From: Promethearchaeota archaeon | GTDB taxonomy: Archaea; Asgardarchaeota; Lokiarchaeia; Sigyniarchaeales; SOKP01 | Assembly: GCA_016840085.1 (NCBI GenBank) | Contig: JAEOTA010000018.1 | Coordinates: 1-64,000, forward strand | DNA length: 64,000 bases | Direction of reading: 5' to 3' | Part shown: piece by piece, positions 1-64,000 of the stretch | How the letters are laid out: each line of letters begins with the position of its first letter | Position numbering within the stretch: the first letter of the stretch is position 1 | Position numbers and translations under genes: made by a program | The notes under the pieces: generated by a model | Told to the model about the DNA's origin: nothing | Database searches by the model: none | What the model saw: the letters and a program-made list of their open reading frames with translations, nothing else

Positions 1-6
1 GAAGAA

Positions 7-3000
7 ATGGGGTTAGCAGATAACACTGAACCTTTTTATCGTCATGATGAATCTCCCGAACTTAATTCAGATCATGATTTAGAACAAGAAACTGAACAAA
101 ACCATGAATATAAATCAGAATTAGAACTAGAAAAGGAATTTGATAATCTGTTAGAACAAGAAGAAAAAGAAGTTTCTATAAATGATCAAGAATTAAAATT
201 TGAGGACGAACTACATCAAGATGGCAAGATAAAAGAGGAAATCGAGAGTCAAGAAACTCAAGAAGAACTAAAAGAGTCTTTACAAGAATCCAATCTAGAA
301 AAACCGCAAGAGTCAAAAGAAAAGATACAAGCTACAGAAAAAGATAACTATGAAATCCTTAAAGAGCACTATCATCAAGAAACAAGAAGGAGAGCAATTT
401 ATGCACAAAAAGAGACTAAAGGTTTTATTGAGTGGAAAGAAAGGAAGGAAGAAAAAGAGTATAAAGAATATGAAGAAAAACAAGAATTAGATAAAAAATC
501 AAAAGAAAAGATACAAGCTACAGAAAAAGATAATTATGAAGTCCTTAAAGAGCAATATCATTGCGAAACAGAAAGGAGAGCAATTTATGCACAAAAAGAA
601 ACTAAAGGTTTTATTGAGTGGAAAGAAAGGAAGGAAGAAAAAGAGTATAAAGAACATGAAGAAAAACAAGAATTGGATAAAGAATCAAAAAAAGAAATTC
701 AAGCACTTAAAGAAGAATCGGTAGAATATTTAATTAACAGCATCAAAGAAACTGCCAGTAATGAAGAAATCTCAGAAAAAACAAGAGAAGAATTAATTGA
801 GTTATTAAAAAAATATGATAAAATTTATGGACTGTATAAGAAATTACAGAATCGAGAAATTGTTAAACAAGAATTTGAGCAAGAAATAGATAAAATAGAA
901 AAAGAATTTGGCGAAAAATTAGGAATTGTAATGCTTTTATTCAAAAATTTCGAAGTATTTCATAAATATTATAATGAAATGGTAAGGAGAGCTGGTAAAA
1001 GAGTAGCTATGCTACAAATCTCACACAAAACCACTAGATTTCTATTAAATATTTCTCGAAGATTAGAACAATACAAGAAAGAAGGAATTTCACAAGATTC
1101 TTTAGAAAAGAATAGTGTATCCCAAGAATGGGCAATATTATTGAAAAATCATATTGAGGAGTCAACAGACCAAGAGATCTCTAAAGAAATTAAAGAAGAA
1201 CTACAATATCTAATTCACCAGTTCACCAATAACCATAAGCTTTTAATTAAGCAATTAAAAGAACATAATCCGAGATTTGATGATTTTTTTAAAGAATTAA
1301 AAAGTTCTCTAGCAATTTATAAGGAATATAAAAGCAGAAACTATGAAAAAAGTTTAATTCCTGAAGGAAAAAGAGTAGCAAAAAAAATAGCTCATCAATT
1401 AGTTGAAATTAAAAAAAAATTCATTTTACAACAAATTTTTAATGAAAATAATCCTGAGTTTCAAAATTTAAAGGAGATTTTAAAGGAAAATCTATATAAG
1501 AGTATAGAGTTAAACATGAATGAAAAATCTAAAATAATTAAAATCCTTCAAAAAAGAAATCTTACAGAAGAAGATAATAGTGAACTTAGACTTCTACTAA
1601 ATAAACTTAGTAGGAAAGAATTATTCTCATTATTAGGAAGAGATTTCGAGAATTATAGTGTAAATCAGGATTTACAAAGCGAGATTGATAATAAAAAAGA
1701 AGAGATTAAGAAAATTCAAGAAAAAATACATTCTTTTGTGAATAATGAAATGAGTAATAAGAAATCTCAAGTGGAATATGATACGGGAGACTTAATTTCT
1801 AAAATAACCGAAAAGAAAGAAATTTTAGAAGAATTTATAAATTTTAATCAGAATTTAGATATGACGAAATTTAGTTTTCCAGAAGAAAAAATTCTCATAG
1901 ATAAAGAAATTTTAAATAGATTCTATAGAGAATGTACAGAAAAAGATCCAAATCTTGCAGAAATTTTCTTAGATATAGTGCGACCTTTATCAAAAGGAAA
2001 TAGTATCTCCTTAAAAGAATTTAAAAAACTAGAAAATCTATTAAGTAAAGTAGTTCCACATAAGAAAATAATTGGTAAGAAGAATCAAGTTTGCATCGAA
2101 GCCAATAAATCTAATGAGATAGCAGAATTATTAGGTCTTATTTGGGGTAGAGGGCGCATTGATATAAAACATCCTAGATATGATTTACTTATCTATTTGA
2201 AGGGAATCCATAAAGATCGTACATTTATTACATATTTAAAAAATATTCTTATGAAAGCTTTAAAAGTAAATGAAAATAAGGTACAGATTAATCCCAATAA
2301 AGAATTTCTAAGATTAAGTAGTAAAGTAATAATATATGAACTTTTGAAGTTAGGGATATTCCCAAAAAAAAGTAAATATTATCATACCATCCCCCTATGG
2401 ATATTTGAAGATACTTCTTTTGTTTCATCCTTTTTGAGAGGTATTCTAGGTATAAATTCAATGTTCTCTTTGCGTATAATTCATGATAGTTCAATCCCAC
2501 GTTATAATTTACAGTTTCTTGTAAATAAGAATTCAAATAAATATCTGAAAGCTGTCCAATTTCTATTTCATTTATTTGATCTTGAAAGTAATATTTATAA
2601 TAATTCACTTGTAATAGATAAAAAATCAGATTTAACTAGAATTATTAACGAGTTTTTGCCTCCTTCTATCTGGAACCTCATGAAGATTTCTTTAGAAAAT
2701 TCATTGGAAGATAAAAATCCTGAATTATCAGATCTTTTAAATTATCATGAAAAAGTGTTGATATCTTATCATAGGGATTTTGCATATAATTTAATCAGTC
2801 AATTTGAACAATTAGGTAGTTTCGAATTAGTTAGTGAGCATATTGGAAAAAATGGCATTTTAGGAATTGATCGTATTATTAATTATGTAAAAAAATTTTT
2901 TAAAGAACCTGATTTGGTAGATGTTTATGGTGACAATGCATATATTCATTGGTATTCAAATAATAAATTGATTCATATCGGAACAGATTTGCAATCATCA

Positions 3001-4188
3001 AAAATTCCATTTAAAATATTAAAAATTATAATTTGTAATATTTATGAAGCCTTAAGGATGAATAATTTCTTAGTTAACAATGAATTCCTAATAAATCATT
3101 TAGTAGATTTTTTTACTACATCTGAATTATTTAAATTTCAAAGTACTAAAATTCCAAATATTCTGAGATTTGGAAGAATTTGTTATTTGTTGAAAAAAAA
3201 TCCGTCAAGGAAACTATTGATTGAATTTTTTGATAATATTATTAAATTTGTAAGAAAAATCCAATTCATTAATGAATCGGGATATACAACTTCCTATACA
3301 AAATTAGCGGAAGAATTTAATTTAATTTTCTATCATCACCAACAAATTAAAGAAATAATTGACGATTTAAACAATGTTTTTAATATAAAACTAAAAATTC
3401 GTAGACAGAATAAATATGGAAAATATAAATGGACATTAAATTTAATATTTAAATGGAATTATAAAAATTTCTATAAAATTAATAATAATTCACTAAAAAG
3501 GAACTTAGGAGAAATACTTAATATAGTTGAAAATGGAAACTATGATGATGAGATATTTGAATTAAGAAATCCTTCTTGTTCACAGTTCTATATTAAAGGG
3601 GATTCATCACATCATTTAATGGATAACGAGATTAATCATTTCAATGATCAGATGATTGATAAAAAGATTATTCTTAATAACCAATTTTCGGAGTTAGGTA
3701 GAAAGCTTATAAATTATGTTAATTTAGCAAGTATTCATTACAGAGATAATAAAAAAGCTTTTAGTGAAAAAGGCAATAGAGTTATTCATGATTATTTACA
3801 ATCATATATTAGAGAGAGAGATAATAATATTATTGTTACTGAGTTATTAATATGGCTACCTATTAATAATCCGTCCATTAATGCTGATTATATTTATGGG
3901 CATATAGACTTTTTATTTTATTTTAATGATACTCTTTATGTTTGCGACTATAAACCATTAGATAAGAATTTTTTTAGATCCCTCCCACAAGTGTGCCTAT
4001 ATGGATTGGTTTTAGAGAAAATGTTAAATATTTCTAATTTAAAAATAAAATGTATCACATTTAATCAAGAGCAGTCTTGGGAATTTTCTCCTTCAATTCT
4101 TAATACCCATGTCAAAGAAATAATCAAGAAGATACAAAAAATAAATCCTAGAGTTAAAATGGAGTGGAATCAATATATAAAATTTTAA
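7..4188 (+). CDS. Large coiled-coil protein with degenerate LAGLIDADG domain and C-terminal PD-(D/E)XK nuclease domain
   Basis: I see four parts in 1393 residues. Residues 1-690 are Glu/Lys-rich coiled coil and include two near-identical 62-residue tandem repeats (about 103-226). Residues about 700-900 look like a LAGLIDADG homing-endonuclease fold: ELLGLIWGRG near 705 and SFLRGILG near 808 sit where the two signature helices belong, but the catalytic acidic residues are absent. Residues about 1090-1150 look like a winged helix. Residues about 1250-1390 carry a RecB/Cas4-like PD-(D/E)XK core: GHID near 1298, DYK near 1314, then QxxxY. The sequence suggests a DNA-binding protein that cuts with its C-terminal domain. 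The frame is open to the window edge, so the true start may lie upstream of base 1. Host or mobile role is unknown. Confidence 0.75.
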   Translation: MGLADNTEPFYRHDESPELNSDHDLEQETEQNHEYKSELELEKEFDNLLEQEEKEVSINDQELKFEDELHQDGKIKEEIESQETQEELKESLQESNLEKPQESKEKIQATEKDNYEILKEHYHQETRRRAIYAQKETKGFIEWKERKEEKEYKEYEEKQELDKKSKEKIQATEKDNYEVLKEQYHCETERRAIYAQKETKGFIEWKERKEEKEYKEHEEKQELDKESKKEIQALKEESVEYLINSIKETASNEEISEKTREELIELLKKYDKIYGLYKKLQNREIVKQEFEQEIDKIEKEFGEKLGIVMLLFKNFEVFHKYYNEMVRRAGKRVAMLQISHKTTRFLLNISRRLEQYKKEGISQDSLEKNSVSQEWAILLKNHIEESTDQEISKEIKEELQYLIHQFTNNHKLLIKQLKEHNPRFDDFFKELKSSLAIYKEYKSRNYEKSLIPEGKRVAKKIAHQLVEIKKKFILQQIFNENNPEFQNLKEILKENLYKSIELNMNEKSKIIKILQKRNLTEEDNSELRLLLNKLSRKELFSLLGRDFENYSVNQDLQSEIDNKKEEIKKIQEKIHSFVNNEMSNKKSQVEYDTGDLISKITEKKEILEEFINFNQNLDMTKFSFPEEKILIDKEILNRFYRECTEKDPNLAEIFLDIVRPLSKGNSISLKEFKKLENLLSKVVPHKKIIGKKNQVCIEANKSNEIAELLGLIWGRGRIDIKHPRYDLLIYLKGIHKDRTFITYLKNILMKALKVNENKVQINPNKEFLRLSSKVIIYELLKLGIFPKKSKYYHTIPLWIFEDTSFVSSFLRGILGINSMFSLRIIHDSSIPRYNLQFLVNKNSNKYLKAVQFLFHLFDLESNIYNNSLVIDKKSDLTRIINEFLPPSIWNLMKISLENSLEDKNPELSDLLNYHEKVLISYHRDFAYNLISQFEQLGSFELVSEHIGKNGILGIDRIINYVKKFFKEPDLVDVYGDNAYIHWYSNNKLIHIGTDLQSSKIPFKILKIIICNIYEALRMNNFLVNNEFLINHLVDFFTTSELFKFQSTKIPNILRFGRICYLLKKNPSRKLLIEFFDNIIKFVRKIQFINESGYTTSYTKLAEEFNLIFYHHQQIKEIIDDLNNVFNIKLKIRRQNKYGKYKWTLNLIFKWNYKNFYKINNNSLKRNLGEILNIVENGNYDDEIFELRNPSCSQFYIKGDSSHHLMDNEINHFNDQMIDKKIILNNQFSELGRKLINYVNLASIHYRDNKKAFSEKGNRVIHDYLQSYIRERDNNIIVTELLIWLPINNPSINADYIYGHIDFLFYFNDTLYVCDYKPLDKNFFRSLPQVCLYGLVLEKMLNISNLKIKCITFNQEQSWEFSPSILNTHVKEIIKKIQKINPRVKMEWNQYIKF
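313..684 (+). repeat. Two tandem 186-bp coding repeats
   Basis: Two copies at 313-498 and 499-684 are exactly 186 bp (62 codons) apart and differ at only a few bases; a short third beginning follows at 685. Each encodes a charged helix with the core KETKGFIEWKE. High nucleotide identity suggests a recent duplication. The same peptide core ends RNA polymerase subunit A' in this window. Confidence 0.9.
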
Positions 4189-4507
4189 TACTTTTTTATA
4201 ATAATACACATCATTAATTTTTATGTTTTTATTAAGACTTAGTCTAATCAATTACTTAAGAAGCCGAGACCTACACTGTTATAGAGATCTATTAGATTAA
4301 AAAAAATCGATACTGGACTTTTTTATTATATATAAACTCTATTGAATTAATCGCTTTTATTAATTAATGGGCTAACAATGATAGAGATCATATTTATATA
4401 ATTCTAATAAATATTTATAAATTGAGGAGTGTCAAAAAGCTTAGACAATATGAGTTTAAGAAAATTGAAATTAACGAAATTATAATATAAGAAATAGAAC
4501 TATTGGA
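4189..4507. other. Gene-free stretch
   Basis: This AT-rich intergenic stretch has no convincing ORF, tRNA or repeat. A short moderately GC-richer patch around 4258-4290 does not fold into anything I recognise. The last ~100 bases presumably hold the promoter of the downstream membrane protein; TATA-like runs such as tatttataaa lie near 4410. Confidence 0.5.
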
Positions 4508-4519
4508 TTGATTTATGTA

Positions 4520-5596
4520 ATGAATTTGGATGGTTTACTAAAATGGTTAAAATCAGTAAGAGCTTTTTTATCAAGACACTCGTTTAAAATAAGTGGTTTT
4601 GTTATTGTAGCAGAAGTATGTGCTTTATTTATCCTTTTTTTTCTACTTCCAATTTTCAATTTCCCTACCTTCAGAATTACAGATAATTCATTTGATATTA
4701 ACCTAGATTATAGTGAGGATGAATACTATACAGAAACACTTGAAATAACAAATGATGTAATTTTTCCTTACATGGAGCTAAAAATCATTATAAATCCAGA
4801 CTCTTTTGTAGACCTTTATGTTTTTGATGCAATCCAATATGCTGAATATCAGGAAACAAAGAACCAGATATTGTCTCCAATTAATTTTAATAATATTACA
4901 TCAGAGCATATTTTTCATTCCAAATATATTTTTATTAACATTAAGGAAATAATTTCTCCCATATATATTGTTATAGAACCTGTCTCTAGAGATGTTGAAT
5001 TTTCACTTTACTGTGAATTATTGATATTTGAGCGGATTTATTTTATCATTTCATTTATCATTCAGATATCTCTTATTATAGTCACAGCATCAATTTTTTT
5101 TAAATATTGGAAGACAAATCCTTGGAACAATTTTTCGGATTTTATTAATCAAAATGCTAAAAAGAAATTTAAAGATGCGAATTATGCTGATGCGGTTGAA
5201 ACGGTTTTAAAGCAATTAAATGCTAATCTTAAGAAGATTTATAGGGCGAAAACTGGAGAAGAAAAAGATGGTTGGGACTTAATTCATAATGTATTGTCGG
5301 AATCAAACCCTATTGTTAAAATTGCAGATTTATCAACTGAAAATGGAAGAAATATACAAGAAGGCACACGATTTTTATTAGCAGGCTATTATAAAGCTTA
5401 CAGAAACCCATCTACACATGATGTAATAGAATTGGAAAAATCAGTATCATTAAATGTCTTATATGGTTTGAATGATATTATTCTTAAATTGGAAACTAGT
5501 AATGTTGAGTGTGCTTGTGGAAACGATGTACTATTCTTTGAATTTTTAAAGAATGAAAAATGTGGTATTTGTTCTGAACGTAGTTCAGAAAATTAA
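4520..5596 (+). CDS. Membrane-anchored HEPN-domain protein with C-terminal zinc ribbon
   Basis: The frame can be opened at a TTG at 4508, but ATG 4520 is the better start. A first membrane segment (about residues 15-42) is followed by a ~130-residue beta-rich region that should lie outside the membrane, then a second membrane segment (about 170-195). The cytoplasmic part resembles the TIGR02391/HEPN group: a helical region ending in YRNPSTH, which is the R-x4-H HEPN ribonuclease signature, at about residue 295. The tail has CxC and CxxC pairs, a probable zinc ribbon. HEPN proteins are often RNases in defence or stress systems. The anchoring suggests signal sensing across the membrane, which is inference. 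No antitoxin (MNT) partner is next to it. Confidence 0.65.
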   Translation: MNLDGLLKWLKSVRAFLSRHSFKISGFVIVAEVCALFILFFLLPIFNFPTFRITDNSFDINLDYSEDEYYTETLEITNDVIFPYMELKIIINPDSFVDLYVFDAIQYAEYQETKNQILSPINFNNITSEHIFHSKYIFINIKEIISPIYIVIEPVSRDVEFSLYCELLIFERIYFIISFIIQISLIIVTASIFFKYWKTNPWNNFSDFINQNAKKKFKDANYADAVETVLKQLNANLKKIYRAKTGEEKDGWDLIHNVLSESNPIVKIADLSTENGRNIQEGTRFLLAGYYKAYRNPSTHDVIELEKSVSLNVLYGLNDIILKLETSNVECACGNDVLFFEFLKNEKCGICSERSSEN

Positions 5597-5666
5597 TAAT
5601 AATGATTTTTTCATAAAGATTTAAATTTTTTCCTATTTGCACAGAAGATAATAAATAATTGGATTT

Positions 5667-5871
5667 GTGAACCAGAAAGGAAAAATCATCTTTTTTAAGG
5701 AGATATAATAAAATATATAAGTACAAGACAAAAAAATATAGGCTTTATCATTTCAACAAATCACTGTGATTTAGAGAATTTAAAAAATAAAAATGTAGTA
5801 TTTATTGCCCCAATATTTCCCTATAGTTTTGATTTTAATGATATGATCATTGAAATGTTTGGATTGTAACT
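5667..5871 (+). pseudogene. Possible gene debris before the double winged-helix regulator
   Basis: Coding-like peptide fragments appear in shifting frames. One open stretch from 5699 to 5869 ends in the protein-like run FIAPIFPYSFDFNDM and a TAA stop. A short stretch from a GTG at 5667 reads NQKGKIIFFKE in another frame. None has a usable start. A frame change near 5860 would join the second fragment to the regulator that follows. This could be a decayed N-terminal extension or chance; support is weak. Confidence 0.25.
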
Positions 5872-5916
5872 AATGAGAGACGTACTAAATTAGAAATTTT
5901 AAGTAATAAAAAGCTA

Positions 5917-6387
5917 ATGAAAATCTTGAGATTTATTGAAAACAATCCCGGAATTCACGCTCGAGATGAAAGTATCGGAGCTGAATTAAATATTACTCGA
6001 ACACCATTTTTAAAACATGTTATGACTCTTGAGAGATTTGATCTTATAAGAACTAAAAAAATCGGGAAAACACTTCATTATTTTATATCAGATGCCCCTG
6101 ATGAATATGACCGTTATAAGGTTATCTTTTTAAATCCTTTAATCCCTCATATTTTAGAAGAATTCTTCAAAGATGAAACTATTAAAATTTCGAAAATTGG
6201 GGAAAAGCTTGATATTTATTCGGGAACCATACTTTACCATGTAAAAAAATTAAAAGAGTTAAATTTAGTAAGATCTGCAAAAAATTCAGTAAATAAGAAA
6301 ATATTCTTAGTAAATTTTGAATTATTAAAGAAATACAACGAGTTTTTCGACGAACCAGATTTTAGCGAATTACTTAGGGGAATCTAA
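5917..6387 (+). CDS. Double winged-helix transcriptional regulator
   Basis: The 156-residue protein is almost entirely two winged helix-turn-helix units, about residues 1-65 and 75-140; the second has the pattern SKIGEKLDIYSGTILYHVKKL followed by a wing. This is a common archaeal regulator layout, likely binding DNA as a dimer and lacking a ligand domain. ATG 5917 is the first canonical start, but the frame stays open upstream to 5854 with credible residues (VTNERRTKLEIL), so an ATT at 5863 may be the real start. It follows possible gene debris. Target genes cannot be deduced; it may act on itself. Confidence 0.7.
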   Translation: MKILRFIENNPGIHARDESIGAELNITRTPFLKHVMTLERFDLIRTKKIGKTLHYFISDAPDEYDRYKVIFLNPLIPHILEEFFKDETIKISKIGEKLDIYSGTILYHVKKLKELNLVRSAKNSVNKKIFLVNFELLKKYNEFFDEPDFSELLRGI

Positions 6388-6398
6388 AATAAAATTCC

Positions 6399-7280
6399 CT
6401 ATAATAAATTGTATTTTATTTTTGGTAAAGCTTTAATTAATACCTTGATAGTATTATCAATCCCATTTTCCATATCTGGATGAATTTCTTTTGAATTAAG
6501 CAAATCATACTTTTGATCTCCAGGTAAATCTGTTACTGAAAGAATTGAAGCTGTTTTTAAATTGTATAAGGAACCTAATAAGAATAAAATCGAAGATTCC
6601 ATGTCAATCCCATGAATATTGATTGACTGGAGTGCTCTAACAAAATCCAACGATTCACAAAAAAGAGCATCTGTTGTCCATAAGTTCACATTTCCTTTGA
6701 TTTTATTAGCGAGAAGTATAGTTCCCTCATTTAACAATATATCATGTAGCGATATATTTGGTCGAGATATGAAAATATTTTGATTTCCTGTGAAAAGATT
6801 TTGAAATCTAGCAAATGGTGTATTTATTGAATCCAAATCATTTGCTAAAGATGGATGCTCCCGTATATATTGAGGACTCGTTCCTTCATCACAATAAGCT
6901 AATTCTGGGATTAAAATATCTCCAATATCGATTTTTTTTTCATAGTTTTCAATTCCACCACATACATCTAGCCTAATTATGATTTTTGTTTTGCATCTCT
7001 TTAAACATTCAACAGCTATAGCACAGTTGGGAGCTCCTATTAAGGAACGGATAATGCTAACCTTCACATTGTTTAACTCTCCATTATAAACCCTGCCATA
7101 AATCCTTTTATTCTGAAGTTTTTGTAAAATTTTCTGCATTACCATTTTTACTGCTGGAAGAATAACTATTTCATTTACATTTGAAGGGCTTGTTTCTAGA
7201 ATCATTCGGACGATTTTCTCATCAACACTAATAAACTTTAATCCAAGATTTAATAATTCACTTTTGATTCGATTTAGCAT
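6399..7280 (-). CDS. Nucleoside phosphorylase family protein
   Basis: The protein belongs to the PNP_UDP_1 superfamily (uridine/purine nucleoside phosphorylases and relatives), which cleave the glycosidic bond of nucleosides, usually with phosphate. Visible marks are the GAPNCAIAVECL segment with a following DVCGGIE strand, and GIDMESS near residue 225, the family's ribose-binding Met-Glu motif. At 293 residues it is a little longer than bacterial uridine phosphorylases. Substrate (uridine, purine nucleoside or another) cannot be decided from sequence. It converges with the regulator upstream and is probably single; a role in nucleoside salvage is inferred. Confidence 0.8.
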   Translation of the reverse strand: MLNRIKSELLNLGLKFISVDEKIVRMILETSPSNVNEIVILPAVKMVMQKILQKLQNKRIYGRVYNGELNNVKVSIIRSLIGAPNCAIAVECLKRCKTKIIIRLDVCGGIENYEKKIDIGDILIPELAYCDEGTSPQYIREHPSLANDLDSINTPFARFQNLFTGNQNIFISRPNISLHDILLNEGTILLANKIKGNVNLWTTDALFCESLDFVRALQSINIHGIDMESSILFLLGSLYNLKTASILSVTDLPGDQKYDLLNSKEIHPDMENGIDNTIKVLIKALPKIKYNLL

Positions 7281-7574
7281 TTTGATTATAAAGAATTATT
7301 AATGAAATATGAATAATCTTATATCTTATAATATTTAAAAGTATTATTAAAAACAACTATTTTCTCATTTTTTATACTTTCAAACCTCAGAAAAGAATAT
7401 TTAATTATTTACTTATTATCATAATTAATTCATTGTAAAATTTAATTTATAATTCAAAAGTATTAGACTAATTATTCACGTACTTATAAATTTTAATAAT
7501 ATAATTTAATATCTCGCTAAAATACAATTATTTAGATCAATTAGAGAGAATTTTGAATACAGAGTGTACCTTTA

Positions 7575-8873
7575 ATGAAGAACCGATACCTCATTGATAA
7601 CAAAATTACAAATGAGTTTGTTGAAACTTATACAAAAACAACCTATAGAATTATTGGGGAACATAAACATAGTTCTATTAAACCTTGCTATTGGCTAGAA
7701 CAAAGATTATTGACAGGAAGAGATAATCGTAATTGTTATAAGGGCGTTTTTGGAATACAGAGTCATAAATGTTTGCAAAATACTCCATCATTACCATTTT
7801 GTAATCATCAGTGTGTGTTTTGTTGGAGAGATATTGAACTTGGTTCTCTTGGTAGTGAGTTTATTGTTGAACCTGATGAACCTAAGTCTTTAGTAGATGA
7901 GATGTTACGCCATCATAAAGATATCATTAAAAATCATTTACCATTAAGGAGATATCTTGAAAATTATGAAATAATGATTGATATTTTGTATTATATGCTT
8001 TTAAATAGGGATCAAAATCACAGTATAAACTCTTTAAATCAAAAAATTCATGTATCTAAAAATAAAATTGAACGTGCCATTAATCTATTAAAAAATCAAA
8101 ACTTTGTAAAATCAGAGAATCACACGTTAAATAAATTTGAATTAGACAATGATATACAAGGTTGTATTGATTCTAGAGATGAAATAGAAGTTTTGATTAA
8201 TAGAGAATTAACCACTCCAGATGAGATCATGCAAACTCACAGTGAAGCTTTGCATCCTAATCATGCAGCTATTTCTCTAGATGGAGAACCTTTATTATAT
8301 CCTAAAATATCTGAATTAGTTCACGAATTCAGAAACCTTAATATGACCACATTTATTGTATCAAATGGAACTTTAACAGACAAAATGCTTAATTTGGATC
8401 CATTACCTACTCAATTATATATTACACTTCCTGCTCCAAATGAACAAATTTATAAAAATATTTGTCGCCCAATGATAAAAAGTGGATGGAATAGAATAAT
8501 GGAAAGCTTGGAGTCATTAAATACTCTTTCTTGTAGAACTTTAATACGACTAACTGGAGTTAAAAATCTCAATTTAAATGAGCAATATATTCAAGATTAT
8601 ATTACAATCGTTAAAAAAGCAAATCCCAATTTTTTTGAAATTAAAGGGTTTACCCTACAAGCTAAAGCTTTGCAAATAAAGGATCGCTTGAAAAGTGATA
8701 AACCCTTACAATATTACTTTCCTGATTATGAATATTTGGAGAATTTCGCTTTGAAATTTGGAAAAAAAAGTGGTTTTCCCCTTATTTATAAGAATGAAGC
8801 TAGCAGAGATTTTTTATTTGCTATAAATTGGGATAAGGAAAAAGATCCAAAAATAACTAAACCAGAATTATAA
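7575..8873 (+). CDS. taw1: tRNA 4-demethylwyosine synthase Taw1 (TYW1) with inserted winged helix
   Basis: This is a radical SAM enzyme that condenses pyruvate with N1-methylguanosine-37 of tRNA-Phe to form the wyosine tricycle. The SAM-cluster motif CNHQCVFC lies at Cys76/80/83; Cys38, Cys54 and Cys66 are candidates for the second iron-sulfur cluster. SLDGEPLLYPKI near residue 237 is the family's glycine-rich SAM region. Archaeal Taw1 is about 310 residues; this one has 432. The excess includes about residues 130-182, which read as a winged-helix module (helix, SINSLNQKIHVSKNKIERA recognition-type helices, wing). The insert may help bind tRNA or regulate. The gene stands alone between convergent and divergent neighbours. 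Confidence 0.9.
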   Translation: MKNRYLIDNKITNEFVETYTKTTYRIIGEHKHSSIKPCYWLEQRLLTGRDNRNCYKGVFGIQSHKCLQNTPSLPFCNHQCVFCWRDIELGSLGSEFIVEPDEPKSLVDEMLRHHKDIIKNHLPLRRYLENYEIMIDILYYMLLNRDQNHSINSLNQKIHVSKNKIERAINLLKNQNFVKSENHTLNKFELDNDIQGCIDSRDEIEVLINRELTTPDEIMQTHSEALHPNHAAISLDGEPLLYPKISELVHEFRNLNMTTFIVSNGTLTDKMLNLDPLPTQLYITLPAPNEQIYKNICRPMIKSGWNRIMESLESLNTLSCRTLIRLTGVKNLNLNEQYIQDYITIVKKANPNFFEIKGFTLQAKALQIKDRLKSDKPLQYYFPDYEYLENFALKFGKKSGFPLIYKNEASRDFLFAINWDKEKDPKITKPEL

Positions 8874-8884
8874 ATCAAAATCAT

Positions 8885-9520
8885 TTACTCTTGAGTTAAG
8901 GACATCATTTTTTTTATGATTTTATTATATTGATCTCCAAAATCCTCAATGCTATCAACCATTTGTCGAAAATATTCCAACCATTTTATTTCCGCTTCAT
9001 TGTGAAATCTCCAATGTGCTAGAGGAAGTAGGTAGAAAGGACTTAGATCATAGAGAGGGCTAGATTTAACTAGTTTCTCCCCCTCATCAGCATGCTTGAA
9101 CATGTTTTTCCTCTCCTTAATTTGGTTATCTATGGAATCTAATATGAATTGTTTTCCCTTAACCGAACCAAAAAGCAGTATAAAAGGAGTTACAGCATCC
9201 ATATCAAAATAAATTTCTTGTACTTGATTAAGAAAAAAAGAAATCTGTTCTTGAAATTCCTTTTTGCCCCTGTTTAATAATTTATAGATAATTTGCTCGG
9301 GACGATTACCTTCTTGCTTAGATCCTACTTCTTTGATGAGTCCATCTCCTTCGAGTTGCTTTAATGCATAATAAAACGATGCATTTGTAGCTTTAATATA
9401 ATGATCATATCGCCATTCTTTTGCTAAAGAAATAAGTTCATAACCACTCATAGGTTTAGGAATTGTACTCATTACCCCCAATATGAATGATTTCAGTGGA
9501 GTATATCTTTTTTTTGGCAT
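8885..9520 (-). CDS. PadR family transcriptional regulator
   Basis: The N-terminal ~90 residues are a PadR winged helix (LGVMSTIPKPMSGYELI, then SFYYALKQLEGDGLI), followed by a helical dimerisation domain as in PadR proteins of the Vir/YqjI type; 211 residues is normal. PadR proteins repress nearby genes and lose DNA binding when a small ligand binds. It is divergent from two ICMT-like membrane methyltransferases, and an inverted repeat lies between (9587-9612), so autorepression plus control of those genes is the natural inference. Confidence 0.85.
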   Translation of the reverse strand: MPKKRYTPLKSFILGVMSTIPKPMSGYELISLAKEWRYDHYIKATNASFYYALKQLEGDGLIKEVGSKQEGNRPEQIIYKLLNRGKKEFQEQISFFLNQVQEIYFDMDAVTPFILLFGSVKGKQFILDSIDNQIKERKNMFKHADEGEKLVKSSPLYDLSPFYLLPLAHWRFHNEAEIKWLEYFRQMVDSIEDFGDQYNKIIKKMMSLTQE

Positions 9521-9586
9521 ATTTTCTCCTCAATTCCTTATATGTGCTTAAATAATTTTATTTTTTATTTTTTAAAATAATCAAAT

Positions 9587-9612
9587 TTGAATAGTTAAAT
9601 TTAAATATTCAA
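9587..9612. promoter_or_regulatory. Inverted-repeat operator, probable PadR site
   Basis: TTGAATA at 9587-9593 and its exact complement TATTCAA at 9606-9612 flank a 12-base AT-only core apart from one G. The arms can be extended outward by AAA/TTT after one mismatch. A TATA-like box (atatataaaa, around 9640) for the methyltransferase gene lies downstream. The position between divergent genes, one encoding a PadR protein, fits an operator. This is inference from symmetry and place. Confidence 0.5.
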
Positions 9613-9667
9613 CTTTAATTATATTTAGTAACTCTCAATATATAAAATTTTGGGTGATGTTTGAAAA

Positions 9668-10249
9668 ATGTTGAAAAATGAAATAATAAATGATAAAAAT
9701 GAGTTAAGCAATAATATGGTCAACCAAAAAAATGAGACTATTCAACTATCATCTTCTTGGAAAGATTATATTCCTTCAATAATCTATGGTCCAATTATAA
9801 TTGTTCAATTTGTTTTAGTGTTTTTTACTTACAATTTTTATCATCTTGATTTTCTTAATTGGATTGGTTGGGGTTTGATTGTCTTCTTTCTATTATTTGG
9901 AGGATTACCAAGGCAAGCATTTAAAAAATATGGAGAAATAGAAAAAGGAAAAAGTCATATTAATACTACCAAGCTAGTGGATAAAGGTATATATGCTGTT
10001 ATTAGACATCCATATTGGCTTTCATGGATATTACTTAGTATATCTCTGACATTAATTTCTCAATACTGGATTATGGTCATCTTAGGTATTTCAGCATGGA
10101 TTGTTATTTATCTGGAAACTTATCTGCTTGATAAAAGATTAATAAAGAAATTTAGAGAAAATTATGAAGCATATATAAAAAAGGTACCAAGATTAAATTT
10201 AATCTTAGGAATCATTAAATATCTTAGAATAACACAGAAAGGGATGTAA
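9668..10249 (+). CDS. ICMT-like membrane methyltransferase (first of a pair)
   Basis: The protein has four to five predicted membrane segments and the motifs of the isoprenylcysteine carboxyl methyltransferase/PEMT superfamily: GIYAVIRHPYWLSW near residue 105-118 and the C-terminal E-x-LIKKF-x-ENYEAY-x-KKVPRL. The Arg-His-Pro motif and the C-terminal Glu-Arg/Tyr part bind SAM. The methyl acceptor (prenyl-cysteine, lipid or hydrophobic small molecule) is unknown. It is followed 50 bp later by a paralogue and is divergent from a padR gene. A TATA-like element about 28 bp upstream of the ATG suggests an almost leaderless transcript. Confidence 0.75.
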   Translation: MLKNEIINDKNELSNNMVNQKNETIQLSSSWKDYIPSIIYGPIIIVQFVLVFFTYNFYHLDFLNWIGWGLIVFFLLFGGLPRQAFKKYGEIEKGKSHINTTKLVDKGIYAVIRHPYWLSWILLSISLTLISQYWIMVILGISAWIVIYLETYLLDKRLIKKFRENYEAYIKKVPRLNLILGIIKYLRITQKGM

Positions 10250-10299
10250 TAAAGAACAATTTTTTTTTAATAATATTGAATGGAGAAAGGTAGAAAAAT

Positions 10300-10833
10300 G
10301 TGAATAATGAAAAATTTGTTGAAACAAATAGGAAGAAAATTAGTTTAGGAGATATTATCTTTACTACAATATTTACAGTGTCTTTTATAATTCAAATAAT
10401 CTTAATGTTCTTATTCTTTAATGAACTGGGTATTATCATTTTAGTATACATAGGTTATATAATTTGGGGATTTAGTCTCTATTTTGGCCTAATTTCTTTT
10501 TGGATTTTTAAGAGACACGGGGGTGTAGAAAAAGGAAAAAGCTATGTATATACTACAAAGTTGGTTAATAAAGGTCCATATGCTATAATTCGTCATCCTC
10601 AATATTTAGGGGGAATGTTATTCTCTATAAGTATTACGTTTTGGACTCAATTGTGGTTAAGTATAATTCTTAGCATCATTATTATAATTTTAACATATCA
10701 ATGGACATATGCAGAGGATAAAAATCTTATTGAGAAATTTGGTGAAGATTATAAAAATTATAAAGCAAAAGTGCCTCGTCTTAATCCTATACTAGGAATC
10801 ATTAAATATTTCATTCGAAGAAAAGAGGGTTGA
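10300..10833 (+). CDS. ICMT-like membrane methyltransferase (second of a pair)
   Basis: This paralogue of the preceding gene has the same layout: several membrane segments, GPYAIIRHPQYLGG near residue 93-106, and a C-terminal E-x-NLIEKFGEDYKNYKAKVPRL pattern. The start is GTG at 10300, supported by a purine-rich GGAGAAAGG about 10 bases upstream; the ATG two bases earlier is in another frame and stops at once. Tandem duplication is evident. Both genes are probably co-transcribed and controlled by the divergent PadR protein. Substrate is unknown. Confidence 0.72.
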   Translation: MNNEKFVETNRKKISLGDIIFTTIFTVSFIIQIILMFLFFNELGIIILVYIGYIIWGFSLYFGLISFWIFKRHGGVEKGKSYVYTTKLVNKGPYAIIRHPQYLGGMLFSISITFWTQLWLSIILSIIIIILTYQWTYAEDKNLIEKFGEDYKNYKAKVPRLNPILGIIKYFIRRKEG

Positions 10834-10837
10834 TAAC

Positions 10838-11485
10838 TTAACTCTTTATTTTGTTTAAGAATTGTTGAATTGTTTTTTTTAATTTTTCTAGATTTGTTTT
10901 TTTTAAAGCTGAAAATTCTAAATAGGGGATTTCTTCTTTGTTATTGAGTATATGTTTGTCTAAATGAACAATATTTAATCCATATTCTTTTGCCGATTCA
11001 ATAAATAAACTTATATTTTTGATTCTATCCACATTAGATAGTTTATCAATTTTATTTATAATTATTATTATTGGAATATAGTTCTCCCGTAAAAAATCAA
11101 TTAACTCAAAACTTAAAGGAATTGTTTTTTTATTTTTAATAAAATATTTATCAATCTCATCATCAATTCTTAAAATATTAATAACAACTAGCCCAAAGAA
11201 ATAATCTTGATGATGGTTTTCTATATGAATCACAATTTGCTTTTTAATATGCTCCTCTCTACGATGACTTGCGGTTTTCATAAACCCAAACCCAGGTAAA
11301 TCCACGATTTGATATGGTAAATTTGGTTGTGACACAGATTTTATTAATAAAGAGCTACCGGGCTTTTTCCCTGATTTTCCTTTAAATTTTCTAGGATTAG
11401 GCATTAATAATCTTGTTATTGCACTTTTCCCAACATTTGAATTACCTATAATTAATAATGAGGGTTTTTCCTTCATTTTAAACAA
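10838..11485 (-). CDS. engB: EngB/YihA-type GTP-binding protein
   Basis: This is a TRAFAC GTPase of the EngB family. Visible motifs are G1 GNSNVGKS (about residues 13-20), G3 DLPGFG (about 63), G4 NKID (about 143), and a C-terminal SALKK G5. Bacterial EngB acts in large ribosomal subunit assembly; archaeal members are presumed similar. The length of 215 residues is normal. It is tail to tail with the ICMT pair, with 4 bp between, and shares a strand with the acidic protein gene upstream. Confidence 0.82.
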   Translation of the reverse strand: MFKMKEKPSLLIIGNSNVGKSAITRLLMPNPRKFKGKSGKKPGSSLLIKSVSQPNLPYQIVDLPGFGFMKTASHRREEHIKKQIVIHIENHHQDYFFGLVVINILRIDDEIDKYFIKNKKTIPLSFELIDFLRENYIPIIIIINKIDKLSNVDRIKNISLFIESAKEYGLNIVHLDKHILNNKEEIPYLEFSALKKTNLEKLKKTIQQFLNKIKS

Positions 11486-11525
11486 TTTTTAATAAGTAGA
11501 AACCTGGATATTTAAATAACTACCT

Positions 11526-12443
11526 CTATAATATATCACTAAAGTCCTCTTTAAGAAAATCTTTAAACATTTGTTTTTTTTCTTCTTCTTTAATCACTGG
11601 TCTAGTGCTTATAGGCTCACCCGCATCTTGCAGCATTTCTTTTAAATTATCGACATTAATGCTGATTTTGAACTTTCCATTTCTTAAAAACCGTACAATC
11701 TGTTTATTGTTTAATGTCAATCTTAAAATATATCCTAATCCAAAATAGAACTGGTGTTCTAGAATTGGATCAATAGGAGATTTGCTAGTAACTTCTTTTA
11801 AAACATCATATAATAAAACTTTTGAAGCTGTATGGTCTTCAACATTAAAAGCTAAGTAATAGAGAGCATGATACCAAATTTTATCACGTCTACTTTTAAC
11901 ATAATCTAGAAATTTCTCGGGTGTTATAACTTCCTTTTCTTCAATTTCTTTTCTTTTAAGAAGTTCTTGCTTAATTCGTTCTTCTAATTCTTTTGAAACT
12001 TCGCCAGTTGGTTGAATTTCTCTATCTTCTTCAGGTAATACTGCCAATTCTTCTTGTTTTACTGTATCAATTGCGTCTTGCATTTCTTTTAATTCATCAA
12101 AGTCAATTTCATCAATATCTGAAAAGTCTGAAATCATTGTTTCTTTAAAGTCTTGCTCTTCTTTAAGCTCTTCCTCAATTTCATAATAATCTGCTAATTC
12201 AGATTTGGTTTCATTAGACATTTCTTCAATAATTAATTGATCTCCTGATAATTCTTCACTTTCCTTAACTTTAGCGATAGCATCTTGTATTTCTTGAAGT
12301 TCTTCCATATCTAAATCTTCTAAATCTGAGAAATCTGTCTCTAACATTTCCATCTCTTTCATATATTCTTGTAAATCATCCTTTTCTGATTTTTCTTGCT
12401 TTTTTTCTTGATCTTCAGCTTCTTCCTCTTGATTTTCGGTCAT
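11526..12443 (-). CDS. Acidic protein with repeated FSD motifs, unknown function
   Basis: I do not recognise the family. The first ~150 residues are Glu/Asp-rich and contain two similar 25-residue units, about 36-61 and 106-130, each with DFSD followed by an acidic stretch and (M/F)(E/D)EL-x-E(I/M)QDAI. A third DFSDIL closes the protein at 298-305. Residues about 165-285 form a predominantly helical globular domain (YVKSRRDKIWYHALYYLAF onward). The pattern of disordered acidic arm, repeated short motif and helical domain resembles adaptor or scaffold proteins; that is inference. It is divergent from the HAD gene. Confidence 0.6.
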   Translation of the reverse strand: MTENQEEEAEDQEKKQEKSEKDDLQEYMKEMEMLETDFSDLEDLDMEELQEIQDAIAKVKESEELSGDQLIIEEMSNETKSELADYYEIEEELKEEQDFKETMISDFSDIDEIDFDELKEMQDAIDTVKQEELAVLPEEDREIQPTGEVSKELEERIKQELLKRKEIEEKEVITPEKFLDYVKSRRDKIWYHALYYLAFNVEDHTASKVLLYDVLKEVTSKSPIDPILEHQFYFGLGYILRLTLNNKQIVRFLRNGKFKISINVDNLKEMLQDAGEPISTRPVIKEEEKKQMFKDFLKEDFSDIL

Positions 12444-12568
12444 TTTTTATTCAATTTGTATAAATTAAACTTAAACTTCATTCTATTAATATTAATAATA
12501 ACGCTCTAATTCTATAAATGTTAAGATTCGTATAATTAAAATTAAGCTAAATATTAATAGACTTTAGT

Positions 12569-13279
12569 ATGGAAAAAATTAACCTAGATAATTATAAAGG
12601 AATTATCTTCGATATGGATGGTGTAATTTTTAATATCTCTGATGCAATAAAGAAAGCTGTTGATGATTCAGTAGATAAATATCAAATGAATGTTAATCAA
12701 GATGAAGTAATGGAAGAGATCGCCCGTCTAATTGAAGAAATTCAAAATTATCCCGTGCCAAAAATACTTTTAAATTCGTATGAGTTATTAAAGGTAAAAT
12801 TCCTAGAAGGGATAAGCTTTTTCAAGAAATTGCGAATCGCTATTTTTATGTTTAACCAATTTAATAAGTATAAAGATGCTGAATCCTCAATTTATGAAGG
12901 GATAGATAAATTAATTTCAAAACTTGCAAAACATAAGAAATTAGCTATATTAACAAATAATAAAAGTCAGTACGCTGAAGAAGTTTTAGAAAAATTCAAT
13001 TTATCAAGTTATTTTAATACAATAATTGGCTTCAACGATGTTTCGGAAGTTAAACCTAACCCTGAAGGAATTCTAAAAATTCTTAATAAATGGAATCTTA
13101 AACCTACAGAAGCAATCTTCATTGGAGATATGACAACTGATATCGAAGCGGGAAAAGCTGCAAATGTTAAAATGATATGTGTAGCAAGTGGACTTGCCCA
13201 AAAGGAAACATTGCTTAAACATCAACCTGATATCTTAGTAGATTCTACCGAACAATTAATTAAATTATTTAATTTATAA
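12569..13279 (+). CDS. HAD-superfamily hydrolase (phosphoglycolate phosphatase-like)
   Basis: All four HAD motifs are visible: FDMDGV near residue 14 (nucleophile Asp and acid/base Asp), ILTNN near 128, KPNPEG near 158 (Lys) and FIGDMTTDIEAG near 183 (metal-binding Asp residues). An alpha-helical cap follows motif I, as in the phosphoglycolate phosphatase/Gph group, so a small phosphorylated metabolite is the likely substrate. The length of 236 residues is typical. It is a single gene with divergent and co-directional neighbours. Confidence 0.85.
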   Translation: MEKINLDNYKGIIFDMDGVIFNISDAIKKAVDDSVDKYQMNVNQDEVMEEIARLIEEIQNYPVPKILLNSYELLKVKFLEGISFFKKLRIAIFMFNQFNKYKDAESSIYEGIDKLISKLAKHKKLAILTNNKSQYAEEVLEKFNLSSYFNTIIGFNDVSEVKPNPEGILKILNKWNLKPTEAIFIGDMTTDIEAGKAANVKMICVASGLAQKETLLKHQPDILVDSTEQLIKLFNL

Positions 13280-13452
13280 ATTTTAATCAATTTTAATTTT
13301 TATTTGTCCTATCATCCATTTTATAATAACAACTATTCTCAAATAGAACAGTGAGATTATGTGATATTAACATATTGTAAAAATTTATAATATCAAACTA
13401 TTACTATTTAAGAAAGTATTATTAAACTAAATTATACACAAATGAATCTATT

Positions 13453-14025
13453 ATGAGTGCTGATGATAAAGGATTTGGGTTTAAAATAACAGTAATTGGT
13501 GATGCTGCCGTAGGGAAAACTTCCTTAATTAAAAAATATACTCAAGGCTCATTTCAAAAGGATTATATCTCTACTTTGGGTACTCAATTTTCTAAATATG
13601 AAGAAGTTATTGATGGGGAAAAAGTAGAATTATTCTTATGGGATATTGCCGGTCAGGATTCATTTGAAGCATTACGCCAAAGATTTTATACAGGAAGTAG
13701 TGGAGCAATAATTGTTTTTTCTCACGCTCTAGAACAAACTAAAAGTTATGAGCATGTGAATAAATGGCTTTCTGATCTAAAAAACCATTGTGGAAATATA
13801 CCAATTGTTCTATTTGGTAATAAAATTGATTTAATTGATGATGGAGAGTTAGAGTCAAATCCAAATTTACCTACTGCGAATGCAACGGTAGAACAGTTTA
13901 CCAAGGAGAATAGATTCATAGCATATTATAAAACGAGTGCTTTAACTGGACAAGGAGTAACTGACGCATTTAAAGCATTAGTTAGAAAATTATATGAAAT
14001 TGCTAAAATTTCAAATTTTAGTTAA
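13453..14025 (+). CDS. Rab/Ras-like small GTPase
   Basis: The 190-residue protein has a complete Ras-superfamily G domain: G1 GDAAVGKTS (about 16-24), a switch I threonine in STLGTQF, G3 WDIAGQ, G4 GNKID and G5 TSAL. The order and spacing are Rab/Ras-like, not Arf-like. The C-terminus (ISNFS) has no cysteine, so it is not a prenylation substrate. Asgard genomes carry many such GTPases, thought to relate to eukaryotic trafficking regulators. No GAP, GEF or roadblock/longin gene is adjacent. It is tail to tail with the EF-2 gene. Confidence 0.9.
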   Translation: MSADDKGFGFKITVIGDAAVGKTSLIKKYTQGSFQKDYISTLGTQFSKYEEVIDGEKVELFLWDIAGQDSFEALRQRFYTGSSGAIIVFSHALEQTKSYEHVNKWLSDLKNHCGNIPIVLFGNKIDLIDDGELESNPNLPTANATVEQFTKENRFIAYYKTSALTGQGVTDAFKALVRKLYEIAKISNFS

Positions 14026-14079
14026 ATATAATAAATTTTAAAAAAGATTTTGATTATTCTAAGAAAAAACTGTTGTATT

Positions 14080-16392
14080 TTAGGTACGTTTATAAATAAA
14101 TCGTTCCCAACTTTTTCTGCTTGGCATTTCTAGAGGCATACCCTTCCTTTTGCGTATTTCCATGATTATTTCTTCTTCAAATGAAGCAGGGACACGAGAA
14201 AAACCTTCGAATTCATATCCGAAAAACGCTCTGCCTTGGGTTGATCCTCTAATGTCATCGGCGATCCCGATTGTTTCAGCAGCAGGAATCTGGCCTTGTA
14301 TTCGTACATATTCACCTTCAGGAATGACATTAGTAATTCTACCTCTTCGCTTGGTTATGATTGCAGTGACGCTTCCTTCAGTTCCTTGCGGTGTTTTTAT
14401 ATCTATTCTTTGGATTGGTTCATAAAGATGAGGATCTGCTTCCAGCATTGCTAGGGACATAGCTGAAAAAGCCATTCCTGCAATTTGCCCATATTGAGTA
14501 TGTCTTGGGTCTTCGTGCACTACTAAATCTGTGAAAACGATTTTGAATCCTGTTGCTGGTTCTTTTGCTATAATACAATCACCGAGCCAATCTCTAAAGG
14601 CAGCTGATAAATAAGACTTAACTCTATCAAATCGTTGTAACCCCGCAGCACCATTTACAAGTACGCTTCCATGGTATACATCCACTACACGTCTAGCTTC
14701 TTTTGCATCCCACCCAGCTTCTTCTCTTAGAATCATAGCTCTCTCCTTTTCATTTTGCAAATCATTAACTTTTCCAGTGTCTATTAAGTGTTCAGTAACT
14801 TCATCTAAGGGTTCGACATACAATAAAATTCGATTGTGAGTATTAGCTGATTTGGTATAAAATTCTCGACTCTTTTCTGTAATTTTTTCTCTATATATAA
14901 TAATTGGTTCTCCAATGTCGATTTGAACTTGTTTATTAATCCTTTTAGTCAAGATTTCTATTTGTAACGGATCAATTCCAGAAAGTATAAATTCTCCTGA
15001 CTCATCATCCCTCCTATATTCTGCTTCTGGGTTCGCTTTAAGCCATTTGCCTACTACATCATCTAATTTATCAATTTCATGTGGATCTTTTGGTTTGATA
15101 CTTCTTGACACGACAGCTTCACACGCATATTGAATTTTTTCGAAGGGGTGTAACAATGTCCTTTCTTCTCTATTCTTAGGAACTTTGTTTGTCAGCATAA
15201 ATGTTTCACCAGCGGGGCATACAAATCCAAATAATGCAAATAAGTTCCCTGCAGGTATCTTGGGGATATCTAAAATATCAGTTATTTCCATAACACCGAG
15301 CCTTTTCACTCGATTGCTTGAATCACTATTAATTAAATAAATAGAATCTGTTTGATCAAATGTACCAGAAAAAACACGACCTATAAGGGTGGCTTGAAAA
15401 TTTCTTTTAGGGTCTAAAAAGATCTTAGTAATCATCCCAAAAAGTGGCCCATTTGGGTCACTTCTCTGCAAAGATTGACCTAATTCTGAGTTCAAATCAC
15501 CGCCCCAGATATGTGGGATTCGATATTTAGACGCACTAACGGGATCTGGAAGATGGTCAACAATCATTCTTAACATAGGTTCATCTAAGGGTAAATTATC
15601 CCTTAGCCATTGAATATCTCCTTCATTATATTTCGCAAAGACATCTTGAGGTTTAAGATTTTTCTCAAGTAAAATCTCATAAGTAAACCCCCATCCATGT
15701 TTAGCTGAACCTACAGCTACAGAATTCTTTACAAAATCAATTCCCCAATCCGATCCTTCTGGTCTAACCTTTTTAATTAATTCATTTACTTCTCTTGTAA
15801 TTTTATCTATTTTAGCAAAGGTTTCTTGAGGGCTAAGTTTTAATTCACTTATTAGTCTATCAACCTTATTGATAAAAAGAACTGGTTTGCAGTATTCTTC
15901 ACCAACGGACAATCTAATATTTGTCTCAGTTTGAGTCATAACTCCTTCAAGAGCGTCTACTAAAATTATAGCACCATCACTGCCCCTAAGTGCTCTTGAT
16001 ACTTCTCCTGTAAAACTTATATGACCGGGAGTGTCGTTAAGTTGAATAATATAGGGTTCCTCATCTTTTGGTTTTCTAGAATCTTGAAACGCCAGGAGTA
16101 CTACAGTTGTAAATATCGTGATGCCGCGTTCTTGCTCCTCATCTTTCAGTATATTAAGTATGCCTTAATCTAAATCTGAATCGGTCATTTGGAGCTGCCC
16201 AGCATCTTCTGGTCGCATTAATCCCGCTCTACGGAGCAAATAATCAGTAGCAGTAGTTTTTCCATGGTCAATTTACGCTATAATAAGGAAAACTCAATAT
16301 AGATGCGCAGTTATGGAAAAAATTCGCTTCTTTTCATATGATCCAGAGGTCACGAGTTTGGCGATTTCATCTGGGTTCTTTACTTTAACCAC
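14080..16392 (-). CDS. fusA: Elongation factor 2, G domain interrupted by two stop-containing 30-nt inserts
   Basis: EF-2 is the GTPase that translocates the ribosome. The uninterrupted part (14080-15939) covers most of the protein: NKVD, domains II-V and a normal C-terminus. Upstream the same frame continues through DTPGH, QERGITI, DHGKTT and an N-terminus opening at GTG 16392 (VKVKNPDEIAK). It is broken by TGA and TAA in an insert at 16273-16302 and by TAA in an insert at 16144-16173. Removing both gives about 750 residues with a family-like G domain. The domain IV tip reads HEDPRHTQYGQ where diphthamide-type EF-2 has DAIHRGxxQ. It may be a pseudogene, an aEF-2 paralogue, or expressed by RNA excision or bypassing. 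Confidence 0.75.
16144..16173 (-). other. Insert 2 in EF-2 (switch I region), contains TAA
   Basis: These 30 bases separate QMTDSD from DEEQERGITI; without them the distance from GKTT to RGITI is 31 residues, the usual EF-2 spacing. In-frame TAA is at 16165-16167. ATTAAG and CTTAAT form a hairpin with a five-base loop, and flanking TTCAG (16176-16180) pairs with CTGAA near the 3' end. The insert matches insert 1 at 19 of 30 positions. Confidence 0.6.
16273..16302 (-). other. Insert 1 in EF-2 (P-loop), contains TGA and TAA
   Basis: These 30 bases split the P-loop between ITAH and IDHGKTT. In-frame TGA is at 16294-16296 and TAA at 16273-16275. CTATA and TATAG, the first and near-last bases, form a stem, and the flanking TGCG (16306-16309) can pair with CGTA (16274-16277), leaving a 3-base CAT bulge just before the insert. 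Confidence 0.6.
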
Positions 16393-16603
16393 TGTAAATT
16401 CACTTTAATCTACTTTAATTTAATTTTAATTTTCATGTTATAATTGAAGAAAAGAATACAAGAAATCATAAAAATTTTATGAATTTAAGCTAAAAATCGC
16501 CAAATTTATAAAGGTTTTTCAAGAATAATAGACTAGAAAAACGATATAAACATTATTACTTTTCAAGATTTCGATTAAAACGTATTTTATAAACCTCTAA
16601 CAT

Positions 16604-17272
16604 ATGATTAATCCATTTAATTTAGCTAAAGCTATTGAAAAAGAAGTCTGTAGAAACGGTTCTAAAAAGTTTTATAGGTTCCGTAAAACTCGTTTCTATG
16701 GAGGATGTGCCACTGCTGATTGTTTAGGGTGTAACTTAAGATGTGCTTATTGTTGGGCGCAGAAGAAGGTTTGGAATCCAGCAAGATATGGCGAATTTTA
16801 CACACCAGATGCAGTTAGTGAAAAATTAGATAGGATGAATTTCTCATTGGTTAGAATTAGTGGGGGTGAACCAACACTCTGTAAGAAATACTTGCGTGAG
16901 TTGGTAAGTTTAATCCCAGAAGACAAATTATTCATTCTTGAAACTAATGGAATTCTTTTAGATGAAAATTTTGTTAGGGAGTTAAGCAAGTTTAAAAATC
17001 TGTATGTGAGGGTTTCTTTAAAAGGTGTTGATGAGAGAACTTTCGAAAAAATTACGGGAGCAGAAGGTAAGTTTTTTTATAATCAAATAAATACTCTAGA
17101 TTTACTGAAAAAATATGACATTAAACATAGAGCGGCAATCTTAATTAATTTATTTACTGAATCTCAAATTAATAATTTAGGGATTCCTAACTTAGAATAT
17201 GAAACTTTAATAGATTATCCTTTTGTGCAGAAAAATCTCAAGAAACGAGGAATTGAGGTAATGAGAGTATAA
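16604..17272 (+). CDS. Radical SAM domain protein
   Basis: The protein has a CNLRCAYC cluster motif at Cys43/47/50 and the SGGEPTL glycine-rich motif near residue 87, which bind the 4Fe-4S cluster and SAM. At 222 residues it is compact, with no extra Fe-S domain visible; Cys35 and Cys40 lie just before the cluster. It resembles stand-alone archaeal radical SAM proteins of the activating-enzyme/MoaA-like type. Substrate is unknown. It is divergent from EF-2; no obvious peptide or enzyme partner lies nearby. Confidence 0.78.
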   Translation: MINPFNLAKAIEKEVCRNGSKKFYRFRKTRFYGGCATADCLGCNLRCAYCWAQKKVWNPARYGEFYTPDAVSEKLDRMNFSLVRISGGEPTLCKKYLRELVSLIPEDKLFILETNGILLDENFVRELSKFKNLYVRVSLKGVDERTFEKITGAEGKFFYNQINTLDLLKKYDIKHRAAILINLFTESQINNLGIPNLEYETLIDYPFVQKNLKKRGIEVMRV

Positions 17273-17340
17273 TATTACTCTAAATAATAGTGTAAAATCC
17301 TTATAAGATGATTTAAATAATCCCCGAAGCTTCTTGAAAT

Positions 17341-18798
17341 TTAAAGATAAAAAGGTAATACCATATTTATAAGGATATATAAGGTTTTTCTTCCTGATGC
17401 ATTTTGGCTATTAAATGAGTTTGCAATGTTTAATACCTTAAAATTCTCAGGAATTTTACTTTTAATAAAAGATCTTAAAAAAGTTAAGAAATGAGTATAT
17501 TCTCGTTTAGTTTCTACCCATAAATACTCCTTTTTTTCAAAATATTCTGGATTCTTTTTTCTAAATTTGGAAGCATGAGATTCCTCTTTTACTGGAGGTC
17601 CTCTTCGAATATAAGTTTGTGAAATTGTTGGTTTTTCACAATAGAGCGCGAGATTATATTCATTTATTTCATCCTCAAAATAAACTTCAAAAATTACTTT
17701 TCCAAATCTTTCTGCATGTGAAAATTCCTTTTCTGTATTAGCTTTTATTCTTTCTCCAAGCGAATATAATTTATCTCTATTTATTGTATAATGGATTTCT
17801 TGATTTTCGTTTATCAATTCTAATATAAATATTTTTGGAAGTAATGGATCATTTAAATTAGATAAATCTACTTCTGGAATAGGATTTGTTTCGAAAAATT
17901 TTATATTAGGATCTTTTAAAAACTCACTAATTTTGTAATTACAAAATTTATACGCTCGTTCTGATATCGCAGATGCTACATTTCTGTTTTTATCAATAGG
18001 ATCCACTAAAATAAGATAATCATTCTGAAAATGGGTAATACAGTTTAATTCATCTAAGTTCCTGTTATAGTAATCAAGTGGATTATCATTCAAATCTTTA
18101 AAATTCTTAAAAAGATTTATGATATCATTAAAATAGTAAATTAAAAGTTCAGCGCTATATCCAATAAATCCTACTTTTCCTACTGCACTTTTATCGCCAT
18201 AACAATGATTTGCTTTGAAGAATTGTTTTAAAATTCTTACATCATTTTTTTGCTTTTCTGTTAAATTTTTTCTTACAAAATGTCCATGCCAAGGTGATCT
18301 ATCAACAGCAGTTATTGGCCCGTGTTCTTTTATTCTTTCTAAACTTAAAGAAAAGTAAAGAACAATATCAATTTTTATTTGAATATCATCTACCAAATAG
18401 TCTACTGTAACATATGGATGTTCAGCATATAAGAGTCTGGGATTATGAAATTTATCTGATGTTAAACTTTGAATAATCCAATTATTACAGAGTTTTAAAA
18501 AATCTTTTTTAGACTCTTTTTTTAATTTATTCTTGCTTAAATCCTTATATTTAACTTCATATTCCTTATAATCCAATCCAATAAAAAGATCAATGTCAAA
18601 ATCATCTTTTAATTGTGTCTGTTTAATGCCAGTTGAACCTTGAGGTTCGATATGGAAATTTTTAATACTTAGTTCTTTAGCTTTTGAAACTAATAATTTT
18701 TTTAGTTTTTCAGTAATAGTTTCAATTAAAGTTATTTCTTGAGACGTTGGAATAATTCTTTGTAAAACTTCAGTTAATATATCTTTAATAGACGGCAT
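17341..18798 (-). CDS. cca: CCA-adding enzyme (class I tRNA nucleotidyltransferase)
   Basis: This enzyme adds or repairs the 3' CCA of tRNA without a nucleic acid template. The nucleotidyltransferase signature is present: GSTG at about residue 54, DFDIDLF at 67-72 with the two catalytic Asp residues, and a third acidic residue in the IKIDIVLYF strand near 140. Further archaeal features are VGFIGYSAELL and the C-terminal domain. The length of 485 residues fits archaeal class I enzymes. It is followed by a hypothetical on the same strand upstream. Confidence 0.88.
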   Translation of the reverse strand: MPSIKDILTEVLQRIIPTSQEITLIETITEKLKKLLVSKAKELSIKNFHIEPQGSTGIKQTQLKDDFDIDLFIGLDYKEYEVKYKDLSKNKLKKESKKDFLKLCNNWIIQSLTSDKFHNPRLLYAEHPYVTVDYLVDDIQIKIDIVLYFSLSLERIKEHGPITAVDRSPWHGHFVRKNLTEKQKNDVRILKQFFKANHCYGDKSAVGKVGFIGYSAELLIYYFNDIINLFKNFKDLNDNPLDYYNRNLDELNCITHFQNDYLILVDPIDKNRNVASAISERAYKFCNYKISEFLKDPNIKFFETNPIPEVDLSNLNDPLLPKIFILELINENQEIHYTINRDKLYSLGERIKANTEKEFSHAERFGKVIFEVYFEDEINEYNLALYCEKPTISQTYIRRGPPVKEESHASKFRKKNPEYFEKKEYLWVETKREYTHFLTFLRSFIKSKIPENFKVLNIANSFNSQNASGRKTLYILINMVLPFYL

Positions 18799-18889
18799 AG
18801 AATTGAAATATAATCTAGTAAAAAATTAAGTATTCTATGTTATAAAATTACTTCATAATTTTAAAAATCGATAGAAAATTATGATTTCT

Positions 18890-19789
18890 TCATCTTTTTA
18901 AAATAAATCTATCTATTTTAAATTGCTTTTTATATCCAGTAAGAAAAATCTCCTTAAACGATTTTAATAACTCATAATTATACATAGTTGGAGATTTTAA
19001 TCTATTATTAAGCTCTTCTAAAAAAAAAGTTTTTATAATTTCCTTGCTTTTTGAAACTTTTTTAATCAACGGAAAGAAAATATTTTCCAATATGCTTCGA
19101 TTATTCCATATGAAATCAATTGGAAACTCTTCACTAAAATAATTAAAAAAATTTTCTAAAAACCTAATATCAATTTTCTTTAATGAAATTCTTCTAGATT
19201 TTGAAAGATATAACAGTTCAAGTCTATTTAACATGTCTAACCGACCAGAATTAATAATAGGGAATATTTCTTCAAGAGATCTAATACTTAAATTTGAATT
19301 CTCTATTAAGGTTTGTAACTCTTCATAATTTAAATAATTTAAATATCCTTCATTCAATAAATATTCTGTCGTCTGTTTATGATTACTCATAAATCTTTTT
19401 GCTATTTCTTCTTTAAGGACACTCTTAGCTAGAGGATCTCCAGCTTCTGTTAACCTTTTCAATAAAGGAAATGATAAATTTCTATGTAAAAGTCGAGTAT
19501 CATAATCATGTTCATACCATGCTTGCAAATTTGAACAATGACCCCAGAATATTACATCAAGAGGGAGAGAAATAGAGTTATCAGAAGAATTATCTCTCTC
19601 ATATTTTTGATTATCTGAGATTTCGTCAATTGACTGAATTTCATCAAAATCACTAATCTTTGTTATTGGAATATCTAATAATATAATTGTACATTGCCTA
19701 AAATGTTCTCTTTTTACATATATATTCGTCCTACCATCTTCCAACTTAAGTGTAAGATATTTATTTACATGAAACTCTTTCATTTTCAA
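18890..19789 (-). CDS. Conserved hypothetical protein with FWGHCSNLQAW motif
   Basis: I know of no function. The N-terminal ~70 residues are beta-rich, then comes a striking motif FWGHCSNLQAWYEHDYDTRLL near residue 106, with LSFPLLKRLTEAGDPLAKSV following; I recall this arrangement from hypothetical proteins common in Lokiarchaeal genomes, some with repeat-rich C-termini. Residues 150-290 are helical. The His/Cys/Asp content of the motif could bind metal, but this is speculation. It is upstream of cca on the same strand, about 90 bp apart, and divergent from a small zinc-ribbon gene. Confidence 0.65.
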   Translation of the reverse strand: MKMKEFHVNKYLTLKLEDGRTNIYVKREHFRQCTIILLDIPITKISDFDEIQSIDEISDNQKYERDNSSDNSISLPLDVIFWGHCSNLQAWYEHDYDTRLLHRNLSFPLLKRLTEAGDPLAKSVLKEEIAKRFMSNHKQTTEYLLNEGYLNYLNYEELQTLIENSNLSIRSLEEIFPIINSGRLDMLNRLELLYLSKSRRISLKKIDIRFLENFFNYFSEEFPIDFIWNNRSILENIFFPLIKKVSKSKEIIKTFFLEELNNRLKSPTMYNYELLKSFKEIFLTGYKKQFKIDRFILKR

Positions 19790-19941
19790 ATTTCTATTAA
19801 AAAAATAAATATTTAAAGTTTATGAGTGCCCCAAAAATTCATACTATTTAATATATTTTAAGGTACATGTTTATTAGAATCATAATAACATAATTTAGAT
19901 TATAAGACAAACATAAAATTAATAAAAAGTATGAATTGATT

Positions 19942-20139
19942 ATGGTTAATATTGATAGATTATTAAGACAAGCAATATTTGATGACATGTTGTACTGTCC
20001 TTGTTGTGATTACAGATTATTGGAGCCTGATTATAGGAAATGCTCCCAATGTTATAGAATTAATCCATTAAAGGAAAAGAATTTAATACAAACAGTTACA
20101 TCCCCCACCAGGGATGTTCGAAGGTCCTTTTTAATTTGA
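19942..20139 (+). CDS. Small zinc-ribbon protein
   Basis: A 65-residue protein with two CxxC pairs (CPCC and CSQC about 15 residues apart), a rubredoxin-like zinc knuckle. ATG 19942 is preferred over the in-frame TTG at 19936. Its last 44 bases overlap the 3' end of the convergent aIF5B gene, unusual but not rare in compact genomes. The last ~15 residues look less protein-like, so the functional part may be short. Function is unknown. Confidence 0.5.
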   Translation: MVNIDRLLRQAIFDDMLYCPCCDYRLLEPDYRKCSQCYRINPLKEKNLIQTVTSPTRDVRRSFLI

Positions 20140-21901
20140 TGAATTCTCTTAGAGCTTGTTTTTGATCTGTAGTTAATTCATCAAGAAAATTCCCCATTAA
20201 TTGCCTTACGTGAGACTCTGGGATATTTACATAGAAAACTTCATCTTTTCCGATATCTTTTCCTATTTCAATACCTCGTATAGAAATTGCAACTTCAGAA
20301 TCTTTGGGTGCTTTCTCAATTGTTTGACCTTTATCTTGAATTTGATGGACTCTTCTGACTCTCTTACCGTTTTCAGTGATTAGTGGAACTTTTGGATATA
20401 ATATTCCAGCTTCAATATTTACCCCAAATACAGCAGGATCTGAATTTCTAAATATAAATTCTGGAAGCATTTTAAACTTTGCAGGTAATATTAATTCACT
20501 TAATCCTTTCGCAGTATCTTCAGCTTTTCTAGTTTCGGCGTATTCTATATAATCTTCTAATAATCGATATATAACATTATTTGTAAAAATTCTTATATTA
20601 TCATTATAGGCTTGATCTTCCCCATCAGGTAGAACAGGAACATTAAAACCTAAAACTACTGCACTATAAGGGTCAAAATCTCTAACAATACTTGCATTTA
20701 TTATATCTTCCTTTTTAATAGGTCCTACATCTGCCACACTAATTTTAACTCCTTCCTTAGTAAAAAAATTCTCTAAAGCTTCAAGAGACCCCAGAGTATC
20801 TGCTTTTAATACAACTCCTGCTTTTTCTGTTTTTATACGAATACTTTCTACTTCAGATTCTATTTCGTTATAAACGGTTTCTTCTTCTAATGGATCTGCA
20901 ATACCTCTAAACGGAGACCCTGCTACGACATCTTCAATATTAGGAGCTAAGATTTTAATACCTGCTGCAGCACTAACAGTGTCAACTGAATCAAATCTTT
21001 GTCTTGGATCTCTGATTTCATCCAATGGTTTAGGTATTAATAATGCTCTTGCTTTTGACTTAATTGGTTTTTCTAAACCCCCTACAATGAATTCATCCCC
21101 TTTTTTAATTATTCCATCGTATATTAATACATCTATAGTTTTACCTTGTCCCTTCTCCTTTTTTACCTCCAAAACAACTCCTTTAGCAGAACCCTCAGAA
21201 AATTTAAGATTTGTAGTTAAATATTGTTGGACTAGTCCCATCAGAACTAATAACAATGTTGATATTCCTTCTCCAGTCTTACCGCTTGTAGGCACAATTG
21301 CGACTTTTTTTGTAAAATCTTTTATTTTATCGTATCTATCAATTCCTTTGAAGCCTTCTTCTAAAAAATTTCCCATAATCTGTAAAATTTTTTCATCTAG
21401 AAAGTCTTTTACATGAGGTTTTTGAGTTTTATAAGAATCTAAAAAATCTGCATCTTTTTTTGATTTCCAACCAGATATTCTATCAATTTTATTTGCTGCA
21501 ATTACAAATGGAGTTTTTCTATCTCTTAAAATTCTTACTGATTCCCATGTTATTGGCATTGTTCCCGCAGTAACATCAATGACAAGAATTGCGATATCTG
21601 CAACAGCACCTCCCCGCTTTCTTAAATTTAAAAATGCCGCATGACCGGGAGTATCCACAACTAACATACCAGGAAGTTTAATATCCATTTCAGCAAATTC
21701 TTGTTTGGATTTACTTAAAAATTCTTTAATATCTTTTGTTGGAAAATAAGATGCTCCAATGTGCTGGGTAATACCAGCCGCTTCTCTTTGTTGAACTACC
21801 GTACCTCTTATATAATCTAGAATAGTGGTTTTTCCGTGGTCTATATGCCCTAAGACACAAATAATTGGTGCCCTAATCTTCTTGCTTTCAACTTCAGTCA
21901 T
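20096..21901 (-). CDS. infB: Translation initiation factor aIF5B (IF-2 homologue)
   Basis: This GTPase promotes ribosomal subunit joining and placement of initiator tRNA. G1 GHIDHGKT lies at about residues 18-25, switch II has DTPGHAAF near 80, and G4 is NKID near 137. Domains II to IV follow, ending with the conserved FIKLKRTFEHPWWGM. At 601 residues it has the short archaeal N-terminus lacking the long eukaryotic extension. No intein is visible. Confidence 0.95.
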   Translation of the reverse strand: MTEVESKKIRAPIICVLGHIDHGKTTILDYIRGTVVQQREAAGITQHIGASYFPTKDIKEFLSKSKQEFAEMDIKLPGMLVVDTPGHAAFLNLRKRGGAVADIAILVIDVTAGTMPITWESVRILRDRKTPFVIAANKIDRISGWKSKKDADFLDSYKTQKPHVKDFLDEKILQIMGNFLEEGFKGIDRYDKIKDFTKKVAIVPTSGKTGEGISTLLLVLMGLVQQYLTTNLKFSEGSAKGVVLEVKKEKGQGKTIDVLIYDGIIKKGDEFIVGGLEKPIKSKARALLIPKPLDEIRDPRQRFDSVDTVSAAAGIKILAPNIEDVVAGSPFRGIADPLEEETVYNEIESEVESIRIKTEKAGVVLKADTLGSLEALENFFTKEGVKISVADVGPIKKEDIINASIVRDFDPYSAVVLGFNVPVLPDGEDQAYNDNIRIFTNNVIYRLLEDYIEYAETRKAEDTAKGLSELILPAKFKMLPEFIFRNSDPAVFGVNIEAGILYPKVPLITENGKRVRRVHQIQDKGQTIEKAPKDSEVAISIRGIEIGKDIGKDEVFYVNIPESHVRQLMGNFLDELTTDQKQALREFIKLKRTFEHPWWGM

Positions 21902-22175
21902 TTAATATCACGTATCTCAGTCGATTTCTTTAAAAACCTCTTTCTATCACTTATTATATAAAAATATTAATCATGTGTTTAGAATTTTTCTTTAAATTTT
22001 AGGAAAAATTTGATAGTTCTTTTAATCAATACAATTACTTCCTAAATTCTTAAGACAAACACTCTTTTTTCTAAATATAATACATGCATATAATCTTTAA
22101 AACCATGTTTTTTCCAAAAAGAGTATCAAATTGGCATTTAAACTTCCTCTCAAATAACTATTAGAATTTAGAGAA

Positions 22176-25046
22176 TTAATTATGATTAAGATACTTTTTT
22201 AAATATTGGGCTGTATAAGAATAATTATCTTTAACAACTTCTTCTGGATATCCTTCAGTTACTACATTCCCTCCCTTTTCTCCGCCCTCAGGACCAAGAT
22301 CTATGATATAATCAACTGATTTTATTATATCCATATTATGTTCAATTATAACTACGGTATTACCTTTTTCTACTAGTTTCTGAAGAACATCTAATAGATA
22401 CTGGATATCGTACATATGCAATCCGGTAGTGGGTTCATCTAAAATATAAAGTGTATTTCCTGTGCTTGTTTTTCTCAATTCTCTAGCAATTTTTACACGT
22501 TGTGATTCTCCTCCACTCAGAGTGGTTGAAGATTGACCCAATTCTAAATAGCCTAGCCCAACGTCTACTACTGTTTTTACGGTTCTCTTTAAATTTGGAA
22601 AACTATCAAAGAATTCTAAAGCTTGATGGAAAGTCATTTTCAAAACATCAAAGATTGATTTTCCACGATACTTAATCTCTAATGTCTCAGCATTATATCT
22701 TTTTCCATTACATAAATCACACTTTATATACACATCAGGCAAGAAATACATTTCTTTCAAGATATAACCAGTACCTTTACATTTTTTACAATGTCCAACT
22801 TTTGTATTAAAACTAAATCTACCTTTTTTATATCCCCTCTCTCTTGATTCTGGTAATCCAGCAAAAATTTCTCTAATATAATCCAAAGCTTTTGTATAGG
22901 TTGCAGGAACAGATCTAGGAGTTCTTCCTATTGGCGATTGATCAATATTAATAATTTTATCAATTTTTTCATAACCAATAATTGTATCAAATTTACCTGC
23001 ATTAACTTTTGAACTCCGCGTATTTATTATATTGTGGAGTCCTTTATATACACAATCAATTATTAAACTAGTTTTTCCAGCTCCTGAAACTCCTGTTACA
23101 CAAGTGAATACACCTAAAGGAATTTTTACATCAATAATTTTTAAGTTGTTTTCTTCTGCTCCTCTTATTTCAATAAATTCTTTACTAATTTTACGTCTAT
23201 TTTTTGGAATTTCAATTTTCTTTTTTTCTGATAGATAATCTCCTGTTAAAGTTTTTGAATTTAAAATTATTTCTAAGGGTCCTTCAGCTACAATTTCACC
23301 TCCCCGTTCACCAGCTAATGGTCCTAAGTCGATAATATGATCTGCATTTCGTATTATTGCTTCATCATGTTCGACTACTATTACAGTATTCCCTAAATCT
23401 CTTAATTTTTTTAACATATTAATAAGACGATTGATATCTCTCTGATGTAAACCTATACTAGGTTCATCTAAGACATATAATACTCCTACTAGGCTAGATC
23501 CTAATTGAGTAGCTAATCGAATTCTTTCAGCTTCGCCCACAGATAAAGTATTTGAACGACGATTTAATGAAATATAATCTAATCCAACATTTTCAAGAAA
23601 AGATAATCTATCTAATATTTCTTTCAACACTTCTTTAACTATTGTCTTTTCAGTTTCAGTTAATTCTAATTCTTTGAAAAATTTTAAAGAATCCTTGACA
23701 GATAACATAGTTAATTCAGAAATGTTAAGATCATTTATAGTCACGGCTAGACTTTCTGGTTTTAACCTTTTACCATTACACTGAGGGCAATCTATCCGAT
23801 TCATAAAACTTTCATACATTTCTCGCGCCCATTCTGAACGAGTTTCCATATACCTTCTATGTAGAATTGGAATTATTCCTTCAAAAGGTCTTACTACCTG
23901 CCAAGATGATTTAAATTCACTATTATGGTTCTTATAGTCATTATTATCACTTTCAAAGTGAAAATCAATTGATTCATTTTCAGAACCGAATAGTATTTTA
24001 TGAAGTTTTTTTGGGTCTATATCTTTAATTGGAGTCTTTTTTGTATTGAATCCATAATGTTTGGCTACTTGAACAATTGTTTGCCAAGAATAGCCATTTT
24101 CAGACCCAAAACCGGGAATATCCCTAATAGGTGTTTCTTGCAGAGGAACCTCTAAATCATCTCCTAATAACAAGGCATAATCAAATTCCATTACAGTACC
24201 TAAACCACTACAATATTTACAACTCCCATGAGGTATATTAAAGGAGAACATTTTATGATCTAAAGGAGGAAACGAGATACCACAATCAACACATGCAAGA
24301 TGCTCTGAATATACTTGTTCTCCTTGATCTACAACCTCAATAATTATAATACCTTCGGTTAAGTCTAAAGCGGTCTCAATTGAATCAGCAAGCCTTGTTC
24401 TTATATCCTTTTTCATTACTAATCGATCTATAATAACATTGATATTATGCTTAACATTTTTATCCATTGAAATATCTTCATCAAGTGTATATTGAATTCC
24501 ATCAACCTCAACTCTTACATAACCTTGTTTTTGAAGATCTTGTAAAAGCTCTTTATATTCTCCTTTTCTATCTCTTATTACAGGAGCTTTAATTAGAAAT
24601 TTCTGAGTTTCTTCAATTGAATCTAAAATAAGTTGGATTATTTGTTGCGGAGTCTGAGGTTTTATTTCTTTTCCACAATTAGGGCAATGTGGAATTCCAA
24701 CATTGGCATATAATAGCCTATAATAATCATAGATCTCTGTGACAGTTCCTACAGTGCTTCTCGGATTTTTTGAAAGCGGTTTTTGTTCAATAGCGATTGC
24801 AGGGGATAAACCTTCAATTGAATCCACATCTGGCTTATCCATTTCACCCAAGAATTGTCTCGCATAACTTGATAATGATTCTAAAAACCTTCTTTGTCCC
24901 TCCGCATACAGGGTGTCCATTGCTAACGATGACTTTCCACTCCCACTAATCCCCGTAATAACTACTAATTCATTACGTGGTATTACTACATCAATATTTT
25001 TTAAGTTATTCTGTCTAGCGCCTTTAATGACGATATAATCAGGCAT
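22176..25046 (-). CDS. uvrA: Excinuclease ABC subunit A (UvrA)
   Basis: UvrA is the damage-recognition ATPase of nucleotide excision repair. It has two ABC ATPase halves: Walker A GISGSGKS near residue 32 and GVSGAGKT near 650, and signature motifs LSVGEAERIRLA and LSGGESQRVKIA. Zinc-finger cysteine pairs (CPNC, CVDC/CKYC, CPQC, CKKC/CDLC) are all present. The length of 956 residues is standard. The gene lies downstream of uvrB on the same strand, separated by 288 bp. Archaeal Uvr genes are generally regarded as bacterial acquisitions. uvrC is not in this window. Confidence 0.96.
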   Translation of the reverse strand: MPDYIVIKGARQNNLKNIDVVIPRNELVVITGISGSGKSSLAMDTLYAEGQRRFLESLSSYARQFLGEMDKPDVDSIEGLSPAIAIEQKPLSKNPRSTVGTVTEIYDYYRLLYANVGIPHCPNCGKEIKPQTPQQIIQLILDSIEETQKFLIKAPVIRDRKGEYKELLQDLQKQGYVRVEVDGIQYTLDEDISMDKNVKHNINVIIDRLVMKKDIRTRLADSIETALDLTEGIIIIEVVDQGEQVYSEHLACVDCGISFPPLDHKMFSFNIPHGSCKYCSGLGTVMEFDYALLLGDDLEVPLQETPIRDIPGFGSENGYSWQTIVQVAKHYGFNTKKTPIKDIDPKKLHKILFGSENESIDFHFESDNNDYKNHNSEFKSSWQVVRPFEGIIPILHRRYMETRSEWAREMYESFMNRIDCPQCNGKRLKPESLAVTINDLNISELTMLSVKDSLKFFKELELTETEKTIVKEVLKEILDRLSFLENVGLDYISLNRRSNTLSVGEAERIRLATQLGSSLVGVLYVLDEPSIGLHQRDINRLINMLKKLRDLGNTVIVVEHDEAIIRNADHIIDLGPLAGERGGEIVAEGPLEIILNSKTLTGDYLSEKKKIEIPKNRRKISKEFIEIRGAEENNLKIIDVKIPLGVFTCVTGVSGAGKTSLIIDCVYKGLHNIINTRSSKVNAGKFDTIIGYEKIDKIINIDQSPIGRTPRSVPATYTKALDYIREIFAGLPESRERGYKKGRFSFNTKVGHCKKCKGTGYILKEMYFLPDVYIKCDLCNGKRYNAETLEIKYRGKSIFDVLKMTFHQALEFFDSFPNLKRTVKTVVDVGLGYLELGQSSTTLSGGESQRVKIARELRKTSTGNTLYILDEPTTGLHMYDIQYLLDVLQKLVEKGNTVVIIEHNMDIIKSVDYIIDLGPEGGEKGGNVVTEGYPEEVVKDNYSYTAQYLKKYLNHN

Positions 25047-25240
25047 ATTCTAATATTTTCTTTTAATATATTTTAATTCTGGAGATCAAAAAAGCTTTTC
25101 TAAGATTTTATAAAACCTTATACTGGTATTAACAATTAAAAAAAAATATACAGAATCTGGGTATACAATTTATGAATTATTATTTGCTTCTATCTCTTAT
25201 ATTTTTGTCATCTTTAATTTCTTTTAGAGATTTTAAGGTA

Positions 25241-25321
25241 TTACTTTTCTTCGAGTTGTCTAGTGTATTCATTTGCTACTTTAAAGATGTCGAGTTCACC
25301 CTCTCTTGTCTGACTATCCAT
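25241..25321 (-). CDS. Possible small ORF after uvrB
   Basis: A 26-codon frame (MDSQTREGELDIFKVANEYT...) starts 13 bp after the uvrB stop and has balanced protein-like composition. A +1 shift at its end would extend it by about 20 coding-like codons (SNTLKSLKEIKDDK). It may be a frame-disrupted small gene or chance. No family recognised. Confidence 0.25.
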   Translation of the reverse strand: MDSQTREGELDIFKVANEYTRQLEEK

Positions 25322-25334
25322 TCGAAGATAAATT

Positions 25335-27341
25335 TCATGTTGTTAATTTATAATCATTTTTGATTTCCTTAATTTTATCTCTTAAATAAGCAGCATCCTC
25401 AAATCTTAATTCTTTAGCTGCTAAAAACATTTTGTTTTCAAGATATTCGATAATTACTTCAATATCCCCTTCCTTTTCTAATTGTTCCACTTTATTTTGA
25501 ATATTTTGCTTTAAACGTTTAGTTTCTCTTTCTTTAAATTCTTTCTCCTCAGAAAGAGATTTAAAAATATTTTTCTTGATAGTTTGAGGAGTAATATTAT
25601 TTTTTTCATTATGAGTAATTTGCTTTTTCCTTCTCCTATTTGTTTCATCTATAGCCGTTTTCATTGCATCAGATATTCTATCTCCATATAAAATGGCTCT
25701 GCCTTCTACATTTCTTGAAGCTCTTCCAATGGTCTGAATTAAAGAACGTGTATCACGTAAAAATCCAAGCTTATCTGCATCTAATATTGCAACTAGTTGT
25801 ACTTCTGGAAGATCTAGCCCTTCACGTAAAAGATTAATCCCAACTATAACATCATGAGTTCCATCCCTTAATTGTCTTAAAATTTCAAATCTTTCTACAG
25901 TGTCAACTTCAGAATGTAAGTATTCGATTTTTACTCCCAATTCAGAATAATATTCGGCTATATCTTCAGCCATTCTCTTTGTAAGAGTTGTAACTAAGAC
26001 TCTACCATTGTTGTTTACAATTTTTCTAATTTCACCTAGTAAATCATCAATTTGATTCTTGGCAGGTCTTATTTCCACTTGAGGATCTACAAGACCAGTT
26101 GGTCTAATTATTTGTTCTGCGGAAATACCCCCACTTTTTTTTAACTCGTAATCTCCAGGTGTAGCACTCATAAAGATTATATATTTGATTTTATTTTCCC
26201 ATTCTTCAAATGTAAGTGGTCGATTATCATACGCACTAGGTAAACGCCAGCCGTATTCAACAAGATTTTTCTTTCTAGATTTATCACCGCCTATTTGACC
26301 ATGAACTTGAGGAATTGTAACATGTGATTCATCAGCCACAATAAGGAAATCATCTGGAAAGTAGTCAATTAATGTCATAGGAGGTGAACCAGGTGCCCTT
26401 CCATCTAAATGTCTGGAATAATTTTCGATCCCTTTACAATATCCCATTTCTCTCAGCATTTCTAAGTCAAATTTAATCCTCCTCTCCAATCGCTGCGCTT
26501 CTGCATACTTCTTTTCTTTCTTAAATACTTCAATTTGGCTTCTTAATTCTTCTTCTATCGATTCCAGTGCCTTTGCTTTGTTTTCTTCTGGAATAATAAA
26601 GTGAGTAGCAGGGAAAATACGACAATTAGATAAATCATTTAAAATTTGATTTGAAATTGGATGTATCTCCTGAATTGATTCGATCTCATTCCCAAAAAGA
26701 GAAATTCTTATTGCATTATCCAAATATGCAGGCCAAATATCTATAATATCTCCTCTCACCCTTACTATACCAGGCTTAAAATCAACATTTTTTCGTTCAT
26801 AATTCATACGGATAAGACCTTTCAATATTTCCCGGCGATCAATTACTTGATTAATTTCCAAATTTAAAGACACATTATACCATTCATCAGGATCTCCAAT
26901 ACCATATAGACATGAAACAGAAGCTACAATAATGACATCATTTCGAGTCTTGATTGCATGAGTTGCGGCCAACCGTAATCTTTCTATTTCCTCATTCACA
27001 CTGAAATCTTTTTCGATATACATCCCTGAAACGGGCATATATGCTTCAGGTTGGTAATAATCATAATAAGACACAAAAAAATGTACAGCATTCTCAGGGA
27101 ATAATTCTTTAAATTCGCTATAAAGCTGTGCACATAATGTTTTATTAGGAGACATTACAAGAGTTGGTTTCTGAACATTTTGGATTATATTTGCTATTGA
27201 AAAAGTTTTTCCTGTCCCTGTAGCTCCTAATAATGTTTGAAATCGCTGATTTTCTCTAATATTTTTCACTAAAGTCTTAATAGCTAAGGGTTGGTCTCCT
27301 TTTGGTTTATAATTTAATTTGATTTTAAAATTTGAGCTCAT
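25335..27341 (-). CDS. uvrB: Excinuclease ABC subunit B (UvrB)
   Basis: UvrB is the DNA-loading helicase-like subunit that verifies damage and recruits UvrC. It shows Walker A GATGTGKT near residue 40, the beta-hairpin region with YYDYYQPEAY near 95, motif II DESH, motif VI QTIGRASRN, and a C-terminal UVR domain (MFLAAKELRFEDAAYLRDKI) that contacts UvrC. The length of 668 residues is standard. It lies upstream of uvrA on the same strand and is divergent from nothing nearby; aglB is upstream on the same strand. Confidence 0.96.
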   Translation of the reverse strand: MSSNFKIKLNYKPKGDQPLAIKTLVKNIRENQRFQTLLGATGTGKTFSIANIIQNVQKPTLVMSPNKTLCAQLYSEFKELFPENAVHFFVSYYDYYQPEAYMPVSGMYIEKDFSVNEEIERLRLAATHAIKTRNDVIIVASVSCLYGIGDPDEWYNVSLNLEINQVIDRREILKGLIRMNYERKNVDFKPGIVRVRGDIIDIWPAYLDNAIRISLFGNEIESIQEIHPISNQILNDLSNCRIFPATHFIIPEENKAKALESIEEELRSQIEVFKKEKKYAEAQRLERRIKFDLEMLREMGYCKGIENYSRHLDGRAPGSPPMTLIDYFPDDFLIVADESHVTIPQVHGQIGGDKSRKKNLVEYGWRLPSAYDNRPLTFEEWENKIKYIIFMSATPGDYELKKSGGISAEQIIRPTGLVDPQVEIRPAKNQIDDLLGEIRKIVNNNGRVLVTTLTKRMAEDIAEYYSELGVKIEYLHSEVDTVERFEILRQLRDGTHDVIVGINLLREGLDLPEVQLVAILDADKLGFLRDTRSLIQTIGRASRNVEGRAILYGDRISDAMKTAIDETNRRRKKQITHNEKNNITPQTIKKNIFKSLSEEKEFKERETKRLKQNIQNKVEQLEKEGDIEVIIEYLENKMFLAAKELRFEDAAYLRDKIKEIKNDYKLTT

Positions 27342-27464
27342 AAGTACTTAAGAGAGAAATTATTACCAATGAATATTTAAGAGTAAAATTGTTTATAAAC
27401 AATAACTCTGAGAAAATCTAATGAATAATAATTTTTGATTTTTACTAAAAAAAAAGTTAGAGAA

Positions 27465-30400
27465 TTATTTAACAGTCTCTAGATGCGTATATTCTGCACC
27501 TTCTTCTGTGCGGACTAAAATCTCTAATTTATCATCTGGACTAAGAGATCCAAGTATTCCTTCTAGAATTGTTCTACTTAATGTTAATTGAAAAGAAGTA
27601 CCTGCAGTTATATTGAAAGAAGTTTCAAAAAAGCTATTTAAAGAGAAATATGAGCCATTAATTGAGCTATTAATGTAAACTGACTCTATATTAACATCTA
27701 GGAGACCTTCATTATTGATTAAAATTGTTAAATTTCCATTATCAAATGCTGTAGTTCCAGAATCACTTATAGTAATATTATAATATTTGGAATCTACATA
27801 GCCATATAATGTTTCAACCGCTTCAACTGAGGGAAAATTAGTTTCCACTTTTACGTTTACTTCATTTGATTTATTAATCATTAAGTTTGGAATATCAAAG
27901 GAGACCATTGCACATTCTTGTATATCTAAGGAATCATTCCCATAGAGATATACAACATTTTCTGCTAGAGTATTGTTAACATATATGGACTCTATTGTTA
28001 CTTCTTCATTACCCGTATTTTTAATTAACAAACTCCCTGTTTCATTAGCATAAATAAAAGAGGTTGTGTTACCCTCAACAGTTTCTATTATCTTAAGATC
28101 TGCTTTATTTTTAGCAGTATGAATATATCCAATATCTGAGGCTACGGTATCACCAATAAAACTTCCCGTTACACAAATTAATAACTCATCATTCACATCG
28201 AGAGTTATATCATTTTCAGCAAGAGTATCAGTGGCATCTATTACAATAGTTTCATCTTCACCTTTTCCCAGATTATAATCTCCACTTTTAACATAGTAAT
28301 CATGAAAATTAACTTTGTACAATGATTCTGTGAGATAAATAGAGTCTATTCCGAAGATAATTTCCCCTGTGTTTTTAACATTAATCTCTAAAATAGTGCT
28401 CCCATTATCATAGGTATAAGCATGAGTTTGACTGAAACTTATTGGTATATGTTTTCTATAATAACTATCGGATATTAAAGAAAATTCTGGAGAAATAATG
28501 CGGTCTTCACTTAATATAGAAAGTGTAAAATTCTCTTTATTCGATGAAAATAGGATTTCATCATAAAGATCGTTTGTCGTAGCAACACCAATTTTGTTAG
28601 ATGTACTCAAAGGATAAAAACTAGCATTCGCATTTTGTAAATAAATTTTTGCTTTTTCCCCTGGTTTTAATATAGCAGACCCACTGAGATATTCTATTGA
28701 TGTATAAGGGAATCGAAGTGTGTCTGTATCATTATTTACATAAAATCTCTCTAATATTTCAATTGTATTACCTACATTTTCCACTTCAAGAAGTACATCA
28801 GTAGAAGTATTATTCATTTGAATAGCTTTACTATTTTCCTTAATGATTTTAATAGCTCCTTTTTCGCTTTCTTTTACGAAGAAATTGCTTGTAGAGTTTG
28901 AAAATTCGTATTGCTTACCTTCTAAAGCCTCTGATTGTGCGGTAACATCTATATGAACTACGTCATCCTTATCAAATGTTTTTCCACTTGATTTTATATT
29001 GACATAAACAACTTCAGATTCACCACTCTCTACTGTTTGATTGCCTATTCCACTACTCATAATGAAATCATATTCTTCTCCATTGATTTCAACTTTATTT
29101 ATTAGCAAGTCTTTTGTGCCAGTATTTTTCATTTCAAATGTCGCATATCCATCAGTAAAAACTTCAGCATCTTTGATCAAAAACTTGGATTCTAAAGCTG
29201 TATAATCAACTTTATATAATTTGACTAAACCTAACTTGGATATATATGTTGGAACAAATACCTTGAAATCATAGAATCCATTATCGGGAATATAGTCCTT
29301 CCATACTTTACCGTCAGTAGTTTGCCTACTATTAATTTGTTGAGGATAGTTTCTTCTAAAGTCCTTTTCTCCATATTCTTCAAGAGTAGTAGATTGCCTA
29401 TAGAACATTAATTTAGCTAATTGACTTTGAAACCATAACGGCCCCATTCTTCCATCTGTGGCATTTTGATATTCATTTTCATGGAATACTGCATCTTCTT
29501 TCCAGTTATCTTCTTCCATCTCCCAGTTTTTATATTTTGCGTAATTATCATTACAGATTCTTACCATCCAATTCCACTTCCCTTCATCTCCACCTAACCC
29601 CGTTAATAAGAACCCAAAATACACTAAAACATAATCTGCTTTTAACCTACGAAACGCTTTTGCACTATATATCTCATTGGGTTGCATCATTGCCATTCCT
29701 GTTAATCCAATCCTAGTACTATTCTTAGTCATATTATCATTAACAGTAGTAACATTACCAACAGGAGTAAGCCAGTAGCCATAATCCCACCATGAAACAA
29801 CTACATCTGTTCCCTTTAGATTAGATCTCATCCAACTTAGAGATTCTTGCCAATCTGTAATAGCACCTCCAACTACCATTTGACTATAAGAAAACTGTCT
29901 AATTGAAATATCTGTTGAGTGAACAATTTGGGCAATACCTAAAAACCCTATGATGAGATAGATAGCAAATATTTCTGAATTACCAATAGTTCCTTTTAAT
30001 TGTCTCCTCCTTTTCCTACTTATTCCAACTTTGCGTTCCCCAAAAAAGCTACCAAAAATTTTCAAAATACTAACTAATCCGTATGCCCCCATCAATGCTG
30101 CAGCAGGAGCAAATATTAAAATAATACGAATCATGCTTCCTGTGAAGTAAAACATAAGTATAACAAAAGCTATTAAGAAAATATCTGCTGCTATGAGCCG
30201 TTTGAAACAAAAATAAAAACCTAGTGGAATTAAGATTAAAGGGATCAATGTATTATAATAAAATACACTCCATGAACTAGGCATTTGTTCTGCTACTGAA
30301 GCAACAAGAGCTACTTGTTCTCGAAAAAGAGGATTAAGAATAGTTTGAAATCTTGTACCAAAACCAAAAGGTAGTACTTCAGGAGCCACCCAGATAATTA

Positions 30401-31367
30401 TAGCAAAGATAATTACTACAGGAATAAAAACCCATTTTAAAAAGTTAATTAATCCTTGGTAAAAGGTAGGATATTCACTCCTTTTTGATTGGATGATTTG
30501 AAAGAACACTAATATAACTGTAAAAAGAATTAATCCTCCTGTAGTTAAACTAGAAAATAATTGACCATGATTATATGTTACATATAAAGAAAAAATAAGT
30601 AGCCCTGTTCCCTCAACAGCAGCATAAGAAATCAAAACATTTTCATTGAATTTATCAGAAAAAATTAATATTATGCTAATTAAAGGAATAAGTAAATAAA
30701 CAAATTGATACCCGCCCCAGCTAAGAGATAAATATCCTAAAAAAATGCCACTTAGTATTGAATAAGAGAATTTACCTGTTTTTATTGCTTTTAGCCAAAA
30801 TAAGAAACACATTAGAGTAGCAAAAACTCCAATTGTTTCATTATCAAAAAAACCTGCCATTGTACGTTGCATATATCCTGGATTAAACGCTAAGAAGAAT
30901 GCAGCAATTAACCCAGTTCCACGATCAAGGATTTCTTTTCCTAAATAATATATAGTTAAGACCGTAAGACCCCCCATAAATGCAGGAAAGAAAAAGCAAA
31001 CATCATACAATGACACGGGTATTCTAAAAAAGTCGAGAATCTTATAAATAATAACAACAGTAAAAGTAAGTCCTGGGCGTAAACTTCCCCTGTATTGACC
31101 TTCGGGATACCAGCTTTTTAAATCATGCCAATTGAAGTAATCATATATAGAGTGAGTTGATAAATATTCTGCATTATACCATTGAATCCATGGATCAAAA
31201 GCTTTAATTATATTAGGACCTCTGATAATTGGAGAGATTCTTAATAAAATGGCTAATAAGACTACTAAAAAAATTGCTATAAAAAATAAAACATTTCGAG
31301 TTTTTATAGAGATAGACGTTCTAATGCGATCAAATATATTTCTTAGTGAGGCAATGATTTTAACCAT
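27465..31367 (-). CDS. aglB: Oligosaccharyltransferase AglB (STT3) with long beta-repeat tail
   Basis: AglB transfers a lipid-linked glycan to Asn in Asn-X-Ser/Thr sequons on the outer face of the membrane. It has about 13 N-terminal membrane segments; FDPWIQWYN carries the first catalytic Asp, FFDNETIG the second acidic motif, and WWDYGYWL near residue 526 the signature binding the sequon. From about 720 to 1300 come roughly five beta-sandwich-like repeats with an NTG-x4-I-xSIYVN pattern, resembling CARDB-type modules. Most archaeal AglB are shorter (800-1000). The tail itself has many NXS/T sequons. Divergent from truA. Confidence 0.93.
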   Translation of the reverse strand: MVKIIASLRNIFDRIRTSISIKTRNVLFFIAIFLVVLLAILLRISPIIRGPNIIKAFDPWIQWYNAEYLSTHSIYDYFNWHDLKSWYPEGQYRGSLRPGLTFTVVIIYKILDFFRIPVSLYDVCFFFPAFMGGLTVLTIYYLGKEILDRGTGLIAAFFLAFNPGYMQRTMAGFFDNETIGVFATLMCFLFWLKAIKTGKFSYSILSGIFLGYLSLSWGGYQFVYLLIPLISIILIFSDKFNENVLISYAAVEGTGLLIFSLYVTYNHGQLFSSLTTGGLILFTVILVFFQIIQSKRSEYPTFYQGLINFLKWVFIPVVIIFAIIIWVAPEVLPFGFGTRFQTILNPLFREQVALVASVAEQMPSSWSVFYYNTLIPLILIPLGFYFCFKRLIAADIFLIAFVILMFYFTGSMIRIILIFAPAAALMGAYGLVSILKIFGSFFGERKVGISRKRRRQLKGTIGNSEIFAIYLIIGFLGIAQIVHSTDISIRQFSYSQMVVGGAITDWQESLSWMRSNLKGTDVVVSWWDYGYWLTPVGNVTTVNDNMTKNSTRIGLTGMAMMQPNEIYSAKAFRRLKADYVLVYFGFLLTGLGGDEGKWNWMVRICNDNYAKYKNWEMEEDNWKEDAVFHENEYQNATDGRMGPLWFQSQLAKLMFYRQSTTLEEYGEKDFRRNYPQQINSRQTTDGKVWKDYIPDNGFYDFKVFVPTYISKLGLVKLYKVDYTALESKFLIKDAEVFTDGYATFEMKNTGTKDLLINKVEINGEEYDFIMSSGIGNQTVESGESEVVYVNIKSSGKTFDKDDVVHIDVTAQSEALEGKQYEFSNSTSNFFVKESEKGAIKIIKENSKAIQMNNTSTDVLLEVENVGNTIEILERFYVNNDTDTLRFPYTSIEYLSGSAILKPGEKAKIYLQNANASFYPLSTSNKIGVATTNDLYDEILFSSNKENFTLSILSEDRIISPEFSLISDSYYRKHIPISFSQTHAYTYDNGSTILEINVKNTGEIIFGIDSIYLTESLYKVNFHDYYVKSGDYNLGKGEDETIVIDATDTLAENDITLDVNDELLICVTGSFIGDTVASDIGYIHTAKNKADLKIIETVEGNTTSFIYANETGSLLIKNTGNEEVTIESIYVNNTLAENVVYLYGNDSLDIQECAMVSFDIPNLMINKSNEVNVKVETNFPSVEAVETLYGYVDSKYYNITISDSGTTAFDNGNLTILINNEGLLDVNIESVYINSSINGSYFSLNSFFETSFNITAGTSFQLTLSRTILEGILGSLSPDDKLEILVRTEEGAEYTHLETVK

Positions 31368-31569
31368 AATTATTTCATGCGGAATTTTAATAAATTAATT
31401 ATTGAAAATACCATAATTAAATTTAGATTATAAAAAATATCCTTAAGATTAAAATGTTTTTCTTTAATCTAACATTTTATAAAATCCAAAATAATTTAAG
31501 GAGATTCTATGAATATTTGACTCAATATTACTATTTGACAACACTTTTAAAGAAGATGTTATAAAATTT

Positions 31570-32415
31570 ATGGTAAGAAATAGATATCTTTTTAAAATGT
31601 ATTATGTAGGAAACGAAAAATATTTTGGATCTCAAAGACAACTTAATTTTCTAACTATTGAAGAATGTCTTCTGAATGCATTAGTAAGAATGAAGTATAT
31701 TAATGATATCGAGAATTCTGAATTTGAAACAGCAAGTAGAACTGATAGATTTGTCTCTGCTAGAAGTGCTTGTTTCTCATTTATAACTGAAAAGAAGCCA
31801 ATTTTAATGGAAATTAATTCTGCACTACCAATGGAAATGGGTCTATGGGCTTACACAAAAGTACCATCAAATTTCGTCTCAAAATACAATGCCATATTAC
31901 GCTATTATATCTATATTGTCCCTACACCACTCCCAATTCTTCAGAAAGAATATAAAATTAACATAAAGTTGATGGAAAAAGCTTGTAGACTGTTAGAAGG
32001 AAGGCATGATTTTGTTAATTTTTCAAAAAAAGATAAAGAATTACAATTAACTGTACGAGATATGGAATCAGTTAAATTAACAATAAATAATGGTTTTTTA
32101 ATTTTCCATTTTAAAAGTAGAGCATTCTTAAGGCAACAAGTTCGAAGAATGGTTAAAAAGCTTTTAGAAATAGGAGAGGGCAAGATTGAGTATGAAGATT
32201 TTCTCCAATTATTTGATTCCTCTAAGTTTATTTCATATCAACCAGCTAATCCAAATGGATTGATTTTATGGGATATAATTTTTGATGAAAAAATTAAATT
32301 TAATGAAGATCTAAAATCAAAAGAAAGAATGGACAGATTTTTCCGGAATAAAGAACTTTTATTTAATTTTAAAAATCAATTATTCAAAATCTTGCAACAT
32401 AACAATTTTAGCTAA
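31570..32415 (+). CDS. truA: tRNA pseudouridine synthase TruA
   Basis: TruA converts uridine to pseudouridine at positions 38-40 of the tRNA anticodon stem. The catalytic Asp lies in ASRTDRFVSA near residue 58, and the second-half motifs FLRQQVRRMV and the GRHDFVNFS region are present. The length of 281 residues is family-typical; the protein starts directly with the catalytic fold. Its last 36 bases overlap the 3' end of the convergent rfcS gene. Confidence 0.92.
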   Translation: MVRNRYLFKMYYVGNEKYFGSQRQLNFLTIEECLLNALVRMKYINDIENSEFETASRTDRFVSARSACFSFITEKKPILMEINSALPMEMGLWAYTKVPSNFVSKYNAILRYYIYIVPTPLPILQKEYKINIKLMEKACRLLEGRHDFVNFSKKDKELQLTVRDMESVKLTINNGFLIFHFKSRAFLRQQVRRMVKKLLEIGEGKIEYEDFLQLFDSSKFISYQPANPNGLILWDIIFDEKIKFNEDLKSKERMDRFFRNKELLFNFKNQLFKILQHNNFS

Positions 32416-33351
32416 TAATGCTTGTAGTTGTATTACCTCTGTTCCACCTTGACTTAAACGGAATTCAAATTCAGCTAAAAGTTTTGTCAACCCAATTTTT
32501 AATACTTCAGAAATCTCAAGATCATAAATTTCTCTATGAATGTTTTTTATGATATTTAGTCCTGAAAGCCCATAATCATTAATTAAATCATTTAAAAGCT
32601 TTATTGATAGTTGTAACTGGCTTTTTAAGGCAGCATCTAAAATTTCTTTTATTTTTTCTGGAGGAACTTCTCCAGCAACGCGAAAGACGAGTTCCTCATC
32701 TATTTTTTTGGAAATTGTTCCACATGATTGCAAATAATTAATTGCTCTTCTACAATCTCCCCTAGCAACTTCAACCAAAGCGTTTAAGCCACCATTGGTT
32801 GGTGATATTGATTCTATTTGAGCTATATATTTTATTCTTTTTTTTATATCTTCATTATTTAAGCTAGAGAATCTAAATACAACACATCTAGACTGAATAG
32901 GAGGAATAATCTTATTTGAATAGTTACATATCAATATCATTCGACAATTCCTTGTATATTTTTCCATAGTTCTCCTTAATGCTTGTTGCGCTGGAGCTGT
33001 CATATTATCAGCTTCATCTAAAATTAATATTTTAAATGGAATATCTATTGGTGGTCTTGCTTTTGCAAAATCTTTAATATATGTTCTAATTACGTCAATT
33101 CCTCTAGCATCACTGGCATTTAGTTCTAAATATGTTCTATTCACTGCCATTTTTCTCCCATATAATTCTCGGACCATTGCTAATGCCGATGTGGTTTTTC
33201 CTGTTCCAGCAGGACCTGCAAAAATAAGATGGGGCATAGATTTATCTTTTATAAATTGCTTTAAACGCTTGATAATACCTTCCTGATTGACAATATCATC
33301 TAAATGCCTTGGCCGATATTTTTCTACGAAAGGCCTATTCTCAACTGACAT
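32380..33351 (-). CDS. rfcS: Replication factor C small subunit
   Basis: RfcS is the AAA+ subunit of the clamp loader that opens PCNA. It shows RPFVEKYRPRHLDDI at the start, Walker A GPAGTGKT near residue 46, Walker B LDEADNM and the SRC arginine-finger motif near 155. The C-terminal collar domain is complete. At 323 residues it has no intein, which is a common insertion in archaeal rfcS. The partner rfcL is not in this window. It overlaps truA at the 3' end and is divergent from enolase. Confidence 0.95.
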   Translation of the reverse strand: MSVENRPFVEKYRPRHLDDIVNQEGIIKRLKQFIKDKSMPHLIFAGPAGTGKTTSALAMVRELYGRKMAVNRTYLELNASDARGIDVIRTYIKDFAKARPPIDIPFKILILDEADNMTAPAQQALRRTMEKYTRNCRMILICNYSNKIIPPIQSRCVVFRFSSLNNEDIKKRIKYIAQIESISPTNGGLNALVEVARGDCRRAINYLQSCGTISKKIDEELVFRVAGEVPPEKIKEILDAALKSQLQLSIKLLNDLINDYGLSGLNIIKNIHREIYDLEISEVLKIGLTKLLAEFEFRLSQGGTEVIQLQALLAKIVMLQDFE

Positions 33352-33455
33352 TTTTATTTAAGAACGAAATTTAAATTTTTTAGTATTATATATATTAAGA
33401 ATTAAATTTTCTTAATTCTTTATTAATATTCATATCCATAAAAAAAAACTAAAAG

Positions 33456-34769
33456 ATGTTTATGACTGATTTCAAAATAACGAAAATAAAATCACGTTGG
33501 ATTTTAGATTCACGAGGGAATCCTACGGTAGAAACCGATGTATTTGCTGATAATATCTATTCAAGGGCAGCAGTTCCATCTGGTGCTTCAACTGGTGTAT
33601 TGGAAGCACTTGAACTCAGAGATGGTGGAAAAGAATTTTCAGGTAAACATGTGTTAAAAGCGATTTCAAATGTAAATGATATTATTGGAAGAAAATTAAT
33701 TGGTTTTGATGTAAGAGAACAAAATAAAATTGATGAAGAAATGATATCTCTTGATGGGACTGACAATAAAAGTAAATTAGGTGCTAATGCAGTATTATCA
33801 GTATCCTTAGCAGTCGCAAAATTAGCAGCAAAGTTATCAGAAACACCTTTGTTTGCATATCTTCATAGCTTAGCTTATAATAATACAAGACAAGATTTTT
33901 TACTACCTTTACCGTGCTGTAATATTATAAATGGAGGAGAACATGCTGGTAATAATTTAGCAATACAGGAATTCATGGTATTGCCTATAGGTGCTGCATC
34001 TTTCTCTCAAGCAATACAAAATGCTGCTGAAGTATATCATACATTAAAAAAGTTATTAGCGAAAAAGTATGGATCTTCTGCAATAAATATTGGTGATGAA
34101 GGAGGTTTTGCTCCAAACCTTTCCTTAACATCAGAAGCAGTTGATATAATAATTGAAGCAATAGAATCTGCTGGATTCTTAGTAGGTGCTGATTTTGTCT
34201 TAGGAATGGATGCTGCTGCGAGTGAATTTTATGAAGATGGAGTATATAATATAGATGGGAAGAAATTAAACGAAGAAGAGTTATTAGAATATTATCTGGA
34301 TTTAATTCATGATTATCCCTTTAAATCAATCGAAGATCCTTTTGATGAACAGGATTTTAGAAATTTCTCAAATATTACCGCAAAAGTCGATAAATCTATC
34401 CAAATTGTTGATGACGATCTTACAGTAACCAATATTAAAATTCTTGAAAGAGCTATCAAAGAAAAAGCTGGAAATGCATTATTACTTAAAGTTAATCAAA
34501 TAGGTTCATTAACTGAAGCAATTGAAGCTGCAAAATTAGCTTTTAAAAATGGCTTTAATGTTATGGTCTCACATCGCTCTGGAGAAACTGAAGATACTTT
34601 TATTGCAGATTTAGCAGTTGGTCTTTGTACGGGACAATTAAAGACAGGTGCCACAGCAAGATCTGATCGGAATTGTAAATATAACCAGCTATTAAGAATC
34701 GAAGAACTTTTAGGAGATGATGCAAAATATCCTAAGAATCTAGATTCTTGGAAACAATTTCAATACTAA
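33456..34769 (+). CDS. eno: Enolase
   Basis: Enolase interconverts 2-phosphoglycerate and phosphoenolpyruvate. Visible features are the N-terminal [14 protein letters not shown], the SGASTG loop, metal ligands in [15 protein letters not shown] and IVDDDLTV, the catalytic Lys in LLKVNQIG, and SHRSGETED near the end. The length of 437 residues is normal. Start may be ATG 33456 or 33462; both are close to the family start. Confidence 0.95.
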
Positions 34770-34784
34770 TTCATTAGCTCATTA

Positions 34785-35444
34785 TCATGTGTTCTCTGTT
34801 GTATTTTTGATAAATCTATATACATCTACATCAATTTTTTTTGTTTTTTTAGTATGAAAGGGAAAAGATTTCTCTAAAATCATATTATATGGAAGTATAT
34901 TATCAATTTTCCATTTAAATCTATTAACATAATTAGTAATAAAATTTTGAATCTTTTCACCAGCTAAATGAATAGAATAAACCACGTCTGAAAATGTAAA
35001 AGCCGCCTCTAAAAAAGCTCTATCAGCCGATCTAGTTTTTACACCAAAAGGTGGATTCATGATAGTGGTAATTCTTATGTTCTTAGGAAGGTTTTTATTT
35101 GAAATTTGAAAATATTTGATATCAGAACATATTGGGAAGATTAAATGATCTAAATCAAGTGATCTCACATTTCTTTTAAGAATTTTCAATGCTTCTCGGT
35201 CGATGTCAACACTTAGGATAAAAGCCGCCTCTAAAAAAGCACTAGCTAAAGATAACCTGCCAGTTCCAGCTCCTAAATCAACAACTATAGCATTGCAAAT
35301 ATCATTAAATTCAAAACCAGCAAAATAGATAATATCAACAGCACATTTCGCATCAATGCAATATTGTTCTAATTCGATATTAGGATTTTTAAACGTTTCG
35401 GTGTTTTGTATTATAGAAATCAATTTCTTTTTGCTAAAATTCAT
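34785..35444 (-). CDS. METTL5-like N6-adenine RNA methyltransferase
   Basis: A Rossmann methyltransferase with DLGAGTGRL (SAM motif I, about residue 52), DIDREAL (acidic loop), and the catalytic NPPFG near 130, in the arrangement of the METTL5/archaeal rRNA m6A methyltransferases. LEQYCIDAKCAVDII at about 25 is the family's N-terminal motif. Eukaryotic METTL5 modifies 18S rRNA; the archaeal substrate is likely small-subunit rRNA. The gene contains a perfect 22-bp repeat encoding AFLEAAF twice. Confidence 0.82.
   Translation of the reverse strand: MNFSKKKLISIIQNTETFKNPNIELEQYCIDAKCAVDIIYFAGFEFNDICNAIVVDLGAGTGRLSLASAFLEAAFILSVDIDREALKILKRNVRSLDLDHLIFPICSDIKYFQISNKNLPKNIRITTIMNPPFGVKTRSADRAFLEAAFTFSDVVYSIHLAGEKIQNFITNYVNRFKWKIDNILPYNMILEKSFPFHTKKTKKIDVDVYRFIKNTTENT
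34997..35240. repeat. Exact 22-bp direct repeat within the METTL5-like gene
   Basis: The sequence at 34997-35018 recurs exactly at 35219-35240, 222 bases (74 codons) away and in the same reading frame. Both copies encode AFLEAAF and are GC-richer than the surroundings. Confidence 0.85.
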
Positions 35445-35546
35445 CCGAAAAAATGTTTTCTCTTTTAAAATTAATACATTAAATTTAATTATTTTATTTA
35501 ATAATATGTACTTAAATTAGAAAGAGATTGAGAAATTAAAAGATTA

Positions 35547-36158
35547 TTGTTGATATTTATGAGTAAGAAATCTAAAGAAAATGATGATATTATATTAACT
35601 GGTCAGTATCTTGGTGTTGTCGAAGAATATCTCCCTGATAAACAATCCACATATATCAGAGATGGGCAAATTTATGCAACTAAATCTGGTTTGATTACCC
35701 TTGATAATAAAAAAAAACAAATTGAAATTAAAACACATCAAGAAAAAGACAGAAAGATTGTTAAAATTGGAGATATTGTCATTGGTACTGTATTATTTTT
35801 ACGACAATACTCTATTGGAATAAATTTCTATACAATAAATCGAAAAATACATTTTAATTCATATTATTTTGGAAATATTCATGTATCTCAAATTGCTGAT
35901 AGATATGTAGAAAAAATCAGTGAAGCATTCCAGATAACAGATATACTCCGCGCTCGTGTAATAAAACAAAAATATAATGAGTTTGAATTAACAACAGCTG
36001 ATAAAAATCTAGGGGTTATTTATGCTGATTGTGTAATTTGTGGAACGCCTCTCGACAAAATCGGATATAATAAATTAAGATGCCAAAGATGTGGAAACCA
36101 AGAATCTAGAAAGTTATCTTCTGATTATAGGAATATTTCTGAGGTTTTAAGATTTTAA
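35547..36158 (+). CDS. csl4: Exosome subunit Csl4
   Basis: Csl4 is an RNA-binding cap subunit of the archaeal exosome, which degrades and tails RNA from the 3' end. The N-terminal domain (LTGQYLGVVEEYLPD onward), a central S1 domain (about residues 70-150) and a C-terminal zinc ribbon with CVICG and CQRCG pairs are present. The likely start is the second Met (residue 5, ATG 35559), as MSKKSKEND. It opens a plus-strand cluster with rpo11, an RNase III-like gene and DUF99. Confidence 0.88.
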   Translation: MLIFMSKKSKENDDIILTGQYLGVVEEYLPDKQSTYIRDGQIYATKSGLITLDNKKKQIEIKTHQEKDRKIVKIGDIVIGTVLFLRQYSIGINFYTINRKIHFNSYYFGNIHVSQIADRYVEKISEAFQITDILRARVIKQKYNEFELTTADKNLGVIYADCVICGTPLDKIGYNKLRCQRCGNQESRKLSSDYRNISEVLRF

Positions 36159-36234
36159 CAATTTTTTTCAAATAAATAAATATTTAATAAATATTAATTA
36201 CATTCAAAAAATTATTGTATAACGGGATTTAAAT

Positions 36235-36453
36235 TTGAAGAAACACGGGAAAAGAGTTATTCATTTTTATAATACTAAAGGTTCAATTGATAATGTAATT
36301 AATTTTCTCGAAAATATTCAAAAAAAGATAGATTACATTAATTTAAATGTATCTGTCGAGGGAAAAACTATAAAAGTCACTTTATTTGGTTCACGAGATC
36401 TCCAATTTCTAGCAATTGAAAGATTAAAAAATTTAGCTCAACAGTATTTATGA
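36235..36453 (+). CDS. Small hypothetical protein between csl4 and rpo11
   Basis: A 72-residue basic protein starting at TTG 36235 with a helix-strand-strand-helix pattern (NVINFLENIQKKI, INLNVSVEGKTIKVTLFG, LQFLAIERLKNLAQQYL). Size and topology vaguely recall the KEOPS subunit Pcc1, but I cannot confirm it. Position between csl4 and rpo11 on the same strand suggests co-transcription and a role in RNA metabolism. It may be a lineage-restricted small subunit. Confidence 0.55.
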   Translation: MKKHGKRVIHFYNTKGSIDNVINFLENIQKKIDYINLNVSVEGKTIKVTLFGSRDLQFLAIERLKNLAQQYL

Positions 36454-36548
36454 TAATTTATTGGCTTTAACAAAAGCATAAAAAATTTATTTTATTTTAC
36501 ATATTTTTATTTAAGATTTTCAAATTTTCATAGTTAAGAGTATTAATA

Positions 36549-37043
36549 ATGGCGAAGAAAAAAGTAGTCAAACCAGAAGAAAATGAAGAGGAGGAATTAG
36601 AAGAATTAGAGGATGATTTATTCGGGGATCATGAAATTGACATTGAATATCCTAAAGTAAAAGAAGATTTATCAAGTTCTCCATCGATTGAAGAAGATGA
36701 TACAGTATCAGAAGAAGAAGAATTTGAACTAGAAGAAGAAGCTAGGTTTCCTGAGTATAAACACTTAGATTTAAGTATAAATAAAAGTGCGGGCAAAAAT
36801 GATTATGAATTGTCAATAGAAGGCCAATCTCACGGTTTCTGTAACATCCTTGTTAATCATTTGCTAAATATAGAGGGCGTTAAAGTTGCAGCTTATAAGG
36901 TAACAAAAATAGAACCCTCAAAATTATTTATTCGTCTAGAAGACTCAAAAAAATTTAAAATTAAGGATATTTTGCTTAAAGCTATTGAATCTTTAAGGGC
37001 AGAAGTTCTAGATGTTCAAAAGCTCTTCCAAAAGCTTATTTAA
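36549..37043 (+). CDS. rpo11: RNA polymerase subunit Rpo11 (L) with acidic N-terminal extension
   Basis: Rpo11 pairs with Rpo3 to form the assembly platform of archaeal RNA polymerase, equivalent to RPB11 and alpha. The core is residues about 75-164 (YELSIEGQSHGFCNILVNHLL and AAYKVTKIEPSKLFIRLED), which alone matches the usual ~90-residue length. The first ~75 residues are an added, highly acidic and probably disordered arm (EEEELEELEDDLFGDHE, VSEEEEFELEEEA). Such an extension is not normal for this subunit and may contact transcription factors or nucleic acid-binding partners. Confidence 0.88.
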   Translation: MAKKKVVKPEENEEEELEELEDDLFGDHEIDIEYPKVKEDLSSSPSIEEDDTVSEEEEFELEEEARFPEYKHLDLSINKSAGKNDYELSIEGQSHGFCNILVNHLLNIEGVKVAAYKVTKIEPSKLFIRLEDSKKFKIKDILLKAIESLRAEVLDVQKLFQKLI

Positions 37044-37100
37044 ATCATGATTCTCATTATATATGAAAATTTATAAGAACTTAAAATTCATCTTATAATA

Positions 37101-37553
37101 ATGGATTATGAGTTTTTAATTAAGGATATAAATCTTAATAGATCTCAAAAAAAAATTGGGACGGATAAAGGTTTAGCTAAAATTGGAGATGGAATTGTAA
37201 ATCTTACATATAGTATTGCTAAATCAGTATTTTTGACTAAAAACAGCTCAAATGAAAAGATTGTAAGAACAGGTGTTAAAGTTAACAAAAAAATATTAGC
37301 AAATGCATTAAAAAATGCTAATATGAAAAATTTTGCAAAAACTAGAGCTGATGCACATGATCTCGCTGATACTACCGAAGCTTTAGTTGCTTATGTATGG
37401 CTTAGTAACCACATATCTTTATATGAACTTATTGATTTCTTATCCAGTAGTTTATCGGGAGATCTTACTCTTAGAAATGAGGAAATAGAAAGTGCTACAG
37501 AAGCTTTTACTAATCTACTTAATTATATTAAGCAATTTCTACCAGAGAGCTAA
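37101..37553 (+). CDS. RNase III-like family protein
   Basis: A helical protein of 150 residues with the pattern GLAKIGDGIVNLTYSIAKS near the start and DAHDLADTTEALVAYVWL near residue 95. These resemble the acidic signature helices of RNase III-fold proteins and an archaeal family of small RNase III-like proteins. No double-stranded RNA-binding domain is attached. Whether the acidic ligands are complete for catalysis is unclear. It lies between rpo11 and DUF99; the gap to the latter is 3 bp, so these are translationally coupled. Confidence 0.55.
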   Translation: MDYEFLIKDINLNRSQKKIGTDKGLAKIGDGIVNLTYSIAKSVFLTKNSSNEKIVRTGVKVNKKILANALKNANMKNFAKTRADAHDLADTTEALVAYVWLSNHISLYELIDFLSSSLSGDLTLRNEEIESATEAFTNLLNYIKQFLPES

Positions 37554-37556
37554 AAT

Positions 37557-38117
37557 ATGAAAAATAACCCCATTACTATTGGATTTGATGATGCGACCTT
37601 CGAATTGCACTCAGAGAAAAAATACACTCAATTAATTGGGGTTATCTGTCAAGGAACACGTATGGTACGTGTTATACGAGAAAAAATCATGATTGACGGG
37701 TATGATGCTACTGAAAAATTAATACATCTGGTTAAACAAAATGTAAAGCATATACAATATGTTATCACCCATACCATAACTTTTGGTGGTTTTAATCTTA
37801 TTAATCTAAATGAAATTTATTCGGAGACACAAAAACCCATTATTGCTCTAACAGAAAAAGAAGTGGATTTTGATGCTGTAAAAAAAGCTCTGCAGAATAA
37901 GTTTCCAGATACTTATAAAAGTAAGTTGAATAATATTATTGATGCTGGAAATTTGTATGAAACAGAAATTGAAACAGCAGGGGGGATCTCAAAATTATAT
38001 TTTCATCGTAAAGGTATATCAATTGAGGAAGTAGAGTCTCTTTTAAAAAAAGTCTGTATTGATTCCAAACTACCAGAATCGGTGAGAATGGCCCATTTAA
38101 TAGGGAAAATATTTTAA
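37557..38117 (+). CDS. DUF99 family protein (endonuclease V-like)
   Basis: This archaeal family (UPF0215/DUF99) is related to the endonuclease V/RNase H fold. Visible features are the N-terminal GFDDATF, the strand GVICQGTRMVRV, DGYDATEKL, ITFGGFNLINL and the terminal VRMAHLIGKI. The acidic residues of GFDD correspond to the first catalytic position of the fold, though catalysis has not been established for the family to my knowledge. It closes the csl4-rpo11 cluster. Confidence 0.85.
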   Translation: MKNNPITIGFDDATFELHSEKKYTQLIGVICQGTRMVRVIREKIMIDGYDATEKLIHLVKQNVKHIQYVITHTITFGGFNLINLNEIYSETQKPIIALTEKEVDFDAVKKALQNKFPDTYKSKLNNIIDAGNLYETEIETAGGISKLYFHRKGISIEEVESLLKKVCIDSKLPESVRMAHLIGKIF

Positions 38118-38133
38118 AATAATAAGATTCTTT

Positions 38134-38586
38134 TTAATCTGTATCTATTTCGTATTCTAGTATTTTTTGTATTCTGTCTCTTAAATCTAACCTTATTGCC
38201 GACATCCCATAAGTACGAATTCCTAATTCTTTTTGAACTTGTTTAGCACTTAACACATCCGGAAGATCTTGTTTATTCGCTATGGCAATAATTTTAGAGT
38301 TTAAATAATGCGAAAATTTATCACATATCTCTTTTGTCTTCTCAACATTATCTTCGGTAGAATCACATACTACAACAGCTAAACCAGCCCCTCTTAAAAA
38401 ATCTGACCACATAAACCTATATCTCTCTTGCCCCCCAAAGTCCCAAATATTAACTTTCCTCCCGTTAAGGGCCGAATCCTCAATTTCTAATCCCACTGTT
38501 GGATTTTTTTCTTTTTTTACTTCTCGACCTTGAAGCAAGGATACCAATGACGATTTGCCGACCCCAGAAACCCCTAAAAGGCAAAT
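38134..38586 (-). CDS. Arf-like small GTPase, noncanonical start
   Basis: The canonical ATG at 38547 lies inside the G domain. In the same frame upstream are the P-loop GVSGVGKSS and strand KICLLG, which are needed for a complete GTPase. No ATG, GTG or TTG exists in frame between them and the TGA at 38614-38616, so ATT at 38586 is the most plausible start. G3 DFGGQE (glycine pair as in Arf/SR-beta), G4 NKQD and a terminal helix are present. NPTVGLEIE is switch I. No N-terminal amphipathic helix is visible. It is tail to tail with DUF99. Confidence 0.75.
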   Translation of the reverse strand: MCLLGVSGVGKSSLVSLLQGREVKKEKNPTVGLEIEDSALNGRKVNIWDFGGQERYRFMWSDFLRGAGLAVVVCDSTEDNVEKTKEICDKFSHYLNSKIIAIANKQDLPDVLSAKQVQKELGIRTYGMSAIRLDLRDRIQKILEYEIDTD

Positions 38587-38861
38587 TTTTTGTTTTGTTG
38601 TATAAACTTTATGTCAACCCTTTCTAATGCTAAATTACGTTAATTAGAAAAGGCAAAAATATGTTCAAAAATTAAAATAATATTGACATGACATGGGAAT
38701 TTTATAAGTAAAATTCTAATAAATCAAATCTACTAATGGTATCGAGAAAAAATCCGCCCATATATTTCTCATATAGTCGTATAATATTTAAAAAGGAGAT
38801 CAAAAAATAAATTTTAAATATAATTGTAATCAAAAGAAAAAAATCAAAAAATAAAAACTAT

Positions 38862-40160
38862 TTAAGCCCCAGTTTCAATGTCTTTAACAATACCAACGGC
38901 CACGGTTCTTCCCATGTCCCGTACTGCAAAACGACCCATTTCTGGAATCTCTTCGTACTTTTCAAGACACATTTTCTTAATTGGTTGTAACTCAACTATT
39001 GCAGCTTCATTTCTCTTAAGAAACTTTGGATTATCTTCAATCACAGCACTAGTCTTTTGATCTAATTTTTTAGATAAAGCAGTAAATTTTGCAGCGATTT
39101 GAGCTGTGTGCGCATGAATTACAGGTGTATATCCTTGGGCTATTACTGTTGGATGCCAAATAACTATTATCTGACCTGTCCATTTTCCTTTTGGTGTAAT
39201 AACGGTTGGTGGATTTTTAGGATGCCCTAAACAATCACCACGCCCTGCATCTTGCAACGTGATACCTCTAATAGCAAAACCTATATTATCTCCCGGCACT
39301 GCTTGAGGAATCTCTTCATGATGCATTTCAATACTTCGGATTTCTCCTGTAAAACCAGTTGGCATTATGATGACTTGGTCGCCTTTCTTTAGCACTCCAG
39401 TTTCAACTCTACCAACAGGTACAACTCCAGTACCTTTTATCCTATAGGAATCTTGAATTGGTAATCTCAGTGGCTTATCAAGAGGTTTTTCAGGAACAAC
39501 GAACTTATCAATTGCATCAATTAATGTGGGACCATCATACCAAGGCGTTTTATCACTTTTCTTTGATAAGTTCTCCATTGCCATTCCACTCGTTGGCACA
39601 AAGGGCACATCTTTTAGCTTGAAACCGATATTTCTTAAGAGATCTCCAACTGACTCTTTGCATTCATTAAACCTATCCTCAGAGTAATCGTAAATATCAG
39701 CTTTATTCACAGCTACAACTATTTGTTTTACACCTAATGTTTGTGCTAAATATGCATGCTCTCGAGTTTGTCCATTGGCAGCAATTCCAACTTCCATTTC
39801 ACCTTTCTTACCAGAAACGACGAGAATAGCAGCATCAGCTTGAGACGCGCCAGTAATCATGTTCTTGACGAAGTCTGCGTGGCCTGGTGCATCAATAATG
39901 GTAAAATACCTATTTGGCGTTTCAAATTTTCTAAATGCGAGATCAATTGTAATCCCACGTTGTCTTTCTTCTTTTAATTTATCAAAGACGAAAGCATAAG
40001 ACCATGACTCTCTGTCGTATTCTTTAGCGAGTTTCTCTAACTCTCGAGCCTCTCTATCTGTTACTGCTCCTGTCTCAATGAGGAGCGCCCCCATCATGGT
40101 ACTCTTTCCGTGGTCAATGTGTCCAATAATTACCAAATTTAAATGGTCTTTTTCGGCCAT
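38862..40160 (-). CDS. tuf: Translation elongation factor 1A
   Basis: EF-1A delivers aminoacyl-tRNA to the ribosome. G1 GHIDHGKST, the G2 switch I effector region with RGITIDLAFRKFE, G3 DAPGHADF and G4 NKAD are visible, followed by domains II and III ending GRFAVRDMGRTVAVGIV. The family start MAEKDHLNLVI corresponds to ATG 40160; an in-frame ATG nine bases earlier (40169) is also possible. The length of about 432 residues is normal. It is separated from the Arf-like gene by ~275 bp and is not in the ribosomal operon with rps7, unlike in many archaea. Confidence 0.96.
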   Translation of the reverse strand: MAEKDHLNLVIIGHIDHGKSTMMGALLIETGAVTDREARELEKLAKEYDRESWSYAFVFDKLKEERQRGITIDLAFRKFETPNRYFTIIDAPGHADFVKNMITGASQADAAILVVSGKKGEMEVGIAANGQTREHAYLAQTLGVKQIVVAVNKADIYDYSEDRFNECKESVGDLLRNIGFKLKDVPFVPTSGMAMENLSKKSDKTPWYDGPTLIDAIDKFVVPEKPLDKPLRLPIQDSYRIKGTGVVPVGRVETGVLKKGDQVIIMPTGFTGEIRSIEMHHEEIPQAVPGDNIGFAIRGITLQDAGRGDCLGHPKNPPTVITPKGKWTGQIIVIWHPTVIAQGYTPVIHAHTAQIAAKFTALSKKLDQKTSAVIEDNPKFLKRNEAAIVELQPIKKMCLEKYEEIPEMGRFAVRDMGRTVAVGIVKDIETGA

Positions 40161-40401
40161 TTTCATCAATTTCTTTAATTTATTTTGAATAAAATTTTCT
40201 AATTTTTAATTATCAAATAAAATTATTTTTATTAGATGTTAATTTTAAATGTTGATGAGTTTATATTTTTTACTATAATTTATGGTGAATTTTTAGAGTT
40301 ATAGGTATTGACCTATATATTTAATATTATAATACTTTCTATTGGTTAAACCAAAAGAATTTTGGGTAGCTCTTTTTTCGAGTTTTTAATGTTATTACAT
40401 T

Positions 40402-40830
40402 TTAACTTTTTATATCGTACAACAGCTCTTGTTTATTTCTTCTTATTAATTGGAAGATTTGGTTAAGTTCTTCTTTAAAATTTACGTCTTTTCCTTCTGA
40501 ATCTGTAATACTAAATGGAATTTTATCTTCTAGAAATTTTTCAAACACAAGCTCAATATCATTAATATCGACGTAAGTCTCTTTAAAGAAATCTAATAAA
40601 TGATGTAAAAATAGAGCTTTAATATAATTATTATTTCTCTTACCTTTTCCATAAAAAAATTTTAATTGCTTAAAGATTAAATTATCATTATTTTCCTCGG
40701 CTTTAATATCTTTTTCTTCATTAAACATCCAATTAAATCCATAATCTACTGCTCTATTAACTAAATTAGCAATATCTTCTGAGATCCCTGCTTTTTTGGC
40801 CCATTTATTATGAATAAACCAATTTGGAAT
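40402..40830 (-). CDS. Small conserved hypothetical protein, possible ATT start
   Basis: The first canonical start is ATG 40728, giving 108 residues. The frame continues upstream with clearly protein-like sequence (PNWFIHNKWAKKAGISEDI, VNRAVDYGFNW) to a TGA at 40840-40842. The only plausible initiator there is ATT 40830, giving a protein starting M-P-N-W. A TATA-like atatatttaaa at about 40844-40856 lies just upstream of it. The protein is helical and contains FLHHLLDFFKET in the middle. I recall similar small archaeal proteins with an H-x-KWA-x5-I N-terminus, function unknown. Confidence 0.55.
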   Translation of the reverse strand: MPNWFIHNKWAKKAGISEDIANLVNRAVDYGFNWMFNEEKDIKAEENNDNLIFKQLKFFYGKGKRNNNYIKALFLHHLLDFFKETYVDINDIELVFEKFLEDKIPFSITDSEGKDVNFKEELNQIFQLIRRNKQELLYDIKS

Positions 40831-40955
40831 TTTACGAAATCACTTTAAATATATTTTCTTAGTTAAAAAGATAGTAAAAATAAAAAATTATAGATCTTTA
40901 ATTAAACAAAGGATTCGAAAAAAGAATTAAAATTCACAATAGATTAATTATTATT

Positions 40956-41777
40956 ATGGTCAAAACTAAAACAAAATTACCCAAGGAAGGAGAATTTGTA
41001 GTTGCTAAGGTAACTGAAATTCAAAATCAATATGTTTATGTAGATTTAATAGATTTTGAAGGTTTAGAATCTGAGGAATGTGCTAGAGGGATGATACACA
41101 TATCAGAAATTAGTTCTAGATGGATTAAGAATATCCGAAACTATGTTAGAATTGGACAAAGAATTGTATTACGAGTATTAAGAGTAGATCCTTCCAAAGG
41201 CCATGTAGATTTATCATTAAGAAGAGTAAATTCTGCACAGAGAGAAAACCGATTAAAGGAATGGAAGTATGCTGTGAAATACGAAATGCTCTTACAGTTT
41301 TTAACAGAAACAGAAGCCGTTAACATGACACTTGATGAAGCATATAATTTAATTGGATTTCCTATATTGGAATATTTTGATTCATATCAAGAAGCTATTG
41401 AAAGTTTAAAAGAAGCAGGAGAAGAAATTTTAAGTAATTTAAAAGATCTATCAGATCAGGTTAAATCAGCATTTTTAAAAATTGTAGATGAAAATGTAGA
41501 GATTTCCACAGTTAGTATTTCAGGAAAAGTGAAATTATCATTTAATGCAGAAAACGGGATAGATTATATTAAAGAATCATTATTAGAAGCTTTAAAAGTT
41601 ATTGAACCAAAAAAAACTCGCAATATTAACATAAATTATATAGCTGCTCCATTTTATAGATTAGAGATTGTATCTAAGGATTATTTGGATGCTGAAAATA
41701 TCTTATCAGATGCATTAGAAATTATTGAGCAAAAAACGGATGAATATAACGGTACTTGTGAGTTTATAAGGGAGTAG
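40956..41777 (+). CDS. eif2a: Translation initiation factor aIF2 subunit alpha
   Basis: This is the alpha subunit of the heterotrimeric factor bringing initiator Met-tRNA to the ribosome. An N-terminal S1/OB domain (residues about 10-90; GMIHISEISSRWIKNI, KGHVDLSLRRV) is followed by a helical domain and an alpha-beta domain near the C-terminus. The Ser51 region of eukaryotic eIF2-alpha corresponds to the SEISSRW segment. It is co-transcribed with nop10, 4 bp downstream, an arrangement typical of archaea. Confidence 0.94.
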   Translation: MVKTKTKLPKEGEFVVAKVTEIQNQYVYVDLIDFEGLESEECARGMIHISEISSRWIKNIRNYVRIGQRIVLRVLRVDPSKGHVDLSLRRVNSAQRENRLKEWKYAVKYEMLLQFLTETEAVNMTLDEAYNLIGFPILEYFDSYQEAIESLKEAGEEILSNLKDLSDQVKSAFLKIVDENVEISTVSISGKVKLSFNAENGIDYIKESLLEALKVIEPKKTRNININYIAAPFYRLEIVSKDYLDAENILSDALEIIEQKTDEYNGTCEFIRE

Positions 41778-41781
41778 AAAA

Positions 41782-41967
41782 ATGCCTAAATACCTCATGA
41801 AGTGTAAGGAATGTAATCGATACGGATTACTGAATTCTAAATCAAAATGTCGTTATTGTGGAGGACAATTAATAAATCCAAGACCTCCTAAATTTTCTTT
41901 AACAGATAAGTACGGTAAGTATCGTTTACAATACTTTAAGGAGGAATTTGATAAAAAATTTGAGTAA
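41782..41967 (+). CDS. nop10: Ribosome biogenesis protein Nop10
   Basis: Nop10 is a small subunit of H/ACA guide RNA-protein complexes that direct pseudouridylation. The 61-residue protein has the expected N-terminal zinc ribbon (CKEC, CRYC) and the following PRPPKFSLTDKYGKYR segment that binds Cbf5. It follows aIF2-alpha with a 4-bp gap and is convergent with gins15, only 2 bp away. Confidence 0.93.
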   Translation: MPKYLMKCKECNRYGLLNSKSKCRYCGGQLINPRPPKFSLTDKYGKYRLQYFKEEFDKKFE

Positions 41968-41969
41968 AT

Positions 41970-42638
41970 TTAAGACAGCTCTATTTTTTCAGCAAACTTT
42001 TCATTCACAAGGATTATAGCATTCTGATAAGGAAGACATGCGATATCTTCTTCCGCAAAAGGTCCATAATTTAAAAGATCAATACCAACTAAAGGGGGAG
42101 TTTCCTTTAGAAATCGTACCACTATATATTCAATTTCGTCTTTTTTTTCTAAAATAAATTTATCTGAAATAACAGAAACATCTTCCTTGATAGATAAAGT
42201 AGCATTTTCGACCTTAATTTTCTCATCAGATTTAGTTTCTAATGGTTTTAAATCTTCTGAACTATCAATTTCCCCATAAATTGCGCCAGCTTTTACTTTT
42301 TTATAACCTTTAATAGAACTTATTAGATTTTGATAAAGGAGTTTCTCAGGCTCTATTACATCATTCAAATCTATTTCTTTTAGCACTAAAGCACAATTTA
42401 TTATTTTTCGTTCTCGAATCTTTAAAAGATCATTAAAAAGATAGTCAATGTTAGCTTTATATGATTCAAATATCTTTTCTTTTAAATCATCCTTTTGCCC
42501 TTCTTTGTAATTATTAATAAAACTAACAAATTTTTTATAATGATTGAATAACTCTTGGTTTAATTTTGTGAGTTCTGATTGTAGAAATTCTTTAACCCAA
42601 TGTTGATAAAGGTTCTCATAATCTGTTTTTAAGTCCAT
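41970..42638 (-). CDS. gins15: GINS complex subunit Gins15
   Basis: GINS joins MCM and Cdc45/GAN in the replicative helicase. The helical A domain (residues about 1-120, with LLKIRERKIIN) precedes the short beta B domain at the C-terminus (LLNYGPFAEEDIACLPYQNAIILV). A-then-B order defines the Sld5/Psf1-type Gins15 (Gins51). The linker between the domains is acidic. It is the last gene of the minus-strand cluster pcn-priL-priS-gins15, matching a known archaeal association. Confidence 0.85.
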   Translation of the reverse strand: MDLKTDYENLYQHWVKEFLQSELTKLNQELFNHYKKFVSFINNYKEGQKDDLKEKIFESYKANIDYLFNDLLKIRERKIINCALVLKEIDLNDVIEPEKLLYQNLISSIKGYKKVKAGAIYGEIDSSEDLKPLETKSDEKIKVENATLSIKEDVSVISDKFILEKKDEIEYIVVRFLKETPPLVGIDLLNYGPFAEEDIACLPYQNAIILVNEKFAEKIELS

Positions 42639-42699
42639 GAGTATCGAATCTAGTCACATTAATATTATTAACAAGTGTTTATGTTATTAAATTTTTAAC

Positions 42700-43974
42700 T
42701 CATATAGTTTTTGCTACTTCTCTACATAATAAAAACACCGCAATATGATGAGGAACTTCGATTATTTCACCTTTATTGTAAGGGCCAAATTCCTCTCCCT
42801 TTATTTTAGTCATTGGTACTTTAGTTTCTGTAATTTCTAATTTTTGAGATTTATTACTTTTAAACACAATTGGATCACACTTTTCATTTTTTTCATCTAA
42901 GGGATTAAAATCGTCAAATTCATCTGGGAATATCTCCTGAACTTTAAATCCTGTCTTGCCATGCAATGATCCTGGATATCTAATAAGTCTATGAATATCA
43001 ATCGTTACTGGTGTGTCAATTTCTATTCCAATCTCATGAACTATACCTGTTAAAAATTTATTCCATAAAGTTAATCCAAAACCTTCAATTGTCCATATAT
43101 TTTTATTATTTCTATTAATAATTTTTAAGAAATCATTTTTAAAACTAAGAAAACTTGTTATTAATTTTTGATTAAAATGAAATTTTCTTTTATCTAACAA
43201 TAAATTTTGAATTTCTAAATCAGGTTTTGTTAAGATCTCTTCAATTTTTTGAATAATTTTTTGACTCCATCCAATATTTTGTTTTGAAAAGCCAAATATA
43301 TTACCTCCTTTCTCTTGGAGACCTAAAATTTCAAATGATACATTTTCTCCTGTAAGGTAATCTGTGATTTCTCTTCTTTCTTCTGTAGATAAAGTTCTAA
43401 TCTTTTCATTTTCAATCTTTAAATGATATCCTCGATGACCAGAGAATGTAATTTTCATCTGATCTATGTCAATTCCAAAGTCTGGAATTAAGAAATTATA
43501 AATTAATCTCAGAATTTCATTCTTAGCTATCTTTAAACATTCTTCACATATCCAATTTAATCTACTTATTTTTAATTTATCACAGTATGGACACTTTCTT
43601 GGCATTCCCATCCCGGTTTTTCCACATTCTTTACAAGCCCAGAGATCATGATCTTCCTTACAAGGAGTATAAAAATGATCAACATCAATATCAATGATTA
43701 AATCACATCCTTGATAACCTTTGGATTCCATATTTTGATTTTCTGGTTGTGTATATATAGAACCACTCATATACGCATGACGTGGAGAATTACTTGTAAA
43801 ATAATTTCTTAGTGTTTCTTGAGAATTAAAACCGATATGCCTAATCATAAAGAATTTTTCCCAAGGGATAAAACCATACTCTCGCTGCTCAAAAAGGTTA
43901 ACTATAGGAATCTCAGATTGCTTTTCTTTATAATAAGCTTGAAATAAGCGTCTTAAATACGTTCTATCAATCAT
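42700..43974 (-). CDS. priS: DNA primase catalytic small subunit PriS
   Basis: PriS synthesises RNA/DNA primers for replication. The catalytic carboxylates are in LIIDIDVDHFY near residue 95. A zinc-binding insertion follows (CKECG, CPYC, CEEC). The SGHRGYHLKI nucleotide-binding motif is near residue 180, and the third acidic position lies in the DIHRLIRYPGS region near 325. Start overlaps the end of priL by 4 bp (ATGA), implying translational coupling. The length of 424 residues is a bit longer than average. Confidence 0.94.
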   Translation of the reverse strand: MIDRTYLRRLFQAYYKEKQSEIPIVNLFEQREYGFIPWEKFFMIRHIGFNSQETLRNYFTSNSPRHAYMSGSIYTQPENQNMESKGYQGCDLIIDIDVDHFYTPCKEDHDLWACKECGKTGMGMPRKCPYCDKLKISRLNWICEECLKIAKNEILRLIYNFLIPDFGIDIDQMKITFSGHRGYHLKIENEKIRTLSTEERREITDYLTGENVSFEILGLQEKGGNIFGFSKQNIGWSQKIIQKIEEILTKPDLEIQNLLLDKRKFHFNQKLITSFLSFKNDFLKIINRNNKNIWTIEGFGLTLWNKFLTGIVHEIGIEIDTPVTIDIHRLIRYPGSLHGKTGFKVQEIFPDEFDDFNPLDEKNEKCDPIVFKSNKSQKLEITETKVPMTKIKGEEFGPYNKGEIIEVPHHIAVFLLCREVAKTI

Positions 43975-45155
43975 TTTTTCTTTCGGGATTCATTTTTTAT
44001 AAAATTTTTTTTCGAAGATTTAAATTGATTAAATTGAACATAAAATAAAGGATGTGAAATCTGTTTTTGGACTGCTAGTTTTTTAGAAAAATATCCTTCT
44101 AAACAGAGAGTATCCTTATATTGTTTTGCCATGCATAAATTCATAGATTTTAAAGATTGACATGAATAGGGAGTATAACCCTTTTTAATTGCATATCTAA
44201 CTTGATAAGCTGTTTTATCTCTATCAAAATCAGGGAGTGATGAAAAAACGTTAATTATCTCATCTTCAGGATATTTAAGAGCATTTAAAAACCAAGTTAA
44301 AAAAAGTCGCTCAGTGTGTATTAGATTTTGTCCTTCTTTTATTTTAGTATGAATCTCTTTAATACAAGGAGGAAAATCTTTTGAAATATCCTTTCCTTTT
44401 TTAAATCCAACTTCAAAAGAATATTCAAATTCTTCTTTCATTAAATCCCATTTTGCATTTATCTTCTCAAAAATAGTTTTAAAATTTTGATTTTTGAATA
44501 ATTTATCTTTAAACCTACTTAAATTACGATTATCTCTCTTATTATTCATTATAAATTTATTTCGGACGTATTCTTGAATCAATCTATTAAGACTTTTAGA
44601 GGGGATAATTACATAACCATTAGATACAGGATTATTAACTAATTTTCGGAATTCATCTTTTAAACGAGATGATAATTTCAAATAATCAATAAAGTGAATT
44701 TTGAAATTTGTATCTTTTATTTCTATTTGATCTTTTAATATAATTTTCTTGTAAATGATTGGTTCTTGCTCATAAATAACATCTAAATTCAAATCTTGGT
44801 AAATATAATATAAATTATAATCACTTTCTTTATTCAATTCATTATAAGTAGTTTTTGAGTATATATTGGCAACTCTGTTAGTAATAACTTTATTATCTAA
44901 AACATATAATAGAATTCTTAACGATAAGTATAAGTAAATATTTATATCATCTTGGGTATAGTTAGGAAAAATTTCTACATTTTCAAAAGATAATTCGAAT
45001 ATATTTAAGATTCTTTTATTTACATCATAATGATTATCAGATGAGAATACTTCGTTTATAAAGTCGACGGGGTCTTTTGCTTCTATATCAGAATAATATT
45101 CTTTTAAAGAAGGGAGCCAAGGATAATGTTTAACTAATTCAAAAAGACCACTCAT
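43971..45155 (-). CDS. priL: DNA primase large subunit PriL
   Basis: PriL regulates PriS and carries a C-terminal iron-sulfur domain. The four cluster cysteines can be matched to DFPPC, YSCQSL, NLC and DTLC in the last ~130 residues. The FPPCIKEIHTKIKEGQNLIHTERLFLTWFL stretch spans the highly conserved core of that domain. N-terminal ~200 residues are helical. It is downstream of pcn and upstream of priS. Confidence 0.9.
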   Translation of the reverse strand: MSGLFELVKHYPWLPSLKEYYSDIEAKDPVDFINEVFSSDNHYDVNKRILNIFELSFENVEIFPNYTQDDINIYLYLSLRILLYVLDNKVITNRVANIYSKTTYNELNKESDYNLYYIYQDLNLDVIYEQEPIIYKKIILKDQIEIKDTNFKIHFIDYLKLSSRLKDEFRKLVNNPVSNGYVIIPSKSLNRLIQEYVRNKFIMNNKRDNRNLSRFKDKLFKNQNFKTIFEKINAKWDLMKEEFEYSFEVGFKKGKDISKDFPPCIKEIHTKIKEGQNLIHTERLFLTWFLNALKYPEDEIINVFSSLPDFDRDKTAYQVRYAIKKGYTPYSCQSLKSMNLCMAKQYKDTLCLEGYFSKKLAVQKQISHPLFYVQFNQFKSSKKNFIKNESRKKK

Positions 45156-45308
45156 TGTTCAATAAAATTACTAAATTTAAGAATTATTATTTAGCTTCTA
45201 AAAAATTTGATGCTATTAAACTTTAATAAATTAAGAGTAAAAAGATTTAATGATAATTTTAATGAAACTATTAATTATGTAATAATTGAAAAGTAAAGAA
45301 AAAAACGA

Positions 45309-46112
45309 TTAGAATTCATCCATATCTTCATCTTCGTTAAATTCTTCTTCTTCTACTCGTGGTGCAAGGAAGTAATTTAATTCACCACCCTCAAGAAGAT
45401 CAAAATCCATCTTTAATGGATGATCAGTCTTTAATGATATCTCTAACTTTTCGGTAATTGAAGCAATCTTTAAAATGGCTTTTAGAAAAGTCAATGAATA
45501 TGCTCCTGTGCTAGTGTCGCTCAGGTTGCTTTCGATTAAATCATCTTCATTAAGATCATAGACCATTTCCCCTATTTGACCTGAGGAGCTAAAAACTAAC
45601 CCTTGTCCTTCGGTTGCATTTATATTGAGAATTTCCGAATAAATCTCTGCATCTTTAATAGCTTCAACTAAAAAGTTAGGTTCTATTACCCATTTTGAGG
45701 GATATTCTATTTCTAATAATCTATCCATGGGAATTTCCTCAATATCTATATCCAATAGAGCTAAGCTAAAAGTTCTAGTTCGAGAAACTCCTTCTCTTTG
45801 CATTTTTATTTTTATTTTTTGATCTACCTCTTTAAAATCAATTTCAACTGAATCATTAAGAGCACTTCTTTTTAGAATTTTATCTAAATCATCCAAATTC
45901 AGACCAACTTTAGAGTCTTTACTGCATTTATACTCATCGAAATTTTCTTTTTTAATTGAGAGTTTGAGTAAACATATTCGACTTGGATCCATTGCTGATA
46001 TTGTAAATTCTTTAGGAGTAACTCGAAATTCTGTTTCATCTATAATACTCGCAAGAGTTTCTACAATTCCTTTCAATATCCGACTATTTTCCAACTTTAA
46101 CGTAAAACTCAT
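45309..46112 (-). CDS. pcn: DNA polymerase sliding clamp PCNA
   Basis: PCNA is the trimeric processivity clamp. It has the expected two-domain fold (ISAMDPSRICLLKLSI in domain 1, the interdomain connector DIDIEEIPMDRLLEIEYPSKW, domain 2 with TGAYSLTFLKAILKIAS). The last ~15 residues add an acidic tail (EEEEFNEDEDMDEF), making 267 residues against about 245-250 usually. It heads the pcn-priL-priS-gins15 cluster and is divergent from the OB-fold/TFS pair. Confidence 0.94.
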   Translation of the reverse strand: MSFTLKLENSRILKGIVETLASIIDETEFRVTPKEFTISAMDPSRICLLKLSIKKENFDEYKCSKDSKVGLNLDDLDKILKRSALNDSVEIDFKEVDQKIKIKMQREGVSRTRTFSLALLDIDIEEIPMDRLLEIEYPSKWVIEPNFLVEAIKDAEIYSEILNINATEGQGLVFSSSGQIGEMVYDLNEDDLIESNLSDTSTGAYSLTFLKAILKIASITEKLEISLKTDHPLKMDFDLLEGGELNYFLAPRVEEEEFNEDEDMDEF

Positions 46113-46283
46113 ATTCTTTCAGCAAATATATTCAATAATAATTAAGATAATTATGTTTTATTGCCATTATTAATAATATTTAATATTAGTGTTTTAATAA
46201 TACTTATGTTTGGTATTAAATCAATTATTTATACTTATCTTAAATTTTCACATTTATATTAATGATTTTTATATAAAGAAAAA

Positions 46284-46604
46284 ATGTCAAATCAATACGC
46301 AAAGCAAAGAACGATAAAAGATATCGAAAATAATGACGAAAGGATCCAAGTTACAGGATATATTAAGGATAAAACTAATAATGAGAATATAATAATCGAT
46401 GATAAAACGGGAATAATCAAAGTAAAGATAACTGAAATTGAAAAGTTTACTTATGATGTAAATGATTTAATTAATGTTATCGGGGATTTGGAACTACACA
46501 CAGACGGAGAAAAAGTAATCGTTGCCCAGTTTATTCAAGATATGAATAAATTGAACTTTGAATATTATCAGAAATTATATGAACTTAAAAAAGAACTTGA
46601 GTAA
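46284..46604 (+). CDS. Small OB-fold protein
   Basis: A 106-residue protein with an OB-fold pattern: RIQVTGYIKDK, NIIIDDKTGIIKVKI, DLINVIGDLELHTDGEKVIVAQFIQ, followed by a C-terminal helix. It resembles single-OB proteins related to RPA/Rmi-type nucleic acid binding. It is 13 bp upstream of tfs and divergent from pcn, so a replication or transcription role is likely; the partner is unknown. Confidence 0.7.
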   Translation: MSNQYAKQRTIKDIENNDERIQVTGYIKDKTNNENIIIDDKTGIIKVKITEIEKFTYDVNDLINVIGDLELHTDGEKVIVAQFIQDMNKLNFEYYQKLYELKKELE

Positions 46605-46617
46605 TGGAGTATAAAGT

Positions 46618-46956
46618 ATGGCTGATTTTTGTCCTGAGTGTGATAATTTACTCCGAAAGAAAAATGAAAATGGGAAAATATATTTGGTATGCAAATGCGG
46701 TTTTCAAAAAGAGCTAGAACAGAATAGTGAGAAACTTAATTCATCCATTCAAAAGAAAAAAATAGATTTAGAAAAAAATCTTATCATCATTTCAGAGGAA
46801 GATAAAGTTTCCGTGAATCTTAAGACTAAAAAAAATTGTCCTAAATGCGGTTTCACGGAGGCTGAAACCTGGCAAGTTCAAATAAGAGGTGCCGATGAGC
46901 CAATGACTCATTTTTTTAAATGTTTAAAATGTAAATATACATGGCGTGAAAATTAA
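46618..46956 (+). CDS. tfs: Transcription factor S (TFS)
   Basis: TFS rescues backtracked RNA polymerase by stimulating transcript cleavage, like TFIIS. An N-terminal zinc ribbon (CPECD, CKCG) and a C-terminal one (CPKCG, CLKC) are present. The catalytic loop RGADEPMTHFF contains the acidic Asp-Glu pair, so cleavage activity is expected. The length of 112 residues is standard. It follows the OB-fold gene in a likely two-gene operon. Confidence 0.93.
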   Translation: MADFCPECDNLLRKKNENGKIYLVCKCGFQKELEQNSEKLNSSIQKKKIDLEKNLIIISEEDKVSVNLKTKKNCPKCGFTEAETWQVQIRGADEPMTHFFKCLKCKYTWREN

Positions 46957-47117
46957 AAACTTCTGTTTTAATAAGATTATATTACCCTGTATAGTTAAAT
47001 TATCGTGAAAGGATGGTTTTACGAAGATCGAAGATATTTATTTCTATAATTTAATTAACAAAATCTGATTTCAGGATAATACTTCTGAAGTTATTTAGTG
47101 TTTTCGTGAAAGATTAC

Positions 47118-48581
47118 TTATATCTCTTTTTTAGGCAATCTATTTCTGAAACCTACTGACTTTAGTTTTTGAAAACCAAAAAAGATAATTAATGGAATAA
47201 TGTTCAATATAACAAAAAAAATAAAAATTTCAGGATGAAATATAACTATATCAGGACCAATATTTCTCTCTATTATTATGACTTTCATATCTTCAGGTAT
47301 AATATTACATAAACATAAAATAAGATAAAAATAAATAGTTAACAAAAAAATCACGATATACAATATTAAATTGTTTAATTTTGATAGCTTTCTTTTTTTA
47401 ATTTTTACAATGAAAGACAAATTCTTCTGGATTAAATCATGTCTATCTTCTTTAAAGCCATATATTATGAGGGATAAAATGACTAACAGGAATATTGGGT
47501 ACAAAACTAATAAAAATATTGAAAATTCTTGAAAAATTAATATAATAATATCATCTCCATAGAAGATACATTTAATCAGAGCATAAATCAATAAAATTGC
47601 TATAATACTTTCTAATATTTTTAATAAATGAATTATTTTTGATACTCTGCTTATTTTATGTTCTAAAAACACTTCCTTAAGAGAAATAGGAGCTTTTTCA
47701 AAAAATATAAAACTAAAAATTAGTAATATCAAAATTATTTCAAAAAAGAAGAAATGGGTAATAGTTAATCCAATATCCCAATGTAAAAAATATTTTAAAG
47801 AAAGAAATAATCTTAGTAGAATCATAACAAAATAAATAATTAAAAATGATGGAATTAACGACTTGTATTGATTTTTCGGACTTAAAATCGTAATAGAAAA
47901 CATTACTATAGTTATTAAAATCAAAGAAACTTCGGGATCTGCAATAATGTAAGGATAAAGAGATATTTTAAAATGAATAAAATATATTATGATCGCGGTT
48001 AAAAGTAGTATTGAATAAAGAGAGAAAGAATTTATTTCACCTATTCTTTGGTTTCTGCTTTTTTTTAGCGTTTTTTCATATAAAAAAAATCCTAAAAAAG
48101 AAACACCAATCATAAATAAAATAAGTATTATTGCTATCAAATTTAGGTAATACCCAATTAAATATTGTATATCTGTAATATATACTTCCGGAATACCTAT
48201 ACAAGGAGGACGTGGATATCTATGAAACCTAATTATATATTCAATTATGATAGAGAAACTTAGGATTCCAAAAATTATTAAAGATGAAAAAGTTTGAGCT
48301 TTTTTTTCTTTCCAAGAGAAAATCGATATTATTACCATTAGCAATCCATAGATGCCACCAAATAATAGAGAATAGTAAGTATAATAGTAATAACCATTTA
48401 GGTTAAAAGGATAATAAATAAATCTATCTTTACGAACAAAACCTCCTAATTTTACTAAATACCATGGAAAAAATAATGAAAGTATTGAAAGGGAAAATCC
48501 AATTACTCCTGCAATTAAGGAAGTAATTGTAATAACTTGTTTGATCAATATACTTGATTTTAATATATTTCTGATGGACAT
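47118..48581 (-). CDS. Polytopic membrane protein, unknown function
   Basis: The 487-residue protein is nearly all hydrophobic, with about 12 predicted membrane segments, and I recognise no motif or family. The first segment has the FFPWYLVKLGG loop. Charged loops are short. There is no obvious partner: tfs lies downstream on the opposite strand and S27e is upstream on the same strand 180 bp away. A transporter or a lipid-modifying role is possible but not shown. Confidence 0.6.
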   Translation of the reverse strand: MSIRNILKSSILIKQVITITSLIAGVIGFSLSILSLFFPWYLVKLGGFVRKDRFIYYPFNLNGYYYYTYYSLLFGGIYGLLMVIISIFSWKEKKAQTFSSLIIFGILSFSIIIEYIIRFHRYPRPPCIGIPEVYITDIQYLIGYYLNLIAIILILFMIGVSFLGFFLYEKTLKKSRNQRIGEINSFSLYSILLLTAIIIYFIHFKISLYPYIIADPEVSLILITIVMFSITILSPKNQYKSLIPSFLIIYFVMILLRLFLSLKYFLHWDIGLTITHFFFFEIILILLIFSFIFFEKAPISLKEVFLEHKISRVSKIIHLLKILESIIAILLIYALIKCIFYGDDIIILIFQEFSIFLLVLYPIFLLVILSLIIYGFKEDRHDLIQKNLSFIVKIKKRKLSKLNNLILYIVIFLLTIYFYLILCLCNIIPEDMKVIIIERNIGPDIVIFHPEIFIFFVILNIIPLIIFFGFQKLKSVGFRNRLPKKEI

Positions 48582-48764
48582 AAAATCTAATTTCTTTCAA
48601 TAGAATCTTTAAAATAAAAGTTGATAATGTGCTATATAAAATTAATCTTAAATGAAAGAAAATTTCATATTATTGAATAACCAAATGTTATAGAATTGAT
48701 CCAATTAAGATTATACAAAAAAAGTATAAATCTAATAGTCATTCTTAAAAACTTTTAATAACTT

Positions 48765-48971
48765 TTAAGAAAGAACTTCTAAGATTTTAGTAAGAATTCG
48801 CGCTTTACCGCCAGTTGACTGGAGTAAAGTCTTTCCACATACCAAACATTCTACATCTGTTGCAGCACACCCAAAAATAATTTGTTGATTCCCACAATTT
48901 AAACATTTTACTCGTAAAAATCTGCTTTTTGGTTGTGGAATAAGTTCTTTTGGTTTTTTATAATGGGGCAT
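48765..48971 (-). CDS. rps27e: Ribosomal protein S27e
   Basis: A small-subunit zinc-binding ribosomal protein of 68 residues. The zinc ribbon is CLNC...CLVC with the [17 protein letters not shown] core, and the conserved STGGKARI tail follows. It is translated after rpl44e, 23 bp upstream, a standard archaeal pair. Confidence 0.94.
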
Positions 48972-48994
48972 TTATACTTCCTTTTTAATTATAA

Positions 48995-49276
48995 TTATAC
49001 TTCTTGTAATTCAAAACGTTTTACACGATAAGATTTGGCATACTGTTTATTACCACATTCAGTACATTCTAAAATGGGAAGGCTCTTCTTATTAATTTTT
49101 GCATTCTTATGAAAAATTTCTTTAGGGAAACTTCCGTAACCTTTCTTATGACGTTCTACCCTTCTACGGCCTTGATTTAACATCCGTTCTTTTCCCTTTT
49201 TGTACAATGATACATTATGAATTTGATGAGAACGACATTTAGGGCAGTACCGTCGTATAGTCCGCGGGAATTTCAA
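48995..49276 (-). CDS. rpl44e: Ribosomal protein L44e
   Basis: A large-subunit zinc-binding ribosomal protein of 93 residues near the tRNA E site. It has YCPKCRSHQIHNVSLYKKGK at the start, RRVERHKKGYGSFPKEIFHKNAKINKK in the middle and a second CTECG zinc pair. It forms an operon with rps27e and is divergent from pyrB. Confidence 0.94.
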   Translation of the reverse strand: MKFPRTIRRYCPKCRSHQIHNVSLYKKGKERMLNQGRRRVERHKKGYGSFPKEIFHKNAKINKKSLPILECTECGNKQYAKSYRVKRFELQEV

Positions 49277-49434
49277 TTTTTCAAACCACCAATATCTAAT
49301 TACCTTATGTAATTATTTATAAATTATAAATTTTATTAGTTCTGCTTCTTTCTTTGAATAACCTTGGTTTAATAAAAAACCATTTAAATCTTATATTCAT
49401 AATGTTAATAAAAACATGTTCAATTAGAATTCAA

Positions 49435-50352
49435 ATGTTCAAAGAGAAATTTAACGAAGGAATAATAAGTGCCAAGCAATTTGATAGGGAAGATATTGAA
49501 TATATCTTAAATAAAGGTAAAGAAATGATTCATATTAAAAATTCAAATCTTCTAAGGGGAAAAATTCTATCTACATTATTTTTCGAACCATCAACTCGTA
49601 CTCGTCTAAGTTTTGAATCTGCCATGTATAGACTAGGAGGTAATGTAATAGGCTTTCATTCTGGGAATGTGTCTTCTATTAAAAAGGGAGAAAGTATTGC
49701 AGATACAATTAGAACAGTAGAAAACTATAGTGATTGTATTGTGATCAGACATTCGCTAGAAGGCGCCGCTACAATGGCTGCTAAATTTGCAAAAGTTCCG
49801 ATAATCAATGCTGGATCTGGAAGTGGAGAGCATCCTACACAAGCATTATTAGACTTACTCACAATAAATGAGGAAGTTGGCTCACTAGATGGATTAAATA
49901 TAGGTTTAATGGGAGATCTTAAGTATGGCAGAACTGTACATTCTCTTTCGATTCTATTATCAAATTTTGATGTAAATATTTACTTCATAAGCCCCTTAGA
50001 ATTAACAATGAGAAATCGGGATAAAGATTTTTTACTCACCCGGCAGGTTAAATATAAGGAAATTACAAATTATCGTAAAATTTTGAACATATTAGATGTT
50101 CTATATATGACTAGGATCCAAAAGGAGAGATTCATTGATTTAGAGGAGTATGAAAAAGTTAAAGATTTCTATAATTTTAGAGAAGATGATCTTGAAGATA
50201 CAAAAGATAATTTTAGATTATTGCACCCTCTTCCGAGAATTACCGAAATTTCTCCTGAAGTAGATAATTCTGAGAAAGCTATTTATTTCAAACAAACATA
50301 CTACGGCATCCCTATGAGAAAAGCAATTTTGGCAGAGTTGATGACGGATTAA
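49435..50352 (+). CDS. pyrB: Aspartate carbamoyltransferase catalytic chain
   Basis: PyrB makes carbamoyl-aspartate in pyrimidine synthesis. Carbamoyl phosphate motif FEPSTRTRLSFE is near residue 50, HPTQALLDL near 130, and HPLPRI near 265. The frame can begin at TTG 49354 or ATG 49402, but ATG 49435 best matches the family's short N-terminus before the first helix (AKQFDREDIEYIL). The regulatory chain pyrI is not adjacent. Confidence 0.93.
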   Translation: MFKEKFNEGIISAKQFDREDIEYILNKGKEMIHIKNSNLLRGKILSTLFFEPSTRTRLSFESAMYRLGGNVIGFHSGNVSSIKKGESIADTIRTVENYSDCIVIRHSLEGAATMAAKFAKVPIINAGSGSGEHPTQALLDLLTINEEVGSLDGLNIGLMGDLKYGRTVHSLSILLSNFDVNIYFISPLELTMRNRDKDFLLTRQVKYKEITNYRKILNILDVLYMTRIQKERFIDLEEYEKVKDFYNFREDDLEDTKDNFRLLHPLPRITEISPEVDNSEKAIYFKQTYYGIPMRKAILAELMTD

Positions 50353-50386
50353 AATTAATGATTCTCTTAATTCTTGATTAAATTTA

Positions 50387-52372
50387 TTACACAGAATAAT
50401 TATTCAATGTAAACGCACTTATTTTTGAATCTATTAATTTGCTGAAGACTTTAGTTAATGAAATTTCATCAATATTGAAATGATTGTTAAAAACTATTCC
50501 ACCATTCAGTATTGTTTCGAATTTTTTGAATAGGACGATCTTCTTATCTAATGATAAGGGGGAATTTTTTCGAATAATTGTTGAAGAATATGATTTGATT
50601 TTTTCTTCATTTAGAGTTATTCCATTATACCATGAGTCTTTTAAATACATATCGTTGTGAGGTTGACTGAGAATATAATAATCATTATCCTTTTCATTAT
50701 TTTCATTAATAATTTGTCTTATAAGAGATAATATTTTTAAGGCGAATGATGTACTATTTTTAGTTCTATCAAGTTCTATTCCACAATGATTTAAAATTGC
50801 TTTATTTAAGCCGAAAAAACTAATTGATTTTACAGCCTGACTATATATTTCTTCTTCAGATTTCTCAAAAATCTGTGAGGTTAGGGAATTCCACTCCCTA
50901 ATAGATTTTAATTTCTTTCTTACCAGTGATTCTTTAAACTTAAATAATTCAAAAATAGAAACTAATTTTTCTTGTAATAATTCAAAAAATAAGTCGTCAT
51001 TGTGGTTTGATTCAACTGAAATCATATGTAAATTTATTAAAATCTTATCTAGTATAATCCTATTTTCTTTAGGATTCTCTATTTTAATTAAGGTCGAATT
51101 TAATAAATCAGAAGAAGTTTTATGATAAAATATTAAATTTTGTTCAAATAATTTTGAAAGATAGTTTTTAACAGAACTATTTTCTAAATCTGATTGAGCT
51201 ATTTTGGCATAATCAAACAATATTAAGGGTTTATTATGGATATTTTTTTGTTTAGTTAAGGAATTAAGAATATTATTATTAATTTTAAAATGAAGAGAAC
51301 TCTCATTAAATGAATCCGCGTTAGAACAAAATTCTAACGATAAATGAATTTTATTATCATCAAGAAAATTATTAAATCCAAACATTTGGAAGGCTAATAA
51401 GTCGAAAAAATATAATTTGTGTTCTGGTAGATCAAAATGTGAAAGAAATTGGTTGTTAAAATCACCTAATAAAAGATCTTCAGAAAAAAATTGTTTTAAT
51501 TGATATAAAAGATGGAAAAATTTAAGGAGTAGATATGAATAATCTCTACTTTTTTCTATTTTAGTAGGGAGAATAGAATTTTTCTTAAAAAGAAAAGACA
51601 TTAGATTTTTAGTATTTAGATACAAACTTAAGGGTCTTAGACTCCAGTAGTTCAAATTTAAAAGCGCAATCTCTCCTGTCAAGTATAAATCTGCTAGGTT
51701 TTTTGGAAGGAGATTTAAGAGTAAAAACTGCTCAGACACATCGGAACCCAATCTAGTAATAAAATTCTCAGGAGTGATCTTGGTAATGTTCGAATCAAAT
51801 AATTGAAATGCTTCGGATGGAGGTGTTCCTAATCGAGTAAGTTTATGTCTAACTTCTTCTAAACCATTTTCTAAAAGAATTGCATTAATATATTCACGCA
51901 TTAATGGTGCTGTCATATAATCTATATTAGTCTTTGAAAGACGTTCTTCTACTTCATGGACAATTTGTTTAGCTAAATAACGCTCTAGTTCACCCTCGTT
52001 TACTAAGTATTCTTCAATTTTCTTTATATCAAACTTTTCTTTAGAATATTTTGAAGTTCTAATCATTCTTACTTTGTTTTGATTAATAAGAATTTGCTCA
52101 ATCGATAAAATATTATTTAAAATTTGCTCTCCCAATAAAGATATTAAATATCCTTCTTCAGAGGATTGAATTAATTTGCTCCTTTTTAAGGTTTTTAAAT
52201 GGAAAGACAAATTAACAGAAGAAAGATTAATTCCTAAAACTTCCTTCTGAAGCTTTGAAAATGGGATTGGTATTTGAGTATTTTTTAATTTTTTTAAAAT
52301 GTCAATCCTAACCTTTTGGCCTAATGTTTTTAATTGTTTTTCTAAAAGGGTTTGGTTTTTGTCGGTATCCAC
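50387..52372 (-). CDS. Winged-helix/ATP-cone/NrdD-like fusion without glycyl-radical domain
   Basis: Residues 1-95 are an ArsR-like winged helix (IDILKKLKNTQIPIPFSKL, SSVNLSFHLKTLKRSKLI). Residues about 100-190 are an ATP-cone (VRMIRTSKYSKEKFDIKKIEEYL to KLTRLGTPPSEAF), the nucleotide-sensing domain of ribonucleotide reductases and NrdR. The rest follows anaerobic reductase NrdD in outline (LLPKNLADLYLTGEIALLN near 220, FFGLNKAILNHCGIELD near 540) but stops before the zinc site and glycyl-radical loop, with no RxxGY motif. It is probably a DNA-binding, nucleotide-responsive regulator built on an inactive reductase, by analogy with NrdR. Confidence 0.7.
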   Translation of the reverse strand: MDTDKNQTLLEKQLKTLGQKVRIDILKKLKNTQIPIPFSKLQKEVLGINLSSVNLSFHLKTLKRSKLIQSSEEGYLISLLGEQILNNILSIEQILINQNKVRMIRTSKYSKEKFDIKKIEEYLVNEGELERYLAKQIVHEVEERLSKTNIDYMTAPLMREYINAILLENGLEEVRHKLTRLGTPPSEAFQLFDSNITKITPENFITRLGSDVSEQFLLLNLLPKNLADLYLTGEIALLNLNYWSLRPLSLYLNTKNLMSFLFKKNSILPTKIEKSRDYSYLLLKFFHLLYQLKQFFSEDLLLGDFNNQFLSHFDLPEHKLYFFDLLAFQMFGFNNFLDDNKIHLSLEFCSNADSFNESSLHFKINNNILNSLTKQKNIHNKPLILFDYAKIAQSDLENSSVKNYLSKLFEQNLIFYHKTSSDLLNSTLIKIENPKENRIILDKILINLHMISVESNHNDDLFFELLQEKLVSIFELFKFKESLVRKKLKSIREWNSLTSQIFEKSEEEIYSQAVKSISFFGLNKAILNHCGIELDRTKNSTSFALKILSLIRQIINENNEKDNDYYILSQPHNDMYLKDSWYNGITLNEEKIKSYSSTIIRKNSPLSLDKKIVLFKKFETILNGGIVFNNHFNIDEISLTKVFSKLIDSKISAFTLNNYSV

Positions 52373-52687
52373 TTTTCTTTTTGAAATTATATTCTTTCTT
52401 TAAATATGCTTATCTAAATAATATGTTTAATAATTATATAAAAATTTAGGAATTTTCTAAATAGTCAATGATTTTAGATAATATGTGGGTGATATGAACC
52501 TTTCTTTTAAGAGATTAAACATTATAGTTAAATTATTTTCGTCAAAAAAATATTTAACTTCTAAATCTCATCTTTCCACATTATTGTAATTATAAAAATT
52601 GGACTCCTTTTTGATTAAATTTCTTTTTATGTATTAAAAAATTATAAAAATCATTTTTAAAATCTTTGATAAAAGCGTGAAGTTTAA
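52373..52687. other. Gene-free stretch
   Basis: AT-rich intergenic region between divergently transcribed genes. It presumably holds both promoters; several TATA-like runs are present, but none stands out. No small ORF, RNA or repeat is supported. Confidence 0.5.
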
Positions 52688-54163
52688 ATGACAGATAAAA
52701 AGCAATCTACTGAATTAGTATTAGGAGAAAATGAAAAAGATATTCTGGAGGACAATAGTAAACACTATTTCCAAGTAGATTTTTTAAAAGCGGCGATGAT
52801 ATTTTTAGTTATTTTTGATCATATGGTATCTTGGGGTGTAAAGCGCGATATTGGTGTAACACTTTGGGAACGAATATCTATTCCCATATTTTTAGTGATA
52901 ATAGGATTTAATATGGGGCTTTCCTTTAAAGGGAAAGGGGATCTAACATTAAAGCAATTATATTCCAAAGAGTATTTCAAACGAAAGATTTTACGATACA
53001 TTGTCCCATTTCTTATTCTATATACAGTATCAACTTTTATAGGATTGTTTATGTATGGATTTGATATTATTGAAATGTATGATCGACAATTTTATCCCTC
53101 TCATGGGTTCATGAACTTATTTATAGGAATATTACCTTTTTGGGGTCCAGGAAATTGGTTCATACCTGTGATTTTGCAGTCGATTTTAATATTGCCTTTA
53201 CTTTATAAAGGGTTTACTAAAAAACCTGTTCTGACTTTAATTCTATGTTTTCTTGTGGAAATTGCTATGCAAACAACTGTGTTTTTCTTAATAGGAGAAA
53301 TTTCATCATGGGAAGAAATTCATATTTATAACATGTTTGCGACAAGTATTTTATTCTATCTTTCTGCTGTTGGATTAGGTATGTGGTTCTCATCTGGATA
53401 TAAGCTTGAAGAAAATAGAAACTTTTTTATGTGGTTTTTGTATCCGATTAGTTTAGCGTTTATTATTGCGTATCAATTCTTTGGTTTTAGATTCATGATT
53501 GGCAATGTTTCATTTTTAAGGGGAGATTACCATTTATTAATTTTTCCTTATTCTGCGTTTTTGTTTTTACTCGCCATGAGATTTTTACCGCAAAAATCAG
53601 AAAGGCGAATCTCACGAGCAATAACACTGATAGGGAAATCTACTTATCATATCTTACTCATACAAATTTTAGGATATGGCATGATTACTGCTTATTGGGG
53701 AACTCATTATGGGATAGATGTTGGTTTTGAGCCCGATGTAATATTGGACATGATAACTGCTTGGATCCTTTTCATCTCATTCGGAATCCTATGGTATAAA
53801 ATAGATCAAAACAAGGATATATCAAGACGTGTTCTTTATTATATAAATTTTTTCATCGTATTTACCTCACTATTATTTTTTTCTTTCTGGGCTCAAGGCT
53901 TCTGGATACCGATACCACTTCTAATCATCCTTGGCTATGCAGTTATAGCTTTAATTACTATCTCTATTATTAAAAAGCCACTTAAAACAAGGATTTTGGG
54001 ATACTGGAGTTTATTTTTATTGGTAACTTTCATAATGTTAGTTCTACAGGTATCAGTCTTTCAACGGAGCGAATTTTGGATCTCATTGATTCCTATTGGA
54101 GTTTGCCTTATTTTTGCGATATTAGGGACACTTTTGGTTTATTTTCCAATTAAAAAAAAATAA
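52688..54163 (+). CDS. Membrane acyltransferase (acyltransferase 3-like) with a C-terminal 2-TM module
   Basis: A membrane protein of 491 residues with about 12 segments. The N-terminal pattern FLKAAMIFLVIFDHMVSWG has the Asp-His of acyltransferase 3/HGSNAT-like enzymes, which acylate sugars or lipids on the membrane. ISIPIFLVIIGFNMGLSF and WGPGNWFIP further support this. The last ~65 residues (GYWSLFLLVTFIM, FWISLIPIGVCL) form a two-segment unit that is repeated twice in the next gene. Both genes are on the same strand, 118 bp apart. The acyl donor and acceptor are unknown. Confidence 0.72.
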   Translation: MTDKKQSTELVLGENEKDILEDNSKHYFQVDFLKAAMIFLVIFDHMVSWGVKRDIGVTLWERISIPIFLVIIGFNMGLSFKGKGDLTLKQLYSKEYFKRKILRYIVPFLILYTVSTFIGLFMYGFDIIEMYDRQFYPSHGFMNLFIGILPFWGPGNWFIPVILQSILILPLLYKGFTKKPVLTLILCFLVEIAMQTTVFFLIGEISSWEEIHIYNMFATSILFYLSAVGLGMWFSSGYKLEENRNFFMWFLYPISLAFIIAYQFFGFRFMIGNVSFLRGDYHLLIFPYSAFLFLLAMRFLPQKSERRISRAITLIGKSTYHILLIQILGYGMITAYWGTHYGIDVGFEPDVILDMITAWILFISFGILWYKIDQNKDISRRVLYYINFFIVFTSLLFFSFWAQGFWIPIPLLIILGYAVIALITISIIKKPLKTRILGYWSLFLLVTFIMLVLQVSVFQRSEFWISLIPIGVCLIFAILGTLLVYFPIKKK

Positions 54164-54281
54164 TTTATAATTCTCTTTTTTTAATTATTAAAAACTGGAC
54201 TACTAATATCTTTAATAACAATTTATTATTTTTTTAAATATCAATTATTTTTAAATTACTAAGTTTGGAACGTGTTTTTTT

Positions 54282-54956
54282 ATGAGTATGAATGTAATTA
54301 AAAAAAAATTTAGTGTAGGAACTATAGGGTTATGGGCAATCTTCTTTATTGTCACTATTGTAATGGTAGGTCTACTAATAGGAGAAGTTTTCTTTGAATC
54401 TGATATTTGGATACCTATTATCCCAATTGGGGTTTTACTAGTTTTAGCAGTTATGGCTACTGCTGTAGAACTTAGATCTGAAAAGAGGGTTAAAATAGGT
54501 ATTATTGGAGCATGGACAATATTTTTAATAACCACAGTTGTAATGGCCGCTCTTATATTCGGAGAAATTTTCTCACCTGATGAGTTTTGGATTCCTATGA
54601 TTCCAGTCGGAACTTTATTTATTCTCGCAATTATCCCCACAATTTTACATTACATCTCAGGAGAAGTAAAATTTTGTCCTAAGTGTGGAAAAAAGTTTGA
54701 AAAAAAATGGGAATTTTGTCAAGAGTGTGGTAAGAGAGTGCTTATGGCCTGTCCATCTTGTGGTACGAAAGTTAAGGGAAATCCTAAATTCTGTCATAAA
54801 TGTGGAACAAATTTAAGCGAAGTTGAAATTGTACAAATTTTTCGACCTCCTACGAAACCAAAAGCTCAGAATCAAGCTAATTTTTGTCATCAATGTGGAG
54901 GCCCTGCAAATCCAGAAGCTAAGTTTTGCGGGTTTTGTGGTGCTCCCAAAACATAA
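54282..54956 (+). CDS. Membrane protein with two tandem 2-TM modules and six CxxC zinc-ribbon pairs
   Basis: Residues about 8-60 and 70-125 are tandem copies of a two-segment membrane module (W-x-IFx-TxVM, FWIPxIPIG), also at the end of the preceding acyltransferase. The cytoplasmic tail has three zinc-ribbon units: CPKCG/CQECG, CPSCG/CHKCG and CHQCG/CGFCG. Double zinc ribbons on membrane proteins are common in archaea and may mediate protein contacts. The duplicated membrane module is the unusual part. It likely works with the neighbouring acyltransferase. Confidence 0.65.
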   Translation: MSMNVIKKKFSVGTIGLWAIFFIVTIVMVGLLIGEVFFESDIWIPIIPIGVLLVLAVMATAVELRSEKRVKIGIIGAWTIFLITTVVMAALIFGEIFSPDEFWIPMIPVGTLFILAIIPTILHYISGEVKFCPKCGKKFEKKWEFCQECGKRVLMACPSCGTKVKGNPKFCHKCGTNLSEVEIVQIFRPPTKPKAQNQANFCHQCGGPANPEAKFCGFCGAPKT

Positions 54957-55024
54957 TTACTTTCTATTTTTTTATTGGTTTTAGAAAATTAGAATCAAGA
55001 AAATTAGGATTTTTAGTTAGAATT

Positions 55025-55642
55025 CTATCTTGCAGAAACAGCAATTCTCTCAATTTCATCTTTTCGCTTAACAGCTCGAGAATCTTGACTATTTCTACTT
55101 GCTAAAATTAATTCTTGTGCTATATTCTCTTCTAACATCCGTTCACTTATATGGGATCTTGCACCAATTGCTTGAACGATATATTTGATAGCTAAGTCAA
55201 CTCGTCGTTGGGGCGCGATATCTACTGCTGAAGCATAACTAATGCCCCCCATAGCGATCTTGGTGGTTTCTTCTCGAGGCGCAGTATTCACTATTGCGTC
55301 TATTAAGACTTGAATCGGATTTTGATCAGTATTCAATTCAATTAAAATAAAAGCATTTTTTATATTTCTTAATAATTTTGATTTCTTTCCTGAATGATAT
55401 GAGCTTTTATGACCCTTAATTCTACTTCCAATAAAACCTGGAGAAAGTAATCTATTTGTAAAACGCTCAATAACAGAGACTTTTGAACTTTTCCAAAATC
55501 TTCTATGCTCATGCCTCCCAGCAGAATGAGGAATAATGATAGGTTTTAAGTTGATATAGTTTTCAAGTGTTCTATCTTTTATTTCAATATTATCAAAAGA
55601 CCATCTATTAAATAGTTTTATTTCTTTTTTTGCTTTGCTCAT
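55025..55642 (-). CDS. rps7: Ribosomal protein S7
   Basis: S7 nucleates the small-subunit head. NRLLSPGFIGSRIKGHKSSYHSGKK, LIDAIVNTAPREETTKIAMGGISYASAVDIAPQRRVDLAI and the helix IAQELILASRNSQDSRAVKRKDEIERIA are archaeal/eukaryotic S5e-type features. The length of 205 residues is standard. It is the last gene of the rpoA1-rpoA2-rpl30e-nusA-rps12-rps7 operon, 18 bp after rps12. Confidence 0.95.
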   Translation of the reverse strand: MSKAKKEIKLFNRWSFDNIEIKDRTLENYINLKPIIIPHSAGRHEHRRFWKSSKVSVIERFTNRLLSPGFIGSRIKGHKSSYHSGKKSKLLRNIKNAFILIELNTDQNPIQVLIDAIVNTAPREETTKIAMGGISYASAVDIAPQRRVDLAIKYIVQAIGARSHISERMLEENIAQELILASRNSQDSRAVKRKDEIERIAVSAR

Positions 55643-55660
55643 TTTTACTTACCTCTTAGA

Positions 55661-56089
55661 TTATCGTAAGGGTTTCTCCTTCTTTCCTTGAAGTAATGCC
55701 TCTAAGCTTACACCATTTACCTTAACTACCTTGTAACGAACACCAGGAAGATCTCCAATACTTCTCCCTTTTGCACCTCCAATCCCCTCAATTATAACCC
55801 GATCATGTTCTTCTATGAAGTTAAGCGCTCCATCTCCTGGAAGGAAGGCTGTTACACTTTTTCCATTCTTTTTCAATTGAACTCTTACACATTTTCTTAT
55901 CGCAGAATTAGGTTGTTTACTCTCTCTTCCCACCTTTTGTAATACGATGCCTAAAGCTTGGCATGCTCCTTCTAATGGATCTGCTTTTTGTTTTAGCTTG
56001 AGCTTCCTTCTTTTATATTTAGTTTTAGACCATTGAAATTTCTTTCGATTGGCTTTAAGTTTTCTCGCAGAGTAAAGTCCTTTTGGCAC
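55661..56089 (-). CDS. rps12: Ribosomal protein S12
   Basis: S12 (eukaryotic uS12) controls decoding accuracy. [59 protein letters not shown] and [20 protein letters not shown] are all conserved, including the PNSA and the aspartate hydroxylation loop. The length of 142 residues is typical of archaea. It sits in the operon before rps7, with the M28 peptidase gene between it and nusA. Confidence 0.95.
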
Positions 56090-56189
56090 TTATTTTACCA
56101 CCAAAATTTAATTAATTATAATGTGAAAAAATACATCCTTAAACTTAAAATTTTTGTATAGAATTTAGTTTTATTATTTTTTTAGCATT

Positions 56190-57437
56190 TTATTCTACTC
56201 GTAAATCAAGACTTTTAATAGCATTATAACAAATATCAATGCAAGCATTTAGATTTGTTTTCGAGCATTTATCAGGAGTATCTCTTTTAGAATGAATATA
56301 TTTTACATCTTTATCTGATATAAAAGCGCTGACCTGAAAACCATCTTTCCCCGCTTTTTTAGCAAAAGTTTGAAAGACTTTATGATCACTGAAATTTCCT
56401 AAAACCATAGTTTCTTTTACAAATGATATTTTTTGATGAGTAGCTGATGCTTCTAAAATATTGTTTAAATTTGTATTTATTTTTTTCTTCTTAAATAATC
56501 CAGCGATATCTACTAGGCCTACGTACGTTCCCACCATGTCGATATTAATGTTATAAGATTTATCTAAATCATAGTCATGATTTAATTCTTCGAAATGTTT
56601 TAAACAATATTGTTTTGAGCCCATGTAGCCCATTTCCTCAGCTCCACACCAAATAAATATGACGTCAGTTTTCTCAAGCGGGTTTTTTTTAATTAATTTT
56701 GCTAATTCTAACAAAATTGCGATTCCACTTGCATTATCGATAGAACCTATTGATTCATCTAATTTTTTATTCTCAAGAATAACAATTATCATGATAAGAA
56801 GAGATCCTCCGATAATTAATGAGATATTTCTTAACAATAAAAAAATATTATCTATTTGAATGATAGAAAATAGAGCTAAAAGAGACCATATTGAAAGAAT
56901 TAAGGTTAAAATAAAATATGCTAAAAAGAGAATAAAAGTGGATATATATAGGACTATCTTCATTTTCATCGAATATCTTTGAGATAAAGTATCATGATGA
57001 GCTGAAAAAATAATAGCAGGTCTTCTTGGATATATGTCTTTAGCATTAATTGTGGCTATAACATTTTTAGACTCTTGTTCTCTGCCAAAATGTAAAATTC
57101 GTGTACTATCGAATAAAAATTTCACCCCGAAATAAATAATGATAATAAATAGAATATCCAGTGGCAAATAAATCCAAGCAATATTTGGGTAAAATGAAAT
57201 TATTCCACAAATAAAAATATAAATAAAGATAAATATAAATCCCAATTTTGTTAAAATTGTTAATGAAATATACCATTCAAAAGTTTCTACAGAAGTTTGA
57301 ATCTTCTCCTTATCTAGGTCCTGCATTATGTAATTTATACTTTTAGTTTCACCTTCTGTTGCTGCCCGTCTTTTAAAAGCAAGATTTTTTACATGATTTT
57401 GTGCTGCTTGCTCGTCATAGAGAGTTAAGGTCGACAT
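56190..57437 (-). CDS. Membrane M28-family metallopeptidase inserted in the rpo/rps operon
   Basis: The protein resembles M28 aminopeptidases, with two zinc ions bound by SAHHD, SIDNASG, GAEEMGY, NIDMVG and HSKRDTPD; the catalytic core is residues about 130-415. Several hydrophobic segments (about residues 55-110 and 160-220) suggest membrane anchoring, with two segments interrupting the core. It lies between nusA and rps12 on the same strand, in an operon otherwise entirely of transcription and translation genes. Substrate unknown. Confidence 0.8.
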   Translation of the reverse strand: MSTLTLYDEQAAQNHVKNLAFKRRAATEGETKSINYIMQDLDKEKIQTSVETFEWYISLTILTKLGFIFIFIYIFICGIISFYPNIAWIYLPLDILFIIIIYFGVKFLFDSTRILHFGREQESKNVIATINAKDIYPRRPAIIFSAHHDTLSQRYSMKMKIVLYISTFILFLAYFILTLILSIWSLLALFSIIQIDNIFLLLRNISLIIGGSLLIMIIVILENKKLDESIGSIDNASGIAILLELAKLIKKNPLEKTDVIFIWCGAEEMGYMGSKQYCLKHFEELNHDYDLDKSYNINIDMVGTYVGLVDIAGLFKKKKINTNLNNILEASATHQKISFVKETMVLGNFSDHKVFQTFAKKAGKDGFQVSAFISDKDVKYIHSKRDTPDKCSKTNLNACIDICYNAIKSLDLRVE

Positions 57438-57570
57438 ATGAATTAATTTAAATATTAATTATTAGTAGAAAAAGGGGATTATTTTTATTTCTAATGGTTA
57501 AATTCTTATTTCGTTAGAAAAGTGATAAGAGACAAATAATTTAAAAGAGTTAAGGAAATTTTGAATGTAA

Positions 57571-58050
57571 TTAGATATTTTTAGTATTAATAATTACATT
57601 ATCGACTTCAAAATACCTTATAACCAATTCTTTTATTTTCCTTATCATAGAACCTTCTTTACCTATAGCCTTTCCACGATCTTGAGGCCGAACAGTTATA
57701 ATAACTGTTTTCTTTTGGTTTCGACTACTTTCCTTTATTTCAATATTTTGAACTACAATAGAATTTTTGGTAGTTTGCAAAATATTTTTTATGAATTGAG
57801 TAAGGTTTTCAGAGAAGGCTATTACATCTATCTTTTTTTGTAGTTTTGATTTTAAGTCTTTAACATGTTCCCCTGCTTTTCCTATAGCTTTTCCTACATC
57901 TTCATCTTTAACTAAAAAGATGATCACTTCTGCATTACTCTCAAGATTCTTAAATATCAGGCAATCTTTTATTATAGCACCAGAAATATTATTGAATAAT
58001 GAGATAAGTTCCATTGCCTCTCTATCGATTTTAATGTTTTTTTTTAGCAT
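57571..58050 (-). CDS. nusA: NusA-like KH-domain transcription factor
   Basis: Archaeal NusA is short, with only two KH RNA-binding domains; this one is 159 residues. GxxG loops are visible as GKAGEHV (about residue 66) and GKEGSMI (about 135). It affects termination and antitermination, by analogy with bacteria. It follows rpl30e by 32 bp in the conserved rpo-rps operon. Confidence 0.88.
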   Translation of the reverse strand: MLKKNIKIDREAMELISLFNNISGAIIKDCLIFKNLESNAEVIIFLVKDEDVGKAIGKAGEHVKDLKSKLQKKIDVIAFSENLTQFIKNILQTTKNSIVVQNIEIKESSRNQKKTVIITVRPQDRGKAIGKEGSMIRKIKELVIRYFEVDNVIINTKNI

Positions 58051-58082
58051 TTTTAAATTACATTTAATTCTTAATTTTAATA

Positions 58083-58454
58083 TTATCTTCTCAAACTTAA
58101 CAAATCAGAGTCTCCTTCATCAAAAACAGCTATTACTGAGATCATATATGGTTTAGCACATGCTAATCCAAGATCCCAACTAGAACCCTTATATCTATGG
58201 ATATATATCTTATCTTTCATAAGAGCATTATAATGATTAAGTTGACTTTCTAAATTTTTGGGACAATTGTTAGCTATAATTAGCATCTTAATAGTCACAT
58301 CTTGCCTAAAATGTTTTAATATTCGATTTTTGCCATATACTATTTTTCCTGTTTTATAAGCAACTTTAATATTAGTATCAATGTCAAACTCTTTCGTCTT
58401 TTTACGAGATAAATCAAGTTTTTCTGCAACCTTTTTAGTTTTCTTCTTTGACAT
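58083..58454 (-). CDS. rpl30e: Ribosomal protein L30e
   Basis: A L7Ae-superfamily ribosomal protein with VAYKTGKIVYGKNRILKHF, MLIIANNCPKN, and GSSWDLGLACAKPYMISVIAVFDEGDSDLL. At 123 residues it has about 20 extra basic residues at the N-terminus against most archaeal L30e. It lies between rpoA2 and nusA, the usual archaeal order. Confidence 0.9.
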   Translation of the reverse strand: MSKKKTKKVAEKLDLSRKKTKEFDIDTNIKVAYKTGKIVYGKNRILKHFRQDVTIKMLIIANNCPKNLESQLNHYNALMKDKIYIHRYKGSSWDLGLACAKPYMISVIAVFDEGDSDLLSLRR

Positions 58455-58592
58455 GATCTTTTCAATACGTGTTTATATAATAAGTTATAATGATAAATTC
58501 ATTTTTAATTTTTTTTTGGATTCCTTAATTATTTGTTTTTATTATAAGTTTATGTTTTAAAATTATATATCAATCCAAGTTAACTAAATAGT

Positions 58593-59798
58593 TTATTCCG
58601 TATTTTTTTTCTTCTTTTTCAATATTAACAGATTTGCATCTAGATCAAACATTACACTTACGCGTCCTGAACCAATCGGACTTATTTGACCCACAATAAC
58701 ATTCTCGGGAATTCCTAGGAGACGTTCTTCCTCTCCGTATAACCCTGCATCTAGAAGCTGGTTTACAGTGACCTCAAAAGCAGCACGAGCAAAAACACTT
58801 GATTTTGAACCAGAGATCCCATGTCGTCCTATTGACTGGATTGAACCTGAATAGCACATTAAATCAGCTAAAATAAGTAGATGCCTTAAATCAACATCTA
58901 ATCCTTGTTGTTCAAGAACTTTTTGAGATTCTTGTATTATCATTTGCCGTGCAGCTTCTATGCCATATAATTTTTCAATTTCATGAATATGATTTGAAAC
59001 TGATCTTTTATAATCTACTCCCTCAATTTGAATTACTCCTTGCAAATTTGTCCCTTCTGTTTTAATTACCCATTCTGAACCATCATCTGAGGGAGTTAAT
59101 AAGCCTCTTTTTATGCCTCTAACACCTTTTACAACCTTTTTTAGAATTTTCTCTCTTAATTTTTGTAAACTCTGTAAATCTTCTATTCCGGGATCAATTA
59201 TAATAGAACTTCCCTCACGTTTAATTGTACCTTTTTTCTTATATCGCTTTAATACTTCAGGGATTTCATCTATATCTATTCCTTTCTTTTCGCAGATCTC
59301 AGGAATTAGATTAACAATAATTTGCCAGTTAACAAAATCAAGATCAACATCTGAAGTTATCTGCTCTATACGTATCTGTTCAATACGATTATGGACTTTA
59401 ATCGCTTGATCTTCCTCTTCCCGATATAAATCTTCTAAATATACCTCCATAGCAGGGGTTGATGGAAATCTCCTCGCATCTACTATTTCAATTAGACGCG
59501 GAAGGCCTTGAGTAACGCTGAACTCTTCAACTCCTGCGTAATGAAATGTTCTTAAAGTCATCTGGGTTCCAGGCTCACCAATAGATTGTGCAGCTATGGT
59601 TCCTACGGGTTCTGAAGTTTCTACAACAGCATTATTAAAGTTTATAAAAACTTTGTTAAGTAGATATTCTAATTGTTCTTCCTCTAAATCCTCATCTTTA
59701 ACCTTTTCTCGAATTTTACTTATTAAATCTCCTGGTATCCCATCATCTTGAAGCTCTGTTAATTTTTCCTCTAAAATTTGTTGATTTACTTTAACCAT
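58593..59798 (-). CDS. rpoA2: RNA polymerase subunit A'' (Rpo1C)
   Basis: The C-terminal part of the largest RNA polymerase subunit, a separate polypeptide in archaea. It has the [28 protein letters not shown] stretch including the trigger-loop region, and [26 protein letters not shown] near the end. The frame opens upstream at 59870 inside rpoA1, but ATG 59798 is the right start: it follows the rpoA1 stop by 17 bases and has an AAGGAG ribosome-binding site. About 401 residues. Confidence 0.94.
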
Positions 59799-59808
59799 AA
59801 TTCTACTA

Positions 59809-59814
59809 CTCCTT
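59809..59814 (-). promoter_or_regulatory. Ribosome-binding site of rpoA2
   Basis: AAGGAG lies 10 bases upstream of ATG 59798 and just after the rpoA1 stop. It decides the start of subunit A'' against the longer frame beginning within rpoA1. Confidence 0.75.
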
Positions 59815-59815
59815 T

Positions 59816-62746
59816 TTACATTCTTTGTTCTTTCCACTCTAAATATGCTTTTGTCTCTTTCCCTCGCCATATAGCGTTCTTACCTGTTTCTTCCTCGAAT
59901 TGCTTTTGTAAAGTCTCCTCATCAATAGGTTCTTCTGCTATTTTTTCTTTTTTGGGTTTCTCTTTAAATGGGGTTGTTTTCTTAGCTTTTACTTTTTTTG
60001 CTTTTGAAGGTGTTTTTTTAGGGATAGGTTGTTTTTCAATTTCTTCTCGAATTTGGTCTACATCAAGCGCTTTGGCTTTGAGGAGTAAAACATCTAAATT
60101 CACAGAAGAAGAGTGATCTGTACGCATCGGGTCTATGCCATCATCGCCAAAGCGAAACTGGATGACATTTTTATCTGAGTTTCTAACAGTTCCATCATTT
60201 TCTACGACCATATCTTGTAGGGCATTCACTAACCTACGTTGCATGTACCCAGAAGTACTGGTTCGGACTGCAGTATCCACAAGTCCTTCTCTGCCCCCCA
60301 TACTATGAAAGAAGAATTCTGCTGGCCGTAATCCGTTTCTGTAAGATGCCTCAACAAAACCCCTCGCAAGTGGCGTTAAATCATTTAATTTAAAATGTGG
60401 TAAGGTTCTACTACTATAGCCTCTATTAATTCTTTCACCTCTAATCGCTTGTTGCCCAACAAGCGCAGACATTTGCCCTAGATTTACTATATTTCCTCTA
60501 GCTCCTGACTTAGTCATAATAACAGAGTGAGCTTCATCTCCAATAAAGTCAGCAGCAGTTTCTTCAGCTTTTTTACGTGCTTCGGCTAAAACTTGTCGTA
60601 TTCGTAATTCTAATGTTTCTCTCATAGACCGTCCAGGTGCTCGTTTGAGAATCTTTGTATCATTTTCGTAAAATGCATTTATGAGTCTTCCAGACTCCTC
60701 ATCTGATTCTTTTAAGATCTTCTGGATTTCTTCATATGCATGACCGTGTACATAAACCTCATCTAAGCCCATGGTCATACCATTTTTTCTTATAATATAA
60801 AGTAGCATTTTAGTAGCACTGTCTAAAAATTGTCGTCCACGAGCATTGCCATGATCTTTAATAATGCGTTGTAAAATGCTATTAGATTGCATAGCTCCAA
60901 ATGAATTTTCATCAATAGTTCCGGTCACCAACTTTCCATTTTTAATGACAACATATGCATCATAAGGACAATCATCTTCTGTGCATACATCACATTTCTT
61001 GCAAAATTTCGACTTTACTTTAATATTTAAATCATCTGGAAATAGCGAACTAAATATTTGTTTTCCCGAATACATTGGCTCTGGTTCAGTAACTACAGGT
61101 TTCAATTGATCTAATTTAAAATCAGGTTTATTTTTGAAGATATCACCAGCATATAATAATTTTAACGTGTCTTTTTTATTATATATAGAATCTATACTTG
61201 TAAATTGAAATACACTTGATATAAAATCTTGGATACCTCCTAAGATTGGTCCTCCAAATCGAGGGGATAAAATATGTTCTTGCACTTTAAGCAGTAATTC
61301 TGCTTCTGTTCGAGCTTCCTCACTTTGAGGAACATGTAAATTCATTTCATCTCCATCAAAATCAGCATTATATGGAGGGCACACAGTTAAATTCAATCGA
61401 AAAGTTCTTCCATCCATAATTTTTACTTCATGAGCCATGATAGACATTCTATGAAGAGATGGTTGTCGATTGAATAATACTAGATCTCCGTCACTTAAAT
61501 GCCGTTCAACCGTGAATCCTGGAGCTAACATATCAGAGATAATTTTTCGATTTTTTACATACCGTAAGTCAATTCTTCTGCGATCATTACGAATAATATA
61601 ATTAGCTCCTGGATGTCTGAAGGGTCCATTCAAGACCATTTGTTTCATTTCTTCAATATTCCAATCATTAACATTAGTAGGAATAGTTAAAATTTTTGCT
61701 ATTTCTATTGGGACGCCTACGTCGTTAATGCTGATATATGGATTTGGTGAGATTACACTTCTTGCTGAAAAATCAACTCTCTTCCCACTTAAATTACTCC
61801 TAAATCTACCCTCCTTGCCTTTCAATCGTTGAGTTAAGGTCCTAAGTGCTCGACCTGAACGATGTCTGGCAGGTGGTATTCCTGATACTTGATTATCAAA
61901 ATAGGTTGTTATATGATATTGCAATAACTCCCAAAGATCTTCAACAATTAAATGAGGTGCGCCAGCATCAATATTTTCTCTTAATCTCTGGTTTATTCTG
62001 ATGACATCTACCAATTTATGAGTGAGATCATCTTCAGAACGGATACCGCTATCTAGAGTAATAGATGGTCTCGCGCATACAGGTGGTATAGGTAAGACTG
62101 TAAATATAACCCATTCGAGTCTTGCGTTTTCAGGTGAAATTCCCAAAATCCTAAGATCAACATCACTCATTTTTTTAAGACGTTCTATAATCTCTATAGG
62201 CGTTATTCTACGAGAACCCTTTCCTTCTTCTTCCTCATAAAAAGTAGTAGGTTTTTCTATAACTATTTTTTTTTTCATAGCGCCGCAAAATGGACATGTT
62301 TTGGTCTTTCTTGCCCTTTTGAATACTATTTTAGCGGCATCTTCATCACCTTCGAAAAACAATTTTCGATGCTTAATTTGATCTTGTCTGAATTTTTCTT
62401 TTTCTTCATCAGTAAGCAATAATCGAGAGCATTCAGGGCAAATTGATCGTAAAACTTTTAAAACTTTCTTTGCATAACCCACATGAATGACCGGGCGAGC
62501 AAGCTCAATGTGTCCGAAATGACCCATGCAATTGCTTACAAGATTGCCGCAAGTCTGACAACGTTGTCCTGGTTCTATTGTGCCTAATCTCTGGTCCATT
62601 AATCCGCTCGGTATCGGGAGACCATCCTCATCATAAGTATCAGCTGTAATTATTCTTGCGGCAGACATTTTTCTAATCTCATCTGGGCTTAATAACCCAA
62701 ATTTGATTTTCTCAATCATTTTATTTCGAGAAAATGAATAACTCAT
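59816..62746 (-). CDS. rpoA1: RNA polymerase subunit A' (Rpo1N) with C-terminal tail module
   Basis: A' holds the catalytic site of RNA polymerase: [13 protein letters not shown] near residue 460 carries the magnesium-binding aspartates. Zinc sites are at CQTCG...CMGHFGH near 62-78 and CPECS and CDVC/CTEDDC motifs. It is 976 residues, about 70 more than typical. The extra C-terminal part is a Lys/Pro linker and then a compact module ending [19 protein letters not shown], similar to the repeat units of the protein at window start. It heads the conserved operon; the rpoB and rpoH genes that usually precede are not here. Confidence 0.95.
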
Positions 62747-63040
62747 AAGTTATATACCTCTATATTTATATTTTCAGTCAATTTCAGTGAAGAAGAAGGG
62801 TATGTCATAGGAGAAAACATCCTCTATAATGGTTATAATATACAATATTTAAAAAATAAGATAACAAGTCTTCCACTGTAAATAGGATAAGATAGCAAAT
62901 AATAAAAATTTTATTGTTTTCGGCTTATTTAATATTGTTATTAGCAATCTAAATCTAAATCAATAATTTGTTTTTTCAAAATAAACATTAATTCATGAAT
63001 ATTTAAATACTATTAAATTAAAGTATCCACTTGAGTAAAA

Positions 63041-63865
63041 ATGGGATCAAATAATGAAAAAGAAGAAATGATTGTTAAAAAATATCCGAAAACTCATAAA
63101 TTAATGTTTGATATGCTAGATTTAAGTTTACAACTCCATCATGTTCATGTGATTGCACAAGTCGATGTTGATTTAGTTTTAAGACTCTTAGAACAATATA
63201 AGGATAATCAAAATGAAAAGCTATCCTTTACAGGTTATCTCATTTATGTAATTTCTAGAGCAATCGAGAAATATAAGGATGCTCATGCTATACGAGTTGG
63301 TCTTAAGAGATATATTTTTAATGATGTAGATGTGCACATTATTATAGAAAGAGAAACAAAAGATGGTGAACTAGTTCCAACAAGTCATATTATTCGTCAA
63401 GCTAACCGTAAATCCCTCCTCGAAATTCATAATGAAATCCGAAATGCACAAGAGCAAAGTATTGAGGGGTTAGTAGGTCTTGGAACGAGAAGAGAGAAGC
63501 TGCAAAAGTTATTTAGTTCATTTCCTGGGTTTTTACGGAAAAAAATCTTAAAAAGAATGCTGAAAAAACCTAAAATGATGAAAAAAAATATAGGCACTGT
63601 TTGTGTTACTGCTGTAGGAATGTTAACTAAAGATATAAGGACTATTGGAATGCCAATTCCTGTCCAGCCGTGGCCCATCCAATTCTCAATAGGGTGTTTA
63701 GATAAAAGATTTAAGATGATAAATGGAAAAATGATTGAACGAGATGTTCTTAATGTATCGATTACTTTTGATCATGATGTTATACAGGGAGGTGTTATAA
63801 CGAGGTTCCTTACTGAAATTTATAATATGGTTGAATCTGGTTTTGGATTAAAACAAACACTCTGA
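63041..63865 (+). CDS. Orphan 2-oxoacid dehydrogenase acyltransferase (E2) catalytic-domain protein
   Basis: This matches the catalytic core of dihydrolipoamide acyltransferases: the VDVDLVLRLLEQYK start helix, LSFTGYLIYVISRAIEKYK, and near the end SITFDHDVIQGG at about residue 245, equivalent to DHRVxDG. The His is kept but the partner Asp is Gln, and no lipoyl or E1/E3-binding domain is attached. Such stand-alone forms occur in archaea and bacteria with no known substrate. It is divergent from rpoA1 with 294 bp between. Confidence 0.78.
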   Translation: MGSNNEKEEMIVKKYPKTHKLMFDMLDLSLQLHHVHVIAQVDVDLVLRLLEQYKDNQNEKLSFTGYLIYVISRAIEKYKDAHAIRVGLKRYIFNDVDVHIIIERETKDGELVPTSHIIRQANRKSLLEIHNEIRNAQEQSIEGLVGLGTRREKLQKLFSSFPGFLRKKILKRMLKKPKMMKKNIGTVCVTAVGMLTKDIRTIGMPIPVQPWPIQFSIGCLDKRFKMINGKMIERDVLNVSITFDHDVIQGGVITRFLTEIYNMVESGFGLKQTL

Positions 63866-63969
63866 AGTTTAGATATATTAGATTTTAAACCCTTAAAAAA
63901 GAATTTTGTAATTATTAAATTGTATCTCAAACAACGCTTTAATTAATTGATATATTTAATTACATAATA

Positions 63970-64000
63970 ATGAAGACAATAGATGTTTTTAGGAGTAAAA
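63970..64000 (+). CDS. Possible start of a CDS cut by the window end
   Basis: ATG 63970 opens a frame (MKTIDVFRSK) to the end of the window, with a TATA-like atatatttaa about 25 bases upstream. Too short to identify. Confidence 0.35.
   Translation, partial: MKTIDVFRSK

What the first reader, a model, noticed from the sequence alone, without database searches (positions are those of the whole stretch)
14080..16392. Elongation factor 2 interrupted by two in-frame-length, stop-containing inserts
Seen directly: the minus-strand EF-2 frame is continuous from GTG 16392 to the stop at 14080 except for TGA at 16294-16296, TAA at 16273-16275 and TAA at 16165-16167. All three stops fall in two segments that break family-conserved spacing: one splits ITAH from IDHGKTT, the other lengthens switch I. 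Removing 30 nt at each place restores a normal G domain (31 residues between GKTT and RGITI). The rest of the gene shows no decay. Two independent insertions of the same frame-preserving length in a gene normally essential is hard to explain by random decay. Options are a very young pseudogene, assembly artefact, RNA-level removal, or translational bypassing.
Basis: partly seen in the sequence, partly recalled or inferred. Interest (0 to 1): 0.9.

Follow-up and report, generated by a model that had tools for sequence, protein, structure and literature searches.

The report
Tiny spliced introns in archaeal translation genes
An essential translation gene of a Lokiarchaeon carries two 30-letter inserts with stop codons that look like miniature introns cut out of the messenger RNA by the tRNA-splicing enzymes, and similar introns come and go at the same spots in three related translation genes across its relatives.

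Summary
The only EF-2 gene in this Lokiarchaeon assembly is broken by two 30-nt, stop-containing inserts (16302-16273 and 16173-16144, minus strand). The best explanation is two archaeal bulge-helix-bulge (BHB) introns removed from the mRNA by the tRNA-splicing endonuclease (EndA) and sealed by RtcB. Both inserts fold into a canonical 3-4-3 BHB. The predicted cuts, between bulge nucleotides 2 and 3, fall exactly where the protein frame needs them.

Relatives carry 15 such EF-2 introns in 14 genomes at four sites, and intronless orthologues are common. Across 11 distinct introns, 95% of cells pair and 11 of 13 pairs change on both sides. The same kind of intron occurs in EF-1A (8 genomes) and aIF-2 (2 genomes), often at the equivalent P-loop position. 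Some are 31-32 nt long and shift the frame, which excludes readthrough. dN/dS is about 0.04, so the gene is not decaying. Distribution is patchy, and identical introns sit in genes only 75% identical, which implies mobility.

The known precedent is the crenarchaeal cbf5 intron. No RNA data were available, and the catalytic EndA subunit is missing from this assembly, probably in a gap.

The parts
14080..16392 (-). EF-2 gene (GTG start 16392), three exons: 16392-16303, 16272-16174, 16143-14080
   Evidence: 86-90% identical to intronless Lokiarchaeal EF-2
16273..16302 (-). Intron A, 30 nt (CTATATTGAGTTTTCCTTATTATAGCGTAA), between ITAH and IDHGKTT; holds TGA and TAA in frame
   Evidence: same site occupied in L015/G012 and L048/G018
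16144..16173 (-). Intron B, 30 nt (TTAGATTAAGGCATACTTAATATACTGAAA), in switch I between MTDSD and DEEQERGIT; holds TAA in frame
   Evidence: same site occupied in eight other genomes
16272..16308 (-). BHB of intron A: central helix GCGC (16308-16305) with GCGT (16278-16275); bulges AT/C (16304-16302) and AA/A (16274-16272); 9-nt inner stem strands and 5-nt loop
16143..16179 (-). BHB of intron B: central helix TCAG (16179-16176) with CTGA (16149-16146); bulges AT/T (16175-16173) and AA/G (16145-16143); 9-nt inner stem strands and 5-nt loop
16313..16321 (-). 5' strand of the exonic outer helix of intron A (UUUUUCCAU)
   Evidence: RNA fold; carrier versus non-carrier duplex energies
16257..16265 (-). 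3' strand of the exonic outer helix of intron A (AUGGAAAAA)
   Evidence: RNA fold
16191..16195 (-). 5' strand of the exonic outer helix of intron B (GCUCC)
   Evidence: RNA fold; wobble positions tied to intron presence
16134..16138 (-). 3' strand of the exonic outer helix of intron B (GGAGC)
   Evidence: RNA fold
20096..21901 (-). aIF-2 (IF5B-type) gene, intronless here; its orthologues in G018 and G021 carry P-loop introns
38862..40169 (-). EF-1A gene, intronless here; its orthologues in eight relatives carry introns

Best explanation
The two inserts are short archaeal pre-mRNA introns of the bulge-helix-bulge type. Shown by sequence: each exon-intron junction forms a 3-nt bulge, 4-bp helix, 3-nt bulge, followed by a 9-bp hairpin with a 5-nt loop, and the junction that restores EF-2 is the one EndA would cut (after bulge nucleotide 2 on both strands). 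Inferred: an EndA tetramer of a catalytic alpha and a structural beta subunit cuts both junctions in the EF-2 mRNA, RtcB joins the exons, and the stop codons leave with the introns before productive translation. The introns belong to a mobile population that inserts into conserved GTPase-motif codons of EF-2, EF-1A and aIF-2, and that is repeatedly gained and lost within this Lokiarchaeal family.
For: (1) The central helix is 4/4 in all EF-2 introns tested and the cut register restores the frame; the rule 'between bulge residues 2 and 3' is from PMC2738675. (2) Covariation over 11 distinct introns: 95% of cells paired, 11 of 13 pairs with two-sided changes, none of 500 shuffles as high, and the register is lost when slid by one column. 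(3) Stop-containing 30-nt inserts in 14 genomes at four sites, with many intronless orthologues. (4) EF-1A introns of 30-33 nt in eight genomes with central helix 8/8, and aIF-2 introns in two; lengths of 31 and 32 change the frame. At the shared P-loop site the helix is AUGG/CCAU in EF-2 and EF-1A but ACGG/CCGU in aIF-2 of G018, which uses CAC instead of CAT. (5) Exon wobble bases that build the outer helix of B/C introns: 10 of 11 carriers versus 2 of 42 non-carriers; 8:0 in phylogenetically independent pairs. (6) dN/dS 0.03-0.05. (7) RtcB and an EndA subunit are present; many tRNA genes of this genome are about 30 nt too long, with Lys and Pro isoacceptor pairs differing by exactly 30 nt.
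Against: No RNA or protein data were available. The only EndA homologue in this assembly is the beta-like one without the catalytic His; the alpha subunit seen in most relatives is absent, although its usual neighbour (a V-type ATPase subunit) is absent too, which suggests an assembly gap. The aIF-2 intron of G021 has a central helix of only 3/4, and the minimum-energy fold of one B intron (L017) is not a BHB. Why EF-2 introns are always exactly 30 nt is unexplained.
Confidence: 0.93

Rival explanations
1. Translational bypassing: the inserts stay in the mRNA and ribosomes hop over them, as in phage T4 gene 60 or the byp elements of yeast mitochondria.
For: The inserts form hairpins, carry stops and would have to be skipped precisely at protein level; bypassing would also tolerate lengths that are not multiples of three.
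Against: Matched take-off and landing triplets, known from gene 60 and byps (my knowledge), are absent: CAT against TAA at site A, GAT against AAA at B, GAT against TAG at C. Bypassing does not predict a 3-4-3 BHB with cuts at the junction, nor pairing between the two exons.
Confidence: 0.04
2. A recent pseudogene, or several independent decays of EF-2.
For: In-frame stops in the only EF-2 copy of the assembly; relatives have a 30-33% identical EF-2-like paralogue that could in principle substitute.
Against: dN/dS 0.03-0.05, as in intronless pairs. Decay would not give exactly 30 nt at four sites in 14 genomes, nor covarying stems. No other lesions.
Confidence: 0.01
3. Assembly or sequencing artefact.
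For: The window comes from a metagenome-type assembly in 89 contigs with 7.6% estimated contamination.
Against: The same insert classes occur in MAGs from separate projects, including a record titled as a chromosome, CP070805.1 (L044), and three genes are affected in a structured way.
Confidence: 0.01
4. Other RNA-level removal, for example a self-splicing or spliceosome-like intron.
For: Removal from RNA is required in any case, because some sister introns shift the frame.
Against: At 30 nt they are far too short for group I or II ribozymes, and no Rfam match was found in the window. The BHB register explains every junction except one imperfect helix.
Confidence: 0.01

Closest known systems
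cbf5 pre-mRNA introns of Crenarchaeota (PMC2738675)
   Same: Short introns (16-44 nt) inside a protein-coding gene, BHB at the junctions, cut between bulge nucleotides 2 and 3, patchy presence with loss, and reported alongside hetero-oligomeric EndA.
   Different: One gene, one site, one clade of thermophiles, often relaxed BHB. Here: Lokiarchaeia, three paralogous translation GTPases, several sites per gene, two introns in one gene, mostly canonical BHB, and much faster turnover.
Non-canonical tRNA introns and tRNA intron transposition in Thermoproteales (Fujishima 2010, as summarised in PMC4090602)
   Same: Near-identical short BHB introns in diverged hosts, read as transposition guided by the BHB requirement.
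   Different: Here the hosts are mRNAs. The tRNA introns of this genome are of similar size, but no sequence kinship to the EF-2 introns was found.
High tRNA intron load in other Asgard archaea (PMC11291895)
   Same: Asgard lineages with 92-95% intron-containing tRNA genes, many at non-canonical positions.
   Different: The passages read concern tRNA genes only, in Atabeyarchaeia and Freyarchaeia.
BHB in the 5' UTR of HVO_1309 mRNA, Haloferax volcanii (PMC7714728)
   Same: EndA acts on an mRNA.
   Different: It lies in the UTR and does not interrupt the coding sequence.
Putative 12-bp introns of an archaeal virus (Peng et al., as cited in PMC2738675)
   Same: Tiny insertions in archaeal coding genes suspected to be introns.
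   Different: Splicing was not demonstrated there, and no stop codons or covariation are mentioned in the passage read.

Membership tests
Archaeal BHB introns (EndA-spliced) | Two 3-nt bulges on opposite strands separated by a 4-bp helix at the exon-intron junctions | tested here: met
   4/4 central helix in both window introns, in the other EF-2 introns tested and in all 8 EF-1A introns; 1 of the 2 aIF-2 introns has 3/4
Archaeal BHB introns (EndA-spliced) | Cuts between bulge nucleotides 2 and 3 coincide with the junctions that restore the mature product | tested here: met
   Only one register is possible at EF-2 sites A, B and C, and it is the BHB register
Archaeal BHB introns (EndA-spliced) | Structure conserved by compensatory change | tested here: met
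   11 of 13 pairs change on both sides, 0 of 500 shuffles reach the score
Archaeal BHB introns (EndA-spliced) | Host encodes splicing endonuclease and RtcB ligase | tested here: inconclusive
   RtcB found. Only the beta-like EndA is in this assembly; alpha is in most relatives, including carriers such as G006, G008 and G012
Archaeal BHB introns (EndA-spliced) | Intron removed from the RNA in vivo | not testable with these tools
   No transcriptome available
Translational bypassing (T4 gene 60, mitochondrial byps) | Matched take-off and landing triplets | tested here: not met
   CAT/TAA at A, GAT/AAA at B, GAT/TAG at C, read from the sequences
Group I or II self-splicing introns | Catalytic core RNA | tested here: not met
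   30 nt in length; no Rfam match in the window

The most novel reading that the evidence does not exclude
A mobile family of about 30-nt BHB introns without any encoded homing protein spreads among Lokiarchaea by targeting codons of GTPase motifs shared by EF-2, EF-1A and aIF-2. It pairs with exon sequence to choose the site and makes several key translation factors depend on the tRNA-splicing machinery, a set of protein-gene introns in an archaeal lineage close to the ancestry of eukaryotes.
Probability: 0.6. Interest if true: 0.88.

Novelty: new variant of a known kind. Interest (0 to 1): 0.8.

Why it matters
A 2020 paper still named the crenarchaeal cbf5 intron as the only other archaeal mRNA BHB intron (PMC7714728). 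Here the most conserved translation genes of an Asgard lineage have repeatedly gained such introns, so gene callers will truncate them, as this window shows. The presence/absence pattern among close relatives makes intron gain, intron mobility without a homing enzyme, and the dependence of translation factors on tRNA splicing directly testable. It also adds protein-gene introns to the Asgard side of the debate on intron origins.

Tried and rejected
A covariance model from EF-2 introns found only EF-2 introns in 58 genomes; the strongest of the weaker hits were antisense or intergenic. I first read this as EF-2 specificity, but family searches with EF-1A and aIF-2 profiles showed introns there, so the model is not sensitive to other introns. 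A de novo scan of about 460 kb of the window's genome for BHB-joined open frames gave only adjacent gene pairs and similar false positives (HdrC/HdrB, prefoldin/DHH, L31e/eIF6). A site B pattern found nothing in viral contigs. The 3-4-3 test on the genome's tRNA introns was mixed: several look relaxed rather than canonical. The Narrowe et al. EF-2 paper is not held. Simple exon-exon duplex energy separates carriers from non-carriers only on average; the wobble-base test is sharper.

Full report
WHAT IS THERE. The minus-strand EF-2 gene runs from GTG 16392 to the stop at 14080 and is open except for TGA 16296-16294, TAA 16275-16273 and TAA 16167-16165. The genome is Lokiarchaeial: the named relatives are all Lokiarchaeota or Lokiarchaeia MAGs, and the assembly has 4.68 Mb in 89 contigs at 98.8% completeness. 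It contains no second EF-2, although most relatives also hold a distant paralogue of about 30-33% identity.

RELATIVES. Orthologues at 86-90% identity include genes with no insert at either place. They define the inserts exactly: 30 nt after ITAH (16302-16273) and 30 nt after MTDSD (16173-16144). Other relatives have inserts at the same two sites and at two more. Site A is occupied in G000, G012 and G018; site B in G000, G001, G006, G008, G010, G017, G022, G146 and G148; site C (MTD|SD) in G026 and G030; site D (inside the K codon of HGKTT) in G021. That makes 15 inserts in 14 of 228 Asgard genomes searched. All are in the window's family, all are 30 nt, and all hold an in-frame stop (its match list was cut, so weaker matches outside the family were not all seen).

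STRUCTURE. Every EF-2 insert has the same plan: four exon bases pair with four bases near the intron's 3' end, 3-nt bulges flank this helix on opposite strands, and a 9-bp stem (7-9 pairs formed) with a 5-nt loop follows. This is the archaeal BHB. Published cbf5 introns are cut between bulge residues 2 and 3 (PMC2738675), and that register is the one that restores EF-2 at sites A, B, C and D. Random shuffles of the inserts reach the architecture in 3, 10, 3 and 96 of 200,000 trials. Over 11 distinct introns, 95% of cells pair and 11 of 13 pairs show two-sided change, with 0 of 500 shuffles as high; sliding the register by one column destroys the signal.

OTHER TRANSLATION GTPASES. EF-1A of eight relatives is interrupted too. 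G033 (33 nt), G145, G015 and G001 (32 nt) and G143 (31 nt) have an intron inside the P-loop K codon, the position equivalent to EF-2 site D. G146 (31 nt) has one at GH|IDHG, equivalent to site A. G007 (30 nt) is interrupted just before the P-loop and G003 (30 nt) at GHAD|FVKN. aIF-2 is interrupted at the P-loop K codon in G018 (30 nt, three stops) and G021 (32 nt). The central helix is perfect in all but the last. In total there are 25 introns in 20 of 65 genomes of the family. Lengths of 31 and 32 break the frame unless removed, so readthrough is excluded. The shared P-loop site uses AUGG/CCAU where the exon has CAT and ACGG/CCGU where it has CAC, a compensatory change between host codon and intron.

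EXONS TAKE PART. Around sites B and C the exons form an outer helix GCUCC/GGAGC. The three wobble positions that must be G are all G in 10 of 11 carriers and 2 of 42 non-carriers. Phylogenetically independent pairs go 8:0 in that direction. In the window, intron A has an exonic helix UUUUUCCAU/AUGGAAAAA. Whether these bases are selected for splicing or moved in with the intron cannot be told apart here.

NOT DECAYING. dN/dS for the window gene against relatives is 0.033-0.048, the same as between intronless genes.

MOBILITY. On an EF-2 protein tree, 9 site B carriers need 9 changes and 14 carriers of any intron need 13. The B introns of G001, G010 and G017 are identical in 30 of 30 bases, although the G017 gene is only 75% identical to theirs and its closest relative (G005) lacks the intron. 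Only a short patch next to the intron, at most a few dozen nt, also resembles the donor type. Gain by lateral movement is the simplest reading; the mechanism is unknown.

MACHINERY. RtcB is present. Most relatives have two EndA proteins, one with the classical Tyr-His-Lys residues and one lacking the His. This suggests the alpha-beta type, which PMC2738675 links to relaxed substrates and mRNA introns. The window's assembly has only the beta-like one, and alpha's usual neighbour is missing as well, so a gap is likely but not proven. Many tRNA genes of this genome are about 30 nt too long; Lys (104 against 74 nt) and Pro (104 against 74 nt) isoacceptors differ by exactly 30 nt. Other Asgard genomes are also rich in tRNA introns (PMC11291895).

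VERDICT. RNA splicing of BHB introns is strongly supported by comparison and structure; the splicing step itself is inferred. The kind is known from cbf5. The host genes, lineage, number of sites and turnover were not found in any paper I could search, but the library lacks most subscription papers and all preprints.

Noticed in passing
14080-16392, 20096-21901 and 38862-40169, minus strand: The three translation GTPases that carry introns in this family (EF-2, aIF-2, EF-1A) lie within 27 kb of each other in this window, and close together in G012 too; physical linkage might help introns move between them.
   Followed up: partly
L176, L181, L183 and other tRNA loci: About half of the tRNA genes detected in this genome carry roughly 30-nt introns, some outside the anticodon loop (for example Lys-UUU and Pro-GGG in the variable region).
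   Followed up: partly
G000:C79:3909-4157 (L049): EndA homologue lacking the catalytic His; the catalytic partner and the adjacent V-type ATPase subunit gene are absent from this assembly.
   Followed up: partly
L041 3001-5186 (G012:C3:76137-78322): In the Loki_b32 genome a second copy of the last 43 residues of EF-2 (74% identical) follows about 200 nt after the gene; G030 also has a separate C-terminal EF-2 fragment.
   Followed up: no
13453-14025, plus strand: A Ras/Roc-type small GTPase gene runs convergently, ending about 55 nt from the EF-2 stop.
   Followed up: no

Follow-up and report, generated by a model that had tools for sequence, protein, structure and literature searches.

A pyrB-linked winged-helix protein derived from anaerobic ribonucleotide reductase is a candidate nucleotide-sensing regulator in Asgard archaea and Bathyarchaeia

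The window analyzed here is a stretch of 64,000 nucleotides from a Promethearchaeota archaeon (contig JAEOTA010000018.1). On its minus strand, a gene with a GTG start occupies 50387..52372 (stop codon at 50387-50389) and encodes a protein of 661 amino acids, which we refer to as the fusion protein; the plus strand of this interval is full of stops. The protein joins an ArsR/MarR/HxlR-like winged-helix domain (residues 1-99; 52076..52372, minus strand), assigned from DUF7347, a model of the N terminus, and VIA-align, to an ATP-cone (residues 100-184; 51821..52075, minus strand), which is its most conserved part by Pfam, alignment, and pN/pS, and to an NrdD-like barrel (residues 202-661; 50390..51769, minus strand), recognized by VIA-align to 8p27_A and by its catalytic columns. 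The original prediction placed a winged helix, an ATP-cone, and a truncated NrdD here; its coordinates were correct, the strand is minus, and both Pfam and the structural models agree with the three-part build.

In Pfam searches, the fusion protein matched DUF7347 at residues 14-87 (E = 1.3e-8), the ATP-cone at residues 103-174 (E = 2.3e-4; 22.1 bits, below the cut-off of 25.8), and NRDD at residues 442-648, above the cut-off (E = 3.5e-14). DUF7347 is by name a domain of unknown function; as modeled, this region is a winged helix. In two more distant members of the family, the NRDD match begins near residue 200 and runs almost to the C terminus (L078, E = 2.8e-78; L091, E = 2e-85), the ATP-cone of L078 lies over the cut-off (E = 2.5e-6), and both proteins also match the winged-helix and ATP-cone models of the fusion protein. 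Because these relatives score far higher on the same Pfam models, the domain assignment in the fusion protein is firmer than its own scores indicate. Against TIGR02487, the NrdD model (cut-off, 326), three of four winged-helix members scanned reached 284-302 bits and the fourth (L041) reached 29. The fusion protein did not match TIGR00244, the NrdR model, at E 1, and no phosphoribosyltransferase was among its Pfam matches at E 1. A PDB sequence search returned weak matches only; the best, to RNase III (E = 3.3e-4), was taken as chance, and the NrdD 8p23_A followed at 0.44. PADLOC gave a sole match, to Csa3 (residues 5-130, 3.2e-4).

We next turn to predicted structure. An AlphaFold2 model of the whole fusion protein, built from 73 sequences, reached a pLDDT of 78 and a pTM of 0.70, with much of barrel residues 269-432 poorly modeled. 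Its best PDB matches by Foldseek are anaerobic reductases (8p2c_A, E = 1.4e-14). With VIA-align, as the original prediction had called for a comparison with NrdD, model residues 202-658 superimpose on residues 123-675 of 8p27_A (Z of 26.0, rmsd of 3.4, 434 residues aligned). The glycyl-radical domain of the 8p27_A enzyme spans residues 676-739 (PMC11226230); the modeled barrel therefore ends just where that domain should begin, which bears out the claim that it stops before the zinc site and glycyl-radical loop. A separate model of residues 1-190 (pLDDT of 83.9, pTM of 0.59) matches MarR/ArsR/HxlR-type regulators over residues ~5-100 at Z scores of 11-13 in VIA-align. The winged helix filled that match list, which thus did not probe the ATP-cone of the model, and Foldseek returned no match to the model below E 0.001.

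Alignment of 130 family members with 25 NrdD-type proteins (rows with X or of ≤600 amino acids left out) indicates that the barrel has lost catalysis. Neither catalytic cysteine column holds a cysteine in any of the 130 members, while the NrdD-type rows carry one at 24/25 in the first column and 23/25 in the second. The exceptions are a dead paralogue on contig C24 of the window's genome (L068), which lacks both, and L101, whose second cysteine lies one column off. A glycine occupies the glycyl-radical column in 14/130 members, in each case without the catalytic cysteines; the fusion protein itself ends before this loop. The four-cysteine zinc site is complete in 75/130 members, absent from the fusion protein, and lost in the window's own family (f1), and the NxN flap is absent from the fusion protein's barrel. 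As judged from these columns, the fusion protein cannot reduce ribonucleotides by the known route, just as originally claimed. We also considered an active reductase of an unusual kind and excluded it, both catalytic cysteines being gone in 130/130 members.

In a tree, one branch with a support of 100 separates 46 members from 20 NrdDs; this tree was made by a quick method from 66 rows and 651 columns, with the winged-helix columns removed, and L056 forms a long branch in it. Provided that the root lies among the NrdDs, the winged-helix fusion and the loss of catalysis would have happened once.

The window's genome encodes two further NrdD-like proteins. A complete NrdD that retains every cysteine and the glycine lies on the minus strand of contig C83 (L067, 4193-7753) and carries an intein of ~475 residues beside its first catalytic cysteine. 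The paralogue L068 (4120-5928, plus strand, contig C24) is 602 amino acids long, has no winged helix, and lacks both cysteines, the zinc site, and the glycine. The tree places it within the family's NrdDs, and its catalysis was therefore lost separately; a gene for a Gtr1/RagA-like GTPase adjoins it, and several relatives have similar frames of ~600-640 amino acids. A separate subunit supplying the glycyl radical and catalytic cysteines would have spoken against the original prediction; the genome's complete NrdD is self-sufficient, and its second NrdD-like gene is likewise without these parts. Elsewhere, L101 (5737-8028, plus strand) encodes an intact NrdD that has two ATP-cone stretches but lacks a winged helix; it groups with the NrdDs in the tree, and its residues 9-77 also match the NrdR model weakly.

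The fusion gene is under purifying selection. Intact relatives of about equal length and 40-63% identity occur throughout the family, and the median pN/pS over 120 genus pairs is 0.39. Over the same pairs, the ATP-cone and linker show a pN/pS of 0.165 and 83.5% identity, the winged helix shows a pN/pS of 0.27, and the two barrel halves show values of 0.48 and 0.41. In a 73-row alignment, 19 of 28 invariant columns fall at residues 105-184, and R22, H58, Y75, and G81 are invariant in the winged helix. With the lowest pN/pS and the most invariant columns in the ATP-cone, the putative sensor is therefore the most tightly held part, followed by the DNA-binding domain. A pseudogene reading was ruled out by the purifying selection and the intact relatives.

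Matches to the fusion protein at E 1e-5, which include plain NrdD or ATP-cone matches, occur in 85/97 genomes of the window's relatives. The family profile matches 130/227 genomes of the window's phylum at E 1e-40, true NrdDs included, and 72/250 sampled genomes of the bathyarchaeial phylum at E 1e-100 (G375 solely through an NrdD). A scan of one genome per species over 84,980 species returned 452 stretches encoding relatives, of which the best 80 were kept. These best 80 of 452 come from Jord-, Freya-, Hel-, Sigyn-, Baldr-, Odin-, and Njordarchaeota but mostly from Bathyarchaeota, with a few from Hecatellales, Culexmicrobium, and Thermoprotei; one among them, L101, is the plain NrdD without a winged helix described above.

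The reductases of these genomes were surveyed alongside. Twenty-four of 28 genomes carrying the fusion gene match PF13597, one of them (G029) solely through the fusion gene. Four others with the fusion gene (G066, G070, G061, and G074) match neither PF13597 nor PF02867, and in G029 the fusion gene gave the sole match; the absence of PF13597 matches from the four means that the fusion gene is not confined to genomes with NrdD. We withdrew a description of these as genomes without any reductase: other ATP-cone frames, of 704-1666 amino acids, occur in six of seven genomes examined (G066, G070, G061, G074, G021, and G073; none in G029). Judging from L070, these frames are probably class II reductases. 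L070 (1915-5652, minus strand, contig C63 of the window's genome) encodes, by Pfam, a B12-dependent class II ribonucleotide reductase of 1245 amino acids with an intein; it matches RNR_Alpha (E = 4e-33) and the insertion domain (E = 4.1e-14) and matches PF02867 at only 2.8e-4, and its intein holds an HNH stretch. That PF02867 nearly misses such an enzyme is a trap for reductase surveys. The window's genome also encodes a lone ATP-cone protein of 138 amino acids (L069 858-1274, plus strand, contig C78), and similar small frames of 144-196 amino acids occur in the seven relatives examined, besides the control G034.

The gene facing the fusion gene in the window is pyrB (49435..50352, plus strand), which encodes the catalytic chain of aspartate carbamoyltransferase (OTCace_N, E = 3.2e-47; OTCace, E = 1.1e-23; Pfam). 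Its open frame begins at 49354, the starts of relatives lie near 49435, and its motifs STRTRLSFESAM and HPTQALLD are presumably of the aspartate, not the ornithine, type. Aspartate carbamoyltransferase catalyzes the first committed reaction of pyrimidine biosynthesis. The two genes lie tail to tail with 34 bp between them, and this convergent arrangement within 100 bp holds in 43/43 loci of the window's own family (f1). Among 16 other Asgard loci, pyrB is convergent within 100 bp in 2, directly upstream on the same strand in 3, farther away in 4, and not seen in 7 (2 with little DNA downstream and 5 with at least 1.5 kb); the same-strand gaps are 0-3 bp (3, 3, and 0 bp among L042, L044, and L047). 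Among 74 scan loci from the best 80 of 452, pyrB is convergent within 100 bp in 27, farther away in 8, and not seen in 39 (14 with little DNA downstream and 25 with at least 1.5 kb). A ranking of neighbors free of prior choice over these 90 non-f1 loci (16 Asgard and 74 scan loci) placed pyrB at the top with 44, followed by pyrI with 22 and a methyltransferase gene with 13. Five loci that duplicate others (L078, L081, L096, L102, and L117) were removed before counting, and so were L010 and L158-L161. At L043, a masked stretch splits the fusion gene, and pyrB, tabled at a distance of 1002 bp, actually adjoins its second half.

Of 31 genomes tested, 30 of which carry the fusion gene, 26 encode PyrI, which usually regulates PyrB at the protein level; the fusion protein is therefore no replacement for PyrI. 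Intact nrdD is directly adjacent in 10/90 non-f1 loci. In nine of these, all from the scan (Bathyarchaeia), nrdD follows the fusion gene in the same orientation after 188-898 bp; in three of the 10, the fusion gene and nrdD are followed by a pyrB that faces both. A small glutaredoxin-like gene, identified by eye, occurs in five nrdD-holding loci (L047 1935-2198, L090, L105, L107, and L125) and possibly encodes the electron donor of the reductase.

Upstream of the fusion gene, genus conservation reveals a direct repeat, ATATCACC-CAC-ATATTATC (52477..52495, minus strand), that is a possible operator. It reads ATATCACCCACATATTATC, with an 11-bp period and the consensus ATATCACC-N3-ATATYAYC, and sits ~26 bp above a likely BRE/TATA element, CCTAAATTTTTATATAA (52434..52450, minus strand), assigned from sequence in the upstream alignment. 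The repeat is present with ≤2 mismatches in the 16 genus loci aligned (0 mismatches in the window) and as a variant upstream in most of the family's other genera; it was not found upstream of the fusion gene in L062-L066 or L073. Across 19 genus genomes, 14/14 zero-mismatch hits lie upstream of the fusion gene, one per genome. With one mismatch, the repeat occurs in 24 places beyond 15 own-gene sites, versus 17 for a reversed control pattern; most are therefore chance, and seven of the nine inspected (L214-L222) lie inside reading frames. The repeat recurs, in the opposite orientation and with ≤2 mismatches, upstream of 12/17 copies of a 103-amino-acid gene. This gene (L224-L241, e.g., G000:C24:25464-25772), which has no Pfam match, carries the repeat upstream in most of the genus. 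The regions inspected at pyrB, nrdD, and the class II reductase gene in the window's genus yielded no copy of the repeat. We likewise found no shared operator for the fusion gene, pyrB, and nrdD, whose promoters share only a TATA-like block (fusion gene versus nrdD, P = 0.02, which is this block; fusion gene versus pyrB, P = 0.19; pyrB versus nrdD, P = 0.38). These patterns make it plausible that the fusion protein regulates its own gene through the direct repeat; its regulation of pyrB, suggested by gene linkage, is putative.

The domain architecture, purifying selection, the loss of catalytic residues throughout the family, one split separating it from NrdD in the tree, a pyrB link found in both archaeal groups and in several gene arrangements, and a conserved repeat at its own promoter together support an NrdD-derived regulator, and we consider it very likely that the fusion protein is a catalytically dead, DNA-binding nucleotide sensor descended from NrdD. 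We lean toward the regulation of nucleotide supply, with pyrimidine synthesis central, as its main job. Our most specific proposal, that one ancient switch made once from a dead NrdD couples the deoxynucleotide/ATP state to pyrB/pyrI and, in some lineages, to nrdD, is tentative. Judging by its fold, the winged helix would bind DNA; the ATP-cone, given its strong conservation and the roles of ATP-cones elsewhere, would read ATP/dATP or a related adenine nucleotide; and the dead barrel may serve as a dimerization body, as in NrdD, and may also offer a second nucleotide pocket. Changes in the nucleotide state of the ATP-cone would then alter subunit packing and, through it, whether the winged helices hold DNA. 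The protein probably controls its own gene via the upstream repeat, would most likely tune pyrimidine supply at the aspartate carbamoyltransferase step (pyrB, pyrI), and may control nrdD too in some Bathyarchaeia. Several observations weigh against this picture. The repeat was not found in the upstream regions of pyrB and nrdD in the genus, and the commonest, convergent pyrB arrangement is no operon and has no common promoter. With at least 1.5 kb of DNA downstream, pyrB is still missing from 25/74 scan loci (from the best 80 of 452) and from 5/16 other Asgard loci, and a methyltransferase gene is near in 13/90 non-f1 loci. The repeat could also belong to another factor, given the similar sites upstream of the unrelated 103-amino-acid gene.

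The original prediction read the protein as a regulator derived from the enzyme that it may control. Its first half stands, in that the protein is a dead NrdD derivative with a DNA-binding fold; control of the reductase fared less well, as the recurring neighbor is pyrB. A strict NrdR analogue, sensing ATP/dATP and repressing ribonucleotide reductase genes as its main target, would combine an ATP-cone with a DNA-binding domain as NrdR does, and kinship with NrdD, the 10/90 loci with adjacent nrdD (which in nine follows in the same orientation after 188-898 bp), and the glutaredoxin-like gene at five of the nrdD-adjacent loci fit such a role. We nonetheless regard it as unlikely: no shared motif was found between the promoters of the fusion gene and nrdD in the genus, pyrB and not nrdD is the neighbor in all 43 same-family loci, and the fusion gene is kept in the four genomes without a PF13597 match, whose only suspected reductase is of class II.

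The fusion protein might instead act at the protein level, its dead barrel pairing with NrdD in a mixed dimer or with aspartate carbamoyltransferase and its winged helix making a protein contact. An NrdD of like fold is a dimer (PMC11226230); nrdD or pyrB adjoins the fusion gene in many loci, and the ATP-cone is the best-conserved part. This is quite unlikely in our judgment, since the winged helix is conserved in its own right (pN/pS of 0.27, with four invariant residues) and matches DNA-binding regulators, PyrI is already at hand in 26/31 genomes, and the fusion gene persists in genomes without an NrdD match. We give very little credence to a regulator of like build whose targets lie outside nucleotide metabolism, with the pyrB link reflecting inherited gene order without function. 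The repeat upstream of the 103-amino-acid gene, its absence at pyrB and nrdD, and the mostly convergent pyrB would suit such a regulator; against it, pyrB keeps its proximity in both Asgard archaea and Bathyarchaeia as the other neighbors vary, lies on the same strand after rearrangement in L042, L044, and L047, and often has pyrI close by. An NrdD-derived regulator of nucleotide supply remains our preferred reading.

We found no description of this family among the open papers of PubMed Central, the scope of our literature search. If the proposed switch is real, it would govern the DNA-precursor pathway at its two ends and would be a reductase pseudoenzyme acting on DNA; the family offers a clear case of an enzyme apparently turned sensor. 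The near-cut-off TIGR02487 scores also mean that similarity-based annotation may list such proteins among the reductases and skew surveys of reductase classes. NrdR is rare in archaea (PMC12176259), and the family in Asgard archaea and Bathyarchaeia is a testable candidate for matching gene expression to nucleotide supply there.

Among known systems, NrdR carries a zinc ribbon at its N terminus, joined to an ATP-cone, and recognizes NrdR boxes at the operons of reductases (PMC9110341 and PMC12176259), and the nucleotide state of its ATP-cones governs packing and DNA grip (PMC9110341). The fusion protein resembles NrdR in joining an ATP-cone to a DNA-binding domain and in its proposed reading of adenine nucleotides; unlike NrdR, it has a winged helix for the zinc ribbon, a large dead NrdD barrel, pyrB as a neighbor, and a different repeat. 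Bacillus PurR combines an N-terminal winged helix with an inactive phosphoribosyltransferase body as the effector domain (PMC8789054). The shared use of a winged helix and a repurposed, dead nucleotide enzyme is a likeness of logic, not homology: PurR has an unrelated enzyme fold, acts on the purine pathway, responds to PRPP and ppGpp, and has no ATP-cone. Having neither a zinc ribbon nor a phosphoribosyltransferase, the fusion protein is a member of neither the NrdR nor the PurR family. With class III NrdD, from which one branch separates it in the tree, it shares the ATP-cone and the barrel (Z of 26.0 to 8p27_A); it differs in lacking the catalytic cysteines, NxN flap, glycyl-radical loop, and zinc site and in carrying the extra winged helix. 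Finally, residues ~5-100 have the winged-helix fold of ArsR/MarR/HxlR-type regulators (Z of 11-13). Most of those regulators are small, with metals, redox, or small ligands as their signals, whereas in the fusion protein, sensing would be expected to reside in the ATP-cone.
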